Below are positions 1 through 64,000 of a stretch of DNA of 64,000 nucleotides, one piece after another. The stretch spans positions 1 to 64,000 of the forward strand of contig JAIRPL010000051.1 of assembly GCA_031256995.1 (NCBI GenBank), written 5' to 3'. A program made the translations under genes and the position numbers. The DNA is from Puniceicoccales bacterium (GTDB lineage Bacteria > Verrucomicrobiota > Verrucomicrobiia > Opitutales > UBA953). The notes beneath the pieces are model-generated. The model did not search any database and was not told the origin of the DNA. It saw only the letters and a program-made list of their open reading frames with translations. Numbering within the stretch: the stretch's first letter is position 1; the number at the start of each line of letters is the position of its first letter.

Positions 1-2406
1 GGATTCGCGGCGCAGGTTTCAAAGAATGCGCCTGATTCTTCCGCGATTTCCAACGCTTCCGGAGCGTCGTCGGCGACTTTTTCGGATCCCATTTCCGACG
101 CGTTTTCGGACATCGAAAAAATACCGTTTTCGCGGCGTTTTCGTGCCAATGCGAATTCGCTTGGCCTGGATAATATTCGCGCGGCATTGCGTGTCCGCGT
201 GAACGAGGGAAGGGGTTTTGCGGCGGCGGTCGCGGCGCGTCGAAACATGGCGTTTTCGCGTGGAAAAAAAGCGCTTTCCCGCGAGAAAATGGTGATGCGT
301 GAAAACGGGATTTCAAACTCTGGAAGCCGGTCGCGAGAAAGAACGGTTTTGGATGGGAAATCCGTCGAAAGATTCTCCGGAAATACCGCCTTGGAAAGCG
401 CTTCCTCCCCCTTGCGCTTGGGGTGCGGAAATCTTCCGGAATTGACGGATTCGGAGCGCGCGCGGTTGTTCGCTCCGGACTTTGTTTATGCGGTGTTTGC
501 GGAAGAATTTTTCCGACGGGTTTCCCATTCGGATTTCAGGCGTTTGAACACGCGCGACAGGAGGGAGGTCGTGGCATTCCTATGCTGGCTGTTTTCCAAT
601 CCAAAAATCTTTTTGGAATTCAATCTTCTCGGACCTGTTCCGGAAGTGGATTCACGTTCGCTTGGACCGCCGTGGTTTTCCGATTGGTTTGAGTTGTTCC
701 GGACGCGGGAAAATTCCCGCGATGGACTTGGATTGCGGGCCGCGATCGCCCTCGCGCACGCCAACGCATGCGGTAAAATTCCGCACGCCGCGTCCTCGCC
801 AAAAAATGTGAAAAACGCCCCGAATGTGCCGGCGCCGGAAGTGGTCGAACGCCTTGATTGGTTCATGGATTCATGCGAACGAAAAATATTTCTTCGCGAC
901 ATGGAAAAAGCCAGTCTTTCAGATTTGCGTTATGTCCTTGGGACACATTTTCCATTGGCGGATTTGCGCTGGTGTCAGGCGCGTTACATGCAACCCGGTT
1001 TTTCGTTTTACGGCGCGGATGAGATCGCAAAAAGTTTTCGTCTGACGACCTATCGATCGCGCAATTCCAGCGGGAAACATGTTTCGGATGTGAAAGGATT
1101 TTACGAAGGAAATCCGCTAACAATAGAGACTTACGTTCGATATGGCGGCGAGTGCACGGCGGTTTCCCGCACCGGGGCCGCGTTTTGCGCCGCGGCGGGC
1201 GTGCCTGTTCTTATGCTTACACAGCCGCTGCACATGGCCTATTTTTGGAAAAGTTCCACGGGGGTGTGGCGCGTGGGAAACGACGCTTTTGGAATGGATT
1301 TTTCCATGGATCAAAAGCGTTTCATCGCTTGGGGCGGCATCCCGGAGACCGCCCTTCTTTACGACCAATTCTTATTGGATAAACCCAGCGCCGGAGAATC
1401 GCTTTTCTGGTATTTTTTATCGCATGGGGAGCTTCCCCGTTCCGCGCGTCGTTTCGCGTTTCTCATGCAGTCACTTGGCGTCGCGCCATCGCATCTTCCC
1501 GCCTTGCGCGAGCTTCTTCCGCCCCATGTCGATTTTGGGAAAATTTCCGCCGCCGACCCATTTTTTGAATTTCTCTTGGAGGATGTTTTTTCCGGTCTTT
1601 ACGGACGTCCAATGATCTTGTGCGAATGGCTTTTGTCGACCCCGTTTTTTGATTCCACGCACGCATCTTTTCAAAATCCATTTTCGCGGCGTTTTCGCGC
1701 CACGTTTCACGGACGTTTTTTCCGTCATTTTCCTGGTGTGGATCCACGCGTGTCCACCCATGCCCAGACGCGACTGTTTTCGCGAACTTTCCGCGTCCTT
1801 CATGAGAGTGCCGGCAAAGCGTTTGTCCATGGCGACGTTCACCGGAAAATTCACGACGGATTGCCGCGCGTCCCGGTTGCGCAAATCCCCGCCGTTTTGT
1901 TCGAATTGGAGCTTATCCTTGAAGCCCTGTTTTCCGTCGCGGAGGAGGACTCTCGCGACGCCTCGCGGAATGGCGAAAAAACCGCTGATTCCAGACATTC
2001 ATTTTCCAACGCAAATGATGGCGTTGGAAGGGGCGCAATTTCTGGCTCAGCCCCGCGAAATTCTTCCGCATCAAGGACGGCATCCTCGCCGGTTCGCGGA
2101 ACATCCGCGTCGTCCGGTTCCGCTGCGGATTTTTCCAATTCTCATCCCGTGAAAGGCACGGCTGTTTCTCCCACGCTTTCCGCCGGCCGACGCGAGACGG
2201 CGGAATCCTATTTTTCGCACTACCGTTTTCTATGCGAACGCCATCCCGCCTACAAAAAAACCGCGCTGCGCTTCCTCGAAAAACTCAAACAACGCGCCCC
2301 CGTTTTCCAATCTCTCCACCCCGCCTGGTCCGCGCAAATCTCCTCCATCCCCGATTTCCCCAAATCCTCGCCCTCCCGCCCTCCGCGTCCCAAGAATTCC
2401 CGGTGA
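1..2406 (+). CDS. Large transglutaminase-like protein, 5' end outside window
   Basis: The frame is open from the first base, so the gene begins upstream; 801 residues are visible. A Cys in GGECTAVSRTG (codon 385), a His in QPLHMAYFW (codon 411) and an Asp in VGNDAFGMD (codon 428) occur in the order and spacing of the Cys-His-Asp triad of transglutaminase-like (papain-fold) domains, with the typical 'AAGVPV' stretch between Cys and His. A Ser/Ala-rich linker at codons 677-728 separates this part from a short basic, Pro-rich tail. Family members cross-link, cleave or amidate proteins; the substrate here is unknown. No signal peptide can be judged because the N-terminus is missing. The gene is visibly more AT-rich than most of the window, which may mean foreign origin or relaxed selection. 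A TTG at 187 is possible as a start but unlikely, because coding-like sequence continues upstream of it. Confidence 0.6.
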   Translation, partial: GFAAQVSKNAPDSSAISNASGASSATFSDPISDAFSDIEKIPFSRRFRANANSLGLDNIRAALRVRVNEGRGFAAAVAARRNMAFSRGKKALSREKMVMRENGISNSGSRSRERTVLDGKSVERFSGNTALESASSPLRLGCGNLPELTDSERARLFAPDFVYAVFAEEFFRRVSHSDFRRLNTRDRREVVAFLCWLFSNPKIFLEFNLLGPVPEVDSRSLGPPWFSDWFELFRTRENSRDGLGLRAAIALAHANACGKIPHAASSPKNVKNAPNVPAPEVVERLDWFMDSCERKIFLRDMEKASLSDLRYVLGTHFPLADLRWCQARYMQPGFSFYGADEIAKSFRLTTYRSRNSSGKHVSDVKGFYEGNPLTIETYVRYGGECTAVSRTGAAFCAAAGVPVLMLTQPLHMAYFWKSSTGVWRVGNDAFGMDFSMDQKRFIAWGGIPETALLYDQFLLDKPSAGESLFWYFLSHGELPRSARRFAFLMQSLGVAPSHLPALRELLPPHVDFGKISAADPFFEFLLEDVFSGLYGRPMILCEWLLSTPFFDSTHASFQNPFSRRFRATFHGRFFRHFPGVDPRVSTHAQTRLFSRTFRVLHESAGKAFVHGDVHRKIHDGLPRVPVAQIPAVLFELELILEALFSVAEEDSRDASRNGEKTADSRHSFSNANDGVGRGAISGSAPRNSSASRTASSPVRGTSASSGSAADFSNSHPVKGTAVSPTLSAGRRETAESYFSHYRFLCERHPAYKKTALRFLEKLKQRAPVFQSLHPAWSAQISSIPDFPKSSPSRPPRPKNSR

Positions 2407-2546
2407 CGTTTTGCGATGTTTGGAATCCCCGGCGCCCGCCGCCATGGGAAATCCCAGTGGTGGTGTCCAAGCATGCGTTTTCGGCTTCAGGGGCGCCCTT
2501 TTCCCGGCGAAACCATGTCGCCATTTGGACAGCGGGCCGGCGGGGA

Positions 2547-3482
2547 TCAGGCGACACCCTTGCTCGCGCGTTTTTTTGCCCGAAAACCATTATCTATTTT
2601 CCGTTTGTTTTCGCGGCGGAGGAGGAGCCATGGCAGGCCGTAGGCGGCGGTGTCGCCAGCGGTGTACAAAGCGCTTCCGCCGGCGCCCGGGATGTGCAGG
2701 AGATGCTCGCATTTGCCCCCGATTTGGGGGGAAATCCCCGAGGATTCGCCACCGATGATGATTGCGAGCGGGCGGCCGGGTGCGCAAATGGGCTTCAACT
2801 CGTCCACGCGCCGTCCGCCGGGACGTGTGAACCCGACGACGCAGAACCAAGGGCGGAGATCGGACAGCAGGTGGCGCAAATCATTCCCGGCAAAATGCAC
2901 GGTCAGCATGTCCAGCGCCCCGGCGGCGGCGCTCCATGCACGGCCGCGGAAGTAGGAATTCAGCGTGGTGTCACCGGCGAGAAAAAGGTGTTTTATCCCC
3001 GTCGCGGCGGCGGCGCGGGCGATGGCGCCGAGGTTTGCGGGATCTTGCGAGTTTTCCACAAAGAGCAACGGTTCGCCCTCGCGGCTCCATGTTTCGTAAT
3101 CCGAGAGAAGCGGGGTTCCGGGGACGGGGCGTTCCGTCAACGCGACAATGCCGTCGTGGAAACCGTGCCCTGCCGCCTTGTCGAGCGCCTCGGCGCTTGC
3201 CGCTGAAACGGGAATTCCGCGTTCCTGCATCCAAAGCCGCACGCGTTCGAGCGGGTTGAAATGCTGGTGCGTGAAAAGCAGATGCTTGAGCGCCGCGGGT
3301 CTGCGTTCGAAACAGGCCAGAACGGCTTCCAGCCCGCAAAGAGGCACGGGGCGGAAATTTGGCTTGGGATCGGCGGGGGTGCCGCCGCGTGAACCGTCCG
3401 GCATTGACTTGTCCAAGCCACGATTGGCGGGGCGGAATTTTCTTTTGTCCATATTCATATGCTGCATTGGAGGGTTTTTCAT
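2547..3482 (-). CDS. TrmH/SpoU-family (SPOUT) RNA 2'-O-ribose methyltransferase
   Basis: A 311-residue protein with the three SPOUT motifs: motif 1 ENSQDPANLGAIARAA at residues 143-158, motif 2 IIIGGESSGI at 241-250, and motif 3 around 263-282 (HIPGAGGSALYTAGDTAAYG). These form the trefoil knot that binds S-adenosylmethionine and, in this family, transfer methyl to a ribose 2'-OH of rRNA or tRNA. Residues 42-125 look like the L30e/L7Ae-like substrate-binding domain of RlmB/TsnR relatives. Motif 3 departs from the usual IPM...SLN form, so the exact target cannot be named. The first 40 residues are basic and probably disordered; starts at residues 6, 9 or 11 are equally possible. It converges with the gene ending at 2406. 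Confidence 0.85.
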   Translation of the reverse strand: MKNPPMQHMNMDKRKFRPANRGLDKSMPDGSRGGTPADPKPNFRPVPLCGLEAVLACFERRPAALKHLLFTHQHFNPLERVRLWMQERGIPVSAASAEALDKAAGHGFHDGIVALTERPVPGTPLLSDYETWSREGEPLLFVENSQDPANLGAIARAAAATGIKHLFLAGDTTLNSYFRGRAWSAAAGALDMLTVHFAGNDLRHLLSDLRPWFCVVGFTRPGGRRVDELKPICAPGRPLAIIIGGESSGISPQIGGKCEHLLHIPGAGGSALYTAGDTAAYGLPWLLLRRENKRKIDNGFRAKKRASKGVA

Positions 3483-3684
3483 GGATTAGACAACCGTCCT
3501 CATGGGCTTTCCGGAAAATGACTGCCTGCCCGGGGGCCGCACATCCATTGGGATCCGCCCGCCCGTGTGGCGTGCCTCATCCGCTTTTCCGGATGCCGCG
3601 CGCCTTTTTCCTTGCGTGCCCCGTGCGCGCCCCATTCCCTGTCCCTCCATTTTTCTCAGGAAACAACCAAAACACGCAAACGCC

Positions 3685-3840
3685 ATGTCGCAACACAACA
3701 GTTTCAAAAGCTCCGCCGCCGCTGGCTCCACAAACCGCACCGTTCTCAAGCGCTTCGAACGCCTTGAGTTGCTCAAGAAGCGCGGCCAGTGGAAGGGAAA
3801 ACGCCTGACGGGCCTTCCAAAAACCAAGCCCGAGGCCTGA
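3685..3840 (+). CDS. Chlamydiae/Verrucomicrobia small basic protein
   Basis: A 51-residue, highly basic protein starting MSQHNSFKSS, with the core NRTVLKRFERLELLKKRG and KRLTGLPKTKP. It matches what I know of a family of tiny basic proteins found almost only in Chlamydiae and Verrucomicrobia and suspected of ribosome or RNA association; no function is proven. It stands alone between the convergent-looking 2547 gene and the ExbD-like gene. Start chosen at ATG 3685, because the upstream extension is not family-like. It is one of the best lineage markers in the window. Confidence 0.85.
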   Translation: MSQHNSFKSSAAAGSTNRTVLKRFERLELLKKRGQWKGKRLTGLPKTKPEA

Positions 3841-3957
3841 TCCGGCCTCTCGTTCGCGCGGAATTCGCGGAAAAGGGAACACGCTTTTCTTGCCTGCCAT
3901 CCCTTCCGCGCCTGCGAGGGGAGGTTTTTTAATGTTCACCCAGCCCGCGTAGCCGCC

Positions 3958-4536
3958 ATGCCGCCTCCCCACAGTCCGTTGGGCCTTCGTGCCAGGCTTC
4001 GTCCCCCGCAGTCGCCGCCTGTCGCCGCGTCCTTGGTGTCCGCCTTGCTGCTTGCCATGCTGCTTTCGATGGCAGGCTCGCGCTTTCTTTTCGCGCCTGG
4101 GATTTCCGTGGAGTTGCGGAATCCCGCCGCCGGCGATTTGCCGTCCCTTGCCCCGGTGCTCCCGCGTGCCAATTCCGTGCTTCCAGGCGTTCCCACAAGC
4201 GCCACGTTGACGGTCCCCGCCCCGCGTCCGTTTCTCCTGAGCGCGCATTCCGAGACGATGGTCTTTTTTGAGGGGGCCATGTTCTCGTTGGGTGACGCCA
4301 GCTTGCGTGCCGCGATGGCGCGGGCCTTGCGGAATTCGGGCGCGGCAGAGCCGACGCTTCTTCTAAAGATGGATGGATCGGTGAGCATGAACCGTTTTTT
4401 TCAATTGAAGGCCCATGCCGAGGAGGCTGGCTTTGTCAGGATCCAGATCGCAGGCGAGGATGCGCGCTCCGCGCCGCCGCCCAGCCCGCCCTTCCCTCAA
4501 AAGCAAAGGAATGCCGCAAATGATTCCCGACCGTGA
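3958..4536 (+). CDS. ExbD/TolR-like membrane protein
   Basis: 192 residues with a single N-terminal transmembrane segment (about residues 22-46) followed by a periplasmic domain. Residues 118-165, with TLLLKMDGSVSMNRFFQL and HAEEAGFVRIQIAGE, resemble the C-terminal half of ExbD/TolR, the stator partner that passes proton-motive force to TonB or TolA. The usual ExbD transmembrane Asp that carries protons is absent here, and no ExbB/TolQ partner lies nearby, so a direct energising role is doubtful. Its end overlaps the next gene by 26 bp (4511-4536), which suggests translational coupling. Codons 150-192 run into a Pro-rich tail. The ExbD assignment rests on fold-level similarity only. Confidence 0.55.
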   Translation: MPPPHSPLGLRARLRPPQSPPVAASLVSALLLAMLLSMAGSRFLFAPGISVELRNPAAGDLPSLAPVLPRANSVLPGVPTSATLTVPAPRPFLLSAHSETMVFFEGAMFSLGDASLRAAMARALRNSGAAEPTLLLKMDGSVSMNRFFQLKAHAEEAGFVRIQIAGEDARSAPPPSPPFPQKQRNAANDSRP

Positions 4537-4948
4537 CGACGAGGCGGCGGCGGATCCCGATTCTGTGTTCAGCCAGCCGCTCCCTCCCTCCGGCGCATCC
4601 GCGCGAAAACCTGCGATGCCCCCCTTGGCGCCGATCGAATCGCTTCCCGCGCCCGCGTCTGAACCGCCGGTTTCGGCGCCCGTGTCCGCCCCGGTCCAGA
4701 GGACGGTTTCTGTTGCGGGCATCCTCCAGCAATTCACGGAAAAAGTGGCTGCGGTGAAATTCCCACGAAGGGGGGCGCAACAGGAGAAGCTGCCATTTTC
4801 GCATCCGAGCCATTTTGCCAGGGTGCCGACGCCCTTGATTCTTGGGCAAGACATCGACATCCCCGCCTATGAACGCCATGGGATCTCCCTTGGGGAGCCG
4901 ATGGAAGGGGATGCCACGTCTACGCCAAGATCGGCCCGAAGAGGATAG
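4511..4948 (+). CDS. Hypothetical Pro/Ala-rich protein coupled to the ExbD-like gene
   Basis: 145 residues, not recognised. Residues 1-80 are acidic then Pro/Ala/Ser-rich and likely disordered. A short ordered-looking part follows (about residues 80-110, with VAGILQQFTEKVAAV), and the end is basic. No signal peptide or membrane segment. ATG 4511 (MPQMIPDRD) is preferred, with ATG 4520 as the alternative; both lie inside the end of the ExbD-like gene, so the two are probably co-translated. The TonB-like Pro-rich composition next to an ExbD-like protein may hint at an envelope link, but this is only a guess. Confidence 0.45.
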   Translation: MPQMIPDRDDEAAADPDSVFSQPLPPSGASARKPAMPPLAPIESLPAPASEPPVSAPVSAPVQRTVSVAGILQQFTEKVAAVKFPRRGAQQEKLPFSHPSHFARVPTPLILGQDIDIPAYERHGISLGEPMEGDATSTPRSARRG

Positions 4949-4996
4949 AATCATCCTGATTTGTTTTGGCGCCGCCATTTTCTGTGCCCGTCCACC

Positions 4997-5710
4997 ATGA
5001 TTTCCTACGAAGAATTTCTCGAAAATCTCGCCATCGTGCGCGCACGCATTGGGCACGCTTGCGCCGCCTGCGGGCGGGACCCCGCTTCCGTCACCCTTCT
5101 TCCAGTCACCAAGACACATCCTGCCACGGCCGCCATTTACGCCTCTCGCGCCGGTTTGGACGCCGTTGCCGAAAATCGTGTCCAGGAAGGCGCCGAGAAG
5201 CGCCCCATGGCTCCCGCCTCCCTGCGCTGGGAGCTTATCGGCCACTTGCAAGGCAACAAGGCGAGGCGCGCCGCCGAAGTCTTTTCGCGCATTCAAACCA
5301 TTGACGGGGAAGATCTTGCCGATCTACTCAACCGTGTTTGCGCCGGGTCGGGGAAGACCCTCCCGGTGCTCCTTCAAGCCAATTCCGGAGGTGATGCCGC
5401 GAAATTTGGCGTCGCGGATTTCGATTCCCTGCAACGCCTGGCCGACCACGTTTTGCGCCTGCCCGCCCTGCGCCTTGAAGGCTTGATGACCATTCCCGCG
5501 CTTGACGCCGATCCCTCCGTGGCCCGCCGCGCGTTTGAAACCCTGCGTGAGTGGCGCGATTTGCTTGCCGCCCGCCTTGCCTGCCCGCTCCCCGTTCTCT
5601 CAATGGGCATGAGCGGCGACTTGGAGGAGGCCATCGCCGCAGGCGCCACCCACATCCGCATTGGCGCCGCTCTCTTCGGAGACCGGCCCGCCATTGCGCG
5701 AATCCAATGA
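4997..5710 (+). CDS. YggS/PLPBP-family PLP homeostasis protein
   Basis: 237 residues forming the single TIM-barrel YggS/PROSC fold. Lys39 in LLPVTKTHP is the Schiff-base lysine for pyridoxal phosphate. ENRVQE (about 58-63), WELIGHLQGNKAR (about 75-87), GLMTIPA and LSMGMSGDLEEAI with the terminal IRIGAALFGDR are family signatures. These cytoplasmic proteins have no known catalytic reaction; they bind PLP and keep B6 vitamers and some amino- and keto-acid pools balanced. In many genomes the gene sits near proC, yggT or cell-division genes; here it follows two unknown small genes. Start ATG 4997 gives MISYEEFLENL, the usual length. The next gene follows after 61 bp. Confidence 0.93.
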   Translation: MISYEEFLENLAIVRARIGHACAACGRDPASVTLLPVTKTHPATAAIYASRAGLDAVAENRVQEGAEKRPMAPASLRWELIGHLQGNKARRAAEVFSRIQTIDGEDLADLLNRVCAGSGKTLPVLLQANSGGDAAKFGVADFDSLQRLADHVLRLPALRLEGLMTIPALDADPSVARRAFETLREWRDLLAARLACPLPVLSMGMSGDLEEAIAAGATHIRIGAALFGDRPAIARIQ

Positions 5711-5771
5711 GCGACGGCGCGCGCGACAGGAGGAACACTCCGATGCCACCCAGGAACCGAGGTTTTCAGGC

Positions 5772-6053
5772 ATGAGCAAAGGGCGGGCCGGAACCCATAG
5801 CACGGTCATAGACGCCGCCCGTCACCTCGTCGCCCTCCTTGAGGAGCGCGGGCGCGTCTCGCGTGGCGTGATCGAGGCCCGTGTCGGCTCCTCCGGCCAC
5901 ACCATAAAAATCCATGGCCTCAAGGGAGGGGTGCGCCTCACGGTCACCGCCAAGGGCGCGCGTCAGGAATTTCATGTCTATGGCATCCCGCTGGAGGAAT
6001 TGCGCCTCGTCCTTGGGGACAGGCGTCTCTCCCATTTTCTGGTTCGCGAATGA
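5772..6053 (+). CDS. Small hypothetical protein
   Basis: 93 residues, not recognised. An N-terminal helix (residues 9-25, VIDAARHLVALLEERG) is followed by what looks like a small beta-rich domain (about 32-93: GHTIKIHGLKGGVRLTVTAK, EFHVYGIPLEELRLVLGDRR). No signal peptide, membrane segment or cysteine. ATG 5772 is chosen; the frame is open further upstream, but that part overlaps yggS. It converges with ruvC, leaving 12 bp between the stop codons. Codon use looks like its neighbours, and the ordered composition argues for a real gene. Confidence 0.55.
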   Translation: MSKGRAGTHSTVIDAARHLVALLEERGRVSRGVIEARVGSSGHTIKIHGLKGGVRLTVTAKGARQEFHVYGIPLEELRLVLGDRRLSHFLVRE

Positions 6054-6065
6054 TGCGGCAGGCCC

Positions 6066-6740
6066 TCAGCCGCGCCAGGTGTAGGCGTGGCACAGCGCGA
6101 CAGCCGCGGCGTCCGATTCGTCGGAGGGGAGGCTTTCGGGCAGGGTGAGCAAGCGATGGATCATCCCGGCGATTTGCGATTTTGAGGCGCGCCCGAACCC
6201 GGCGACAGCCTGCTTGACACGCAACGGAGGGTATTCGAAGACGGATTTTCCAAGGACGGATGCCGCCGCGATCGCCGCGCCGCGCGCCGAGCCAAGGATC
6301 TGCGCGGTCTGGAAATTTTGCACATAGATTGTCTGTTCCAGGACGACATGCCGGATTGGCCAGTCCTCGATGTAGTCGGCCACGGCCTTGTAAATTTCCC
6401 CGAGGCACTCCGGCATCGAAAGCTCGCGGCCAAGCCGGAGTGTGCGGCTGGCCCGCAAGGCAGGCTCGCCACCGCCCCCGGGGGCAAATTCCACCACGGC
6501 CAGCCCCGTGCCGCGCAAACTGGGGTCGATGCCGAGCACATGCCCCTTGTAAGGCTGGCGCGTGCCAAAACGGGAGTCAAGCGCCGCCGGCTCCGCCGAT
6601 GCTTTCACGCTGGCAGGCTTTTCCGCCCCGGAAACATCCCCCGCGCGCGCCGCGAACCGCCCCGTCACGGCGGCGGGCGGGCGTCCCCGAAGCATGGGAA
6701 TTTTCTCCGCCCAGAGGGCGCGGCTGTTCTTGCGGGCCAT
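6066..6740 (-). CDS. ruvC: RuvC crossover junction endodeoxyribonuclease
   Basis: 224 residues. The RNase H-like RuvC core begins at about residue 66 ([14 protein letters not shown]) and keeps all four metal-binding acids: Asp72, Glu135 in VVLEQ, and Asp207/Asp210 in [11 protein letters not shown]. The [17 protein letters not shown] helix and the [20 protein letters not shown] segment are typical. RuvC works as a dimer with RuvAB to resolve Holliday junctions. Usual length is about 170, so the first 60 or so residues (basic, Ala/Pro-rich) are an extension; no closer ATG precedes the core, though a GTG at the core start cannot be excluded. It lies 31 bp downstream of rbfA on the same strand, probably in one transcript. 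Confidence 0.92.
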
Positions 6741-6771
6741 GCGGAAAAGGCGGCGGCATCACGGGAATTTC

Positions 6772-7143
6772 CTAACTTTCCGCGTGGCGGGCATCCCGTG
6801 CCGCATCCTCGCGCGCGACGGCATCCAGCACGTCGAGAAGGCTCGCCCCGCGTTCGGGGGATTTGTCGTAAACGAGGCGGATCTCCGGGGTGTACTTGAT
6901 TGGCACCCGCTTGAAAATCGCCGCCTTCATCGGGCACATCACACGGTGCAAAAGCTGGCGGGCGGCGGCGACATCGTCCTTTCCGCCCACGACCGTGTAA
7001 GCCAGGACCGCGTTGCGAAGGTCGTCGCTGATGTCAAACCGTGTGAATGTCACGCGCACCGATTCCTGCCGCCAACGGGTGTGCAGCTCCTCGCTGAACT
7101 CCCGCAGGAGCAACTGGTTTATCCGAATGGTTCTCTGCGACAT
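6772..7143 (-). CDS. rbfA: Ribosome-binding factor A
   Basis: 123 residues with the small KH-fold of RbfA: MSQRTIRINQLLLREFSEEL at the start, VRVTFTRFDISDDLRNAVLAY in the middle, and KRVPIKYTPEIRLVYDKSPERG towards the end. RbfA binds the central pseudoknot/helix 1 region of 16S rRNA during late 30S maturation and is important in the cold. ATG 7143 is chosen; the frame stays open upstream through the RNase P RNA, which is non-coding. The canonical start motif makes this start secure. It precedes ruvC and is transcribed away from rnpB. Confidence 0.92.
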   Translation of the reverse strand: MSQRTIRINQLLLREFSEELHTRWRQESVRVTFTRFDISDDLRNAVLAYTVVGGKDDVAAARQLLHRVMCPMKAAIFKRVPIKYTPEIRLVYDKSPERGASLLDVLDAVAREDAARDARHAES

Positions 7144-7259
7144 CGCGGCGAAGCCTGCCGCCGCGCCCCGGCGTGGCAAACACAAACCCTGCCACGGGCC
7201 GGCGCGCGCCGCTTTTCTGGGTTGACGCCCGGCGCCGGCGGGTGAGAACCTGCCGGCCT

Positions 7260-7716
7260 GACGGTTCGGGGCGCGGGCGTCCGCCCGGCGCAAGCCGGGA
7301 GGAAAGTCCGGGCACCACAGGGCAGGATTCCGCGTGAAAACGTGGGCGCCGGAGGTCAATGGCCGGCGACGGACAGTGCCACAGAAAACAAACCACCGGG
7401 GCCTCGCGGTCCCGGCCAGGGTGAAAAGGTGGGGTAAGAGCCCACCGCGACTTCCGGCAACGGGGTCGGCATGGCAAACCCAATCCGGTGCAAGACCAAA
7501 TAGGGAAGCGGGCGGCCCGTCCATGCTTCCGGGTTGGGTCGCATCGCCTGCGGGCAAAGCGTGGTTTTCGCCACGCTTGGAGGAATGGGGGCTTTCGTTC
7601 AAGGATCCCTTGTTTCGTTCGCGGGCGGAGCGTGGCTTTTGCCACGTTAGAGGAATGGGCGCCACCCTTGCCGCAAGGAAGGGCACAGAACCCGGCTTAT
7701 AGCGCCCCGGACCGTC
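7260..7716 (+). ncRNA. rnpB: RNase P RNA (class A), with a duplicated P18-like module
   Basis: The catalytic RNA of RNase P, which removes 5' leaders from tRNA precursors. Conserved blocks seen: GAGGAAAGTCCGGGC (7300-7314), ACAGTGCCACAGAAAA (about 7373-7388), GTGAAAAGGTGGGGTAAGAG (about 7421-7440), GCAAGACCAAATAGGG (7490-7505) and ACAGAACCCGGCTTATAG (7685-7702). Bases 7260-7274 pair with 7702-7716 over 15 bp with one G-U, giving helix P1 and fixing both ends. A short T run follows. The hairpin GCGTGG..CCACG plus GAGGAATGGG, expected once as P18 and J18/2, occurs twice (7559-7592 and 7630-7662), so the RNA is longer than a typical class A molecule. Confidence 0.93.
7559..7662 (+). repeat. Direct repeat of the P18-J18/2 segment inside rnpB
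   Basis: Copy A at 7559-7592 and copy B at 7630-7662 share a GCGTGG-TTT-GCCACG hairpin followed by GAGGAATGGG, with a few substitutions that keep the stem paired and a 1-nt length difference. They are 71 nt apart. Copy B is followed by the stem CCCTTGCCGCAAGG and the P4 strand, as expected for the true P18. The 37 nt between the copies contain the palindrome CAAGG-ATC-CCTTG (about 7601-7613). The 13-mer CTTGGAGGAATGG of copy A (7576-7588) also occurs at 34743-34755. Confidence 0.8.
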
Positions 7717-8112
7717 TTTTTTACCGGGGGAGGATGCCGGGATTTTTGCCGGTTTCCCCTTTTTCCCGTCGCCCGCGAAGGTTTCGGAGAAGAAACGGGG
7801 CGGGATGACATGGCGGCGAATCGTCGCGCCCCGGGGAAACATGGGACGCCATGCCGCCTGCGACGAGGCACCCCTGGTCCCCTTTTCCGCCGCATGGCAT
7901 GGGTTGCTCGATTTCGCCGCCGGACCGCCTCATCCCACACGGCGGCCACCCGGGCGCATGGGTTGGTGTGTTTGAATGCCGGCCTCGTGGCCTTCCAGGG
8001 CACACCGGGGAGGCTCCGTACGGGCGTCGTCTTTTTGCGCTTTTGCCATTCGTGGCTTGTTTGGGGGCAAAAGGCATGGAAGCCTGAGGGTCGTTTTCAA
8101 CCTGCTTCCGGC
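7717..8112. other. Gene-free stretch between rnpB and kdsB with repeat-like sequence
   Basis: The kdsB frame is open through part of this stretch, but its translation is not family-like. The stretch contains a 30-nt segment (7937-7966) whose reverse complement resembles 22551-22580, and a long-loop hairpin CTTTTGCC (8040-8047) with GGCAAAAG (8066-8073). I see no tRNA and no convincing small gene; the kdsB promoter should lie here. Confidence 0.5.
7937..7966 (-). repeat. Dispersed 30-nt repeat, copy 1
   Basis: Read on the minus strand it contains CCAACCCATGCGC and GGGTGGC and matches 22551-22580 at about 26 of 30 positions, with the differences mostly C/G swaps. A weaker third relative may lie at 34770-34790, sharing GGGTGGC and GGATGAGGCGG with the sequence around this copy. 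All copies are intergenic. Confidence 0.5.
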
Positions 8113-8886
8113 ATGCCTGGCCCATCAATATCCCCCGACCATTCCGCGACCGTCGCCATTCCGGCTCGCCTGGCCTCCACGCGCCTTCCCCGAAAGGTGT
8201 TGCTCGACCTTGGCGGGAAGCCGGTTGTGCAACATGTCTGGGAACGCGTCCGGCAGATGCGCAACGCCGCCCGTGTTGTGATCCTTGCCGACGGGCAGGA
8301 GGTTGCCGATGCCGCCCGCGCCTTTGGCGCCGAGGTGTTCCTCACCGATCCCGCCCTTCCCTCCGGCACGGCCCGTCTGGCCTCGGTGCTTGGGCGGCTT
8401 CCCGGGGCCTTTTTCCTGAATGTGCAGGGGGATGAGCCATGCATTGCCCCGGCCTTGCTGGATGCCTTGGTGGAGCGCTGGCGGCAGACGCGCTGCGAGC
8501 TTGTCACCGCCGTCGCCCCGCTGCGTGATCCGGCGTGCCTGGCGAACCCGAATGTCGTCAAGGTCGTCCGCGCGGGGGACGGGCGCGCGCTGTATTTTTC
8601 GCGAAGCCCCGTCCCGTTCCGTCGTGGCCTCCCCCCCGCCGAATGGCTCGCGGATGGCGCCGTCGCCTATTGGTCGCACATCGGCGTCTACGGCTATGCC
8701 CGCGAGGTTCTTGCAGGCTACCCCATGCTGCCCGTCTCTGAAAACGAGAAGACCGAGTCCCTTGAGCAGCTCCGTTTCATTGAACACGGGAAATGCATCC
8801 AGACCGTCGAGACCGACTACCATCCCGTTTCCATTGACACACCGGAGGACCTTGAAAAGGCCCGCGCCCTTTTTTCCAAGGGCTGA
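8113..8886 (+). CDS. kdsB: 3-deoxy-manno-octulosonate cytidylyltransferase
   Basis: 257 residues. KdsB activates Kdo with CTP to CMP-Kdo, the donor for the inner core of lipopolysaccharide; WaaA at 22631 uses it. Visible signatures: VAIPARLASTRLPRKVL near residue 14 (nucleotide-binding loop), LADGQEV, LPSGTARLASVL, FLNVQGDEPCIAP (the metal-binding Asp lies in QGDEP), YFSRSPVPFRR and HIGVYGYAREVL. The end TDYHPVSIDTPEDLEKAR is canonical. ATG 8113 (MPGPSISPD) is chosen, although the frame is open for about 300 bp upstream; the upstream translation resembles repeat sequence. Cytoplasmic enzyme, usual length. Confidence 0.94.
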   Translation: MPGPSISPDHSATVAIPARLASTRLPRKVLLDLGGKPVVQHVWERVRQMRNAARVVILADGQEVADAARAFGAEVFLTDPALPSGTARLASVLGRLPGAFFLNVQGDEPCIAPALLDALVERWRQTRCELVTAVAPLRDPACLANPNVVKVVRAGDGRALYFSRSPVPFRRGLPPAEWLADGAVAYWSHIGVYGYAREVLAGYPMLPVSENEKTESLEQLRFIEHGKCIQTVETDYHPVSIDTPEDLEKARALFSKG

Positions 8887-8937
8887 GCCGGCGCGCGTTG
8901 CCCCCGCGCGTTGGCGTTCCCCGGCGCGTGCCGCGCC

Positions 8938-11355
8938 TCACAACACGCGCACCTTGCCGCGCAGGAGGACATCCTCGGCGCTTGTGGCGGCGAAGATCTC
9001 GTATTCGCCGGGAGAGGCGACACGGGAACGCACGAGGCGGTCCCACTCCGCCATGTCCGCCACGGGGAATTCAAAGAATATCTGGGAGACCGCGCCGGCC
9101 TTCAGCGCGATTTTTTGAAATGCCACAAGCCTTTGCGCCGGCGAGGCGACGAGGTTTGTCGTCGTGTTATGGTGGTAAATTTGGAGCACATCCACGCCAT
9201 CGCGCTCGGATATGTTGGTCGCCGTGATCCGGAGGCGGACGCTTCCGGCGGGCGGGACCTCGGGCGTTTCCACCACGAAGTTGGAGTATTGGAAGCGCGC
9301 GTAGCTCAGGCCGAAACCGAACGGCCACAGCGGCCCGGTCCCGGTGAACACGTAATCACGCCCCGGGAAGTCCGGTGTGCCGGGTTTGCCGAAGACGCCC
9401 CGGGCGCCGGGATTGTAATCGTAGGTGGTGGGTATGCTGCCCGCGCCGCGCGCCACGGAGACAGGGAGCCGGCCGCCGGGGTCCGCCTCCCCGAAGAGCA
9501 CCGAGGCCACGGCCGCCCCCTGCTCCTCCCCCGCGTAGAACAGGCTGAGGATGGCATTGGCATTGTCCTTTATCCAGGGCGTCGAGCAGGGGCGTCCCTG
9601 CAAAAACAGCGCGATGATGGGGCGGCCCGTGGCCCAGAGGGCGCGCACAAGCTCCTCCTGGATGCCGGGGAGGACCGGGTTCGCGACATCGTAACCGGCC
9701 CCGGCCGTCGGGCTGTGGGGGCGCCAGCCGGTGCGCGCGCCCCCGGCGGGGGGGCCGCTTTCGTCCCCCAGGACGACGAGGACGGCGTCGCACCCGCCGG
9801 CGATCGCGACCGCCTCCTCGAAGCCCGCACGGCTCTTCATGGAGATGCCGCAGCCTTCGCTGTGGAGCACGCGCGTCTTGTTTCCCAGAAAGTTCCGCAG
9901 GCCCTGGAGAATGGTCACGCCATCCTCGTCCTCGCGGCTCCATGAGCCATCCCCGAACTGTGAGCGGGCGGCGTTCGGGCCGATGACGCCAAGGGTTTTT
10001 ATGCGCGCCGTGTCCAGCGGAAGCAGGCCGTCGGCATTTTTCAGGAGCACGATGGCCCCCTGGGCGGCCCTCAGGGCCAGCGCCCGGTTTTGCGCGGTGT
10101 GGATGCGGTGGGGGAGCACGCCGGGTTCCGTCACGCGCCGCCCCTCGAAAAGGCCCGCGTTGAACTTCAGGCGCAGCACGCGCGCGGCGGCGCGCTCGAT
10201 GGCCTGGGCCGGGATCCTCCCGGCGCGCACCGCGGCGGCCAGTTTGTCGCTTGGCGCGCCGGGCGCCGGCGGCACCGGCTCGTCCTCCACATCCACGCCG
10301 GCGGCAAGGGCCTGTGACAGGGCCGAGGCCGCGTCGGGCGCCACTCCAAACACCGTCTCGTTCATCGCGACGCCGCCGGGGGCGCCCAGCACCATGCCCT
10401 CAAAGTCCCATTCCTTGCGGAGCACCATTTCCAGGAGCCACTCGTTTGCGTGGCCGGGGACGGAGTTGACGGGGCTGATGACCGGGACGACGACCTGGAC
10501 GCGCCCCTTGCGCACGGCGTCCTCAAACGGCGGGAAGTGCAGGGCGCGCAACGCGCGGGCGCTGAGCGAGACGGGCGCGCCGAACAGCCCCCCGTCGGGG
10601 ACGCCCCAGCCCGTGAAATTCAATGCGGCGCCGAAAACCTTGTTGGGGGGCAGCACGTCCCCAAAATACGCGCGACGGTCCTCCCGGGGCATGCCGCCGT
10701 CTTCCCCGGGCGCCGGGTGCCGCGCTTTCCCCGTGCCGGCGCCCTGCAGGCCCTCCAGGTATGCCAGCCCGAATGCCGTGGTGTGCGCCGGGCATTCGCC
10801 GAAACATTGCGAGATGCCGCCGAAGCGCGGGTCGCGCGCCAGAGCGAATGACGGCGCCAGCAGCACTGTCGCCCCGCAGGCGGCGGCCTCCAGCGCGATT
10901 GCCGCGCCGACCTCCCGCGCCAGCGGCACATCCCAGGTCGCGCCAAGCGCCAGCTGGCAGGGGAAGATTGTCGCCCCTTGCGCGGCGACACCCGAGGCAC
11001 CGCCCGTGACAAACAGCGGCGGAATCCCCAGGCGGGAGTTGGACATGGTGTATTCGTGCAAATCGCGCGCCTTGGCCGCGTTCGTCGCGCAATCCGCCCC
11101 GGCCTCCAGTCGCACGATCCCCGGAGGATGCGGGCGGGACATGCGCGCCAGCGATTCCGTGGAGGCCGCCCCGTTGAACAATTGCAGTTTCTCCAGTCCG
11201 CCCATGCGAATCTGCCCGCATTTTTCCTCCAGCGTCATTCGCTGAAGCAAGTCGGCGACACGCCCGTCCACGGGCAGCGAGGGGTCTTGATAGGGTGGAA
11301 TGGCGGCGGGCATTGCCGGGGAGAGAAAGGCTTTTTGCGTGATGGAATCAAGCAT
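8938..11355 (-). CDS. GH3-like protein lacking the known catalytic residues
   Basis: 805 residues with GH3 architecture: N-terminal TIM barrel (about 30-360), C-terminal alpha/beta sandwich (about 400-640, LKNADGLLPLD, AVLVVLGDESG, PGIQEELVRAL, GRLPVSVARGAGSIP) and a fibronectin-III-like end (about 690-800). Intact GH3 enzymes are beta-glucosidases, xylosidases or hexosaminidases. Here the nucleophile segment, normally VVSDW, reads VLGAP (322-326). The Lys-His pair of AKHF is Leu-Asn at 245-246; the ARDPRWGRVEE..GED stretch is ARDPRFGGISQCFGEC (173-188); and the GEEALHG loop is VTGGASG (116-122). It is therefore probably not a normal retaining glycosidase and may be a carbohydrate-binding pseudoenzyme. 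ATG 11355 avoids overlap with the divergent gene at 11408; a longer frame to 11496 exists. No signal peptide is evident. Confidence 0.8.
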   Translation of the reverse strand: MLDSITQKAFLSPAMPAAIPPYQDPSLPVDGRVADLLQRMTLEEKCGQIRMGGLEKLQLFNGAASTESLARMSRPHPPGIVRLEAGADCATNAAKARDLHEYTMSNSRLGIPPLFVTGGASGVAAQGATIFPCQLALGATWDVPLAREVGAAIALEAAACGATVLLAPSFALARDPRFGGISQCFGECPAHTTAFGLAYLEGLQGAGTGKARHPAPGEDGGMPREDRRAYFGDVLPPNKVFGAALNFTGWGVPDGGLFGAPVSLSARALRALHFPPFEDAVRKGRVQVVVPVISPVNSVPGHANEWLLEMVLRKEWDFEGMVLGAPGGVAMNETVFGVAPDAASALSQALAAGVDVEDEPVPPAPGAPSDKLAAAVRAGRIPAQAIERAAARVLRLKFNAGLFEGRRVTEPGVLPHRIHTAQNRALALRAAQGAIVLLKNADGLLPLDTARIKTLGVIGPNAARSQFGDGSWSREDEDGVTILQGLRNFLGNKTRVLHSEGCGISMKSRAGFEEAVAIAGGCDAVLVVLGDESGPPAGGARTGWRPHSPTAGAGYDVANPVLPGIQEELVRALWATGRPIIALFLQGRPCSTPWIKDNANAILSLFYAGEEQGAAVASVLFGEADPGGRLPVSVARGAGSIPTTYDYNPGARGVFGKPGTPDFPGRDYVFTGTGPLWPFGFGLSYARFQYSNFVVETPEVPPAGSVRLRITATNISERDGVDVLQIYHHNTTTNLVASPAQRLVAFQKIALKAGAVSQIFFEFPVADMAEWDRLVRSRVASPGEYEIFAATSAEDVLLRGKVRVL

Positions 11356-11407
11356 CGCCCTCCGGCGGGCTTGAGCGCCGGGGAGACCGGGGGCAGGATC
11401 CGCCGGC

Positions 11408-11929
11408 ATGCAGAAAAAACCACAAGCTTCCTCCGCCACCGCGCCAGCTGCGAGGGCGGGAAAACTGGACGTCCGGCTTGCCACGGAGGCGGACATCCCG
11501 GCCTTGCTCGACCTTGCCGATGCGCTTGTGGAGGTGGACCGCGAGTTCGATCCCTCGTTGAGGACGGACTATAACCGCTCCGGGGAGGGCGTGAAATGGT
11601 TTCATGAAACCCTTGGGGAGGAGGAGGCCGCCGTGTTCGTGGCCGGCGCGCCGGCGGTGTTTGCGATGCTCATCGGGCGCGTTGCGGAGGCGGCCCCGTG
11701 GCGCGAAACGGGCGGGAGGATTGCCGAGGTTGAAATGCTTTGCGTCGGCCCCGAGGCCCGCGGCAACGGGTGCGGGAAGGCGCTGCTTGAGGCTTTCGCG
11801 GCATGGGCGCGCGAACGGGGCGCGCGGCGTCTCTGGGTGCGTGTCTCCGCGGCCAACGCCCGCGCCTTGCGCTTCTACCGGCGCGAACTTTTCAGGGACT
11901 ACGACGTCATCCTTGAGCGTCCGGCATGA
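11408..11929 (+). CDS. GNAT-family N-acetyltransferase
   Basis: 173 residues. The acetyl-CoA pyrophosphate-binding loop is VGPEARGNGCGKALL (about 117-131, the Q/RxxGxG/A motif A), preceded by the strand IAEVEMLCV and followed by AARERGARRLWVRVSAANARALRFYRR, the usual motif B with an N/FY element. GNAT enzymes move acetyl from acetyl-CoA to an amine; the acceptor cannot be told. The first 20 residues are basic and Ala-rich. Divergent from the GH3-like gene, with 52 bp between starts. A bidirectional terminator follows. Confidence 0.85.
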   Translation: MQKKPQASSATAPAARAGKLDVRLATEADIPALLDLADALVEVDREFDPSLRTDYNRSGEGVKWFHETLGEEEAAVFVAGAPAVFAMLIGRVAEAAPWRETGGRIAEVEMLCVGPEARGNGCGKALLEAFAAWARERGARRLWVRVSAANARALRFYRRELFRDYDVILERPA

Positions 11930-12030
11930 GCGGGGGCCGGGCCTTTTCCGTTTTTTCGCGCCGGACATGCCGGGGTGCGGAAAGGTGCTGTTTTTCGTCC
12001 GGAAGGCGCACAGGCCTTTGCATGAAAAAA

Positions 12031-12056
12031 CAGCCAGCCCACCGGCGGGCTGGCTG
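12031..12056. terminator. Bidirectional rho-independent terminator
   Basis: Perfect 10-bp stem CAGCCAGCCC/GGGCTGGCTG with a 6-nt loop (12041-12046), flanked by six A's on the left and TTTT on the right. It sits between the GNAT gene (ending 11929) and the SGNH gene on the other strand (ending 12083), so it can serve both. Confidence 0.92.
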
Positions 12057-12082
12057 TTTTCTGGCGAATGGGCGGGCGCCTC

Positions 12083-12841
12083 TTACTTGAAGGCCGAAAC
12101 CCACGCGTTGGCCATGAGCTGCGCCCCGGCGAGCGTCAGGTGAATGCCATCATGGGACCAGTAGTTCTTGGGGATATCCTTGGAGACGTCGTTCAACACG
12201 GACTGGCACGGAATGAAGGTGGCGCCAAATTCCTCGGCGATTTTCCTGGCGGCCTTGCGGTATTCGTCAAACGCCGGGAACCAAGCCTTCGTCACGGTAC
12301 CGGTTTCGAGGACGAAGGGTTCGCAGAGGACGATTTTCGTTCCGGGCAGCTTCTCCTTGGTGCGCTTAAGGAGGTCCCGAAAACCGTTTTCGTAATCCTG
12401 AAGCGTTCCCTTGTAGGGATTGTTGGATCGCAGGGAGTGCCAGTAGTCGTTCACGCCGATCAGGATGCTCAGAACGTCGGGCTGGAGCGCGACAGTGTCC
12501 TTCTCCCAGCGGCCTGCCAGATCAGGGATCTTGTTTCCGCTGATGCCGCGGTTGAAGATCTTGAGATCCTTCCCCGGGTACTTGCGCAGGAGGGCGGCGG
12601 CGGCGAGAAAGGCATAGCCCTTTCCGAGGGCGTCGGAATTGTTGGGCTGGGAGGCCGGACGGCCGCGGGAGCGACCCGAATCGGTGATGGAGTCGCCTTG
12701 GAACAGGATGACCGCGCCCTTTTTGAGATCAATCGGGCCGGCGGTGGCGGCCCTTGCGGGCGTGGAGGCAAGCAACGAAGGCAGGCCAACGAGGGAGCCG
12801 AAAAGGGCGGAGTTTTTGAGAAAGTTACGACGAGAGTTCAT
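12083..12841 (-). CDS. Secreted SGNH/GDSL hydrolase with Tat signal
   Basis: 252 residues. The start MNSRRNFLKNSALFGSLVG is a Tat-type signal (RRNFLK then a hydrophobic stretch to about residue 33), so export in folded form is likely. Catalytic blocks: Ser51 in FQGDSITDSG, Gly in FNRGISGNK (about 98-101), Asn130 in IGVNDYW, and the Asp230-xx-His233 pair in SHDGIHLTLAG. These make the SGNH esterase triad and oxyanion hole. Relatives in Verrucomicrobiota and Planctomycetota deacetylate plant or algal polysaccharides, but the substrate cannot be inferred. Length is typical. Its 5' side faces an 840-bp gene-free stretch that must hold its promoter. Confidence 0.88.
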   Translation of the reverse strand: MNSRRNFLKNSALFGSLVGLPSLLASTPARAATAGPIDLKKGAVILFQGDSITDSGRSRGRPASQPNNSDALGKGYAFLAAAALLRKYPGKDLKIFNRGISGNKIPDLAGRWEKDTVALQPDVLSILIGVNDYWHSLRSNNPYKGTLQDYENGFRDLLKRTKEKLPGTKIVLCEPFVLETGTVTKAWFPAFDEYRKAARKIAEEFGATFIPCQSVLNDVSKDIPKNYWSHDGIHLTLAGAQLMANAWVSAFK

Positions 12842-13683
12842 GGGTGGTTTGGGTTATTGTTGGGCTTGGGGCTTTCTGCCTCAAACGTGCGAGTCTGGCA
12901 GGTATGTCGCAAGAACGGTGCCAGAGGCGAACCAAAATTTTTCATGAGCAATGGGCAGATCAAAGGCGGAAAAGACAAGGGTAACGACGCACCTTGATGA
13001 CGCGCCAATCTCGCAAATGGACGATCGAAATGGCGGGCGCGGATGAGCGGGCTGGCGCGGGTTGGGCGAAAGGGCGCGTGGAGCTGCGGATGAAACAGGT
13101 GCGCGGGCGGCTCGGAGGGCGGTGCGTCGAGCCGGGCGGCGGCGTTATCGCAGACGTGGCGGGCGCGATTTAGGCAATCCGCGACACCGCCCCTTCATTC
13201 GAGGATGCGCTTGTGTGCGCCGTCAATCTTGGTGGCGACGCAGACACGGGCGCGGTTACGGGCGGATTGGCGGGCGCGACTCAGGCCCGGAGGGCATGCC
13301 GCCGCAGTGGCTGAACACCGGTTGTTTTTTGCCCTCCTCATTTCCCTCTTTGTTCGGGCAGCTGTGGCCCAGACAGGCCCCGGTCGCTAAAAATCGTGTC
13401 CGGGATGGTCCGTTTCCGTGCCTCCATGGCTTATTTTCAAGTTCTTCCGTCAGGCTCATCTCGTGGCGGCTTTGGCCGTCCAGCGCGCAATGCCCAAACA
13501 GGCGGGACAAGGCGGATAAGCGGCGGGATGTTCATGCGGATGATTTCGCGCCAGGGATCCTGCAAGCTTTGTGGCGGCATGGTCGATGGCGGCTTTTTCT
13601 GGCCTTACTTTACGATCAAGGGGCGCGGGCAAAAAAGCCCGCGCCCCTCGTTGGTGTTTGTTTGGAAAGGATCGCGCCGGATT
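12842..13683. other. Gene-free stretch with a short repeat pair and a terminator
   Basis: No credible coding sequence: the ORFs here are short or run antisense into neighbours. A 19-nt motif occurs twice in direct orientation, TGGCGGGCGCGATTTAGGC at 13157-13175 and a 17/19 match at 13268-13286, 111 nt apart. A strong hairpin at 13620-13647 probably ends the gene to its right. Confidence 0.55.
13620..13647 (-). terminator. Hairpin terminator of the isochorismatase-ThuA gene
   Basis: Perfect 11-bp stem GGGGCGCGGGC/GCCCGCGCCCC with an AAAAAA loop (TTTTTT on the minus strand). It lies 37 bp past the stop at 13684. No long T run follows on the minus strand, so it may act as a strong hairpin without a classic U tract. 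Confidence 0.7.
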
Positions 13684-15561
13684 TTAATCTTTGCGCGGCT
13701 GGGCCAGAAGGTGGTCCACAGTGTTGTGAAGAAGTTTCCGGAAGGGGGCTTTCTTCCAGTCATCCCAATGCCCGAAACTGGTATAAACAACGGTGCCGGC
13801 GCCTGCCTCGTTGACCCAGAGCACGGGTTCGCGGACCGTTTTTCCTTTTTCCTTGGTACTTCCCTCGATGAGGACGGTGGCCTTGGCGCTGGTGAGCTTT
13901 TCCTTGCCGTTGTTGGTGTAGTTATAGAGCCAGTTGGGGGTGACCAGGCCTTCGGCGCCAAAATCCACGTCCTTGAGAATCGGATGTCCTTTGCCGGATT
14001 CGACGATGACAAAGGTGCTGCCATCCTTGTTGCGGCTGTAGTGGCCGTTGTACTTGCCGCCGAGAACCTCCTCGTCGAACTTGGGCCATGAGGCGAGGCT
14101 GCTGTCGAGGGCGGTTTTGGCGTCCTTGGCGGCTTCGACGACACCGCCTTCGCGCGGAACATTGCCCTTGGGCGCAAAGGCGTGGCTGGCTGTGCGCATG
14201 GCGACAAGGGGACGCCCGCTGGCGAGATAGTTCCTGATGGCATCCATCTGCGCGGCTGGCAGGGCGCGGCGGCGCATGAAGACAAATGCAAGATCCGCGT
14301 TATCAATGATTTGCGTGTTCTCAAGGTTGAAGCGACCGGGGCCGTCCATGATGGGGCGCCCGAGGGCGTAGTCGGCATGGATGCCGCGAAGGTTCAGTTC
14401 CGCGCCAAACTCCTGAAGGCATTGGCTGGAGCGGTATTCGCTTTCGGCGGCGAGGAAAGCGACGCGTTTGCGGGTGTCCTCCTTGAAGCGGAATGGTTTT
14501 TTCCCCGTGATGTCCGTGGAAAGGATGGAGGGGCAAACGTAACGCTCTATGTAGTCAATTTGCATGTCCAAGCCGGAGAAATGGTTGATGTAGGGGGCGC
14601 CGCCGCCTTCCTTCTTGGTCTCGCGCCCGATGACATTGTTGTACATGAGGTCGGTGAGGTCGCGCACGAGGGCGGTGTTGAACCGGGCGTGCTGCATGGC
14701 GCGCAGCCCGAACGGGCGGCCGATCACGCACATGTTTGTGTGAACCCCGACGAGAAGGACGTTTTTCACACCCTTGTCGCGGAAATAGCCGATGACCTCG
14801 GCCCCGTTGTCGGAAATGAAGTCGTCGTTGGAGATGGTGATGGTGTCGATCTGGCGTTTCCATGCGGTTCCGGGGCGGCACTCGGGGCACCCGCCATTGC
14901 GGGCCTCAAGCCCCGGGCCTCCGGGTTCGCCTTTGAGGTTTTTCGCCCATTCGTTCTTTCCCCGCTTGGTGTATTGCCTGGCTTTCAGGCGCGCGGGGTG
15001 ATCCTTGTAAAAATCAAGGGTGGAACTGGGCGCGTGGACGATGCGGACGCCCTTTTCGCGGGCGGCATGGACAAACTCGTTGATGAACGGGGCCATTTCC
15101 GCGACGCGGGCGGTGGCGTGTTTGCACCAGTGCCGGTCCCACATGTCACAGATGATGACAGCCGTCTCGGACGGCACCCAATTTTTCGCATGCTGCCGGA
15201 CGCTGATGACGTCGTCGGGGATGTTGGGGATTTCCTTCCCGGCGAGACGCTTGGCTTCCGAGGAGGCGGTCGCGGCGAGTTTTTGGGAATTTTTTCCGGG
15301 AAGCTTGCGAAGGACCGCCGCCTCGGCCTTGAGGCTGGCGACATCCTGCTCAAGCTGGGTTTTGAAGGGGAGACGGTCTTGGAGGACGACACGGAGCGCG
15401 CCAGTCTTGGGGGCAATGGGCGTCTCCGCCGTCGCGCCGGCGTCCTGCGCGCAAAGCGGCGACGCGGCGCCGGCAATGGCGGCGAGCAACGCGGTGGCGG
15501 CGAGCGCGGGGGACTTCAAGGAACGAGGGAAAAGCGAGATTGTGAATCGCATAAGGGGCAT
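13684..15561 (-). CDS. Exported isochorismatase-like/ThuA-like fusion protein
   Basis: 625 residues from ATG 15561 (MPLMRFTISLF), starting with a signal peptide that ends near CAQDAG. Residues about 130-340 are an isochorismatase-like (cysteine hydrolase) domain, with the Asp in AVIICDMWDRHWC and the nucleophilic Cys in VGVHTNMCVIGRPFG. The Lys usually found before the KxxxSAF-like stretch is not evident (TITISNDDFISDNG), so activity is uncertain. Residues about 370-620 form a ThuA-like (class I glutaminase amidotransferase-fold) domain, with RKRVAFLAAESEY, RPLVAMRTASHAF, YNGHY and a final VYTSFGHWDDW. Such fusions are known in Planctomycetota and Verrucomicrobiota and are linked by context to polysaccharide use; their reaction is not established. 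A hairpin terminator lies downstream. Confidence 0.8.
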   Translation of the reverse strand: MPLMRFTISLFPRSLKSPALAATALLAAIAGAASPLCAQDAGATAETPIAPKTGALRVVLQDRLPFKTQLEQDVASLKAEAAVLRKLPGKNSQKLAATASSEAKRLAGKEIPNIPDDVISVRQHAKNWVPSETAVIICDMWDRHWCKHATARVAEMAPFINEFVHAAREKGVRIVHAPSSTLDFYKDHPARLKARQYTKRGKNEWAKNLKGEPGGPGLEARNGGCPECRPGTAWKRQIDTITISNDDFISDNGAEVIGYFRDKGVKNVLLVGVHTNMCVIGRPFGLRAMQHARFNTALVRDLTDLMYNNVIGRETKKEGGGAPYINHFSGLDMQIDYIERYVCPSILSTDITGKKPFRFKEDTRKRVAFLAAESEYRSSQCLQEFGAELNLRGIHADYALGRPIMDGPGRFNLENTQIIDNADLAFVFMRRRALPAAQMDAIRNYLASGRPLVAMRTASHAFAPKGNVPREGGVVEAAKDAKTALDSSLASWPKFDEEVLGGKYNGHYSRNKDGSTFVIVESGKGHPILKDVDFGAEGLVTPNWLYNYTNNGKEKLTSAKATVLIEGSTKEKGKTVREPVLWVNEAGAGTVVYTSFGHWDDWKKAPFRKLLHNTVDHLLAQPRKD

Positions 15562-15879
15562 AACGACATCCCTTTCGTGTTTTGGTTTCGTGCGGGAAAA
15601 CACCTGTTTTCGGGGGGCGCATGCGCATTCCTTCCCAAAAAAGCGTCAAAATCTGCCCGTCATTTCCGCTCTCTCCAAAGAATTACCTCTTGCGTTGCCG
15701 CAGGCAGTCGGGCAGGGTCACCCCCTTCTTCGCCTTTGGTGGCTGTCTGGCAGGTGCCAGCCGCGGCACACCGGGGCGCGACGCAAACCAACCAACCAAC
15801 CACCAACCCCGCCCTGACGCAGCCACCCCCGACATGACAGGAGTGGCTGTTTCCAAGTGCGGCGCATATCGTCAACAGT
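15562..15879. other. Divergent control region between the isochorismatase-ThuA gene and rpsA
   Basis: 318 bp between two divergent starts, so promoters for both should lie here. Seen: a small hairpin CTGGCA-GG-TGCCAG (15747-15760) and a short AACC-type simple repeat (about 15785-15800). No Shine-Dalgarno-like sequence precedes rpsA. I could not assign -35/-10 boxes with confidence. Confidence 0.4.
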
Positions 15880-17577
15880 ATGACAAGCTTAATGGAAAAG
15901 TTGCTCGCCGAGAGCAACGCCCCCGTCCTCAAACCCGGACAGGTTATCAACGGCCTCGTCACGGAAATCCGCCAAAACGACATTGTCGTGGACATCGGCG
16001 GCAAGTCCGAGGGCATCATCCCCCTCAACGAATTCCCCGACCCCGGCGAGCTTCAGGTCGGCCTCGAAATCGAGGTTTTTCTCGAGAAGCTCGAGGACAG
16101 AAGCGGCAGCCCCGTGGTCTCTTATGACAAGGCGCGCCAGAAGAAAAATTGGGAGCACATCGCGGCCAATGCCGTCGAAGGCTCCGTTGTCCAAGGCCGC
16201 GTCAAAGCCAAGGTCAAGGGCGGCCTCATCGTCTCCGTGGGCGTGGACGCCTTCATGCCTGCCTCGCAAATTGATGCGCAGCCCCCGAAAAATCTGGATC
16301 AGTACGTCGGGCAGACCTACGACTTCAAGATCATCAAAATCAATCCGGAGCGCAAAAACATCGTCGTCTCCCGGCGCGAGCTTATCGAGGAGCAACGCCA
16401 TGAGAAACGCCGCATCCTGCTTGACGAGGTCAAGCCAGGCACCAAGCGCAAAGGCGTCGTCAAGAACATCACCGACTACGGCGCGTTTGTGGATCTTGAT
16501 GGCTTGGACGGCCTGCTGCACATCACCGACATGAGCTGGGGACGTGTCTCGCATCCGAGCGAGGTCCTTAAGGTCGGCGAGGAAATCGAAGTCATGATCA
16601 TCGAGGTGGACCGCGATCGCGAGCGCGTCTCCCTGGGGCTGAAACAGTGCATTTCGAACCCGTGGGAAAACATTGAGCGCAAGTTCCCTGTGGGCGCGCG
16701 CGTCAAGGGCCGCGTCGTCAACCTCGTCGCCTATGGCGCCTTTGTCGAAATCGAGCAGGGCGTCGAGGGCCTTGTCCACATCTCCGAACTTTCCTGGACA
16801 AAGCGCGTCTCCAAGCCCGGTGAAGTGCTCAAGATTGGGCAGGAAATCGAGGCGGTCATCCTGGGCGTCAACAAGGAGGAGCAGAAAATTTCCCTTGGTG
16901 TCCGCCAGCTGGAAACCAATCCGTGGGACATGGTGCGCCACAACTATCCCGTGGGCGCGCGCGTCCGTGGCAGGGTGCGCAATCTCACAAATTTTGGCGC
17001 CTTCATTGAATTGGAGGAAGGCATTGACGGCATGGTGCACATCACCGACATGAGCTGGACCCGCCGCGTCACCCATCCGGGGGAAATCCTCAAAAAGGGT
17101 GACGAGGTCGAGGCCATCGTGCTCGACGTGGATGCCGACCAGCAACGCATCTCGCTCTCCATCAAGCAGACCCAGGACGACCCTTGGCAGGACATTGACA
17201 CCAAGTATCGCATCGGGGACATCGTCGAAGGCAAGGTCACAAAGATCACAAACTTCGGCGCCTTCGTGGAGCTTGAAAATGAGATAGACGGCCTCGTCCA
17301 CATTTCCCAGATCGAGGAAAAGCACGTCGAGAAAATCAAGGATGTGCTCAAAATCGGCCAGGCCGTCTCCGCCCGCGTCATAAAAATTGACCGCGACGAA
17401 CGTCGTATCGGTCTCTCCATCAAGGCCGCGAACTACGACAATGCGCAGTTCCAAGCTGAAATCGCCTCCTACGACCGCATCAAAGGCGGCTCGTCCAGGG
17501 ACGGGGCCGAGACCTCCACGTCCAGCCTTGAGGCCTTCAACAACCTTGGCGCCTTGCTCGACAAATCCGAGCAATAA
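15880..17577 (+). CDS. rpsA: 30S ribosomal protein S1
   Basis: 565 residues with six S1 (OB-fold) repeats at about 18-84, 99-167, 185-254, 270-341, 357-428 and 444-514. The last four carry the typical YGAFV/NFGAF..GLVH strands and the MSW linker. S1 binds mRNA leaders and helps the 30S subunit start on structured or SD-poor messages, which fits the scarcity of SD sequences in the genes that follow. A Ser/Ala-rich tail follows repeat six. ATG 15880 (MTSLMEKLL) is used; ATG 15892 would also work. A strong terminator follows before rplY, so the two may be separate transcripts. Confidence 0.97.
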   Translation: MTSLMEKLLAESNAPVLKPGQVINGLVTEIRQNDIVVDIGGKSEGIIPLNEFPDPGELQVGLEIEVFLEKLEDRSGSPVVSYDKARQKKNWEHIAANAVEGSVVQGRVKAKVKGGLIVSVGVDAFMPASQIDAQPPKNLDQYVGQTYDFKIIKINPERKNIVVSRRELIEEQRHEKRRILLDEVKPGTKRKGVVKNITDYGAFVDLDGLDGLLHITDMSWGRVSHPSEVLKVGEEIEVMIIEVDRDRERVSLGLKQCISNPWENIERKFPVGARVKGRVVNLVAYGAFVEIEQGVEGLVHISELSWTKRVSKPGEVLKIGQEIEAVILGVNKEEQKISLGVRQLETNPWDMVRHNYPVGARVRGRVRNLTNFGAFIELEEGIDGMVHITDMSWTRRVTHPGEILKKGDEVEAIVLDVDADQQRISLSIKQTQDDPWQDIDTKYRIGDIVEGKVTKITNFGAFVELENEIDGLVHISQIEEKHVEKIKDVLKIGQAVSARVIKIDRDERRIGLSIKAANYDNAQFQAEIASYDRIKGGSSRDGAETSTSSLEAFNNLGALLDKSEQ

Positions 17578-17608
17578 TCCATACGCATCGGCCTCGCGCC
17601 GATCTTTC

Positions 17609-17652
17609 GCAAAAGGCGGCTCCGGACAACGGGGCTGCCTTTTGCTTTTTTT
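17609..17652 (+). terminator. Rho-independent terminator of rpsA
   Basis: 15-bp stem, 17609-17623 (GCAAAAGGCGGCTCC) with 17631-17645 (GGGGCTGCCTTTTGC, with G-U pairs), a 7-nt loop and seven T's at 17646-17652, 32 bp after the rpsA stop. Confidence 0.93.
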
Positions 17653-17764
17653 ACTTGCCACACGCCCCCCGCGTGGCAGCATGCGCGGTCTCTTTCAATA
17701 CATCCCTGCGCGCGGCGCGGCTGCAACAAGGCAGGTCCGTGACACGGGCAGACCAGCAAAAAAC

Positions 17765-18418
17765 ATGAGCAAACAGTTCAAACTCTCCGTCAAGAACCGC
17801 GACGGCATCGGCCGCGGTCCGGCGCGCCGCCTGCGCAAGGTCGGCGCCATCCCCGGGATCATTTACGGCAAATCCGGGACGAAGCCCATTAGCGTGGACT
17901 CGATCGAATTGCGTACTCTTATGCGCGCGAAAGGCACGGACGCGGCCCTTGTGGAACTTGCCCTGGAGGACGGCACATCGGCCCTCTCCCTCATCCGCGA
18001 CTTCCAGCGCGACCCGCTTTCGCTTCAGATCGTCCACCTCGACCTCCTCTCCGTGGCTCCCGATGCCGAGATGGTTGCCAGCGTCCCCATTCACTTCACA
18101 GGCGAGGCTGTCGGCGTGAAGCTGGAGAATGGCACGCTTGACATCATGCTGCACACGATCTCCGTGCGCTGCCTGCCCAAACACCTTCCCGGGCACATCA
18201 CGGTCGACGTTTCCGATCTCCATGTGAACCAATCCATCCACGTCGGCGTCCTCCCGAAACTTGAAGGCGTCACCTATCCAGGCAACCCGCTCCGCGCCGT
18301 CGTCGTCTGCACCGCGCAAGAGGCCGAGGAAGCCGCCGCCACACCCGCCGCGGGTGCCGCCCCTGCGCCCGCCGCCGCCCCTGCCGCCGCCAAAAAACCT
18401 GACGCCGCCAAGAAATAA
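17765..18418 (+). CDS. rplY: 50S ribosomal protein L25 (CTC form)
   Basis: 217 residues. The N-terminal L25 domain (about 1-95: FKLSVKNRDGIGRGPARRLRK, GAIPGIIYGK, RDFQRDPLSLQIVHLDLL) binds 5S rRNA. The second, TL5/CTC-type beta domain spans about 96-185 (VPIHFTGEAVGVK, LPGHITVDVSDLHVNQSIHV, LPKLEGV). The tail after about 190 is Ala/Pro/Lys-rich and probably disordered. ATG 17765 follows CAGCAAAAAAC, with no SD. This protein heads the rplY-pth-rpsF-ssb-rplI-infA series, an order partly shared with many bacteria (L25 next to Pth). Confidence 0.95.
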   Translation: MSKQFKLSVKNRDGIGRGPARRLRKVGAIPGIIYGKSGTKPISVDSIELRTLMRAKGTDAALVELALEDGTSALSLIRDFQRDPLSLQIVHLDLLSVAPDAEMVASVPIHFTGEAVGVKLENGTLDIMLHTISVRCLPKHLPGHITVDVSDLHVNQSIHVGVLPKLEGVTYPGNPLRAVVVCTAQEAEEAAATPAAGAAPAPAAAPAAAKKPDAAKK

Positions 18419-18526
18419 TCGCGCCCTTGCGCCGCCGCCTTGGGAGGTGCGGCGAGAAAATGTTTGCCTTGAACGCCAAGCTTTTCCACCCCGCCCCTCC
18501 TGCCGTTCTTTAACAGTTTTCCAAGC

Positions 18527-19168
18527 ATGCCCACCGCAATCGTCGCCGGACTCGGCAATCCCGGCATCGAGTATGCGGGCACGCGCCACAATCTCGGTTT
18601 TTGCGTTCTCGACGCGATTGCCGCCCGTGCGGGAGCCGCCTTCAAGGATGCTCCGCAAATGCGCGGTTCCCTCGCCAAGGCAATCCTTGGCGGGCAGACT
18701 GCGTGGCTCGTGAAACCGCTGACGTTCATGAACGACAGCGGCCAGTGTGTCGGCCCCCTTGCCCGGTTCCTGAAAGTGCCGACGGAGCGAATCCTCGTCA
18801 TTCACGACGACATCACACTCCCGCCCGGCACCGCCAAGCTCACCACCGGCGGCGGAGACGGCAAGCACAACGGCATCACCAGCCTCCTCCAGCAACTGCC
18901 AAATACCTTTGCCCGCCTTCGTGTCGGGATTGGCGGCAAACACTGGCCGGGGCAGGATCTCGCGGACCACGTCCTTGGAAAACTGAAACAAGACGAGCAA
19001 GTCCTTTTTTCACAACAACTTGACGCAATTCTTCAAGGCGTGGAAATCTGGCTTCAAAAAGGAACGTCACAAACGCAAAACCTCTTCAACCGACGAACAA
19101 CATTGTCAGCAACAACAACCTTAACAAAACAGCCAACAATCGCTACCAACGCGCCAGAACACCCATGA
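18527..19168 (+). CDS. pth: Peptidyl-tRNA hydrolase
   Basis: 213 residues; it releases peptides from prematurely dropped peptidyl-tRNA. Seen: VAGLGNPGIEYAGTRHNLGF with the catalytic His21, KPLTFMNDSG with the substrate-binding Asn, VIHDDITLPPG with the catalytic-site Asp, and GKHNGITSLL. The usual GGSAGHNG reads GGGDGKHNG, one residue longer. The last 35 or so residues, rich in Thr/Asn/Gln, extend beyond the usual end (about 190). The stop overlaps the rpsF start as ATGA, so translation is probably coupled. Confidence 0.95.
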   Translation: MPTAIVAGLGNPGIEYAGTRHNLGFCVLDAIAARAGAAFKDAPQMRGSLAKAILGGQTAWLVKPLTFMNDSGQCVGPLARFLKVPTERILVIHDDITLPPGTAKLTTGGGDGKHNGITSLLQQLPNTFARLRVGIGGKHWPGQDLADHVLGKLKQDEQVLFSQQLDAILQGVEIWLQKGTSQTQNLFNRRTTLSATTTLTKQPTIATNAPEHP

Positions 19169-19467
19169 CAGCATCCGCAACCAAAAACACCTATCGCGCC
19201 ACAATCATCCTCGACCTGCGCGGCGTCACCGACTCCGTCGAGACCCTTCTCGCGCGGCTCAAAGAGATACTCACAGGCCTCGGGGCTGCCGTCCTTCGCG
19301 AGGAGTCCCTCGGCCAGAAAGATTTCGTCCGCGTCACCGATCGCAAGAACCCCAGCGGCATTTACGTCCAAATCACCTTTGAAGGCCCGGCCTCCGTGCC
19401 TGTTGCTTTCCGCGAAAAACTTCGCCTTGATCGCACCATCAAACGCATCCTCGTCCAGTCCGCCTGA
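19165..19467 (+). CDS. rpsF: 30S ribosomal protein S6
   Basis: 100 residues with the S6 ferredoxin-like fold: YRATIILDLRG at the start, VLREESLGQKDFVRVTDRKNPSG in the middle, and FREKLRLDRTIKRILVQ at the end. S6 binds 16S rRNA with S18 on the platform of the 30S subunit. The rpsF-ssb-rplI order is the common bacterial arrangement, here without rpsR between ssb and rplI. The start overlaps the pth stop by 4 bp. Confidence 0.93.
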   Translation: MTASATKNTYRATIILDLRGVTDSVETLLARLKEILTGLGAAVLREESLGQKDFVRVTDRKNPSGIYVQITFEGPASVPVAFREKLRLDRTIKRILVQSA

Positions 19468-19535
19468 GTGAAGGCGTATGCTGGAGCCACGGTTTCAGCC
19501 CGCGCAAGCATCGCCCTCCCCAACCACCGCAACAT

Positions 19536-20018
19536 ATGGCCTCCTTTAATAAAGTCATCCTCGCAGGAAATCTTACCCGTGACCCGGAGCTAAAGTCCCT
19601 GCCAAGCGGGCAATCCCTCGCCAAGTTGGGTCTCGCCGTCAACCGCCGATACAAAACCAAGGAGGGTGAGCAACGTGAGGAGGTCATATTCATCGATATC
19701 GATTGCTTTGGGGTGCAGGCGGAAACCATCGCGAAATACTGCACGAAAGGCTCCGGCCTTCTCATTGAGGGGCGCCTGAAGCTCGACCAATGGGATGACA
19801 AGAACACAGGCGAGAAAAAAAGCCGCCTCGGCGTCGTCCTCGAAGGATTCACCTTCCTTGGAAGCCGCGGCGACAATGCCTCCGGCGGCGGCTCCCAGGG
19901 CAATTATGACGCCGTTCCAGCCCGCCGCCCGGCCTCTGGCGCCACTGCCAGCGTCCAGCGTTCCGCCCCGCCGCCCCCCCCCTCGGACAACCTCTCCGAC
20001 GAAGACGTCCCCTTCTGA
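19536..20018 (+). CDS. ssb: Single-stranded DNA-binding protein
   Basis: 160 residues. An OB-fold spans 1-105 (MASFNKVILAGNLTRDPELK, EEVIFIDIDCFGVQAETIAKY, KGSGLLIEGRLKLDQW), followed by a Gly/Ser/Pro-rich linker, and the acidic tip DEDVPF that docks partner proteins such as exonucleases and helicases. It forms tetramers on ssDNA during replication and repair. Start ATG 19536 follows CCGCAACAT, with no SD sequence. Confidence 0.96.
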   Translation: MASFNKVILAGNLTRDPELKSLPSGQSLAKLGLAVNRRYKTKEGEQREEVIFIDIDCFGVQAETIAKYCTKGSGLLIEGRLKLDQWDDKNTGEKKSRLGVVLEGFTFLGSRGDNASGGGSQGNYDAVPARRPASGATASVQRSAPPPPPSDNLSDEDVPF

Positions 20019-20084
20019 AAAATACGGCAATTCGTGACACAACTTGCCAATTCATAACAATTTTAACACCAAAACGACAATACA

Positions 20085-20699
20085 ATGGCACTCTCTGAAG
20101 TCCTCCTCCTCAAACCCGTCAACAATCTCGGCGCCGAAGGCGACCAAGTGAAAGTCCGCTCGGGCTACGCACGCAACTTCCTGCTTCCCCAAGGCACCGC
20201 CCTCCCCGTAAGCCGCGCCAACCGAAAGCATGTGGAATCGCTCAAAAAAGCGCGGGCCGCCCGCGAGGCCAAAGAGCTTGAATCCGCACAAGCCGTTGCC
20301 GCCAAGCTCGCCGACGTCAAACTCGTCTTTGCTGTCAAAACCGGCGAAGGTGGCAAAATGTTTGGGGCCGTCACGGTTGCCGAGATCCTCGCCAAGCTCG
20401 CCGAGCAAGGCATTGATCTCGACAAGAAAAAAGTCCACCTCCCCCACGGTTCCGTCAAGGGCCTTGGCGTCCATACCGCGCAGATCAAGCTCCACGCCGA
20501 AATCACCCACGGACTCGATTTTGAGGTCATCTCTGAAAATCCAATCGAGGAGCCGCCAGCCGAAACCGAAGTCAATGACGACGACAATGACAACGATTTC
20601 GCGGCCTCGGGCAAATCAGGCGCGAAGAAACGTCTGGCCAAGGGCGCCCCACGCAAAAAGGCGGATGCTCACGGGGCAAACTCGCCCACGGCTGCATAG
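20085..20699 (+). CDS. rplI: 50S ribosomal protein L9
   Basis: 204 residues. The N-terminal rRNA-binding domain includes EVLLLKPVNNLGAEGDQVKV, GYARNFLLPQGTALP; a long connecting helix spans about 45-80; and the C-terminal domain includes GKMFGAVTVAEI and HAEITHGLDFEV. The usual L9 ends near 150; here an extra tail of about 50 residues has an acidic block (NDDDNDND) then a basic one (KKRLAKGAPRKKA). The start ATG 20085 is preceded by AACACCAAAACGACAATACA, with no SD. Confidence 0.95.
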   Translation: MALSEVLLLKPVNNLGAEGDQVKVRSGYARNFLLPQGTALPVSRANRKHVESLKKARAAREAKELESAQAVAAKLADVKLVFAVKTGEGGKMFGAVTVAEILAKLAEQGIDLDKKKVHLPHGSVKGLGVHTAQIKLHAEITHGLDFEVISENPIEEPPAETEVNDDDNDNDFAASGKSGAKKRLAKGAPRKKADAHGANSPTAA

Positions 20700-20738
20700 T
20701 TCAGGCAACCCCGCCAACCTACGTACCGTACTGCGAGC

Positions 20739-21062
20739 ATGTCCGAAGAAAACCTAATCGAACTTGAAGGCCGCGTTGTCCAAGTTCTCCCCGGAACCAT
20801 GTTCCGGGTGGAACTCTCCCTTCCCGGCAAACAAGGCGGCAAACACACCGTCCTCGGACGCATTTCCGGAAAATTGCGCAAAAACTTCATCAAGATCATC
20901 GCTGGCGATCTGGTTCGCGTTGAGCTTGACCCGGCTGACATCAATCAGGCCCGCATCACCTACCGCCTGCGCAACAGCGAGGCCTCCGCCTTTCGCCCGC
21001 CACGTCCCCCCGGTTCTGGCCCGTCTTCTTTCCGGCCTTCCGGAAATCGCTCCCGCCGATAG
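20739..21062 (+). CDS. infA: Translation initiation factor IF-1 with C-terminal tail
   Basis: 107 residues. Residues 4-78 are the IF-1 OB-fold (IELEGRVVQVLPGTMFRVEL, GRISGKLRKNFIKIIAGD, DPADINQARITYRLR). IF-1 sits in the ribosomal A site and helps start-codon selection with IF-2 and IF-3. The usual length is 71-73; the extra 29 residues are Pro/Ser/Arg-rich and basic. It is last in the translation cluster rather than in the spc ribosomal-protein operon. A hairpin follows the stop directly. Confidence 0.9.
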   Translation: MSEENLIELEGRVVQVLPGTMFRVELSLPGKQGGKHTVLGRISGKLRKNFIKIIAGDLVRVELDPADINQARITYRLRNSEASAFRPPRPPGSGPSSFRPSGNRSRR

Positions 21063-21064
21063 TT

Positions 21065-21093
21065 GAAACACCCCGGAAACGGGTGTGGTTTCA
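21065..21093 (+). terminator. Hairpin after infA
   Basis: ACACCC (21068-21073) pairs with GGGTGT (21081-21086) around a CGGAAAC loop, and the stem extends with a small bulge to GAAA/TTTC. No T run follows. It shares the 19-mer GAAACACCCCGGAAACGGG with the terminator at 38222. Confidence 0.6.
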
Positions 21094-22168
21094 TTGTCGG
21101 GGGGAGAGGAGGAAAAACAGAGCAGTCGGAATGGCGGGACGACGGTGCTCAACGTGCAAGGGAAACGTCGGGGTATTGAGGGAACGTTGGACAGCCCGAC
21201 GAGTTTGGTGTGAGGGCGTCAGGGGCGACTTTGGCGATTTTTGCCTTTTTCGTGAAGCCATCCGGAATGGGCGCCTGCAAGTGCCGCTTTTCTATAGTGC
21301 GAATTTCATGGTTCGCCTCCCCGAATGTTTCAGGATCGGGGCCGTGGTTACGGGACATTTCCCCGAAAACCAGCACTTCCCGTCCCCGTCACGAGCCGCC
21401 GCAAACGTAAAAACGACGGTTCGACACCCGGGCGACGCGCACGGCGTGGACCAAGCGATGCACGACATGTGTGCGTGGGCGGACAGACCGCATGAAAAGA
21501 AATGCAAGGTCACCGATCACAGCAAAGCCTCCACGCGAAAAGAGGGGGGCGAGGTGTTGGGCGCCCCCATTGTTGCGGGAATCGCGGCTGGTTGCGTTTC
21601 TTTTTTGAGACGTCAGGCATCCGCCACGGTGCCACGCCACAAAAGCGTTAACGTAGTGGCTCGCAATGCCCCGTCCGCCGCCACTTTGGAAATCGAGCAA
21701 GGCTCGGGGACCGTTTGCGAGGACATACTATCCCCATCGCTCCATTCCAAGCTTCCGAAGCCTTCTGCCCTGCCAGGGCTGTTCGAATTGGCCATGGCAT
21801 GCCGTGGTCCCCCATGGCTGGCGGCGTTGGCAAAGGGCGGGAAGCCGCTGGAGCTTTCGGCTCCTGCAAATGTGCGCGGCGCCCTGGGTGCTCGGTCCGC
21901 CGGTTTTCTTCTGTCGCTTGTGGAGGCGCCGGAGGTTGGCAGGAAATGCGGTGACGAGTCGCCCTGCGCGAGGGATTCCATCGCACCTCAGGGAGGACGC
22001 GGCGTGCAAAATGCGAAATGACACTGATTTCCGCGTTTGATCCGTGGCGCTGGCAAACATGTCCACGCGCCTCCCGCTTGCGCAAAATCTGCGTGAAGGT
22101 CGTGGATGTTGCTCGTCCGCGTGACGCGAAGGTGCGGTGGCGTATGAAATTTCCATTTGTTGGAACGT

Positions 22169-22247
22169 GTGCCGCACTCCAAGGCGCTGCGCGCAGTCCG
22201 AGGTTTTTTCATCGAGCCATCTGGCACTCTGTGGCGGAGTGCGGCAC
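22169..22247. repeat. 12-bp inverted repeat around a 55-nt centre
   Basis: GTGCCGCACTCC at 22169-22180 and its perfect reverse complement GGAGTGCGGCAC at 22236-22247. The centre contains GCGCTGCGCGC and a T6 run. The unit could fold into a large stem-loop. Confidence 0.7.
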
Positions 22248-22550
22248 TTGTGTGCTGCCTTGGAAGGGCCGATGGCGCAAGGAAAGCGTGTGTGGACTTT
22301 GCCGGTGGCCTTCCGGGCGCGTGCGCTTCAGCTGCTTTGGGACAGGCAGAACATGATGAGAACCGCCGGATGGCATACAACGCCTCCGCTACCGTTCTCC
22401 AAGTCGCCCGCCTCGTTGCGCCAACGTCGTCCAAAGCGACCTTGAGGTGCCGCCTCCAAGGTTGCCTTCGGCGGCAGAAATCATGCCGGCACCTTTCCCG
22501 CCCGACATCCCTGAATCAGTCGCCTTGGAGCCGGAATCCGTCCGGGCCTT

Positions 22551-22580
22551 CCAATCCATGCGCGCGGGTGGCGGCGGTGT
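22551..22580 (+). repeat. Dispersed 30-nt repeat, copy 2
   Basis: Contains CCAATCCATGCGC and GGGTGGCGGCGGTGT and matches the reverse complement of 7937-7966 at about 26 of 30 positions. It lies just past the 3' end of waaA. Confidence 0.5.
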
Positions 22581-22630
22581 CCGCGCGGATGGTGGGCTTT
22601 GTTGCTTGAAAGACTTTCGCGCCCCTCGAC

Positions 22631-23941
22631 TCATCGTTTTTCTGGAAACAATGAGTCCAGCAAATGGATTGTGGCTGTGGTTGCGCCTTGGTTGGCACTG
22701 TGCCAGCGGCGGGCATTTTGGGAAAGGATGGCGCGTTTTTCCGGGGAATTTAGCAATTCAAGCAGGGTGTTGGCGGCGGCGGTGGCATCGGGGACGCAAA
22801 TGGCCGCGTTTTCCAGTTCGAGGCCTCGGCAGGCCTCGCGAAAGTTTGTCATGCATGGCCCGTAGACAAGGGGGATGCCCAGCGCGGCGCACTCGATTGG
22901 GGATTGGCCGCCGTTGTTGGGGGGCAGGCTTTTGCCAATGAAGGCGACTTTGGCAAGCGCGGTGAGTCGCGAGAGTTCGCCCGTGGTGTCGGCGACGCAA
23001 ATGTCGGCGGCATTCGGGGCCGTGTCGGGGTGTTGCGATCGCAAAAACCAGCGCCAGTTCGTTTTTTCGAGCAGGCGGGAGATTTCCGCGCGCCGTTCGG
23101 CATGGCGTGGCACGAGCAGCAGTCGAAGCGGGATTGCGGCCTCACGGGCACGCTTGAGCACGTTGAGCAAGAGAGCCTCCTCCCCCGGCCAGGTTGACGA
23201 TCCGAGCAGGATGGGGGCGTCCGGGGCGTCGCCAAATCCAAGACGGGCGCGCCAGCGGCGGATTTCCACCTCATCCATCTGCCGGAGGCTGGTCGCGCCC
23301 GCCTCAAATTTCAGGTTTCCGGTCCCGGAGATTTTTTCGGGAGGAACCCCGATCTGCCCCAGCCGGCGGGCATCCTCGCGCGAACCCGCCCCGACGGCGG
23401 CAATCCGGGCGAACAGCATTCGCGCGAAACCACGGAACCTGCCGTAGCGCCGCAGGGAGGCGTCGGAGACGCGTGCATTGATGAGCGCGACTGGGACGCC
23501 GCGTCTGCCGGCCTGCCACAGGTGCTCGGGCCAGAGTTCCCCTTCCATGAGCACGGCGAGGTCCGGCTGGATCCGTTTCCAAGCCTTCTGGCTGCACAGC
23601 CAGAAATCCACGGGGAAAAAGCCCGTGGCAAGGGTGGTTTGGGCGAATTTTTCCTTTGCGACCGCATGGCCTGTGCTGGTCGTGGTCGTCAGCACGACCT
23701 CTGTGCGCCCATTGCGCGTCAGCTCGCGCACCAAGGGTTCCACGGCCGCGACCTCCCCCACCGAGACCGCCTGTATCCAGACACGCCGGATGCCGGCGCG
23801 TTTGGGTGGCAGGGCGGGGAAAGCCCCGAAACGCTGGCGCCAATTCCGTCCGTATCCCCCGCGTCGCACCATGCGAGGCAGATAAAACGGCAATGCGAAC
23901 AACAGGGCGGGGAGAAAGAGAATCCGGTAGATCCAAATCAT
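22631..23941 (-). CDS. waaA: 3-deoxy-D-manno-octulosonic acid transferase
   Basis: 436 residues from ATG 23941 (MIWIYRILFLPALLF). One N-terminal membrane anchor (about 2-22) is followed by a GT-B glycosyltransferase of family GT30. Seen: RRVWIQAVSVGEVAAVEPL with the catalytic-site Glu, TTTTSTGHAVA, VLMEGELWPEHL, ALINARVSDASLRRY, GTGNLKFE, LLGSSTWPGEE, and NGGQSPIECAALGIPLVYGPCMTNF. It transfers Kdo from CMP-Kdo to lipid A precursor at the inner membrane. A 13-residue longer start at 23980 (MFGHRMRAL) is possible. It faces away from hppA, across 246 bp. Confidence 0.93.
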   Translation of the reverse strand: MIWIYRILFLPALLFALPFYLPRMVRRGGYGRNWRQRFGAFPALPPKRAGIRRVWIQAVSVGEVAAVEPLVRELTRNGRTEVVLTTTTSTGHAVAKEKFAQTTLATGFFPVDFWLCSQKAWKRIQPDLAVLMEGELWPEHLWQAGRRGVPVALINARVSDASLRRYGRFRGFARMLFARIAAVGAGSREDARRLGQIGVPPEKISGTGNLKFEAGATSLRQMDEVEIRRWRARLGFGDAPDAPILLGSSTWPGEEALLLNVLKRAREAAIPLRLLLVPRHAERRAEISRLLEKTNWRWFLRSQHPDTAPNAADICVADTTGELSRLTALAKVAFIGKSLPPNNGGQSPIECAALGIPLVYGPCMTNFREACRGLELENAAICVPDATAAANTLLELLNSPEKRAILSQNARRWHSANQGATTATIHLLDSLFPEKR

Positions 23942-24187
23942 CACTTTGCCGCACAATGCCCGCATCCGGTGCCCAAACAAGCCTCTTGCGATTGTGAAAG
24001 TCAGGGCGCGCGACAGTTTTCAAAACGCTTTTTGCCGTGATTAGCGGTGCTTCTTTCCGGCGAAAACGCCCAAAAGGCCACCTGCTTTGTTGACGGGTTC
24101 CCTTTTTGTGTGCGAGAGAGATTGGTGGCGGAAATTGGTATTCATCCCGACTTCGGCCGATCCTACTCACCACACAGCCATTCCTTT

Positions 24188-26656
24188 ATGGTCCAACACC
24201 ATCTGTTACAACTCTTCGCCTCGTGTCCGCTTTTTGCCGATGCGACGGCTGGCGCGACGGCGCAGGCCGCCGGGCTTGATCCCAAGGTGCTCTTCTGGGG
24301 CGTCCCTGGGGCGTCATTTCTCGCCCTGCTCTTTGCCTTCCTCTTCTACAAGGGGATGAAGAATGCCGACCCTGGCACCGCGCTCATGCAAAAGATCGCG
24401 CAACACGTGCGCGAGGGCGCGATGGCCTACCTCACGCAGCAGTACAAGGTGGTCGGGCTGTTCTTCATTGTCCTCACGGGCGTGTTCGCGTGGCTTGCCT
24501 ATGGGATGGGCATCCAGAACAAGTGGGTGCCGTTTGCGTTCATCACGGGCGGCTTCTTCTCCGGCCTGGCCGGCTTCTTCGGCATGAAGACAGCCACCTA
24601 CGCCTCGTCCCGCGTGGCCGCCGCCGCGCAGAAGTCCCTTAACTCCGGCCTGCAGGTGGCCTTCCGTTCCGGCGCCGTCATGGGCCTTGTGGTGGTCGGC
24701 CTTGCCTTGCTCGATATTTCGATCTGGTTCCTCGTCCTCAACCACTTCATCGAGGACTCCCCGCAGAAGTTGACGGTCATCACGACAACCATGCTGACCT
24801 TCGGCATGGGCGCCTCGTTGCAGGCCCTTTTCGCCCGCGTGGGCGGCGGCATTTACACGAAGGCCGCGGACGTGGGTGCCGACCTTGCCGGCAAGGTTGT
24901 GGCCGGTCTCAATGAGGATGACCCGAACAACCCCGCCACCATCGCCGACAACGTGGGCGACAACGTGGGCGATGTCGCGGGAATGGGCGCCGACCTTTAC
25001 GAGTCCTATGCCGGCTCCATCCTCGCCACCGCCGCGCTTGGCGCCGCCGGGGTGACGGCGTTTGGCGCCATCGGCGCCAAGGCCGGCTTGGCCGCCGACC
25101 CGAACCTTGGCTACAAGCTTGTCATGGCCCCGATGCTTATTGCCGCCGTGGGCACCGTGTTGTCCATCCTTGGCATTTACGTCGTGCGCACCAAGGAGGG
25201 GGCCACGCAGCGCAACCTTCTTGCCGCGCTGGCTAAGGGTGTGAATTTCAGCTCCATCCTCATCACCGCGCTCTCCTTCGGCGTTCTCTATCTGCTCAAT
25301 GTGCCCAACTACCTGGGCATCTGGGGTGCCATCGTGACCGGCCTTGTCGCCGGCATCATCATTGGCAAATCCACGGAGTACTACACCTCGCAGGAGTATG
25401 GCCCCACGAAGCACATCGCGGCGAACGGCGAGACCGGCCCGGCCACCGTCATCATTTCCGGCATCGGTGTCGGCATGTTGTCCACCGCCATTCCCGTCGT
25501 CGTCATCTCCATCGGCACCGCGCTTGCCTACTGCTTTGCCAGCGGGGATTGGCATTTTGCCCCGGAAAGCATGGCCGCGGGCCTCTATGGCATCGGGATT
25601 GCCGCGGTCGGCATGCTTTCCACCCTCGGCATCACGCTTGCCACGGACGCCTACGGCCCCATTGCCGACAATGCGGGTGGCAACGCCGAAATGGGCCGCC
25701 TGCCCGCCGAGGTGCGCAAGCGGACGGACGCGCTCGACGCGCTCGGCAACACCACCGCCGCCACGGGCAAGGGGTTTGCCATCGGCTCCGCCGCGCTTAC
25801 CGCGCTCGCCCTTCTGGCCTCGTATGTCGAGGAACTGAAGATTGCCATGCACCACGTGCTTGAGCCGGTGTTTGGCAAGGACGGTGTCGCCGCCGCCACA
25901 TTCGGACAGTTTCTCGTCTGGGACAAGGACCACGCCGCCACCGCCGAGGCGATCAAGACCGGCACCTCCGGTCATGCCACCGATGGCGTGGCCATCGCCA
26001 GCGCCAATCTCACGCAGTTCATGGACTTCTTCCAAGTCAACCTCATGAACCCCAAGGTCATCATCGGCCTGTTCATTGGCGCCATGATGTCATTCCTGTT
26101 TTGCGGCCTGACGATGAATGCCGTGGGGCGCGCGGCGAAGAGCATGGTGCAGGAGATTTGCCGCCAGTTCCGGAATGCGGGCATTCTCGACGCGGGGAAC
26201 AAGGTCGTCGAAAAATTCCGCAACAAGGAGGGCACCATCGACTTCCCCGAAGGCTTCACTCCCGACTATGCGACTTGCGTGGGGATTTCCACGCGCGGCG
26301 CGCAACGTGAGATGGTCGTCCCCTCCCTTATCGCCGTCGTCGTTCCGATCCTGACTGGCGTGGTGTTCGGCGTCCCCGGCGTGTTCGGTCTTCTTGGCGG
26401 CGGCCTTTCCGCCGGTTTTGTGCTCGCCGTGTTCATGGCCAACGCCGGCGGGGCCTGGGACAATGCCAAAAAATACATCGAGGAAGGCCACCATGGGGGC
26501 AAACGCTCGGAGGCGCACAAGGCGACGGTCATTGGCGACACCGTTGGCGACCCCTTCAAGGACACCTCCGGCCCCAGCCTGAACATTCTCATCAAGCTGA
26601 TGAGCATGGTGTCCATCGTCACCGCCGGCGTGAACATCTACATCACGCTGCTCTGA
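24188..26656 (+). CDS. hppA: Membrane-bound ion-pumping pyrophosphatase
   Basis: 822 residues with about 16 membrane segments. The active-site loops are present: [19 protein letters not shown] (about 219-237), [37 protein letters not shown] and a C-terminal [16 protein letters not shown] with [15 protein letters not shown]. It hydrolyses pyrophosphate and pumps H+ and/or Na+. The stretch [15 protein letters not shown] has Ala where K+-independent enzymes have Lys, so a K+-dependent type is expected; H+ versus Na+ cannot be told. The signature usually written DVGADLVGKVE ends in Val here. ATG 24188 is chosen, since the 47 upstream codons do not look like a pump N-terminus. A double terminator follows. 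Confidence 0.96.
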
Positions 26657-26677
26657 GCATGGGCATTTCCTAAAAAA

Positions 26678-26740
26678 GGGGCGCCCTCCGTGGCCGCCCC
26701 GGATGAAAAAGGGCACCCTGACGCCAGGGTGCCCTTTTTC
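26678..26740. terminator. Tandem terminator hairpins between hppA and glgP
   Basis: A small stem GGGGCG/CGCCCC (26678-26683 with 26695-26700) is followed by the perfect 10-bp stem GGGCACCCTG/CAGGGTGCCC (26711-26720 with 26725-26734), flanked by five A's and a T-rich run. The second hairpin is bidirectional and can end both convergent genes. Confidence 0.9.
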
Positions 26741-26805
26741 TTTTTTGTGAATGTCACGCCTCCCGCGAAAACGAAGCGCCGGGGCGCGCCACTGTTTAGA
26801 CGAGC

Positions 26806-29406
26806 TTATGAGTGCGGCACGGGAACGGGCTTCAGACACCAGATGTCGCGCGCGTACTCATGAATCGTCCGGTCGGAGGAAAATTTCCCGACGCGGACGG
26901 TGTTCAGGATGGCCTTTTTGGCCCAGATGGCGGAGGAGCGGTAGGCATTGTCCGCCCTGGCTTGGGCTTGAAGATACGGCCGGTAGTCGGCGAGCACGCA
27001 GTAAGGATCGCCGTGTTCGAGGAGGCTGCGGCGGAGATTGTCGAAGGCGTGGGGGGATGTGGCGGGCGTGAAATAGCCCGAGACGAGCCAGTTGAGCACC
27101 TCGCGAAGCTCCTCGTCGCCATTGTAATAGTCCCAAGGATTGTATCCTTGTGCCTGCAACTCATTGATTTGCTCCACAGTCTTTCCGAAAATGAAGATGT
27201 TTTCCGCGCCAACCTCCTCGAGAATCTCCACGTTGGCGCCATCGAGCGTGCCGATTGTGAGGGCGCCGTTGAGGGCGAGTTTCATGTTGCCCGTTCCGGA
27301 GGCCTCCTTGCCCGCCGTGGAGATCTGCTCGGAGATGTCGGCGGCGGGGATGATTTGTTCGGCGAGGGTGACGCGGTAGTCGGGAAGGTAGGCGACCTTT
27401 AGTTTGCCGTTGATGCGCGGGTCGTGGTTGACGCGTGCCGCCGTGGCGTTGATGGCCTGGATGATGTCCTTGGCAAGCTCATAGCCGGGGGCGGCCTTGG
27501 CGCCAAAAATGAAGACGCGGGGGTGGACGTCCAGATGGGGGTCGTGGAGGAGGCGGCGGTAAAGCGTCAAAATGTGCAACAGGTTGAGATGCTGGCGCTT
27601 GTATTCATGCAGGCGCTTGATCTGCACGTCGAAAATCGCGTTGGGATCTATCGTGATGCCGCAGAGGCGGTGGACAAGTTTCGCCAGATGCGCCTTGTTG
27701 GCATGTTTGACCGCCATGAATTCCCGTTGAAAAGCCGGGTCGTCGGCCAGCGGCTCCAAGGCGCGAAGCTTGCCAAGATCCTTTGTCCAGGCGGAGGAAC
27801 CGAGCCTCCCGTCCAGCAGCTGGGAGAGCAATGGGTTGCAGGCGCGCAGCCAGCGGCGGGGTGTGATGCCGTTGGTTTTGTTCTGGATGAGCCGTGGGTT
27901 GAGCCTGTCAAAATCGGCAAAAAGCGACTCGCGCAACAGGCGCGTGTGCAGCGCGGCCACACCATTGACGGCGTGGGAGCCGACAACGGCCAGATGGGCC
28001 ATGCGCACCATCTTCACGGGGCCTTCCTCAATCAGCGAGAGGGCGCTTTTCTTGGCGTCGTCCCCCGGCCACTGTTTCTCGACGAGCTGGAGAAAACGGC
28101 GGTTGATCTCGTATATGATCTGGAGATGGCGGGGAAGGATGTGCCCGAAGAGCGGCACGCTCCACTTTTCAAGGGCCTCCGGGAGGAGGGTGTGATTGGT
28201 GTAGGCGAAGACGCGGGTGGCGATGCCCCAGGCGGTCTCCCACGGGAGGCGCTCGATGTCCACAAGCAGGCGCATCAGCTCGGCGACGGCGATGGAAGGG
28301 TGGGTGTCGTTAAGCTGGATGGCGACCTTTTCGGGGAAAAGATCCCAGTGGGCGTGCCCGTCGGGGAGCTGGTTGTCGCGCTTGAACCTGCGGATGAGGT
28401 CCTGCAGCGAGCAGGAGACGAAGAAGATTTGCTGGATGAGGCGGAGCGTCTTTCCCGTCTCGGTGTTGTCCTTGGGGTAGAGAACCTTGGAGATGGTCTC
28501 GCTGACGGCCTTCTGTTGCACGGCCGCGATGTAGCCGCCCTCGTTGAAGAGTTGAAAATCGAATTCGTTGGAGGCGCGCGCCTCCCACAAGCGAAGAAAA
28601 TTCACGGTTCCCGTGTCGTGACCGACAATGGGGATGTCGCACGGGATGCCGACCAGGGCCTGTGTGTAATGCCAGCGCGGGCGGAGGTCGCCGGAGTCGT
28701 CATAGGCCATCTCAACCGTGCCGTAGAGCGGCACCGTTTGCTTGAATTCCGGGCGGCGGATGGGCCATGGGTTGGCGTCGGGTTCCCAGTCGTCCGCGGT
28801 TTCGGCCTGGCGGCCGTTCTCATCGAATGCCTGCCGGAACAGGCCGTATTCGTAGAGAATGCCGTAGCCGACGGCCGGGTAGTCGAGCGTGGCCAGCGAA
28901 TCCAGAAAGCAGGCTGCGAGACGGCCAAGGCCGCCGTTGCCAAGGCCCATGTCCTCCTCCTCGTCAAGAATCTGCCGGATGTCGAAACCAAGCTGCGCGA
29001 GGGCGGTCGTGGTCTCATCGAGGATGCCGAGGTTGCAAAGGTTGTTTCGCAAAAGCCGCCCCATGAGGTACTCAAGCGAAAGGTAGTAAACGCGGCGCGC
29101 GCCGGATTTGTTGTGGACGGCCTGGGTGCGGATGAAGCGGTCAAGGATGCGCGCCTGGGCCATGAGACAGGTGGCGCGCCACCAGTCGTGCGTGCGCGCG
29201 AGCGTGACGGCACGCGCGAGCGAACAGCGCAGGTGGTGCAGGATGCCGTGCTGGATGGACGAAACGTCGGAGCCGAGGCCAAAGGTGTCGCCCGGCGGCA
29301 CCGGGGAGGGGGGCTGGCCGGGGCAGGGTTTTGGCGAAGCCTTCCCCAAGGCTTCCTGACCATCGGTGCGCGCCATGCCCACCGCGGCAATGTTGGGTTT
29401 GCTCAT
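26806..29406 (-). CDS. glgP: Glycogen/alpha-glucan phosphorylase
   Basis: 866 residues from ATG 29406 ([11 protein letters not shown]). Phosphorolysis of glycogen to glucose-1-phosphate. GT35 signatures: [76 protein letters not shown] and [19 protein letters not shown] with the PLP-binding Lys in GNMK. The end IHEYARDIW is typical. The first 55 or so residues are an Ala/Pro-rich extension; MARTDG at residue 11 is an alternative start. No SD precedes it. It converges with hppA and is divergent from the cysteine desulfurase. Confidence 0.96.
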
Positions 29407-29580
29407 GAAGGTGTAACACGGCCAAAGCAAACGTCATGCCAGATTTGGCAAGGAGATTTGGATGTGGAAACCGGGGCGGGAGCCCTGGGAGGCTCGCGGC
29501 GGGGGAGGGGTGGGATGATTGCGGATCGTTTGCAAACAGTATGATTTCCGGGCAGCAATGGGTTTGGGAGATGCCTGAAA

Positions 29581-30798
29581 ATGCTTTATTTTGACGCCAA
29601 TGCGACCACGCCGCTGCATCCGTCCGCGCGCGCGGCATGGCTTCACGCCCAGGACGTGGCATGGGGCAACACCTCGGCGCCATCCGCGCCGGGGGTGCGC
29701 GCGCACGCGCTGCTGGAGGATTGCCGATCCCGCCTGACCGCGCGCCTTCCGGCCGGAATGCGGGTGGTTTTCTCCAGCGGGGCGACGGAGGGGAACAATG
29801 CCGTGCTGTCGCACGCGGCGCGCAATGCCGGGAGGGCAGGCGGGGCATTCGCCGCCGTCTCGGCCCTCGAGCACGCCAGTGTCGCCGTGCCAGCGGCGGC
29901 GCTGTTTCCAAAGCCGCCATTGGTCATTCCAGCGACGCCGGAGGGTGTCGTGGATATTTTTGCGGCGGAGGCGCTTTTGCGGGACATCGCCGCGAAGGCG
30001 CAGCCCCTCCCCGCGCTGTTTTCGCTGATGGCGGTCAACAACGAGACGGGAGTTTTGCAACCCGTGCAGGCCGCGCGCGCGCTGGCCTCCCGCCACGGCA
30101 TTCCACTTCATTGCGACGCCTCGCAGGCCTTCGGGAAACTCGCGCCGGAGCAATTGCTGGAAATGCTTGCCGGATGTGATTTTGTGACAGGATGCGCGCA
30201 CAAGTTCGGAGGGCCGAAGGGCGTGGGGTTCCTGGCTTTCAACCCTGACGCCCACCCCGGTTTCACAATGCAGGCCGGCGGAGGGCAGGAAAATCACCGA
30301 CGCGCCGGCACCCCGGATGTCGCCGGTGTCGCCGCCATGCTTGCCGCGCTGGAGGCCACCGATGCCGATTTTGTACCTGCCACTGACGGCACGGGCGACG
30401 GCGGTGGCGCTCCGAAAGTGGAGGCCATGTCCGCCGCGCGGCTTCGATTTGAGGAAAGAATCCGCGCGGAAATCCATGGTTCATTTATCAACGGGGCGGC
30501 CGCCGGGCGTGTGTGGAACACGGTTTCTCTTGTGCTCCCGGCCCATGGAAACCTGCGCTGGCTGAAACAGTTGGAGCGGCGTGGCTTTGTCGCCGCCGCA
30601 GGTCCGGCCTGCGCGTCCGGGGAGGGCGGCCTGCCATCCGTCTCGCGCGTTTTGCTGGCAATCGGCCTTTCTCCCGCCGAAGCCCGCCGGACGTTGCGCC
30701 TGAGCGCCTGGCGGGACATGCCTGCGGGGGGGTGGGACGATCTGGCCAATGCCCTCGTGGAGGTTCATGGCGCGCTGGGGCCGGCGGAATCATTCTGA
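29581..30798 (+). CDS. Cysteine desulfurase (NifS/IscS-like class V aminotransferase)
   Basis: 405 residues. PLP-dependent removal of sulfur from cysteine for Fe-S clusters or thio-modification of tRNA. Seen: YFDANATTPLHPSARAA, FSSGATEGNNAVL, SALEHASV, AVNNETGVLQPV, HCDASQAFGKL, Lys208 in GCAHKFGGPKG (PLP Schiff base), and Cys344 in AAGPACASGEGGLPS as the persulfide cysteine. A loop of about 20 residues rich in Gly/Asp (about 268-280) is unusual. No iscU/sufE neighbour, so the acceptor is unknown. ATG 29581 gives the canonical start. Confidence 0.9.
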   Translation: MLYFDANATTPLHPSARAAWLHAQDVAWGNTSAPSAPGVRAHALLEDCRSRLTARLPAGMRVVFSSGATEGNNAVLSHAARNAGRAGGAFAAVSALEHASVAVPAAALFPKPPLVIPATPEGVVDIFAAEALLRDIAAKAQPLPALFSLMAVNNETGVLQPVQAARALASRHGIPLHCDASQAFGKLAPEQLLEMLAGCDFVTGCAHKFGGPKGVGFLAFNPDAHPGFTMQAGGGQENHRRAGTPDVAGVAAMLAALEATDADFVPATDGTGDGGGAPKVEAMSAARLRFEERIRAEIHGSFINGAAAGRVWNTVSLVLPAHGNLRWLKQLERRGFVAAAGPACASGEGGLPSVSRVLLAIGLSPAEARRTLRLSAWRDMPAGGWDDLANALVEVHGALGPAESF

Positions 30799-31092
30799 GC
30801 GGCGCCCGGCTTTTGTGAAAAATTCACGGAAATTGGGATTTTGTCGTGGAATTGAACGTGATTCTTTTTCAAATCCTCCGAAACCGGCCCCACCGTGGGA
30901 ATCTTGTTCGAGGCGCGATCCGGCGCCCCCGGTTTTCCGCATTTTTCGCCCCTGAAACCGGCCATCCGGCAACCCCCCCATCCGCCCCGTGTTGCCCGGC
31001 TTGGAATTTCCCTCCGCCACTGCCCGCGTGCGACATGCGTCCTGTTTTCGATTGAAGGCAACGAGTGAAAGGGGCACCCTGCGGGACAACAC

Positions 31093-32697
31093 ATGAAGGA
31101 ACCACAGGTAATCCAAGGCGGCATGGGCATTGCCATTTCAACATGGCGGCTTGCGCGGGCCGTGGCGGGGCAGGGACAGCTTGGAGTCATCTCCGGCACG
31201 GCCATTGATTCCGTTCACGCCCGCATTCTGCAGGAGGGGGACGGGGATGGCGCGTTGCGTTCCTCCTATGCCCGGTTCCCCATGCAGGAAATCGCGGGAG
31301 AAGTGCTGAATTCCTGGTTTGTGCCCGGTGGCAAGGACATTGGCGCGCCTTACCGGCTTGTCCCCCAGTTCAGCGACAAGCCCAACCCCTCCTTGGACCG
31401 TCTGACCGCGCTCTCCTGCTTTGGTGAGGTCACCCTTGCGCGCGACGGCAACCCGAAGGCGAAGGTGGGCATCAATCTCCTGGATAAAATCCGCATTCCG
31501 CAGCTGGCCGCGCTCTATGGGGCGATGCTTGCCAATGTGGATTACGTGCTCATGGGGGCGGGCATCCCGCGCCACGTCCCCGGCATTTTGGACAAGTTCG
31601 CCGAGGGCCTTCCCGCCTCGGTCAAGTTTGACATTGCGGGGGGCGGCGAGGGGGAGGTCTCTTTCGACCCCTCGGCCTTCCTTGGCGCGCCCGCGCCAAA
31701 GCTCAAGCGCCCGAAATTTCTGGCCATCATCACCTCGGCGGCGCTCGCCGTGAACCTGGCGCGGAAGGCCAGCGGCAAGGTGGACGGTTTCGTGGTCGAG
31801 ACCTCGATCGCCGGCGGGCACAACGCCCCGCCGCGCGGCCCGATGCAGCTGGGCGCCACGGGCGAGCCTGTCTACGGGCCGCGTGACGCGCCGGAGCTTG
31901 GCAAGATTGCCGACATTGGGCTGCCCTTCTGGATTGGCGGCGGGTTTGCCAGCGCGGCACGCCTCGCCGAGGCCCGCGCCGCGGGCGCGGCCGGGGTGCA
32001 GGTCGGCACCGCGTTCGCCTGCTGCGAGGAGTCGGCCATGGCCCCCGCGCTGAAGCGGAAGCTTATCCAGCTCGCCAGGAGCGGGTCGCTGCGGGTCTTC
32101 ACGGATCCGCTGGCCTCCCCCACGGGCTTCCCGTTCAAGGTGACGCAAGTCCCCGGCACCCTTTCCGACCCGGCCGTCTATGGCGCCCGCCGCCGCGTGT
32201 GCGACCTTGGCTATCTGCGCAGCGCCTACAAGCGCGAGGATGGCTCGACCGGGTTTCGCTGCGCGGCGGAACCTGTGGAGTCCTATGTGCGCAAGGGGGG
32301 CAAGGCCGAGGATGCCCAAAAGCGGGTTTGCCTCTGCAACGGCCTCATGGCGGCCGCAGGCTACGCGCAGATCCGCAAAGAGTTTGCGGCGACCCTTGAG
32401 AAGCGCGTCGGGGCCATCCGCGAGGGTGTCAGCCACGCGGTCGCCGACGCCGAGCAGGCGGTTGCCTCGGGCCTGGACATGCTCAAGGTCCGCGTCGGCA
32501 CCGCTGTCAGCAACATTGAGGCCGCCGCCGGCTCCGTCGGCGTGAGCGTTGAGAGCATGATTGCGACGGCTGGCGACTCCCTTTGCGAGATCGTGCGCTA
32601 CCTCAAGAATGGCAAGGACAGCTATTCCGCGCTGGATGTGCTGCGCGACATTCTTTCGCCCGAGGAACTTTCCTGCGATTGCGCAAACTCCGTGTGA
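31093..32697 (+). CDS. Nitronate monooxygenase-family FMN protein
   Basis: 534 residues. TIM barrel of the nitronate monooxygenase/2-nitropropane dioxygenase family: VIQGGMGIAISTWRLARAV at the start, the His of VETSIAGGHNAPPRG (about 235-249), LPFWIGGGFAS, and GVQVGTAFACCEES as the FMN phosphate site. A Cys cluster (CDLGY, CAAEP, RVCLCNGL, at about 377-418) and a C-terminal helical part (about 435-534) go beyond the usual 320-360 residues. The extra domain resembles the longer subfamily seen in several Gram-negatives; its job is unknown. Substrate uncertain. Confidence 0.85.
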   Translation: MKEPQVIQGGMGIAISTWRLARAVAGQGQLGVISGTAIDSVHARILQEGDGDGALRSSYARFPMQEIAGEVLNSWFVPGGKDIGAPYRLVPQFSDKPNPSLDRLTALSCFGEVTLARDGNPKAKVGINLLDKIRIPQLAALYGAMLANVDYVLMGAGIPRHVPGILDKFAEGLPASVKFDIAGGGEGEVSFDPSAFLGAPAPKLKRPKFLAIITSAALAVNLARKASGKVDGFVVETSIAGGHNAPPRGPMQLGATGEPVYGPRDAPELGKIADIGLPFWIGGGFASAARLAEARAAGAAGVQVGTAFACCEESAMAPALKRKLIQLARSGSLRVFTDPLASPTGFPFKVTQVPGTLSDPAVYGARRRVCDLGYLRSAYKREDGSTGFRCAAEPVESYVRKGGKAEDAQKRVCLCNGLMAAAGYAQIRKEFAATLEKRVGAIREGVSHAVADAEQAVASGLDMLKVRVGTAVSNIEAAAGSVGVSVESMIATAGDSLCEIVRYLKNGKDSYSALDVLRDILSPEELSCDCANSV

Positions 32698-32728
32698 GGC
32701 GCAAACGTGTCCCGAATTCAACCCTGCC

Positions 32729-34114
32729 ATGAGAATCGCATGCATCGGAGCCGGTTATGTCGGCGGGCCGACGATGGCCGTCATCGCCGACAAGTGCCCG
32801 GAAATTGAAGTCACCGTCGTCGACTCCAACGCCGAGCGCATCGCCGCGTGGAACAACGGGCCGCTTCCCGTTTATGAGCCGGGCTTGGAGGCGGTGGTGG
32901 CGCGGGTGCGCGGGCGGAATTTGCATTTTTCAACGGATGTGGACGGCGCCATCCGCGACGCCGGCATGATATTCATATCCGTCAACACCCCGACCAAGGG
33001 GTACGGGGAGGGCGCGGGGTGCGCGGCGGACCTGCGCTTTGTGGAGGGATGCGCGCGGCAGATCGCCAAAATCGCCACCACGGACAAGATCGTGGTCGAG
33101 AAATCCACGCTTCCCGTGCGCACCGCCGAGCTGATCCTGGGCATCCTCACGGCCGAAAGGCGGGCCGGTGTGAATTTTCAGGTGCTTTCCAACCCCGAGT
33201 TTCTTGCGGAGGGCACCGCCATCGCCAACCTCGAGAGTCCCGACCGCGTGCTCGTCGGCAGCGACAAGACGCCCGAGGGCCTGGCCGCCGCCGAGAAGCT
33301 CATCGGCATCTACACGCACTGGATTGAGCGGGACAAGATTTTCACCAGCAACGTCTGGTCCTCGGAACTCGCAAAACTGACCGCCAACGCCTTCCTCGCC
33401 CAGCGCATCTCGTCCATCAACGCCATCTCGGCCCTGTGTGAGAGTACCAAGGCCAATGTCGCCGATGTCGCCGCCGCCATTGGCGCAGACGCGCGCATTG
33501 GCTCGAAATTTCTCAGGGCCTCGGTCGGCTTCGGAGGTTCCTGCTTCCGCAAGGACATCCTCAGCCTCGCCTATCTTTGTGAAAACGACGGGCACATCGA
33601 GGCGGCGAACTACTGGCGCTCGGTTGTCGAGATGAACGAGTGGCAGAAGCGTCGTTTTGTGCGGCGCATTGTCAGGGCTTTTTCAAACAGCATGTTTGGA
33701 AAACGCATCGCATTGTTCGGTTTCGCCTTCAAGAAGGACACGGATGACACGCGCGAGTCCGCCGCGATCGCCGTCGCCCTCCAATTGCTCGAGGAGAAGG
33801 CCGTTGTGGCCATCCACGACCCGAAGGTTTCCCCGGAGCAGATTCGTCGCGCCTTGCGGGAGGCTTCCGGCGCGCCTGCGGAGGAATGGGAGTCCCGTGT
33901 CATCTGCGCGGCGAATCCCGCCTCCGCCGTCCGCGACGCCCATGCCATTGTGATTCTCACCGATTGGGGGGAATACAGCGCCCAGGTTCTCGACTATGCC
34001 GCCCTCCTGAGGACGATGAACCGCCCCGCCTTCCTCTTTGACGGGACCGCCCTCCTTGACTTGGCGGAGATGCGCGCCCTTGGGTTCTCCTCTTTCGGCA
34101 TCGGCCGCGAGTGA
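32729..34114 (+). CDS. ugd: UDP-glucose 6-dehydrogenase
   Basis: 461 residues. Oxidises UDP-glucose twice to UDP-glucuronate for surface polysaccharides. N-terminal Rossmann domain RIACIGAGYVGGPTMAV, VNTPTKGYGEG, EKSTLPV, LSNPEFLAEGTAI; catalytic Cys272 in GFGGSCFRKDI; C-terminal domain with ALFGFAFKKDTDDTRESAA and the final VILTDW. ATG 32729 is chosen because the Rossmann strand begins immediately; the open frame upstream overlaps the previous gene. The eukaryote-like spelling (YVGGPTMAVIADKCP, SSINAISALCE) places it in the long Ugd group rather than the short E. coli type. Start lies 31 bp after the previous stop. Confidence 0.95.
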   Translation: MRIACIGAGYVGGPTMAVIADKCPEIEVTVVDSNAERIAAWNNGPLPVYEPGLEAVVARVRGRNLHFSTDVDGAIRDAGMIFISVNTPTKGYGEGAGCAADLRFVEGCARQIAKIATTDKIVVEKSTLPVRTAELILGILTAERRAGVNFQVLSNPEFLAEGTAIANLESPDRVLVGSDKTPEGLAAAEKLIGIYTHWIERDKIFTSNVWSSELAKLTANAFLAQRISSINAISALCESTKANVADVAAAIGADARIGSKFLRASVGFGGSCFRKDILSLAYLCENDGHIEAANYWRSVVEMNEWQKRRFVRRIVRAFSNSMFGKRIALFGFAFKKDTDDTRESAAIAVALQLLEEKAVVAIHDPKVSPEQIRRALREASGAPAEEWESRVICAANPASAVRDAHAIVILTDWGEYSAQVLDYAALLRTMNRPAFLFDGTALLDLAEMRALGFSSFGIGRE

Positions 34115-34324
34115 ATTTTCGACGGAATTCCGCCGCCGCGTCGCATCCAAGGGTTCGTGCTGGATTCCGGCTTGGGATGTATTTTACAAACAAAGTCTGG
34201 ACATTTCTTCAGGGAACGAACACCTTGCGGACAAAAGATCCTGCGGCATTCCCGTGTTGGCACGCGTGAATGCCGGCGTTTTCTTTGAGTATCCATCGTT
34301 AATTCACTTCACCGTTCAATCATT

Positions 34325-34693
34325 ATGCCAAGCCTGACAAAACGAGATATTGTAAACGCTGTCTTTGAGAAGACAGGCATTCCCCTGAAACATGTCCGCA
34401 ACGCCGTTCAGCTTACTCTCGACGAGATCGTCGGAGCGCTTGCCCAGGGCAGGGGCGTCGAACTGCGCAACTTCGGCGTCTTTGACATCCAGATCCGCAG
34501 ACCGCGTGTCGGGCGCAATCCAAACAAGCCCGAATGGGAGGTGCAAATTCCGCGCCGCGCCTCGGTGAAGTTCAAACTTGGCAAAGAATTGAAGGCCCTC
34601 ATGCAATCTTTTGACGAAGCGAAGCTTGATGAAATCGAGGCCGAGTCCTTGAAAACCAAACGCGGCCCCAGAAAAAAGAACCGGGTTAAGTAA
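34325..34693 (+). CDS. HU/IHF-family DNA-binding protein
   Basis: 122 residues. The HU fold covers 1-97: LTKRDIVNAVFEKTGIPLKHV (N-terminal helices), VQLTLDEIVGALAQGRGVELRNFGVF (dimer core), the DNA-binding arm RPRVGRNPNKP (NP pair that intercalates into the minor groove), and VKFKLGKELKALM. A Lys/Arg-rich tail of about 25 residues follows. It bends and packs DNA; whether it acts as HU or IHF cannot be told from sequence alone. No SD before ATG 34325. A hairpin with a T7 run lies about 100 bp after the stop. Confidence 0.92.
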   Translation: MPSLTKRDIVNAVFEKTGIPLKHVRNAVQLTLDEIVGALAQGRGVELRNFGVFDIQIRRPRVGRNPNKPEWEVQIPRRASVKFKLGKELKALMQSFDEAKLDEIEAESLKTKRGPRKKNRVK

Positions 34694-34790
34694 CCCTGCC
34701 GCACGCCCTCCCCAGCCCCCGCGCGGCCTTCCGGTTTTCGATCTTGGAGGAATGGCCGCCCTGGGGAGGGGGTGGCGGCGGATGAGGCGG

Positions 34791-34827
34791 GACGATGCGC
34801 GCGAATGACCTGCCGCATCGTTTTTTT
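34791..34827 (+). terminator. Rho-independent terminator after the HU gene
   Basis: ACGATGCG (34792-34799) pairs with CGCATCGT (34814-34821) across a 14-nt loop and is followed by a run of seven T's in total. The loop is long, so the strength is uncertain. Confidence 0.7.
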
Positions 34828-35103
34828 GTGATTGTCGGGGATGTCCCTGGGGCGGTCGCCCCTCCCTTTTTGTCCCTTGGCAGGCCGACGCGCGGACGGG
34901 TGGAGTTTTGACAAGCGGCCGGCGGACCCTTTGAGGTGTGGCATCGCTGCCTTGGGACGGCGCAAGTGCTTTTGTCCGGCCGGGCGGCCGAACCGTTTTT
35001 TTGTCCGATTTTCCGGCGGCCCGTGTTGCCCATGATCCCACGTCCACCATGACGCCCCTTCGGGAGAATCCCGGCCCTGATTCCAACGGGTGCCCAAAGC
35101 CGC

Positions 35104-35135
35104 GTTTTCAGGGCGGATCGTTTTCAGGGCGGATC
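35104..35135 (+). repeat. Perfect tandem 16-mer
   Basis: GTTTTCAGGGCGGATC occurs twice end to end (35104-35119 and 35120-35135), followed by a partial GGGCGTTTTC. It lies 38 bp before the MscS start. Confidence 0.85.
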
Positions 35136-35173
35136 GGGCGTTTTCTTTTGCCCGCAAACCATGAAGCCCTTCA

Positions 35174-36088
35174 ATGCCCCGCCTCATGAAATTCAGCCTG
35201 CTCTTTCTTGCGTCCGTGTCATCGGAGGCCGCATGGTATGAGGGTTTTCTTCAGAAGGCGCGCGCCGAGGGAATCGCGTGGTTTTGGAAACTCGCCGCCG
35301 CCATCGCGATTCTCGCGATCGGACACTGGGCCTCAAAATTCCTTGTGAGCCTCACGGAACGGTTCCTTTCCAAAACGCGCCTGGACGCCACGTTGCGGAA
35401 ATTTTTTTGCCGCGTCATGCATGCTTTCATGCTGTTGACGGTGGCGCTGGCGGTGCTTGACACCTTCGGGGTGCAGACCGCCTCGCTTGTGGCCATTCTT
35501 GGCACGGTTGGCCTGGCCATCGGCCTGGCCCTGCAGGGGGCGCTTTCCAATTTTGCCGCGGGCGTGATGCTCGTCGTGCTGCGCCCGTTCAAGGTCGATG
35601 ATTTTGTGGAGGTTGGAGGCACAAGCGGCACGGTTGAGGAAATTGGCGTTTTCTCCATCGTTTTGCGCACGGGTGACAACCGCACCATCATTGTCCCCAA
35701 CTCGACCTTCATCAACCAGGCCATCACGAACGCCACCGCGCGCGCCGAACGCCGCATCGATCTCACCATCGGCATTTCCTATGATGACAACATCCAAGTC
35801 GCGCGGGAGATCATCCTGCGTGCGCTTCGGGCGGACAAACGTGTTTTGACAACGCGGGAGCCGCTTGTCGCGGTTGGGGAGCTTGGCGAAAACTCCGTGG
35901 ACATCCTTGTGCGTCCGTGGGTGAAAACAGGGGATTATTGGAGTGTGCGTTCCGACTTGCTGGAAAAAATAAAAGACGGGCTGGAGGCGGGTGGATGCAC
36001 AATCCCATTCCCGCAGCGCGAAGTGCGCTTGCTGCCGCAAAAGCCCGCGTCGCCACCCGCGGATTCCGCCGTCACCACCCCTCTTTGA
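35174..36088 (+). CDS. MscS-family mechanosensitive channel
   Basis: 304 residues. Small-conductance channel that opens under membrane tension to release solutes on osmotic downshock. About residues 34-54 and 75-97 are membrane helices. The pore helix TM3 is VAILGTVGLAIGLALQGALSNFAAGVMLVVLRPFK (about 109-140), with the Gly/Ala pattern of MscS. The beta domain has DDFVEVGGTSGTVEEIGVFSIVLRTGDNRTIIVPNS, and the C-terminal alpha/beta vestibule carries SVDILVRPWVKTGDYWSVR. Length is near E. coli MscS (286). ATG 35186 (MKFSLLF) is an alternative start. It precedes the peptide transporter by 9 bp, so the two may be one transcript. Confidence 0.93.
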   Translation: MPRLMKFSLLFLASVSSEAAWYEGFLQKARAEGIAWFWKLAAAIAILAIGHWASKFLVSLTERFLSKTRLDATLRKFFCRVMHAFMLLTVALAVLDTFGVQTASLVAILGTVGLAIGLALQGALSNFAAGVMLVVLRPFKVDDFVEVGGTSGTVEEIGVFSIVLRTGDNRTIIVPNSTFINQAITNATARAERRIDLTIGISYDDNIQVAREIILRALRADKRVLTTREPLVAVGELGENSVDILVRPWVKTGDYWSVRSDLLEKIKDGLEAGGCTIPFPQREVRLLPQKPASPPADSAVTTPL

Positions 36089-36097
36089 CATCGCAAC

Positions 36098-37621
36098 ATG
36101 CAGTCGCAAAACGAACCCATGCCCCCCGCATCCAACCCGTCGGATCCATCCTCAACACTCCTTTCTGAAAACACGGCGGGACGTTTTCCAAGGCAGGTGC
36201 CATTTATTCTCGGCAACGAAGCCTGCGAGCGTTTCAGCTTTTATGGGATGCGTAGTGTGCTGGCCACCTATTTGACGAGCGCGACGGTGGTTGCGGCAGC
36301 CGGTTCAGGCGTCTGGCCCGGCCTTGGGATGAAGGAGGAGAACGCCCTCTACATTGTCCACGCTTTCATTGCCGCAAGTTATGGTTCGGGGCTGATTGGC
36401 GCATGGCTGGCCGATCGCTTTTGGGGGCGTTACAAGACGATTCTCTACATCTCCCTGCTTTATTGCGCGGGGCATGGCATTCTTTTTCTCTCCGATTTTT
36501 CCAGCTCAACAAGTTATAAAATCTGGTGCCTTGGCGCCGGCCTTGTCCTGATCGCATTTGGCGCGGGCGGCATCAAGCCGTGCGTCTCCTCGTTCATGGG
36601 AGACCAATTCGACCCTGGCCAGAAACGTCTTATTGAGCGTGCGTTTGGCGCTTTTTACTGGTGCATCAACCTTGGCTCCTTCTTTGCCTTTCTCGCCATT
36701 CCCTATGTGCGCGACCATCACGGTTATGGGATCGCATTCGCCATCCCGGGGATCCTGATGGCGGTCGCGACATTTGTCTTCTGGCTTGGGCGCGACCGTT
36801 ATCGCCACGCCCCGCTTGCCACCGGACCCGGTTTTTGGAAAGTCTTCTTCTTCGCGTTGACGGGGCGGGAAAAACGTCCCGGGGACGCTTTTTGGAGCGC
36901 CGCGCGGCGCCGCTTCGGGAACGAAAAGATCGCTGAGATCAGCGACATGCTTCGCGCCATCCGCCCTTTTCTCTTCATCCCGCCATTCTGGGCGCTCTAT
37001 GACCAGAACAGTTCCACTTGGATAATGCAGGGAAACCAGATGGAAAAAATCAGGCTTGGCGGTGATTTTGTCATCAATGCCGACCAGATCCAGGCGGCCA
37101 ATCCCGTGCTCATCATGGTGCTTGTCCCCGTTTTTTCATTTTTTCTTTATCCCTTCTTTGGAAAGTTCGCCACCCCGCTGCGCCGCATGGGTTTCGGAAT
37201 GTTTCTGGCGGCGGTTTCCTTCGCGCTTGTCGGCTGGCTGCAAATGCGAATCGAGGCGGGCGAGACGCTTTCGCTCGCCTGGCAGCTTGCCCCGTATGTG
37301 CTGCTCACAGCCGGCGAGGTGCTTGTCTCCGTCACCGGCCTAGAACTTTCCTACACCATGGCCCCGAAGACGATGAAAAGCACGGTTGGAAGCTTCTGGC
37401 TGCTCACGGTTCTGGCGGGGCAGCTGATTGTGATGCTTGTCACAAAACTCATCGGGGCGGCCGCGCAGGCCGGCGATGTCAAAGTGGTCACCAGCGGGCG
37501 ATTCTTTCTTTTCGCGATGTTGCTTGGGGCAACGGCGCTGGTCTTCGCGCTTGCCATGTCTTTCTTCAAGCAGGATCCGGCCGGGTTGTCCAATGACGAT
37601 GGACAGCCTCTTTCCAAATGA
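36098..37621 (+). CDS. POT-family proton-coupled oligopeptide transporter
   Basis: 507 residues, about 14 membrane helices, MFS fold. Signature EACERFSFYGMRSVLA (ExxERFxxYG, about 42-57) gives proton coupling and peptide binding; other POT marks are GAWLADRFWGRYKTI, AFGAGGIKPCVSSFMGDQF and FYWCINLGSFFA. It imports di- and tripeptides with protons. It follows the MscS gene by 9 bp. Start ATG 36098 gives a 30-residue cytoplasmic tail; ATG 36119 (MPPASNP) is the alternative. Confidence 0.93.
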   Translation: MQSQNEPMPPASNPSDPSSTLLSENTAGRFPRQVPFILGNEACERFSFYGMRSVLATYLTSATVVAAAGSGVWPGLGMKEENALYIVHAFIAASYGSGLIGAWLADRFWGRYKTILYISLLYCAGHGILFLSDFSSSTSYKIWCLGAGLVLIAFGAGGIKPCVSSFMGDQFDPGQKRLIERAFGAFYWCINLGSFFAFLAIPYVRDHHGYGIAFAIPGILMAVATFVFWLGRDRYRHAPLATGPGFWKVFFFALTGREKRPGDAFWSAARRRFGNEKIAEISDMLRAIRPFLFIPPFWALYDQNSSTWIMQGNQMEKIRLGGDFVINADQIQAANPVLIMVLVPVFSFFLYPFFGKFATPLRRMGFGMFLAAVSFALVGWLQMRIEAGETLSLAWQLAPYVLLTAGEVLVSVTGLELSYTMAPKTMKSTVGSFWLLTVLAGQLIVMLVTKLIGAAAQAGDVKVVTSGRFFLFAMLLGATALVFALAMSFFKQDPAGLSNDDGQPLSK

Positions 37622-37816
37622 CATTGTCCGCGCGCAAAACCCGGCGATTCCCGTGTTCTCTCCACCTGTGTTTTTCTTTTCCTCCCAAGGGGTGGCGACA
37701 TTTTTTTCGCTTGGAAATGTGTGTAAAAAACTTGCATGTCCCGGAGAAAACGACATGAACGGCGGCGGAATCAATAATTCCAGAACAGCAATACGCCAAC
37801 AACAAGAACAGTACAC

Positions 37817-38179
37817 ATGAGCTACACAACGTTTGAGGAATATAAAACAGCGCGCGTCGAGGAAGTCCTGAAGGACGCCGAGGAACAGTGGAAGAAAATC
37901 GAGGCAGAACAACGCCTCTCCGGTCTTTTCCGCGAACTCGGATACCGCTCCACGGCCGACCTCGTCGCCGCGCTCCAGAAGATCATTGATGGCAAGAAAG
38001 CCAAGGCTCCGAAGTCCAAGAAAATCAAGGGTGGCAAAGGCGGCAAACGCTCGAAGGTCACGCCCGAGATTCTTGCCAAGATCAAGGAGCTGAAAGCCGC
38101 CGGAAAATCCACCGCGGAAATCGCGAAGGAAACCGGAATTTCCACAGCGACCATCTACAAGCTGGCAAAGGGCGCCTGA
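37817..38179 (+). CDS. Small helix-turn-helix protein with Lys/Gly linker
   Basis: 120 residues, no named family that I recognise. Residues 1-58 are helical and charged (EEYKTARVEEVLKDAEEQWKK, then LFRELGYRSTADLVAALQK). A Lys/Gly linker (about 60-80, KAPKSKKIKGGKGGKRSK) follows, then a resolvase-like HTH (82-118: VTPEILAKIKELKAAGKS, STAEIAKETGISTATIYKLA). Likely a DNA-binding nucleoid or regulatory protein. It has its own upstream region of about 195 bp and a strong terminator, so it looks like a separate, well-expressed unit. Many copies of this type may exist in the lineage; that is inference. Confidence 0.75.
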   Translation: MSYTTFEEYKTARVEEVLKDAEEQWKKIEAEQRLSGLFRELGYRSTADLVAALQKIIDGKKAKAPKSKKIKGGKGGKRSKVTPEILAKIKELKAAGKSTAEIAKETGISTATIYKLAKGA

Positions 38180-38221
38180 TCCATTCCACGTCGGTTTGTA
38201 AAAGTTTCCGACCCCCGAAAA

Positions 38222-38254
38222 GAAACACCCCGGAAACGGGGTGTTTCTTGTTTT
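38222..38254 (+). terminator. Rho-independent terminator after the HTH gene
   Basis: Perfect 10-bp stem GAAACACCCC/GGGGTGTTTC with a GGAAAC loop, followed by TTGTTTTTT. It shares 19 bp with the hairpin after infA at 21065. Confidence 0.93.
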
Positions 38255-38664
38255 TTGGGGAAACGGGCCTGACGGGGAAAAAAAGATGGGGCCTGGTTGC
38301 GCGCCAGCGTACGTCCCGAGGCATTGCGCTCTGGAATGAAATGAGGATTCCGGTTTCAGGAGACACTTCCACATTCGGCCCAAGGAAAACCAACGCGCTG
38401 CGGACGCGGGGAAAATCCGAATCGCCATGGATGCCGGGACAGGGGATGGCGCCGGATTTTTTGGAGAGGGAGATCCTGGGTGCGGGTCCGGGGCGGATGA
38501 TCTTGCGCGCATTTTTTCCGCGAGAAACACAATGGCGCCGTTCTCAAAATCTTTCCGAATGGGATCTCACTTGGGACCGCGCGGGAAAAAACACGTGTCA
38601 GGTTGGGTGACGGGTTGATTTTCCGGTTGCGACGGCGTGTGGAATTGCAAGTGCTGTCCACCCT
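38255..38664. other. Gene-free stretch before psd
   Basis: I see no gene: the ORFs here are short and unpatterned. It should contain the psd promoter. I saw no clear promoter boxes, repeats or RNA motif. Confidence 0.45.
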
Positions 38665-39648
38665 GTGTCACAAAAAGTTGAAATCAATGCGGAGAATGCC
38701 GCCCACACCATTCCCCCGGATGGGCGGGAGGCCCCGGGGGCGCAAAAGAATGCCCCGGTGGAGTACTTCAACCGCCACACCGGCCGCGTGGAACGGGAGC
38801 AAATCTATGGCGAGGCCCCGTTGCGCTGGGCCTACGAGACGCCGGCCGGCCGCGCGGCGGTATGGTTGCTGGCGCGGCGGGCATTTTTCTCGCGCTGGTT
38901 TGGCTGGCGGATGCGCCGTCCCGCCAGTGTCGCGCGAATCGCGCCATTTATTGCCGATTTCGGGCTGGATCCCGCAGAATTTGCCGAGGCGCCGGAAAAT
39001 TTCCGCTCTTTTGACGACTTTTTTTCGCGAAAACTTGTCCCTCGCGCGCGCCCCGTGGATGACGCGCCGGGCGTGGCGGTGTTTCCGGCGGACGGACGCC
39101 ATCTCGGTTTTCAAAATATTTCCGCCGCCACCGGTGTTTATGCCAAAGGGCAACGTTTCTCCCTCGCGGAATTCTTGGGCGACACCGCCCTTGCCGGCCG
39201 CTACCAGGGAGGCGCGCTCGTCTGCTCGCGCCTTTGCCCCGTGGATTACCACCGCTTTCATTTCCCCGTGGACGCAATTCCCGCCGCGCCCCGCGACATC
39301 AAAGGATGGCTCTATTCCGTGAACCCTGTCGCGCTGCGTCGCAATATTGCCCGGCTTTGGGAAAACAAACGCGCGGTGGTCACGCTTGATGCCGGCGGGC
39401 GTGCCGGGGTGGTCACGCTCGTCATCGTCGGCGCCACAAATGTCGGCTCCTGGCGCTACACGCACACGCCCGGCGTTCCCGTGCGCAAGGGGGGCGAGGC
39501 TGGTTATTTTCGCTTTGGAGGCTCCTTCGTTGCCACCTTGTTTGAGCCGGGGAGGGTGCGCCTTGCGGACGACCTCCTTCGGGAGACCGCCTCCGGGCGC
39601 GAGCTTTACGCGCATGTCGGCACCTCGCTTGGCGAACTCATGCCGTAG
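38665..39648 (+). CDS. psd: Phosphatidylserine decarboxylase proenzyme
   Basis: 327 residues with a GTG start. It makes phosphatidylethanolamine in the inner membrane. The family pattern is present: FFSRKLVPRARPVD, FPADGRHLGFQNI, LCPVDYHRFHFPVD with the His of the site, NKRAVVTL, VIVGATNVGSW, and the self-cleavage motif FGGSF with Ser287, which becomes the pyruvoyl group after cleavage. The canonical tetrads are LGST or GGST; here the residue after Ser is Phe instead of Thr. The upstream extension (1-45) is polar. The next gene, glyA, supplies serine metabolism. Confidence 0.9.
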   Translation: MSQKVEINAENAAHTIPPDGREAPGAQKNAPVEYFNRHTGRVEREQIYGEAPLRWAYETPAGRAAVWLLARRAFFSRWFGWRMRRPASVARIAPFIADFGLDPAEFAEAPENFRSFDDFFSRKLVPRARPVDDAPGVAVFPADGRHLGFQNISAATGVYAKGQRFSLAEFLGDTALAGRYQGGALVCSRLCPVDYHRFHFPVDAIPAAPRDIKGWLYSVNPVALRRNIARLWENKRAVVTLDAGGRAGVVTLVIVGATNVGSWRYTHTPGVPVRKGGEAGYFRFGGSFVATLFEPGRVRLADDLLRETASGRELYAHVGTSLGELMP

Positions 39649-39770
39649 CCCCCCCAACTTTTCCTTTCCCAACGGCGGAAATCCGGTAGCCTGCCCCGCC
39701 TTCAAAGCGCCTCTCCGGCGGCGCGCCGACGCGCTTTGCGGAGATCCTCGCATTTCAACGCCTTCAACCC

Positions 39771-41033
39771 ATGAGCATCACCAACGCCACACTCGCCACG
39801 CTGGACCCCGAGATACACGCGGCCATCCAAGCCGAAAAGACGCGTCAGCAGACCCACATTGAGCTGATTGCCTCGGAAAATTTCACCTATCCCGCCGTCC
39901 TGGAGGCCCAGGGCAGCGTCCTCACCAACAAATATGCCGAGGGTTACCCCGGAAAGCGCTGGTATGGCGGGTGTGAGCACGTGGACGTCATTGAGCAGAT
40001 CGCCATTGACCGCGCCAAGAGCCTTTTTGGCGCCGAGCATGCCAACGTCCAGCCCCACTCCGGCGCCCAAGCCAACTTCGCCGTCTACGCCTCGGTGCTC
40101 AAGCCGGGCGACAAGATTCTTGGCATGAACCTCGCCCATGGCGGCCACCTCACCCACGGCAACCCGGCCAATTTTTCCGGAAAACTCTACCAGTTTCACC
40201 AATACGGCGTTCGCGAGGACACCGGCCGCATAGACTACGACGAGCTTGCCGAGGTCGCCCGGCGCGAGTGCCCGCGCATGATAACCGTCGGGGCCAGCGC
40301 CTATCCCCGCATTATCGACTTTGCCCGGATGGGGGAGATTGCCCGCAGCGTCGGGGCCTACCTTTTTGCCGACATCGCCCACATTGCCGGCCTTGTCGCC
40401 GCCGGGGAGCACCCGAGTCCGGTTCCCCACGCCGATTTCGTCACCACCACCACGCACAAAACCCTTCGCGGCCCCCGTGGCGGCCTTATCCTTTGCCGCT
40501 CCGCGCACGCCAAGGCCATAGACAGCGCCGTCTTCCCCGGATCCCAGGGCGGCCCGCTGGAGCATGTCATCGCCGCCAAGGCCGTGTGCTTCGGCGAATG
40601 CCTCAAGCCTGATTTCAAGCAATACGCCAGCCAGGTCACCAAAAATGCCGCCGCCCTTGCGAGATCCCTTCTTTCACGCGGGCACAAGCTCCTTTCGGAC
40701 GGCACGGACAATCACCTTCTCTTGCTGGACCTCCGGAAAAAGTTCCCCGAACTCACCGGAAAAATGGCCCAGGAAACCTTGGACCGCGCAAACATAACCG
40801 CCAACAAAAACGCCGTCCCATTCGACACGCGCTCACCCTTCCAAGCCTCCGGCATTCGTCTGGGATCGCCCGCCGTCACCAGCCGCGGGTTTGACGAAAA
40901 AGACATGGAAGAGGTCGCCGCCCTCGTCGATGACGTCCTTGGCGCCATCGGCACCCCGTCCATCGAGACCGTCATCGCCGCGGTCAAACAACGCGTCCTG
41001 TCCCTCACAGCCCGGCGCCCGCTGCCGTATTGA
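39771..41033 (+). CDS. glyA: Serine hydroxymethyltransferase
   Basis: 420 residues. Converts serine and tetrahydrofolate to glycine and methylene-THF; central to one-carbon supply. Signatures: [67 protein letters not shown], Lys230 in [13 protein letters not shown] (PLP), and [14 protein letters not shown] 39771 follows TCAACCC with no SD. Usual length. Confidence 0.97.
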
Positions 41034-41185
41034 GCGCGGGGCGGGCTTTTGCCGGGTCTCCGCGCCCCAAAAAAAAGCTTCCAAGGACGGCCTGAAATCG
41101 CATATCACCGCGCAGTTCCGCGACAGGGCAGGTGCCCTGCTTCCCCGGAACGCCAAACAAGTACTCTCAACCTCTCCTCCTTTTT

Positions 41186-41875
41186 ATGAAAAAACCAGTT
41201 TCCCAACGCCGTGGTTTCACCATGGTTGAACTTCTCGCGGTCATCGCGATCCTCGGCCTGCTCGCCGGCGTGCTGGCCCCCTCCATTTCCGGTGCCTTCC
41301 AGAAGGCGAACCGGAACACGGCCAACACCAACCTCGGCCAGATCATCAAGGCCGTCAATGCCTACGGGGATATCATCTCGGAGGACACCGCTGTTGACAG
41401 CAAAGGCAGCAAGAACGTGACATCCGTGGCGACCTACGCGGAACTCCTCGCCCAAAAGGGCCTCTTGGAATCCGGCACCGTCTGGTACGTCCCGCAGGAC
41501 AACAAGGTCCCGCAGGAGATCCCGAAGACCGTCATTCGCGATGGCACCAATCAGTTGGAAAGCCAGAAAAGCGTTGCCTGGGCCGTCGTCGTGAACGCCA
41601 AAAACAATCGCAAAAACAGGGAGACCTATCCCCTCATCTGGACACGCGGCCTTGGCGTCGAGGGTTCTTGGGACGCCGAGGAAGGCGTTTGGGGCGACGC
41701 CGGCGGCCATATTGCCTTCTGGGATGGGCACTCCGTCTGGGTTGACAACGTGACCGACACCAAAAACAAATTCGTGAAGGCGGATGACAACAAAAACACC
41801 CAGACCTCCAGCTACATCGATGCCATCGGCACGAGCAAAAACGGAAAATCCCCGAAAGTTTTCGAGGACAAGTAA
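41186..41875 (+). CDS. Type II secretion/type IV pilin-like pseudopilin
   Basis: 229 residues. MKKPVSQRRGFTMVELLAVI is a class III prepilin leader: basic residues, then a cut after Gly10 before Phe11 with the Glu at +5, and a hydrophobic helix to about residue 33. PilD would cleave and methylate it. The C-terminal part has GGHIAFWDGHSVWVDN, the pattern of the DUF1559/'H-X9-DG' prepilin-like proteins that are numerous in Planctomycetota, Verrucomicrobiota and Lentisphaerota. No other pilus gene is nearby. ATG 41186 is the only start that gives the leader. A terminator follows. Confidence 0.88.
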   Translation: MKKPVSQRRGFTMVELLAVIAILGLLAGVLAPSISGAFQKANRNTANTNLGQIIKAVNAYGDIISEDTAVDSKGSKNVTSVATYAELLAQKGLLESGTVWYVPQDNKVPQEIPKTVIRDGTNQLESQKSVAWAVVVNAKNNRKNRETYPLIWTRGLGVEGSWDAEEGVWGDAGGHIAFWDGHSVWVDNVTDTKNKFVKADDNKNTQTSSYIDAIGTSKNGKSPKVFEDK

Positions 41876-41907
41876 TCAGGCGTTTCGCGAAGAATTCGCC
41901 CCCATGG

Positions 41908-41939
41908 AAAATCCCCGCCAGAACGGCGGGGATTTTTTT
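41908..41939 (+). terminator. Rho-independent terminator after the pseudopilin
   Basis: AATCCCCGCC pairs with GGCGGGGATT around an AGAAC loop (about 41920-41924) and is followed by a T run, 33 bp after the stop. Confidence 0.93.
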
Positions 41940-42603
41940 GCGCCCCGGCTGGAAAGGCGCCGGAAAAAGCGCGCGACACGTGACACGCGGTCCGCCGGAT
42001 GCCAGCCCCTTCCGCCGGCCGCGCCCGCCACCGGGTCCTTCCGCCGCCGGCCCTGTCTGGCGGAGAGGCGTCACGCCCGTCCGCGTCCCGGTCAACGATC
42101 CGCTGGCGCGTCAGGATGCCGGATGGCGCCATTCCGGCGGGCCGGGTAGGGGGGGGGATCCGGCGGGCCGGGCCTGCCATTTGCAACAAATTGAACCGGA
42201 TAAAACGCCCCAATACGCGGGGCAGGCCTGTGCGTTCCAATGTCCCCGCTAACGGGCCGTTGCCGTCAGTTGCCTTTGGCCGGCATCCTCGCCGCCGCCG
42301 CAGGAATCATCGCCGCCCTTCCGGAGGCGCGTCAAAAGCGCTGGTGACGTTTGCGAAAGTGGACGGGGTTCGCGGGGTGGCATGGACGCTGTGTGTTACG
42401 ACAATTCTTGCGGGACAGTGCGCGGGGAGAAGGCCGGCGCGGCCCATGCCTGAGCAGGGGTTGAGGCAATGGTCGTGGCCCCTTTTCTCGTATGGATAGG
42501 GTTGCCCTTGCGATAAATTTCCGTAGCAATGCCGCCCTGATTTTTTCAAGGCGGGCCTGTCAGCAAAAATTGGAACGCCGAAACACATACAAACCACCAA
42601 TCC
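41940..42603. other. Gene-free stretch before the CysJ-like gene
   Basis: No supported gene. It is very GC-rich at the left and more AT-rich near 42490-42600. A run of nine G's lies near 42150. A hairpin-like pair GCCGCCC / GGCGGGC occurs at about 42530-42557, around a T6 run, just before the reductase gene and could be a leader element or attenuator. I saw no riboswitch that I recognise. Confidence 0.4.
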
Positions 42604-43851
42604 ATGTCCGAACCAGCCATTGCAGCCTCCGTCGTGGACCGGAACAACCCGTTCCTTGCCAGGATAGTGGAGCGCAAACTTCTGACGACAGAGGGGCAGA
42701 CGACGCCGGAAGACCCACCCAAGGCCGTTTTCCAGATAACCATTGATATCACAGGAAGCGGCATTCACTACAAATGCGGCGACTCGCTCGGTGTTTACCC
42801 CTCAAACAAGCCGGAAACCGTCGACGCCCTCCTCGCGGCGTTGAAACTCGACCCCGATGCGCCCGTCACCCTCCCCGGCGGCGCCGCTGGTGCCCAAGTC
42901 CCCTTGCGCGAGGCACTTGAACGGCGGCTTTCCCTGCGCAACATTTCCAAGAACCTCCTCCTGCTCGCGCGTGACAATGCGCGGGATGCCGGGGAAAAGG
43001 CCCGGCTCGCCCAAATCGTGGAAACACCCGCCCCGGAGGAACTCAAAAGCTGGCTCGAGGCGCGCGAGGTGCCGGATCTGCTCGAGGAATTTCCATCGGT
43101 GCGGATTCCGGCGCAGGAACTGGCTGCCCAGCTTCGCAGGCTGACGCCGCGCCTGTATTCCATCTCAAGCCATCCCCATGCCAACGACGACGGGACGGAG
43201 CACGTCGAGTTGACCGTCGATGTTGTGCGATACCGCACCAACGGCCATCTCCGCGAGGGCGTCTGCTCCAATCACCTCGCCTACCACGCCCCTGAAAACT
43301 CGCCAAGCCTGCCCATATTTGTTTCGGCCTCCCATTTCGCGCCCCCGAAAGACCCGCTTGCGCCACTCATCATGGTCGGCCCCGGCGTGGGCGTCGCGCC
43401 ATTCCATGGCTTTTTGCAACAACGCGACGCGTTGCGCAAGAAAGGCGAAAAGGTCGGCCCATGCTGGCTGTTTTTCGGGGATCGTCACGAAGCCACGCAC
43501 TTCCTCTACAAGGATAAGCTCCTGGGGTGGGAGCGCGACGGGCTGCTCACCCATCTCTCCCTGGCATGGTCGCGCGACCAGGAAACCAAAGTCTATGTGC
43601 AGGACAGGATGCGCGAGAACGGCGCGGAAATCTGGACATGGCTCAGCGCGAAAAACGCCTATTTCCATGTCTGCGGCGACGCCCGGAACATGGCCAGGGA
43701 CGTGGATGCCGCCCTGCACGAAATTGTGGCAAAACATGGCAACATGTCCGCCGAGGCGGCCAAGGATTACATAGGCAACCTCCGCCGCCCCGCCAGCGAT
43801 GACAAGGCTGGCGCACACCCCGAAGCCCGTTACCAGCGCGATGTGTACTGA
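42604..43851 (+). CDS. CysJ-like sulfite reductase flavoprotein without flavodoxin domain
   Basis: 415 residues. FAD/NADPH half of sulfite reductase flavoprotein: CGDSLGVYPSN, FAD-binding RLYSISSHPHAN (about 182-193), GVCSNHLAY, NADPH-binding MVGPGVGVAPFHGFLQQR, LFFGDRHEATHFLYKD, VCGDARNMARDVD, and the end RYQRDVY, canonical for CysJ. E. coli CysJ has an N-terminal flavodoxin domain of about 200 residues; it is missing, so a separate flavodoxin or ferredoxin partner is needed to pass electrons to the haemoprotein. No cysI lies in the window. Its last 11 bp overlap the start of the glycosyltransferase at 43841. Confidence 0.88.
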   Translation: MSEPAIAASVVDRNNPFLARIVERKLLTTEGQTTPEDPPKAVFQITIDITGSGIHYKCGDSLGVYPSNKPETVDALLAALKLDPDAPVTLPGGAAGAQVPLREALERRLSLRNISKNLLLLARDNARDAGEKARLAQIVETPAPEELKSWLEAREVPDLLEEFPSVRIPAQELAAQLRRLTPRLYSISSHPHANDDGTEHVELTVDVVRYRTNGHLREGVCSNHLAYHAPENSPSLPIFVSASHFAPPKDPLAPLIMVGPGVGVAPFHGFLQQRDALRKKGEKVGPCWLFFGDRHEATHFLYKDKLLGWERDGLLTHLSLAWSRDQETKVYVQDRMRENGAEIWTWLSAKNAYFHVCGDARNMARDVDAALHEIVAKHGNMSAEAAKDYIGNLRRPASDDKAGAHPEARYQRDVY

Positions 43852-45073
43852 CACGCCGCAGCCGCCCGCGGCGCCGGCCGGGACCCCGCCAAATCCACCA
43901 ATCTCCGTGCTGTTCGCGATGGACGCCATGCACGGCGGGGGCGCGGAGAAGGTCCTGGCCGACTTGCTCAAACACCTTGATCGCGAAAAAATCCGCCCCG
44001 CCTTGTTCGTTTTCACACGTTGCGGCGCCTATCTGGAAAACCTCCCGCCCGATGTGCCCGTGTTCGCCCTGTTTGAGGACCCGGAACGTTTTCGCGGGCC
44101 GCAAAGGTTTTTGCGCCTCGCCGCGCGCTCCATCTTCATCCGCGCCGCGAAACGCCTCCCGGCGCTGATGCGTCTTGCCGCGAGGCGCGCCGGCCTCCCG
44201 CGAAACTTCGAAGTCGGCGTCTCCTTCTGCGAGGGGATGAACCTGCTCCTGCTCTCCGGCGCGCCCCGGCGTTTCCGAAAAAAAATCGCCTGGGTGCACA
44301 CCAACATGGCACGCCACAAATATGCGCTGGGGAAAGCGGATTTTTCGCGGGCGGCGCGGGCCATGGACAAAATTGTGTTCGTCGCAAAATCGGCCCTGGC
44401 GGTCTTCCAGGAGATTTTTCCGGAAATTCCCCCGCGGAAGCTTGTCCAGATCTACAACCCGGTGGACGTGGATGGCATTCGCGAAAAAGCGGGAATCGAC
44501 ACTGCCGGAAAGCCGCCGCAAAACCGCCCTTTTCAGATTCTTGCCGTCGGGCGGCTGGAGGAGGTCAAGCGTTTTGACCGGCTTTTGGACGCGTTCAAGC
44601 TCGTGCTCGGGCAATCCGTGGACGCCCGGCTCGTCATCCTTGGCTCCGGCGGAAAATTGGCCGCGCTGCGGGAGCACGCGCACAAGGCGGGAGTCGCCGG
44701 AAATGTGGAATTCGTGCCATTTCTGGAAAATCCATACGAAAGAATGGCGCGGGCCGACATTCTCGTCTCCAGCTCCGACTACGAGGGCCTGCCCATCGTC
44801 ATCACCGAGGCCATGTCCCTTGGCCTGCCCGTTGTCGCCACGCGCACGACCGGCGCCGGGGAAATCCTGAACGCCCGTGGCGGCCCATACGGCATCCTCA
44901 CCGATTTCACCCCCGAAAGCCTTGCGGAGGGAATTTCCGCAATGCGGGAGTCCCGGACGCTGACGCGCTTCCGGAACTCTCTTGACGCCGCCCGGCGCGG
45001 CGGTTTTTTCCCTTTCGGTTCCTCCACGGCGGAAATTGAGCGCCTGCTTCTCGGCCTTGGGTCCGGAGCCTGA
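43841..45073 (+). CDS. Glycosyltransferase family 4
   Basis: 410 residues, GT-B fold. SVLFAMDAMHGGGAEKVLADLL is the donor-side N-terminal motif with a Gly-rich loop; RNFEVGVSFCEG, KKIAWVHTNMARHKY, IYNPVDVDGI, ILAVGRLEEVKRFDRLLDA, VPFLENPYERMARADILVSSS and EGLPIVITEAMSLGLPVV (the E-x7-E nucleotide-sugar site) place it in GT4. It adds one sugar to a growing surface glycan; sugars unknown. ATG 43841 overlaps the previous gene by 11 bp, consistent with coupling. First gene of the polysaccharide set. Confidence 0.88.
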   Translation: MCTDTPQPPAAPAGTPPNPPISVLFAMDAMHGGGAEKVLADLLKHLDREKIRPALFVFTRCGAYLENLPPDVPVFALFEDPERFRGPQRFLRLAARSIFIRAAKRLPALMRLAARRAGLPRNFEVGVSFCEGMNLLLLSGAPRRFRKKIAWVHTNMARHKYALGKADFSRAARAMDKIVFVAKSALAVFQEIFPEIPPRKLVQIYNPVDVDGIREKAGIDTAGKPPQNRPFQILAVGRLEEVKRFDRLLDAFKLVLGQSVDARLVILGSGGKLAALREHAHKAGVAGNVEFVPFLENPYERMARADILVSSSDYEGLPIVITEAMSLGLPVVATRTTGAGEILNARGGPYGILTDFTPESLAEGISAMRESRTLTRFRNSLDAARRGGFFPFGSSTAEIERLLLGLGSGA

Positions 45074-45109
45074 CCCCGTCTGTTTTTTGGAGAATTTTCG
45101 CAGGAAAAC

Positions 45110-46516
45110 ATGAGTTTCACAAAATATATGAACATGGGCTTCGACGTGATCATCACGTTCATGCTCATTTTCTCGTTTCCCATGCCCGGCGTGGACCGCA
45201 GCAGTGTTCCGGCGGCCATCATCCTTGGGTTGATCATTGTTTTCAACAGGCGGTTGCGCGGGCGGTTCATACGCGCGCTCTACACGGACAAATTCGTGCG
45301 CTTTTGCCTCATCGGCTGCGGCATCTTCATCGGCTACGGGATGTTGTGGCCCACGATCCTGCAAACCAACGACATGGAGTTGATGCGGGTGTTTCGCCTG
45401 AAGCTGCTGTTCATGGTCCTGCTTCTCGTTTTATACCTGCACCTGAAAGCGCGCCACGGCGTGTACGGCACCCTGCGGATCATCTACATCACATTCGTCC
45501 TGCAAAGCATCATCCAGCTCGGCGGTTATTGCAGCGAGAGCTTCCTCTCTGTCATCCGCACGATCGGCCCGATTTCCGAAAATTCGGAAGACCTTTACGG
45601 CGGGCAGCTTTCACGGGGATTCGCGCTGTGCGGGGTGCGCTTCTTTGGCCTCTCCGTCCCCTACTCGTTCGTGCTCGCCGCCTACCTCTATGTCTTTGGC
45701 GGCAAGTTCAAGTGGACGGACGTTTTCTGGCTTTGCGTCTATGTCGCGGGCGGCACGTTTTCCGCGCGGAGTTTCTTTATCGGACTCCTCGCCTGCCTTG
45801 TGGTCATCACCCTGTCGCGCGGCGGCGCGAGCCTGTATTTCAAAATGAGCGCGGGAGCGATGTTCCTGATCTTTTTCGTCATGGGCATCATGCCGGAGTC
45901 GCTTGCTGAAAAAACGCAGAACCAGCTCTTCCCGTGGATGTTCGAATTTTGGTACAATTTTCAGTCGACAGGCACGTTTCGCACCAACAGTTCCGACGCC
46001 GTGCTCTATCTGCACCACTTTGAGCTTCCGGCCAGCACCATCGCCTTTGGCGACGGGTATATGCTGGAGCCGTGGGCCGCCGATACCGGTTTTTACTATC
46101 CCTATCTTGGCACGGACGCCGGATACATGCGCACGCTTGGCTTTGGCGGGATTCCCTACCTGCTGGCTGTCGCCTTCTTTCACGCCTGCATGCTCTGGCC
46201 GATTGCGAAAATGCCCCGTGCCGGCGCAAAATGGGTCTTCTGGGTGCTTGTCGGCCTCATGCTCGTCATGCAAATCAAGGGGGACATCCTTGGGGCGCTG
46301 ACAATGTTCACCTACGACCTGTTTTTCCTCGGTCTGTGCCTTGAGGGCATCGCCGCGCACGAGCGCGACCGGCGCCGCAAGGCGCCCGCCTTCATTCCCG
46401 GGCCGCCACTGCCGCTTCCCCCCGGTTTCGCCCCGCCCCGGTTCCGTCCCCTTCCGCCGCCGCCACCGATGCCCCTTCCCCCGCCTGGCGCGCTCCAACC
46501 CCGGCCCCTTTCCTGA
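45110..46516 (+). CDS. Wzy-like polysaccharide polymerase/O-antigen ligase family membrane protein
   Basis: 468 residues with about 10-12 membrane helices in the first 420 and a large soluble loop at about 270-340 (YNFQSTGTFRTNSSDAVLY). This layout and its position among glycosyltransferases suggest a Wzy polymerase or WaaL-type ligase; sequence alone cannot separate the two. The tail (about 420-468) is strongly Pro-rich with PPLPLPPG and PPPPPMPLPPPG, which is unusual for the family. It ends 1 bp before the next start. Confidence 0.7.
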   Translation: MSFTKYMNMGFDVIITFMLIFSFPMPGVDRSSVPAAIILGLIIVFNRRLRGRFIRALYTDKFVRFCLIGCGIFIGYGMLWPTILQTNDMELMRVFRLKLLFMVLLLVLYLHLKARHGVYGTLRIIYITFVLQSIIQLGGYCSESFLSVIRTIGPISENSEDLYGGQLSRGFALCGVRFFGLSVPYSFVLAAYLYVFGGKFKWTDVFWLCVYVAGGTFSARSFFIGLLACLVVITLSRGGASLYFKMSAGAMFLIFFVMGIMPESLAEKTQNQLFPWMFEFWYNFQSTGTFRTNSSDAVLYLHHFELPASTIAFGDGYMLEPWAADTGFYYPYLGTDAGYMRTLGFGGIPYLLAVAFFHACMLWPIAKMPRAGAKWVFWVLVGLMLVMQIKGDILGALTMFTYDLFFLGLCLEGIAAHERDRRRKAPAFIPGPPLPLPPGFAPPRFRPLPPPPPMPLPPPGALQPRPLS

Positions 46517-46517
46517 C

Positions 46518-47315
46518 GTGAGCACGAACCCAAAGAATCCGCCCCCCGCCGCCAGCGTCGTCCTTTGCGTTCTTAATGGGGAGGAATGCCTTCCGCGCGC
46601 GCTCGACAGCATTTTTGCCCAGACCTTCGCGGATTTTGAGGCCATCGTCGTGGATGATGGCTCCACGGACGCCACCGCGGAAATTCTTGCCGGATATGCC
46701 GCCCGGGAGCCGCGCCTGCGTGTCCTGCGCCATGCGCGCAACGAGGGCATCCCCAAATCCCTCAACGACGGCATCGCCGCCGCCCGCGCGCCGCTCATCC
46801 TCCGCGCCGACGCGGACGATTACAATTTTCCCGGGCGCTTCGCCCTTCAGGTGGCCTTCATGCGGGAGCACCCGGAGGTGGATGTGCTCGGGGGGGCGAT
46901 GGAGCGCGCCGACTCTCGCGGGCGTGTCTTTTCCGTGACCAGCCAGCCCGCGACAAACGCCGGCATCCAGCGCCGCCTTTACCTGCGCGTCCCCTTTTTC
47001 CACCCGACCGTCGCCTTGCGGAAGGCTTTCTGGGAACGCCATGGCGGCTACTCCACCCGCTGGCCCCACTGCGAGGACGCCGATCTCTGGCTGCGCGCCC
47101 ACAAGGGCGCCACCTATGCCAACCTGCCCGACATCCTCGTGCGCTACCATGCCCCGCGCACCCTCCGCCACTCGCGCCAGCTGGAAGTTTTCCGGATGCT
47201 TCTCGCCAACGGAAAACGCAACGGGGAACTCCATCGCGCCCTTTTGGCCATTGCCAAGTTCACGGCGGCCACATTTTGGTTCAAAGTCTTTCCCAGCAAA
47301 TATTTTGCCCCGTGA
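46518..47315 (+). CDS. Glycosyltransferase family 2
   Basis: 265 residues, GT-A fold. ASVVLCVLNGEECLPRALDS, AIVVDDGSTDATAEIL (UDP-sugar), LRADADDYNFPGRF with the metal-binding DxD (ADADD), and HCEDADLWLRA with the acid/base ED pair. GTG start at 46518, right after the previous stop; the open frame upstream is inside the Wzy gene. The stop TGA overlaps the next start (TGATG). Adds a sugar in the surface-glycan pathway. Confidence 0.88.
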   Translation: MSTNPKNPPPAASVVLCVLNGEECLPRALDSIFAQTFADFEAIVVDDGSTDATAEILAGYAAREPRLRVLRHARNEGIPKSLNDGIAAARAPLILRADADDYNFPGRFALQVAFMREHPEVDVLGGAMERADSRGRVFSVTSQPATNAGIQRRLYLRVPFFHPTVALRKAFWERHGGYSTRWPHCEDADLWLRAHKGATYANLPDILVRYHAPRTLRHSRQLEVFRMLLANGKRNGELHRALLAIAKFTAATFWFKVFPSKYFAP

Positions 47316-48460
47316 TGCCCCCTCCAGCCCCCCCGCAGCCTCCGCCCGCCGTGAAAGCCGTCCTGTTCGGCTCATTTGTCCCCGGATCGCAGCCCGGCGG
47401 CATCACCACGCATTGCACTCGTTTGGCGGAGCGCCTGGAGGAGACGCCGTCCTGCGCCGTCCGCCGTGTGAACATCAAGTTGCGCGGCCCGCTCCGGCGC
47501 TCCTTTTTGCGCGGCAATCCTGCGGCATGGCTGTGCGCCGCCATGCGCGCCAGGCTGTCCGGATTCCACCTTTTTCACTTCAACGCCTCCTCGCGCAGCC
47601 TTCCCTTTCTCATTCTCGCCCCGCTCCTGCGCCCGCTCGGCGCGCGGCTCATCCTTTCCTTCCATTCCGGCGCGCTCTCCGCCAGCCTTGGGCGGAACGA
47701 CCCGCTGGCCATCGCGCTCTTCCGCGTCTCCCTCGCGCTCGCCCACCGCGTCATTTTCATGAACCAGCGTGAAAGCGCCGCCGTTGCCCTCCGTTTCCCC
47801 AGGCATGCCGCCAAATTCGCGGCAATCGGCCCTTTTGTGCTTCCCGCCCTGAAAGATCGTGAGAAAGCCCTGTGCCGCAAGGACCTCCAGGGCCGGGACC
47901 CCGGCGCCGCCCCCCGCGATCGTCCCTATGTCGTCGCCTGCATGGGAGCCTGGCTTCCCTACTACCTGTTCGAGGAGGTCATCACCGTCCTCCAGCGTGT
48001 TTCCAAGGACTTCCCTTCCAGCCGGTTTGAACTCCGCATCGCCGCCGCGCTTTTCAACATCGACCCGGCCTACAAACGGAAAATCGAGGCCGCCGCCCGC
48101 CTTTGCCGCCCCGCCGCCGGGGAAGGGGGGCTTCGTGTCACCACGGAGGAAAATGTCGCCGACCCGCTCGTGTTTCTTGCGGATTGCGACCTCCTTGTGC
48201 GCTCCAGCAGCGTGGATTCCTTTGGGCTGTGCGTCGCCGAGGCCTTGTTTCTTGGCAAGCCCGCCATTGCCACCGACGTCTGCCGGCGCGCGGAGGGGGC
48301 GCTCCTTTACACCCCGCACGACCTCGACGCCCTCGAGGCCCACATCCGCCTTTCCTACCAGCGCCATCGCGATGGCACCCAGCCGCCGCTTTCCCTTCCG
48401 GAGGCCGAGGATGACTTCCCGAGGCTCCTGCGGCTTTATGGGGAGGAGGCCGCCGCATGA
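47315..48460 (+). CDS. Glycosyltransferase family 4 (second)
   Basis: 381 residues. GT-B fold: VLFGSFVPGSQPGGITTHCTRLAE at the N-terminus, FHFNASSRSLPFLILAP, LILSFHSGAL, RVIFMNQRE, and a VDSFGLCVAEALFLGKPAIAT (E-x7-E-like) donor site. A loop at about 183-210 is Pro/Arg-rich. ATG 47315 overlaps the previous stop by 1 bp. The stop overlaps the next gene by ATGA. Confidence 0.83.
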   Translation: MPPPAPPQPPPAVKAVLFGSFVPGSQPGGITTHCTRLAERLEETPSCAVRRVNIKLRGPLRRSFLRGNPAAWLCAAMRARLSGFHLFHFNASSRSLPFLILAPLLRPLGARLILSFHSGALSASLGRNDPLAIALFRVSLALAHRVIFMNQRESAAVALRFPRHAAKFAAIGPFVLPALKDREKALCRKDLQGRDPGAAPRDRPYVVACMGAWLPYYLFEEVITVLQRVSKDFPSSRFELRIAAALFNIDPAYKRKIEAAARLCRPAAGEGGLRVTTEENVADPLVFLADCDLLVRSSSVDSFGLCVAEALFLGKPAIATDVCRRAEGALLYTPHDLDALEAHIRLSYQRHRDGTQPPLSLPEAEDDFPRLLRLYGEEAAA

Positions 48461-49662
48461 GCGCCCCGCAACCGGGGACCTCGTCCGCGCCCGCCCCGTC
48501 CGACGCCTCCTCCGCCGGCTTTCTCGCGAACAATTTTGATCTCGTCCGCCTTTTTGCCGCGCTGCAAACCGTGCTTGAGCACGGCGTCTTCTACATCCTC
48601 CTCTGCCGTCATGACTGGCATGGCCTTCCCCTGCCGCTGCGCCACCTCCTTGATTTCCATGGTGTCGCCATCTTCTTTGTCATCAGCGGCTACCTCGTTT
48701 CCGCCTCCTGGGAGCGCGCCGGCAGCGTCCTCGCCTATGCCCGCAACCGCGTCTTGCGGATCTACCCCGCGCTGTGGATGTGCCTGCTGCTCTCCGTCAT
48801 CGTGGTTTTCGCGCTGCGCGTCCCCGTCTCCGCCGGCGAGCTCCTCAAGTGGCTTGCCGCGCAGGCGACCTTCCTCCAGTGCTTCAATCCGGATTTCTTT
48901 CGCGAGCGTGGCGTCGGCCTCCTCAGCCCCGGCAAGGGCGTCATCAACGGCGCGCTCTGGACCATCACCGTCGAGCTTCAGTTCTACATCGTCTTCCCGG
49001 TTCTCCACGCCCTCCTGAAAATGATCTGGAATGGCCGCGCGCCAGGGCGTCTCGCCTCCATTGCCGCCACCATCGCGTTTGGTTTTCTGGGCTGGCTTTC
49101 CGTCCGCCACGGGGGGCGGCTTTTCCCGGAAAATTTCAACCATCTCCCGTACCTGAACCTCACTTTCATCCCCCATTTTTACCTCTTTCTCTTCGGGTGG
49201 GCCTTGCGGAAAAATTTTGACTGGCTTGCGCCCATTTTGCGCGGCAAGGCCCTTTTTTGGATCGGCGGCCTTTGCCTGCTTGTCCTCATGCGCGGAACCT
49301 TTGGGTTCCCCTATCCGCGCGGCGTGATGATCTACCCCTCCATCCAGTATCTCCTGCTTGGCCTGGCCGCCGTCTCCTGCGCGCACACCGCGCCCTCCCT
49401 TGCAAAGAAGATCCTGCGCGGCAACGACATCTCCTACGGCATTTACATCTACCACATGCTCGTTCTCTCCCTCTTCATGGAACTTGGCCTTTACGGCTGG
49501 TTCCTGGCGACAGGCTATAAAAATCTCGCCCTCTTCGTCCTTGTGACGCTGCTTGCCGCCGTGCTTTCCTGGTTCCTTGTCGAGCGCCCCGCCCTCCGGC
49601 TCAAGCGTCGAGTCCCGCGGCTTTTTGCGCGCGGCGGCGCGTTCAACAGGCCGCCGCCGTGA
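48457..49662 (+). CDS. Acyltransferase family 3 (OafA/YrhL-like)
   Basis: 401 residues, about 10 membrane helices. FDLVRLFAALQTVLEHG near the start, HGVAIFFVISGYLVS with the family catalytic-region pattern, NGALWTITVELQFYIVFPVL, and a final WFLVERP. Such proteins O-acetylate glycans or lipids in the inner membrane. The 25-residue start (MSAPQPGTSS...) is Ala/Pro-rich. ATGA overlap with the previous gene. Its last 20 bp overlap the convergent GH20 gene. Confidence 0.9.
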   Translation: MSAPQPGTSSAPAPSDASSAGFLANNFDLVRLFAALQTVLEHGVFYILLCRHDWHGLPLPLRHLLDFHGVAIFFVISGYLVSASWERAGSVLAYARNRVLRIYPALWMCLLLSVIVVFALRVPVSAGELLKWLAAQATFLQCFNPDFFRERGVGLLSPGKGVINGALWTITVELQFYIVFPVLHALLKMIWNGRAPGRLASIAATIAFGFLGWLSVRHGGRLFPENFNHLPYLNLTFIPHFYLFLFGWALRKNFDWLAPILRGKALFWIGGLCLLVLMRGTFGFPYPRGVMIYPSIQYLLLGLAAVSCAHTAPSLAKKILRGNDISYGIYIYHMLVLSLFMELGLYGWFLATGYKNLALFVLVTLLAAVLSWFLVERPALRLKRRVPRLFARGGAFNRPPP

Positions 49663-51571
49663 TCCGGGAGACGCTCTCCGCAAGGCCGCCCTCCCGCGCG
49701 CGGCGGCGCCATGCGGCACGGTAAAGGGCCAGCGAGGCGCGGAATTGACGGCGCGCGGACGCGGCGGCGAACGGGCGCTCCACCCCGGAACGGATGGCGC
49801 GGGCGCGAAAAACCGCCAGACGCGCCAGCGCCAGCGAGGCGCCAAGCTCGGCGTCAACCGCCGGGACGCCCCGCGCCGGCTCCCACTCCCGGGCGCGGAT
49901 CCCGCTGTGGGCGCCCCCGGCGAGATCCGCCGCAAGCGTCCCGTCCAGCGTCTCCTCCAGATGCGCCAGCGAGGCGGAAAGCTCGCGCTCCGGGACCTCC
50001 CGCAAAAGCCCCTCCAGGACCGGGCGGCGGGCGGTGAGCAATTCCCAAAGGAGGCTCTTGTTGCGGATGGTTTTTGTGAAAAAACGGTCCGCCATGCCAA
50101 ACCGGAGCAGGCGGCGGGCGGGCGCGGCATCGCCGTCAAAAAACGCGGCCCCGATGCCACCCTCGAGTACGGCCGAATCCGGCGTGGTCTCATGGGCATG
50201 GGCGCCGGGGTTCCATGCGAGCGCCGCCATCGCGGCCAGCGGCGGGTAAAACGCGGGCCAGGGCTGGTGGTTGCCGCAATCCCCCCAGCTGGTCAGGAGG
50301 ATGCCATCGGCGCGGTGCCGGAGCGCCGCCGCGAGAGCCTCCCGGACATTGGCCAGGGCATTGTCCAGCCTTCCGTGCAGGCTCTGCCAGGCCGACGTTC
50401 CCGGCGCCACAAGGTATTCGCGCCCTGTCGCGGCGAGCGCGGCGCATTGCGCCTCAAAGGGGTGCCCCGCGTCATACCCCCAAAGCACGGGGATGGCGGA
50501 GGCCGGGAGGGTGTCCGCGTGGCGGATCCCGCCCGGCTCCAGCAGGATGTCCGCCCAGAACTGCGCCCTGCGCCCGCGCGCCTCGACGGAGCGCGCAAGC
50601 GCGGAAAGATGCCCGCAATAGACGGCGTGCTTCCCGAGGGTGGCGCAGAGTTCGCGGCTCGCGCCCAGGCCAAGCTCCCAAGGCTCGTCGCCTCCGATGT
50701 TGAAGGGCGCGCCGGGCGTGTCGGGAAAATTGGCGAGAAACTCGGCGTGAAGCTCCCCGGCGAAACGAAGGCTCTCCGGGCCGGGGCGGAGCGTCCCCGG
50801 CGGGCGGTGCGTGCCGGCGAGTTCGTGATGGAACCCCCCGGGGCACTCGGCGAGATGCCGGTAGCGCCTGTGCCTCAGCCAGCGCTCGACATGCCCGAAG
50901 GATTGCAGGTTTGGGACAAGGCGGATGGCGTGCGCGGCGCAGCGGTCGCGCAGCAGGGCGTAATCCGCGGCATCCAGCGGCGACGCGCCAAGCCAGACCT
51001 CGCGCCTCCCCGCGAAGGCGTAGGTGTGCTCCGTGTAGAGCTGGAGCTGGTTGATGCGCAAAAAAGAGAGCTGCGACACCAGGGCCTCAAGGGCGGCGTT
51101 TGTCGGGACCTTGCAGCGGGAGATGTCCAGCATGAACCCGCGTTGCGGGAACGCCGGGGCGTCCTCGCAGACGAGCGCCGGCATCCTCGCGCCAAACCGG
51201 CGCAGCAGCTGCGCAAAGGTCTGCAACGCATGGAGCAGGCCGGCGGGATCGGCGGCGCGGACACGCAAACCGGCCTCCGGCGCGACCTCAAGGCGGTAAC
51301 CGCCGGCCGGAAGGCTGGCGTCGCGGACGGCGAACGGCATGCCATCGCCCGCCCCCGCGCCAGGGCCGTCCCGCATCTCCACGCGCACGCCCGGCGCGTT
51401 CGAGGCATCCGCCGCGGCGCGCAGACGGGCGTTGGCCGCGTGGTGCACGGGGACGCCGTCCCATTCGCCGCGGCAAAACCACAGCCGGGGGGCGGATGCC
51501 CGCGCGCCAAGGTCAAACACCCCGCCGGTGGCGGTGATTTTTCGGGGCCTTGGGAAGAGGGTGGAAAACAT
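49643..51571 (-). CDS. GH20 beta-N-acetylhexosaminidase-like protein
   Basis: 642 residues. A small N-terminal beta domain (about 1-135) precedes the GH20 TIM barrel: QRGFMLDISRCKVPT (about 145), LRINQLQLYTEHTYAFAG, LVPNLQSFGHVERWL, and the catalytic pair Asp295-Glu296 in FNIGGDEPWELG. GH20 enzymes use substrate-assisted catalysis to remove N-acetylhexosamines from chitin, peptidoglycan or glycoprotein glycans. The last 140 residues are helical, Ala/Arg-rich. No signal peptide is seen, so cytoplasmic unless another start is used. It overlaps the end of the acyltransferase gene by 20 bp in opposite orientation. Confidence 0.85.
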   Translation of the reverse strand: MFSTLFPRPRKITATGGVFDLGARASAPRLWFCRGEWDGVPVHHAANARLRAAADASNAPGVRVEMRDGPGAGAGDGMPFAVRDASLPAGGYRLEVAPEAGLRVRAADPAGLLHALQTFAQLLRRFGARMPALVCEDAPAFPQRGFMLDISRCKVPTNAALEALVSQLSFLRINQLQLYTEHTYAFAGRREVWLGASPLDAADYALLRDRCAAHAIRLVPNLQSFGHVERWLRHRRYRHLAECPGGFHHELAGTHRPPGTLRPGPESLRFAGELHAEFLANFPDTPGAPFNIGGDEPWELGLGASRELCATLGKHAVYCGHLSALARSVEARGRRAQFWADILLEPGGIRHADTLPASAIPVLWGYDAGHPFEAQCAALAATGREYLVAPGTSAWQSLHGRLDNALANVREALAAALRHRADGILLTSWGDCGNHQPWPAFYPPLAAMAALAWNPGAHAHETTPDSAVLEGGIGAAFFDGDAAPARRLLRFGMADRFFTKTIRNKSLLWELLTARRPVLEGLLREVPERELSASLAHLEETLDGTLAADLAGGAHSGIRAREWEPARGVPAVDAELGASLALARLAVFRARAIRSGVERPFAAASARRQFRASLALYRAAWRRRAREGGLAESVSRITAAAC

Positions 51572-51630
51572 ATTGGAGGCTGGGGCTGGAAGGGCGGGGA
51601 AGGGCCATCGCGGCAGGTCCGGCCCTGGCG

Positions 51631-52581
51631 TCAGTCAATCTTCGTGAAACGGGCTGGCGGTGGCAGCGGCGGCGTGGCGCCAAGGGTTGCCGGCGCATAG
51701 ATGTCCTGCGCATAGCGGGCATCGTCGAGCACCGCCGCCTTGGTGACACGGAACACGTCGCGATCGCGCGTGCGCAGATCCAGCAGCCGCAGCTCCTCCG
51801 GGATGTAGACGCCCTTGATGCTGTTGAAACTTTCGATCTCAAGCCGCCGCACCTCGTCATTGCTGTCGTTGAAGATCGAGGCCTGCATGAGCACCTGCGA
51901 GTCATAGCCCTTGTCGATGCCGATCCGGACGAAGCCTATCTCCGGGTGCGCGCGCTTGAAATCCCCCGGCGGGAGCATCTTGAAAAAGTGCGTGGGCCTG
52001 CCCCTGAAACGGCGTGTCCCGTCATATTCCACGGTCTGCCAGTAGGCGAACGGCTGCTGCAATTCCAGGGGGGTGATGATGAGTCCGGGGAAGAACGGCT
52101 GGTTCGCGGCCTTGTTGAGCCTCGCGGGCTTGCCCGCCGCGTCAAGGCCCCAGATGGCGGCATTCTTTCCGCCCTTCAGGATGTAGCGCAACGGGGTCTT
52201 CTCGGCGGATCCCGCGGGCCGCTCCAGCTCGATGCGAAACACCGGCCCGTCGCGCCACGAGGTCCAGATGATGCCCTTGTGCGCGACCTCCTGGCCGCCG
52301 CGGCGCGGAATGTGCGTGATGGTGAAATGGAAGCAGCTGTCCGCCAGGCGCAGGCTCCGGAATCGTTGCAACGTCTCGGCCTGCCCCGCCTCCGAAAGCT
52401 GCGGCGGGCGCATCTCGCCGCCGATGGACTGCGCCCTGGCGGCAGGCGCCCAGGCACCCTGCCCGGCGGCCGCCACGGCGAAAACCAGGGCGGCGGCGCC
52501 GAGCGCCCTTCCCGTTCCGCATCCTGGGAGATTTCCGGCGCGGCGCGGCAGGCGGCGCGCAAGGGCATGAAAAAAGCTCAT
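51631..52581 (-). CDS. LolA-like outer-membrane lipoprotein-sorting-type protein
   Basis: 316 residues from ATG 52581, with a long signal peptide (basic start, hydrophobic AALVFAVAAAGQGAW, cut near ARAQS). The mature part is beta-rich: CFHFTITHIPRRGGQ, HKGIIWTSWRDGPVFRIEL, GLIITPLELQQPFAYW, THFFKMLPP, FVRIGIDKGYDSQVLMQAS, VRRLEIESF. This resembles the half-barrel 'LolA-like' proteins that handle lipids in the periplasm. The assignment is by pattern only. The frame is open upstream to 53289, but this overlaps the divergent gene at 52793. Confidence 0.6.
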   Translation of the reverse strand: MSFFHALARRLPRRAGNLPGCGTGRALGAAALVFAVAAAGQGAWAPAARAQSIGGEMRPPQLSEAGQAETLQRFRSLRLADSCFHFTITHIPRRGGQEVAHKGIIWTSWRDGPVFRIELERPAGSAEKTPLRYILKGGKNAAIWGLDAAGKPARLNKAANQPFFPGLIITPLELQQPFAYWQTVEYDGTRRFRGRPTHFFKMLPPGDFKRAHPEIGFVRIGIDKGYDSQVLMQASIFNDSNDEVRRLEIESFNSIKGVYIPEELRLLDLRTRDRDVFRVTKAAVLDDARYAQDIYAPATLGATPPLPPPARFTKID

Positions 52582-52792
52582 GCACGGGGATGTTCGAATT
52601 TTCGGCCGGCGTGTGAAGTAGAAACCCTCCACCCCGGCATGGCGCCCCGCGTCCGCGCCGCGCCGGGCGGCGAAACCTGGCGTGCGCACCCCGGCGCAAC
52701 TCCACCGGGCATGCGGGGTTTTCACGCAGGCCGGCGGTTCAAGGCCGCCGTCAAAACACAATCCACCAACCAAGACCACCATAGGAACTCCC

Positions 52793-53296
52793 ATGAAAAA
52801 ACTCCCGCTATGCGCCCTGCTCGCCTTCGCCGCCTTCGCCTTCGCGATCCCGGCGATCAATGCCGCCGAAGGGGACGGCGCCGCCCCGCCCCCGCGTCGC
52901 GCGCGCATCCACAACGATGGCAATGGCGCCACAAACGGCCCCCGCGCCAATTTCCCAAAGCTCTCCCAGGAGGAGCGCCAGAAACTCCGGGCCGCCGTCA
53001 CCAAGGCCCGCGATGACGCCGATGTGAAGAAGGCCCAGGAAAGGCAGAAGAAGGCCCACGATGAATTCCTGGCCGCCCAGAAAAAATACAACGAGGCCCT
53101 GAAAGCCGCCGTCCTGAAGGAGGATCCCTCGCTGAAGGAAACGGTCGAGAAATTCAAGGACGCCCCCCTCCCCGGCGCGCGCGGAGCCTTCGGCGAACGC
53201 CGTGGCGGCCCCGGCGGCGAGCGTCCGGCGGCGGGCCGTGCCCCGCGTCGCGGCGCCAAGCCCGCCAAGGAGGCACCCTCCGCGGACAACGTCTAA
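52793..53296 (+). CDS. Small secreted coiled-coil protein
   Basis: 167 residues. Signal peptide MKKLPLCALLAFAAFAFAIP cut near INAAEG. A charged helical stretch at about 55-122 (LSQEERQKLRAAVTKARDD, VKKAQERQKKAHDEFLAAQK) is likely coiled coil, like Spy/CpxP-type periplasmic chaperones, but I cannot name the family. The end is Gly/Arg/Pro-rich and basic. AGGAAC sits 6 bp before ATG 52793, one of few SD-like sites in the window. Two terminators follow, suggesting strong, separate expression. Confidence 0.65.
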   Translation: MKKLPLCALLAFAAFAFAIPAINAAEGDGAAPPPRRARIHNDGNGATNGPRANFPKLSQEERQKLRAAVTKARDDADVKKAQERQKKAHDEFLAAQKKYNEALKAAVLKEDPSLKETVEKFKDAPLPGARGAFGERRGGPGGERPAAGRAPRRGAKPAKEAPSADNV

Positions 53297-53313
53297 GCGC
53301 GTTCCGCGCATCC

Positions 53314-53347
53314 GGAAACCGGCGGGGCATCCCCCTCCGGTTTTTCC
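53314..53347 (+). terminator. Rho-independent terminator 1 after the coiled-coil gene
   Basis: AAACCGG pairs with CCGGTTT and the inner GGGG with CCCC around a CAT loop; a T5 run forms the end of the stem. Confidence 0.75.
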
Positions 53348-53394
53348 GGGAACCTCGCGCCGGATCTGGCTCCATCCACTTCCCGCGCCCCAGG

Positions 53395-53427
53395 CGCCGT
53401 TCCCCGTCCGGGGGGCGGCGTTTTTTT
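53395..53427 (+). terminator. Rho-independent terminator 2 after the coiled-coil gene
   Basis: CGCCGTTCCCC (53395-53405) pairs with GGGGGGCGGCG (53410-53420, with G-T pairs) around GTCC, followed by seven T's. Confidence 0.85.
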
Positions 53428-53521
53428 GTCCGTCTCGTGGCGGAAGGAATGGCCGCGCCTGCCTTGGGTGTGGAAATCGGCATGCCGCGCGGCATCCTTT
53501 CCCCGTGAACCTTTCCGCCCA

Positions 53522-54580
53522 ATGCGCCCTTCCGTGACCGCCTCGCCCGCCCGCCCGCATTTCACGGCATCCTCCCCGTCCGAGCGTCTTCCCGGGGAAA
53601 GCCGGCTTGTGGACCTCATCCGCGAATGGCTGGGGGCGGCCTCCCCGCCGTCACCGCGCGGCATGGGCGATGATTGCGCCGTGCTCCCTCCGGGCACCCC
53701 CGGGGAATTTCGCCTGGCCACGACGGATTGCGTCCTTCGCGGGCGCCACTTTGACGACGCTGTCGCGCCCCGGCATGTCGGCCGGAAATTGGTCAACCGG
53801 AACCTGAGCGACATTGCCGCGATGGGCGGCACCCCGGCCGACGCGCTCCTCTCGCTTGTCTGCGGCCCTGATGTCGCGCTCCCGTGGCTGTCCGAATTTT
53901 TCAAGGGCGTCGCCGAGGCCTGCCTTGCCGCCGGGCTGGAGCTTTCCGGCGGAGACTGCGCCGAGGGCGGCCCCGGTTTTTTTTGCGCGACTCTCGCGTT
54001 GACCGGTTTTGCGCGCCGGCCGCTTCTGCGCGCCGGGGCAAGGGCGGGCGACACCCTGCTCGTCACCGGGCGCCTTGGCGGAAGTCTCTCCAGCGGGCGC
54101 CATCACAGCTTTGCCCCACGCCTCGCCGAGGGGCGCTGGCTCGCCGGGCGTGACGCCGTGCGCGCCGCGATGGATGTCTCCGACGGGCTGGCCAAGGACC
54201 TCCAGGCCCTGCTGCCGAAGGATTGCGACGCTCTGCTTTTCCCCGAAAAAATCCCCATCTCCGGGGAGATCGCGGGCGCCGGTCCGGAATGTGTCCCGGA
54301 AAACGCGCCGCCCCGCCCCGGTTCGCCGCTTTTCCGGGCGCTTTGTGATGGCGAGGACTACGAGCTTCTCCTGGCCGCCGACACCGCACGGCTCCCGCGC
54401 CTGCTTTCGGACTGGCGGCGGGAATTCCCCGGGGTGCCGCTCTCGCCAATCGGCCTCATCGTCCCCGCCGCCCCCCTGGCACCCTGCGGGCGGCGTCTGC
54501 TTCTGGCGGCGCCCGGCGCCAGCCCCCCTGTTCCGTTTCAACCTTCCGGCTACCAGCATTTCTCGGGAGAAGGCGCCTGA
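53522..54580 (+). CDS. thiL: Thiamine-monophosphate kinase
   Basis: 352 residues. Phosphorylates thiamine monophosphate to the cofactor thiamine pyrophosphate. ThiL/PurM-like fold: SPRGMGDDCAVLPPG (Mg-ATP loop), LATTDCVLRGRHFD, RNLSDIAAMGGTPADALLS, GGDCAEG, LLVTGRLGGSL, AAMDVSDGLAKDLQALL, and FRALCDGEDYELLLA. ATG 53522 is chosen; the 20 or so residues before SRLVDLIREW are extra. It is separated from its neighbours by terminators on the left, so a monocistronic unit is likely. No TPP riboswitch is visible upstream. Confidence 0.93.
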   Translation: MRPSVTASPARPHFTASSPSERLPGESRLVDLIREWLGAASPPSPRGMGDDCAVLPPGTPGEFRLATTDCVLRGRHFDDAVAPRHVGRKLVNRNLSDIAAMGGTPADALLSLVCGPDVALPWLSEFFKGVAEACLAAGLELSGGDCAEGGPGFFCATLALTGFARRPLLRAGARAGDTLLVTGRLGGSLSSGRHHSFAPRLAEGRWLAGRDAVRAAMDVSDGLAKDLQALLPKDCDALLFPEKIPISGEIAGAGPECVPENAPPRPGSPLFRALCDGEDYELLLAADTARLPRLLSDWRREFPGVPLSPIGLIVPAAPLAPCGRRLLLAAPGASPPVPFQPSGYQHFSGEGA

Positions 54581-54705
54581 CCCCCGGCATGGCCCGCCCC
54601 GCCGCCGTTGTCCGGGGCGGCATGGCTGTGGTGCGCCCCAAGGGAAACGTCCCGCGCAACGTGCCGCGGGTCTCCAGATCCGCCATGCCGGGCGGCCTGT
54701 CTCGC

Positions 54706-56580
54706 TTAAAACGGAAAATCCTCGGCGGGGTCGCGGGGTTTCACGGCCTCCTGCTTCAATTCCCTGGCTTTTTCGTGGACCGGGAAACCGTGGACGACCA
54801 CCGCGCGCACGGGCCTGGCCGGGCAGATGAACTCGCAGGCGCCGCACCCCACGCACTGCTCCTCGTTCACGACCGGTTCTGTGAAAGTCCCGCCCTTGGG
54901 CTTCACCATCTGCAACGCGGCGGTCGGGCAGTGCTCCGCGCAGGCGCCGCAGGCCTCGTTTTTCGTGCGCACAATGCATCGCCCGATGGAAACCCTGGCG
55001 ATGCCGATGCGTGTGACGGGCTTGTCCGACGGGCGCAACAGATCCAGCGCGCCGTCCGGGCAGACCTCGCCGCAGCGCACGCAATCGATGTTGCAGAAGC
55101 TTTCGTGGTAATTCATGCGCGGCTTCATGAAACCGCGCAGCGTGCCGTACTCGGAGAGCGCGGGCGCCAGGACGTGGCTTGGGCAGGCGCTGACACACAG
55201 CTGGCAGGCGGTGCAATTGTCCAGGAAACGCTGCCGCGAGCGCGCGCCCGGCGGCGCGACAACGGGGTTGTCCTTCGCGGCGGCGCCATTGGCCGGCAGG
55301 CATCCCGAAAGCCCGAGAAGCGCCAGCCCGGCCGTCCCGGCCAGAAAGGCGCGCCGTTCCGGCGCGGGGGCGGCCGCGCTCACGGGCCGTGCGGGAGGCA
55401 TGGCGGGGGGGCGGTCCGGCCCCGATGGCGCGGCCGGGAGCGGCGCCACGCAGGCGGCGGCCGCGCGCCCGCGGGATTGAAGCTTCTGGCGTTGGGCCGC
55501 CCGCCCGAAAAGGCTGGGCCGGATGCCGTCATCGTCGCAAACGTCCATGCAGTTGAAGCAGGCGACGCAGCGCGAGGCGTCCACGGTCTGTTTCTTCAGG
55601 TCAATGCACTGCGCCTTGCAAACGCGCACGCATTCGCCGCAGCGGCGGCACGAGCTGCGGTCCATGGCGATGCGCACAACGGCGGCGCGCGAAAACCAGC
55701 CGAGCAAAGTGCCCACGGGGCAGAATGTGTTGCAATAAAGCCGTCCGCGAAACGCCGAGAGGGCCGCCACAAGGGTCAGGAACAGCAACGGCGGCAGCAG
55801 GATGCCGATCCCGCCCCATGGCACCAGTGTGCGCGGCAGCACCGAGGCGATGCCGAGGTGCGAATAGAGGGAGACCACGCCGTTGTTGGCGATTTGGAGA
55901 ATGGGGCGGAAAATCCCGTGGAAGACACGGCCGAAGTGGCTGTACGGGTCAAGCCAGGCAAGCGCCACGCCGCCCCAGCCCGTGGCAATGGCCAGGATCC
56001 CGCCGGCAAGCACGCCGTTGCGCAACCACTTCCGCTCGGGGCGGAAGGGCATCCGGAAACGCCTCCGGAGGCCCGTCCTCTCGCGAAAAAAAACCGCGGC
56101 CCGGAAAAACAGATCCTGCAGGATCCCCAGCGGGCAGATCACCGAGCAATAGATCCGCCCCGCAAGCAGTGCGCCAATGGCGAATGCGAGCATCCCCGCG
56201 CAGGCAAGCGCCACCCCGGCGGCAAGGGGGGCGGCAAACCCGGGCAGCTCGGGGAGCAGGGCGGGAGTCTCCCCGTGGCCGCCCCACATGGAGGGCACAA
56301 ATTGCACGCGCCCAATCAGATGCTTCACGGCGGATGGCAGCGTGTCGCGGAAGTCGAGAAAGGCCGTGAAGACGCCGGCCCCGAAAAAAAACGCCAGCGC
56401 CCGCCGAAGCCGCGCAAGCCCGTCAAACGAGGCCGCGTACACCGCCGCCAGGCCGCCCGCCAGCGCAAGCTGCTCCGTCCCCCGGAGATGGAAAAAAACG
56501 AAGGCCAGGGATGCCCCCGAAACAAGGCCCGCCACCAGCACTGTGGCGGCAAATTTCAAGACAGAGGCGGATCGTGACAT
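54706..56580 (-). CDS. NapH-like membrane polyferredoxin joined to a NapG-like ferredoxin domain
   Basis: 624 residues from ATG 56580. N-terminal half: about five membrane helices with the NapH/YccM-like motifs GRIYCSVICPLG (about 141-152) and GRLYCNTFCPVG (279-290), then two clusters CRRCGECVRVC (311-321) and CVACFNCMDVC (338-348). After a Pro/Ala linker comes ERRAFLAGTAGLALLGLSGC (408-427), which looks like a Tat signal with a lipobox Cys. It precedes a NapG-like part with further clusters CTACQLCVSACP, CVRCGEVCP, CGACAEHCP and CVGCGACEFICP. This suggests a quinol-linked electron carrier that combines NapH and NapG. No napA or other oxidoreductase is next to it. Confidence 0.8.
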   Translation of the reverse strand: MSRSASVLKFAATVLVAGLVSGASLAFVFFHLRGTEQLALAGGLAAVYAASFDGLARLRRALAFFFGAGVFTAFLDFRDTLPSAVKHLIGRVQFVPSMWGGHGETPALLPELPGFAAPLAAGVALACAGMLAFAIGALLAGRIYCSVICPLGILQDLFFRAAVFFRERTGLRRRFRMPFRPERKWLRNGVLAGGILAIATGWGGVALAWLDPYSHFGRVFHGIFRPILQIANNGVVSLYSHLGIASVLPRTLVPWGGIGILLPPLLFLTLVAALSAFRGRLYCNTFCPVGTLLGWFSRAAVVRIAMDRSSCRRCGECVRVCKAQCIDLKKQTVDASRCVACFNCMDVCDDDGIRPSLFGRAAQRQKLQSRGRAAAACVAPLPAAPSGPDRPPAMPPARPVSAAAPAPERRAFLAGTAGLALLGLSGCLPANGAAAKDNPVVAPPGARSRQRFLDNCTACQLCVSACPSHVLAPALSEYGTLRGFMKPRMNYHESFCNIDCVRCGEVCPDGALDLLRPSDKPVTRIGIARVSIGRCIVRTKNEACGACAEHCPTAALQMVKPKGGTFTEPVVNEEQCVGCGACEFICPARPVRAVVVHGFPVHEKARELKQEAVKPRDPAEDFPF

Positions 56581-56652
56581 GTTTCCCCGCTGAGACTCCG
56601 AAACGCAAACGCGGTTCCGCAAGGGGGCGCGCCCGCGGAACCCCGGCCGGCC

Positions 56653-57114
56653 CTACCGGCTGGGATCATAGACGATTTTCTTCCACTGAAGCTTTCCGAA
56701 CTTGAAATTCAGCATCAAAACCATCGGGAGTTTTGTGAGCTTCAGGAAACTGATGTTCTCCGAAAAATCCGTCTCGTTGAAAAACGCCACCGAACGGGCG
56801 TCCACAAGGAGGTTTTCGCCAACAACAAGACCGAGGGTGACGACCCCGACCTTCTGCCCGCTGTAAACAACATCCACCTTCCGTTGGTACTCGAAATCAA
56901 TGCCCTGCTTCGCGAGTTCGATCATCAGGCAATTTTCGTATATCTTTGAGTCAAGCCCCGGGCCGATTGTGTTCAGGACGGTGATCGCGCACCCTGTCAC
57001 TTTATAGCAAAGGTCTTGCAGGGGGGGGGGCTGAAAAGGAACTCCGTTGGCGTCGCGTCCATTGGGGGCAAGGGACGTTTCGTCTGCGTTTTGTGCTTTG
57101 GTATCCTCTGACAT
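56653..57114 (-). CDS. Degenerate GxxExxY-family protein
   Basis: 153 residues from ATG 57114. The core (about 36-153) follows the GxxExxY family: VLNTIGPGLDSKIYENCLMIELAKQGI in place of the usual GLLESVYE, then VDVVYSGQKVGV, and NISFLKLTKLPMVLMLNFKFGKLQWKKIV like the family end. The Glu of the naming motif is Ser, and the D..ExK-type region, usually DLLVE..vIVELK, reads LGLVVGENLLVDARSV, so nuclease-like residues are lost. The function of the family is unknown. The gene is much AT-richer than its neighbours, which points to separate origin. The first 30 residues look disordered. Confidence 0.7.
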   Translation of the reverse strand: MSEDTKAQNADETSLAPNGRDANGVPFQPPPLQDLCYKVTGCAITVLNTIGPGLDSKIYENCLMIELAKQGIDFEYQRKVDVVYSGQKVGVVTLGLVVGENLLVDARSVAFFNETDFSENISFLKLTKLPMVLMLNFKFGKLQWKKIVYDPSR

Positions 57115-57230
57115 TGTTGGTTGGTTGAGTGAGTGGAATGCAGGAACGGCGCCAGAAACGCAAAATTGCCTTGGCACGGCAATGTAAAATTTACCAAACA
57201 TGGTCTCCCAAAGGTTGTTGTGCACGTCAC

Positions 57231-58913
57231 TTACGTCTTTTTTGGGCGGGCCACGGCCTCCAGCTCGCCATCCGCGAACCGGATCCGCACGGGGACCTGC
57301 GAGGCGATGTCCGCCGCCCTGCCCACAAGATGTCCGTCATGCCCGCGCACAAGGGCAAACCCCCGCCGCAGGGTTTCCTCCACGCCCGCGGCCCGCAGAC
57401 GCTGCCCAAGGGCCGCCAGGGCGCGGGTGTTTTCCGCGCGCCGCAGCCGCGCGCCGCGTTCCAGCGCGACAGCCGCCGCCTGGAGGCGCCCGGCCTGGCG
57501 CGCAAGCTCGCGGGGGGGCGGCCGCCGCAGGGCCGCCGCCAGCGCGTGCAGGCGGGCCGCCTGAAGGCGCAGCCGGTTCTTGGGGGCCGCGACCTCCAGC
57601 CGGGCAAGGGCGGACGCCAGGCGGGCGCGGTGGTGGTGCGCCGCCAGCGCCGGCGCGGCCCGCAGGCGGTTGCGCAGATCGTCGAGCCGGAACCGTTGCG
57701 CCTGCGCCATCCGGGCGGGCGGGCAGGCATCCAGGCGGGCGCCGGCAAAGGCCGCGCGCCGGGAAATCGCCTCAAACCCGCGGGCGGCGCGGCCATCCAG
57801 CCACTGGCGCGCGGCGTTCACCCGCCCCGTGGCGGCGATGTGGCCGGATGAGATCAGCTCGGCGGCCGCGCTGGGCGTCTCGGCCCGGATGTCGGCGGCA
57901 AAATCGCAAAGGGTGAAATCGGTCTCGTGCCCGACCGCCGAGATGACCGCCACGGGGGAGGCGGCGACGGCGCGCACCGTGCCCTCCTCGTTGAAGGGCC
58001 AGAGATCCTCCAGGCTCCCGCCTCCGCGCGCCACCACCAGCAGGTCAAGGATGCCAAGATTCGCCGCAAGCGCGATGGCCGCCGCCACCTCGCCCGCGGC
58101 CTCCACGCCCTGGACACGCGCGGGCAGCACCACGATGCGCCCGCGCCAGCCCCTCCGGCCCAGGATGCGCAGGAAATCCTGCAGGGCCGCCCCCGTGGGC
58201 GATGTCACGATCCCGATGACGCGCGGCAGGGGCGGGAGCGGCCGCTTCCGCGCGCGCTCAAAAAGCCCCTCGGCGGCAAGCTTTCGCCTCAGGCGCTCGA
58301 ATTCGCGCTGGAGGCGCCCCTCGCCGTCCTCCACGAGCGTGCGGACGATCAACTGATAGGTGCCCCGCGGTTCGTAGATGCTGACGGCCCCCGTGGCCAC
58401 GACCTGCATCCCGTCACGCAGTGGAAAGCGGATGCGCAGGGCGTCCCCGCGGAAAATCACGGCGGAAAGCTGGCTCCCCGCGTCCTTGAGCGTGAGATAG
58501 GCGTGCCCGCTGCCCTGGCGGCGGAGATTGGAAACCTCGCCCCGGACGGTGACGGGGTCGAAGGCCCCCTCAAGAAGCGCCTTCGCACGGGAGGTGAACT
58601 CGCTGATGCTCAACACGCCGCGCTCCGCCGGGGCGGCCGTGGCCGTCGCGGGCGCCGGGCCGGGGGCGCTCCCGGGGATTGCCGGCGCGCCGGTGTCAGG
58701 CGCGGGGGGCGGGGTGCCCGCGGGCGCGGCGGCGGGGCGCGCCTGCGTGGCCGTGGGGAGGCCCGTGCCGCCGGGGCGGGCCGGCGTCCGCCCCGCGGGC
58801 TTGTCCGCGCGTGGTGCCGGCGGGGATTCCCCGTCCCCAAAAAGGTCCAGGAGCAATCCGGCGTCGGGAACGGCCCGCGCGCGCGTGGCGCGTTTCCCCG
58901 CCTTGGGTCTCAT
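57231..58913 (-). CDS. xseA: Exodeoxyribonuclease VII large subunit
   Basis: 560 residues. Core from about 98: [29 protein letters not shown] (OB domain), [74 protein letters not shown], then a long helical region. With XseB it digests ssDNA to oligonucleotides. The first 95 residues are Pro/Ala/Gly-rich and likely disordered, an addition to the usual 400-460. The helical region is notably Arg/Ala-rich. Start overlaps the dapL stop by 4 bp (ATGA), so they form one operon; no xseB is nearby. Confidence 0.93.
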
Positions 58914-60151
58914 GGGCGCAACTCCGCGATGCGCTTGGCGACCTCAAGGACATTTTCGCGGGAGTTGAAGGCTGACACGCGGAACCACCCCTCGCCCGCG
59001 CGCCCGAATCCCGCGCCAGGCGTGATGACGACGTTCGCCTCGCGAAGCATCCGGTCAAAGAAATCCCAGCTTGGCACCCCGCCCGGCGTGGAGGCCCAGA
59101 CGTATGGCGCGTTCTCGCCGCCGAACACCGTCAGCCCGGCCTGGCCAAGCGCCTGGCGCAGGATGGCGGCATTGTCCATGTAGTGGCGGACGAGGGCGGC
59201 TGTCTGCGCGCGCCCGGCCTCCGTGTACAGCGCCTCGGCGGCGCGCTGCACAACATACGACACCCCGTTGAACTTCGTGCTCATGCGGCGTCCCCACAGG
59301 CCGTGGAGCGGCACGCGGGAGCCGTCCGCCGCCGCCGCGGTCAGCCCGGCCGGGACCACGGTGAACGCGCACCGGACCCCCGTGAAGCCGCCGTTCTTGG
59401 AAAAGCTGCGAAACTCGATGGCGCACCCGCGCGCGCCGGGGATCTCGTAAATGGAGCGCGGCAGCGCGGGATCCTGGACGTAGGCCTCGTAGGCGGCGTC
59501 AAAGAGCAGCAGGGTGTCGTTGGCCAGGGCGTAGTCCACCCACGCCTGGAGTTGCGCGCGCGTGGCGACGGCGCCCGTGGGGTTGTTCGGAAAGCACAGG
59601 TAGGCCACGTCCAGCTTTTCGCCCGCGGGCGGCGGCGGCACAAAGCCGTTGGCGGCGTTCCCCTCCAGGTAAAAAAGCCCCTCGCAGGCCCCGGAATCCG
59701 TCATCGCGCCCGTGCGCCCGGCCATGACATTGGTGTCCGCATAGACGGGGTAGACGGGGTCGGGAATGGCCGTGCGATTGTCCGGGCCAAGGATGTCGAG
59801 GATGTTGCCGCAGTCGCATTTCGAGCCGTCGGAGACGAAGATCTCCGAGGCGTGGACTTCCACGCCCCGCGCCTGGTAGTCCCCGTGTGCGATGGCCTCG
59901 CGCAAAAACGGATACCCCTGCTCCGGCCCGTATCCCCGGAATGTCGCGCGGGAGCCAAGCTCCTCCGCCGCCCCGCGCAGGGCCGCGATGGCGACGGGGG
60001 GCAGCGGCTCGGTCACGTCGCCGATGCCGCAGCGGATGAGGCGGGCCTTCCCCTCCGGGCTGGCCTCGCAAAAGGCGTTCACGCGGCGGGAGATCTCCGG
60101 GAAAAGGTATCCGGCTTTCAGTTTCAAATAGTTGTCGTTGAGGCGGGCCAT
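58910..60151 (-). CDS. dapL: LL-diaminopimelate aminotransferase
   Basis: 413 residues from ATG 60151 ([20 protein letters not shown]). Converts tetrahydrodipicolinate directly to LL-diaminopimelate for peptidoglycan and lysine. Signatures: [80 protein letters not shown], and [15 protein letters not shown] with the PLP Lys. The DapL route is typical of plants, Chlamydiae and Verrucomicrobia among others. The longer frame to 61552 is antisense to rlmN and not real. Divergent from rlmN, 42 bp between starts. Confidence 0.95.
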
Positions 60152-60193
60152 TGTGGGTTGAAGCGGCGGTTTTTGTCTGTCGTACTCCGTCCG

Positions 60194-61282
60194 ATGACAA
60201 CGCAAAAGCACGCGGTGGACCTCCCCGGCATGCCGCGTGCCGCGCTGGCCGCGTGGCTTCGGGAAAACGGGGTCCCGGAAAGCCACGCCCGCGGGCTTTG
60301 GCGCAGCCTCCACGTCCTTGGCGAAACCCCGGCGCGCGCCCTGGAATGCCTGCCTGAGAAACACCGGGGGCGCCTCGCCCCGCTTTGCGAAACGCCCCGG
60401 CCGGAGATCCTGCGGGAAAGCGCGGGCGGCGACGGCCTCACGCGGAAATTCCTGCTCCGCCTTGCCGATGGCGCGCGGATCGAGACCGTGCTCATGCGCT
60501 ACGACGGGCGGGCGACCGCCTGCCTCAGCACGCAGGCCGGATGCGCGATGGGGTGCGTGTTTTGCGCCACCGGGCGGCTGGGCCTGCGGCGCAACCTCAC
60601 GGCCGGGGAGATTGTCGCCCAGGCCCTTGTCGCCCGGGAGGCCCTGGGCGGGGCGGGGGAGCGGCTCCGCAATGTGGTCCTCATGGGGATGGGGGAGCCG
60701 CTTGCCAATTATGACAACGTCCGGGATGCCGTGGAGATCCTCTGTGACAGCGGCGGCCTGGCCCTCCGGCGCGCGCGCGTCTCCCTGAGCACCGTCGGGA
60801 TCGTGCCGGGGATCCTGCGCATGGCTGCGGAACCCAGGCCCGTCTCGCTTGCCGTCTCGCTCCACGCCGCCTCGCAGGAGGAGCGCGCCGCCCTCATCCC
60901 GGCCGCGCGCCGCTGGCCGCTGGATTCGCTGCTCCAGGCGTGCCGCGAATACAGCCGCGCCGCGCGCCGGAAGGTGTTTTTCGAGTGGACGCTGATCCAT
61001 GGCCGCAATGACACGCCCGATTCGGCCAGGACCCTCGCCGCCCTCCTGCGCGGGTTGGACGCCCACGTGAACCTCATCCCGCTGAACCCCGTGGCCGGGT
61101 TCGGGGGCCGTCCCGGAGGGAGCGAGGCCGCGCGCCAGTTTCAGGAAATCCTGCGCCGCGCCGCCATCCCGTCCACCCTGCGCCAATATCGCGGCCTCGA
61201 CATTGCCGCGGGCTGCGGCCAGCTCGCGGCCGGCGGCGTCCATCCGGCGCGGCGGGAACCCGGGTTCACGGGGGCGGATTGA
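60194..61282 (+). CDS. rlmN: Dual-specificity 23S rRNA/tRNA (adenine-C2)-methyltransferase RlmN
   Basis: 362 residues. Radical SAM enzyme that methylates A2503 of 23S rRNA and A37 of some tRNAs. Seen: Cys117, Cys121 and Cys124 in [12 protein letters not shown] bind the [4Fe-4S] cluster; [47 protein letters not shown]; and the methyl-carrying Cys341 in [12 protein letters not shown] 60194 is chosen; the frame runs on upstream through dapL antisense. Confidence 0.95.
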
Positions 61283-61362
61283 GCGGAGGGGGGCGCCCCT
61301 CCCGGCCCCGCGTCTGGGAATGCCGTGGAGGGCGGATGCCGGTGGCGCCGGGGCGGGCGGGG

Positions 61363-62823
61363 CTATCGCGGCGCGGCGGATCCCAGGGACTCGTCGAGCT
61401 TGGCGGCGGCGATGACGCCGTAGTTCATGGCGCCAAGCCAGCCTGACATGATGATGCCGACGCTGCCGGCATGGTGCAGGCCGGGGATGGCCTTGGGGAG
61501 GTCGAGGGAGACTTGCAGGCCCTCGAACTTTGTCCCGAAGGAGGCCCCGCATTCGTGCAGCGTGTAGCGCTGTATGGTGCGCGGGGTGGCGACCTCGACC
61601 CAGTCCACCATGCCGCGGATCCCGGGGATCTTCCGCTCGAGGCCCTGGAAGGCCTCCTCGGCAAGGCGGGCCTTCTCGCGGGCGTAGGAGCCGGCGTCAA
61701 GCGAGGCCCAGTCGGCCCAGTTCTGGTTGAGGGATGTGACGATGGCGCTGCGCGGGGCGGGGGCGTCGGGGCGGGTCTCGGGGTGATAGAAACTGTGGGT
61801 GCGGCTGGTGGTGTGGAGGTCGGTCAATTCCTGGCTGGAGAAGGGCTGCGCGGCGGAGGTGAAGACGAGGTCTCCGTGGCGCGGCAGCTCCACGCCCGCG
61901 CGGATGCCCATGTAAACCTGCGCGGAGCTGTTGTTGAGGCGCACGGCGCGGGCGGCGGCGGCGTAGGCGGGGGGGGGATCCCCGGCGCCAAGGAGGTCGA
62001 AAAGGGTGTTTTTGAGGCCCGCGTTGGAGAGCACGGCGGCGCAGGCGATGTCGCGCTCGGCGCCGTCGCGCATGGAGCGCACGCGCACGCCCGCAACGCG
62101 CTGGAGGCCGTCCGGGCCGGTTTCGAGCAGGATTTTGACCGCCTTGCAGCGGGTCTGGACATCCGTCCCGGCGGCGCGCAGCAACTCCGCCATCCGGGCG
62201 ACAAGGGCGTCGGTGCCGCCTTGGAAGATGAAGACGCCGCGGCTCATGAAGTTGGAGAACACGATCCCGTAGGCGATGGCGGGATCGTCGAGGTTGGTGC
62301 CGTTGGCGTAGGCGATGGGTTCGAGCAGGAGGCGGTGGATGTCGGGCCGGGATGGAAAGAATTCCTCGAAAAGCCCGCCGACCGTGCGCGTGTCGCGGTC
62401 ATGGTAGCTCATGGCGCGCAGGTGGTCGAAAAAAGCGGCGACGCGCCCGGCCGGGGCGCGGAAACGTTCGGTGAGCAGCCGGGTGAAGTCGGCGCGGTCG
62501 TAGGTGGTGGAGAGCGAGAAATCCGGATTCTCAAAGCGGATGTCGTGGAGCTGGCGGATTTTCGCGGCGACATCGGCGCCCCAGTACTTGCGGCAGGACT
62601 TCACCATGCCGTGCGGAAAGCCATGCAGGGAGACGTCAAAAACGTGTCCGCCGGGGCGCTTGAACCACGCGGCCAGGCCGCCCAACTGGTGGTGATGCTC
62701 CAGAAGCAGGACGCTCCGCCCCTGGCGGGAAAGGAGGTGCGCGCCGGAAAGGCCGGCAAGTCCGGAGCCGATGACAATGGCGTCATAGCGCCCGCATAGC
62801 TTGTCCAAGGTGTTTCTGGGCAT
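61363..62823 (-). CDS. Phytoene desaturase/CrtISO-like FAD oxidoreductase
   Basis: 486 residues from ATG 62823 ([10 protein letters not shown]). N-terminal Rossmann motif [19 protein letters not shown] then [13 protein letters not shown]; the C-terminal FAD motif is [19 protein letters not shown]. The middle (about 150-350) has the membrane-associated substrate region of the CrtI/carotenoid isomerase family. Such enzymes desaturate, isomerise or saturate polyenes such as carotenoids or retinol. No other carotenoid gene is in view, so the substrate stays open. TTG 62835 is a weaker start. Confidence 0.85.
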
Positions 62824-63011
62824 TGGGCCGGGCAATCAACCGGAGCCGCGCGACCGTGGCAAACGCGGACTCGCGCGGGGGGCGCCGCAGGCATGGTTTG
62901 ATTTTCCCTTGAGGTCCCCAAGGCCAGGCTTTCCCTTCGCTCAAGGCTGGCCGCGCAGGCGCGCGGAAACCGCGCCGAGACACCCCGCCCTTTTTTCCCC
63001 CCCCCATCGCC

Positions 63012-64000
63012 ATGGCCCATGTTGACCCGATTCCACCGGAACAGTTTTGGGAGAGATTGCGGAAGGGGTTGAAGACCCCGGGCGCGCGGGCGGGCAGCGG
63101 GGCGGATGCGGAAGCGGACGCAGCCGCGGCGCCAGGATGCGGGGAGATGCGGTTGCCGCCTGTGCCGGGGCCTCCCCCATTTCCGCCTGACGCGGCGCAA
63201 TCGGGGGAGGGGCGGGACGATTTTCCGCCGTGCGGGGCGGATTCCGGAGGTTTCCCGGATGCCGGCGCCAGCCCGGACCCGGATGCCGGGTTTTCCGTCA
63301 TCGCGGATGGCGCGGAAGGGCCGGCCGCGGGTGGCGTCATGGCCGGGCCGCCTGCCCCTCCGGAGGTTCCCGCCGCGCCATCCCTGGCCCGGCGCCTTTG
63401 GAGCCGGCTTGGCGGGGAGGCCTTCCTGGTCTCCGCCGGCATCCACGCCACGCTTCTCATCGTGGCGCTCACCTGGGTCGTGTCGGTTGCCGTTGTCGAT
63501 GACAGGCGCACGGAAAGCTTTGCCACGGGCGCGGGTGGCGGGGCCGGCGGGGAACGGGCGGGGACTTTTGAGCACCGCGTCCGGATGGCGAAACCGCGCG
63601 ATTTGATGAAAAGCCCGGCCCGTCTGGCGGCGCGTTCCCCTGGCGCGGGCGTCGCCCTGCCGGACATCCAGCTCCCGGGCGCCGGGTTGCTTGGTGGCGC
63701 GCGGCAGGACGGGCTTTCCAAGGGGCTTGGCGGCGGGAGCGGCGTGGGCGTGGGGCGCGGCGATGGCATTGGCGTGGGCGGCGGCCGCAATCTCGTCTCA
63801 AAACTCGTGCTGGGGATGCGGATGGAGGCGGAGAACGTCGCCGTCTATCTCGACAACTCCGGGTCCATGCGGCCCTATCTCGAGACCGTGAAGGCGGCCA
63901 TCTTTGAGCAATACCCCGACGCGGACATTTTTGAGCACGACGGCATCGCCATCCGGACGCAAGGCGGCAGGGTGCTTGGCGGGGAAAATGTCATCCGCCA
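63012..64000 (+). CDS. Membrane-anchored VWA-domain protein, 3' end outside window
   Basis: ATG 63012 opens a frame with no stop before the window end; 329 residues are visible. Residues 1-125 are Pro/Gly/Asp-rich, and 136-162 form a membrane helix (FLVSAGIHATLLIVALTWVV). A Gly-rich stretch at about 225-258 (GGGSGVGVGRGDGIGVGGG) precedes VAVYLDNSGSMRPYL, with Asp281, Ser283 and Ser285 as the MIDAS metal site of a von Willebrand factor A domain. The topology suggests an inner-membrane protein with its VWA domain outside. TonB-like proteins share the N-terminal layout. Function unknown. The left flank (62824-63011) carries no gene and a GGCCAG/CTGGCC hairpin near 62921-62951. Confidence 0.75.
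   Translation, partial: MAHVDPIPPEQFWERLRKGLKTPGARAGSGADAEADAAAAPGCGEMRLPPVPGPPPFPPDAAQSGEGRDDFPPCGADSGGFPDAGASPDPDAGFSVIADGAEGPAAGGVMAGPPAPPEVPAAPSLARRLWSRLGGEAFLVSAGIHATLLIVALTWVVSVAVVDDRRTESFATGAGGGAGGERAGTFEHRVRMAKPRDLMKSPARLAARSPGAGVALPDIQLPGAGLLGGARQDGLSKGLGGGSGVGVGRGDGIGVGGGRNLVSKLVLGMRMEAENVAVYLDNSGSMRPYLETVKAAIFEQYPDADIFEHDGIAIRTQGGRVLGGENVIR

Follow-up and report, generated by a model that had tools for sequence, protein, structure and literature searches.

A second, degenerate copy of the P18-J18/2 module in the RNase P RNA gene of a Puniceicoccales bacterium

The rnpB gene and its repeated module

RNase P RNA is an essential tRNA-trimming ribozyme with a conserved core. The window, as we call the whole stretch of 64,000 nucleotides analysed here, carries one gene for this RNA, rnpB, whose features are listed in Table 1. 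Its match to the class A model RF00010 spans the whole model (1-367) with 220.4 bits, against a gathering score of 100, a threshold at which rnpB is the only Rfam match in the window. A covariance model search of the 2.43 Mb genome likewise returned this gene as the single RF00010 match. The source is a single draft genome, 89.6% complete and in 76 contigs, and rnpB sits inside a contig of 69.7 kb.

Table 1. Coordinates of rnpB and of the elements in its 3' part (positions in the window).
Feature	Position	Strand	Description
rnpB, bacterial class A RNase P RNA	7265-7715	+	451 nt; RF00010 220.4 bits, model 1-367
H1 5' strand (CGCC)	7545-7548	+	same strand in relatives; predicted to pair with 7624-7627 (probability at least 0.99)
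Extra segment in H1 loop	7549-7623	+	stem extension 7549-7555/7617-7623, pseudo-P18, pseudo-J18/2 and filler; insertion in R1 alignment; predicted fold
P18, copy 1	7557-7578	+	9-bp stem, UUUC loop; predicted folds; near-identical to copy 2
J18/2-P2', copy 1 (GGAGGAATGGGGGC)	7579-7592	+	GGA for the AGA of relatives; G-G mismatch in P2'
Filler between copies	7593-7616	+	similarity to P19 region not significant (7593-7620 alignment, p=0.27)
H1 3' strand (GGCG)	7624-7627	+	directly before copy 2; pairs with 7545-7548
P18, copy 2, canonical	7629-7648	+	8-bp stem, UUUU loop; R1 and RF00010 use its J18/2
J18/2-P2', copy 2, canonical (AGAGGAATGGGCGCC)	7649-7663	+	RF00010 alignment; AGA invariant
P19 hairpin	7664-7684	+	usual place and size; folds as in relatives

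The earlier note had described the gene as otherwise intact, which agrees with the full-length match and with the paired inner P1 helix. The core elements GAGGAAAGUCC, ACAGAA, J18/2 (in copy 2) and ACAGAACCCGGCUUA are present, and the P4 strands and the AGA..AAUG of J18/2, by which a conserved core is recognised, are in place. On direct reading, one P4 pair is G-C in the window and A-U in congeners, a compensatory change which suggests that the gene is under selection. The RNA would be made at a length of 451 nt.

The same note had reported that the P18-J18/2 module occurs twice in rnpB, and both copies were recovered, about 70 nt apart. Their cores (7550-7592 and 7621-7662) are identical at 36 of the 42 aligned bases, with one gap. 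The best self-match within the gene scored 16, while 200 dinucleotide-preserving shuffles gave a mean of 9.7, a standard deviation of 1.2 and a maximum of 13.5; in the 29 further rnpB sequences that were tested, no self-match scored above 14. The stems pair at 7557-7565/7570-7578 in copy 1 and at 7629-7636/7641-7648 in copy 2, and the differences between them (G-C against G-U, U-G against C-G) preserve pairing, as had been noticed before. The usual arrangement of one P18 and one J18/2, which is not strictly defining for class A, is broken by a degenerate extra copy at 7557-7592. This copy is an addition, and the canonical part of the class A RNA is not removed.

With regard to the loops, those of P18 are U-rich tetraloops in both copies (7566-7569 and 7637-7640), and most congeners have GNRA at this place; the GNRA loop of H1, a neighbouring hairpin, is interrupted in the window. 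Because of these two features, the usual contact of the P18 loop with P8 may be altered in this RNA.

Placement within the H1 hairpin and the copy probably used by the core

Between P15 and P18, the rnpB genes of the order recurrently carry an extra small hairpin, named H1 in this analysis, which in the family typically reads GCAYCGCC-GNRA-GGCG. It was seen in L005, L006, L007 and other relatives, and the RF00010 alignment of the window assigns no separate helix to it. As both H1 strands survive in the window, at 7545-7548 and 7624-7627, the extra segment of about 70 nt sits in the H1 loop. The covariance model R1, built from the 3' modules of 22 relatives, aligns 7532-7699 with 49.4 bits (E 9e-14), placing 73 inserted nt within the H1 loop and taking copy 2 (7629-7663) as P18, J18/2 and P2', with H1, P18, J18/2 and P19 all retained around the insertion. 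Energy folding predicts a single stem of 11-12 bp, 7544-7555 with 7617-7628, that encloses copy 1. The composite of the H1 domain, P18 and P19, with J18/2 and P2' of copy 2 held open, is predicted at -68.8 kcal/mol against a sum of about -49.5 kcal/mol for separately folded local pieces, both being energies that ignore pseudoknots and tertiary contacts. The fold with the native filler is barely better than with shuffled filler, 11% of the shuffled versions reaching an energy as low. Selected masking of the spare J18/2 was considered and gained no support, as 68% of the shuffled fillers pair the spare J18/2 at least equally. Unrelated sequence has lengthened H1 in L087 of G049 and in L011 of G047, two further genomes of the order, and so its tip appears to tolerate growth as a site of expansion.

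Several lines of evidence distinguish the two copies. The AGA of J18/2 was found in all 49 rnpB sequences checked, copy 2 of the window included, whereas copy 1 reads GGA and has thus lost the invariant first A. The P2' strand of copy 2, GGGCGCC, pairs fully with the 5' strand; that of copy 1, GGGGGC, has one G-G mismatch on direct reading. Furthermore, the RF00010 alignment takes copy 2 for J18/2 and P2', and P19 adjoins copy 2 downstream, in its usual place. Both covariance models, RF00010 and R1, and the AGA test spoke against copy 1 as the canonical one, and that reading was rejected.

A scenario in which both copies function, P2' and J18/2 being swapped between copy 1 and copy 2 to give two conformers, could account for the retention in copy 1 of the hairpin, GAGGAATGG and five of the six P2' pairs, and for stems that stay paired in both copies through differences of the G-C/G-U type. 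We consider it very unlikely, given that copy 1 violates the invariant AGA and is mismatched with P2, and that both covariance models pick copy 2. There is a slim chance that the window holds a natural two-state RNase P RNA with alternative P2'/J18/2 strands, at a stage where duplication is still giving rise to a new helix. The evidence points instead to copy 2 as the functional copy. Copy 1 is most likely a duplicate that has decayed inside a lengthened H1, since it has GGA for AGA and a mismatched P2', and since the Rfam alignment and the position of P19 favour copy 2. This spare copy is most likely not involved in catalysis and would represent a peripheral expansion.

Relatives and wider searches

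Of 57 genomes from the genus, family and order of the source, which was itself counted, 52 yielded RF00010 matches. Full-length rnpB genes of relatives measure 325-425 nt, compared with 451 nt in the window, and the 3' module, which starts at the P15 side and runs to the P4 3' strand, spans 81-114 nt among the approximately 155 order matches listed and 168 nt in the window. A second P18-J18/2 copy was present in none of the rnpB genes of relatives examined; the extra segment was found neither in the seven congeners with a detected rnpB nor, by pattern, in other genomes of the order. The earlier note had also held that this segment normally occurs once, and the sequences of relatives that were read do carry one J18/2. 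The second hairpin of the relatives is H1, which the window keeps as well, so that the two hairpins do not correspond to distinct known helices present in all relatives, and the duplication stands. The alignment to the class A model and the comparison with relatives, proposed by the same note, yielded copy 2 as canonical and a gene longer than those of its relatives.

Pattern searches covered a wider range of genomes. Among 373 genomes of the order, two J18/2 motifs upstream of a P4 3' strand were matched in the window and at one site in G010, which lies outside rnpB in a genome whose rnpB is single-copy. A stricter pattern that requires AGA in both copies, and that also misses the window itself with its GGA in copy 1, matched none of 384 genomes of the class. 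In a scan of GTDB r220 contigs with the first copy fixed as GAGGAATG and a gap of 34-64, a pattern that other forms would escape, 20 matches were returned, none of which was a P18-J18/2 duplication on inspection; in the 14 of them with an rnpB above the Rfam cut-off, the first GAGGAATG did not follow a second P18 but was a chance occurrence upstream of the P15-P17 3' side. No P18-J18/2 duplication was described in the open-access literature searched.

Shortened rnpB matches in genomes of the family were considered as insertions and rejected, all of them being at contig ends. In several genomes of a sister genus (L090-L093, L096 and L100), the contigs end inside rnpB, which shortens the gene in the assembly. 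Such breaks within rnpB of several relatives, and the 76 contigs of the draft, would fit an assembly artefact, in which the repeat is a chimeric or falsely duplicated stretch. We give this only a small chance, because the copies differ at 6 of the 42 aligned positions and by a gap, unlike a duplication made by an assembler, and the repeat is below ordinary short-read length and lies well within its contig.

Origin of the extra copy and comparison with known systems

The similarity of the copies reaches upstream into H1, giving 71-nt units at 7543-7613 and 7614-7684 whose downstream ends are poorly conserved. The offset of 70-71 nt, the same orientation and the shared H1 edges suggest a tandem duplication. 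Of the two origins proposed in the earlier note, this one gained support, while the dispersed repeat lost ground. The exact duplicated unit is uncertain, since 7593-7620 has no significant similarity to P19 and may be either much diverged or filler. The duplication looks recent, because the P18 stems of congeners differ from both copies in the window, which match each other.

We regard it as probable that a lineage-specific tandem duplication left the downstream copy in the core and the upstream copy absorbed in H1, decayed and non-catalytic. In such a course of events, this species' lineage would have undergone a tandem duplication of about 70 nt, comprising part of H1, P18, J18/2 and P2', the 3' strand of P2. 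Of the two copies, the downstream one would have stayed in the ribozyme core and the upstream one would have ended up at the tip of a lengthened H1, in which the two H1 copies pair outer strand with outer strand and inner with inner. The resulting joint stem of 11-12 bp would surround the spare P18 and the spare J18/2, and the spare copy, having lost core-type bases, would be peripheral and neutral.

Replication template switching with new filler, in place of a simple tandem duplication, would lead to an identical final structure and could explain a filler without a match to P19; template switching is reported to create RNA hairpins (PMC8794818). The direct orientation, the near-constant offset and the matching H1 edges are, however, those expected from tandem duplication, and we judge template switching very unlikely.

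A search of the source genome with 7545-7675 gave short partial matches only, the best being a gapped 26-base match on contig C4 (E 0.002), so that the further genomic copies of the repeat sought by the earlier note did not emerge. Nor does the 13-mer that recurs at 34743, which that note linked to a dispersed repeat, exceed chance: with up to two mismatches, it has 3 matches where 2.0 are expected, 39 of 100 shuffles reach 3, and the flanks at 34743 have no evident resemblance to rnpB. An inserted dispersed repeat that resembles P18-J18/2 by chance, to which the 13-mer and the partial match on C4 could be attributed, is thus extremely unlikely in the face of these results and of J18/2 being a universal rnpB motif, which makes rnpB itself the likely source.

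The duplication is a rare and probably harmless example of the growth of a catalytic RNA. Models of RNase P RNA history assume growth by added segments, the origin of which is rarely visible; here the addition is still recognisable as a copy of its neighbour, and the core-type bases of the spare have already been lost. The known mechanism of RNase P is unchanged by this case, whose function is ordinary and whose visible source of expansion is unusual. It offers a single natural instance in which to test how duplicated segments contribute to the growth of helices in a functional ribozyme.

On the best reading, the case joins the helix expansions already described for RNase P RNA and is known from one draft genome. 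The gene resembles other class A RNAs (RF00010) in its full-length match, conserved core elements and helix order, and differs from them in its length and in the P15-P18 segment of about 70 nt with a second P18-J18/2. Expansion segments at the periphery, among them P18 and P18.0, are described in the accretion model of RNase P RNA (PMC12974513). Like P18.0, the window's addition is peripheral, lies beside P18 and leaves the conserved core undisturbed; the underlying structure is intact, as in an expansion segment, and the addition is not shared by a lineage of genomes. P18.0, in contrast, is a helix established across a large lineage, and a tertiary contact has been described for it, whereas the addition described here, from one genome, is visibly copied from the neighbouring module. 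CPR bacteria have rnpB genes with large helix extensions (PMC8172020), which are likewise helix elongations in metagenome-derived genes, although the CPR example concerns an extended P15 and ours an H1 elongated by a duplicate. In vitro, an RNA can take on a different secondary structure as a result of duplication (PMC6711949); the sequence of duplication followed by structural change is the same, in a laboratory aptamer there and in a natural ribozyme gene here.
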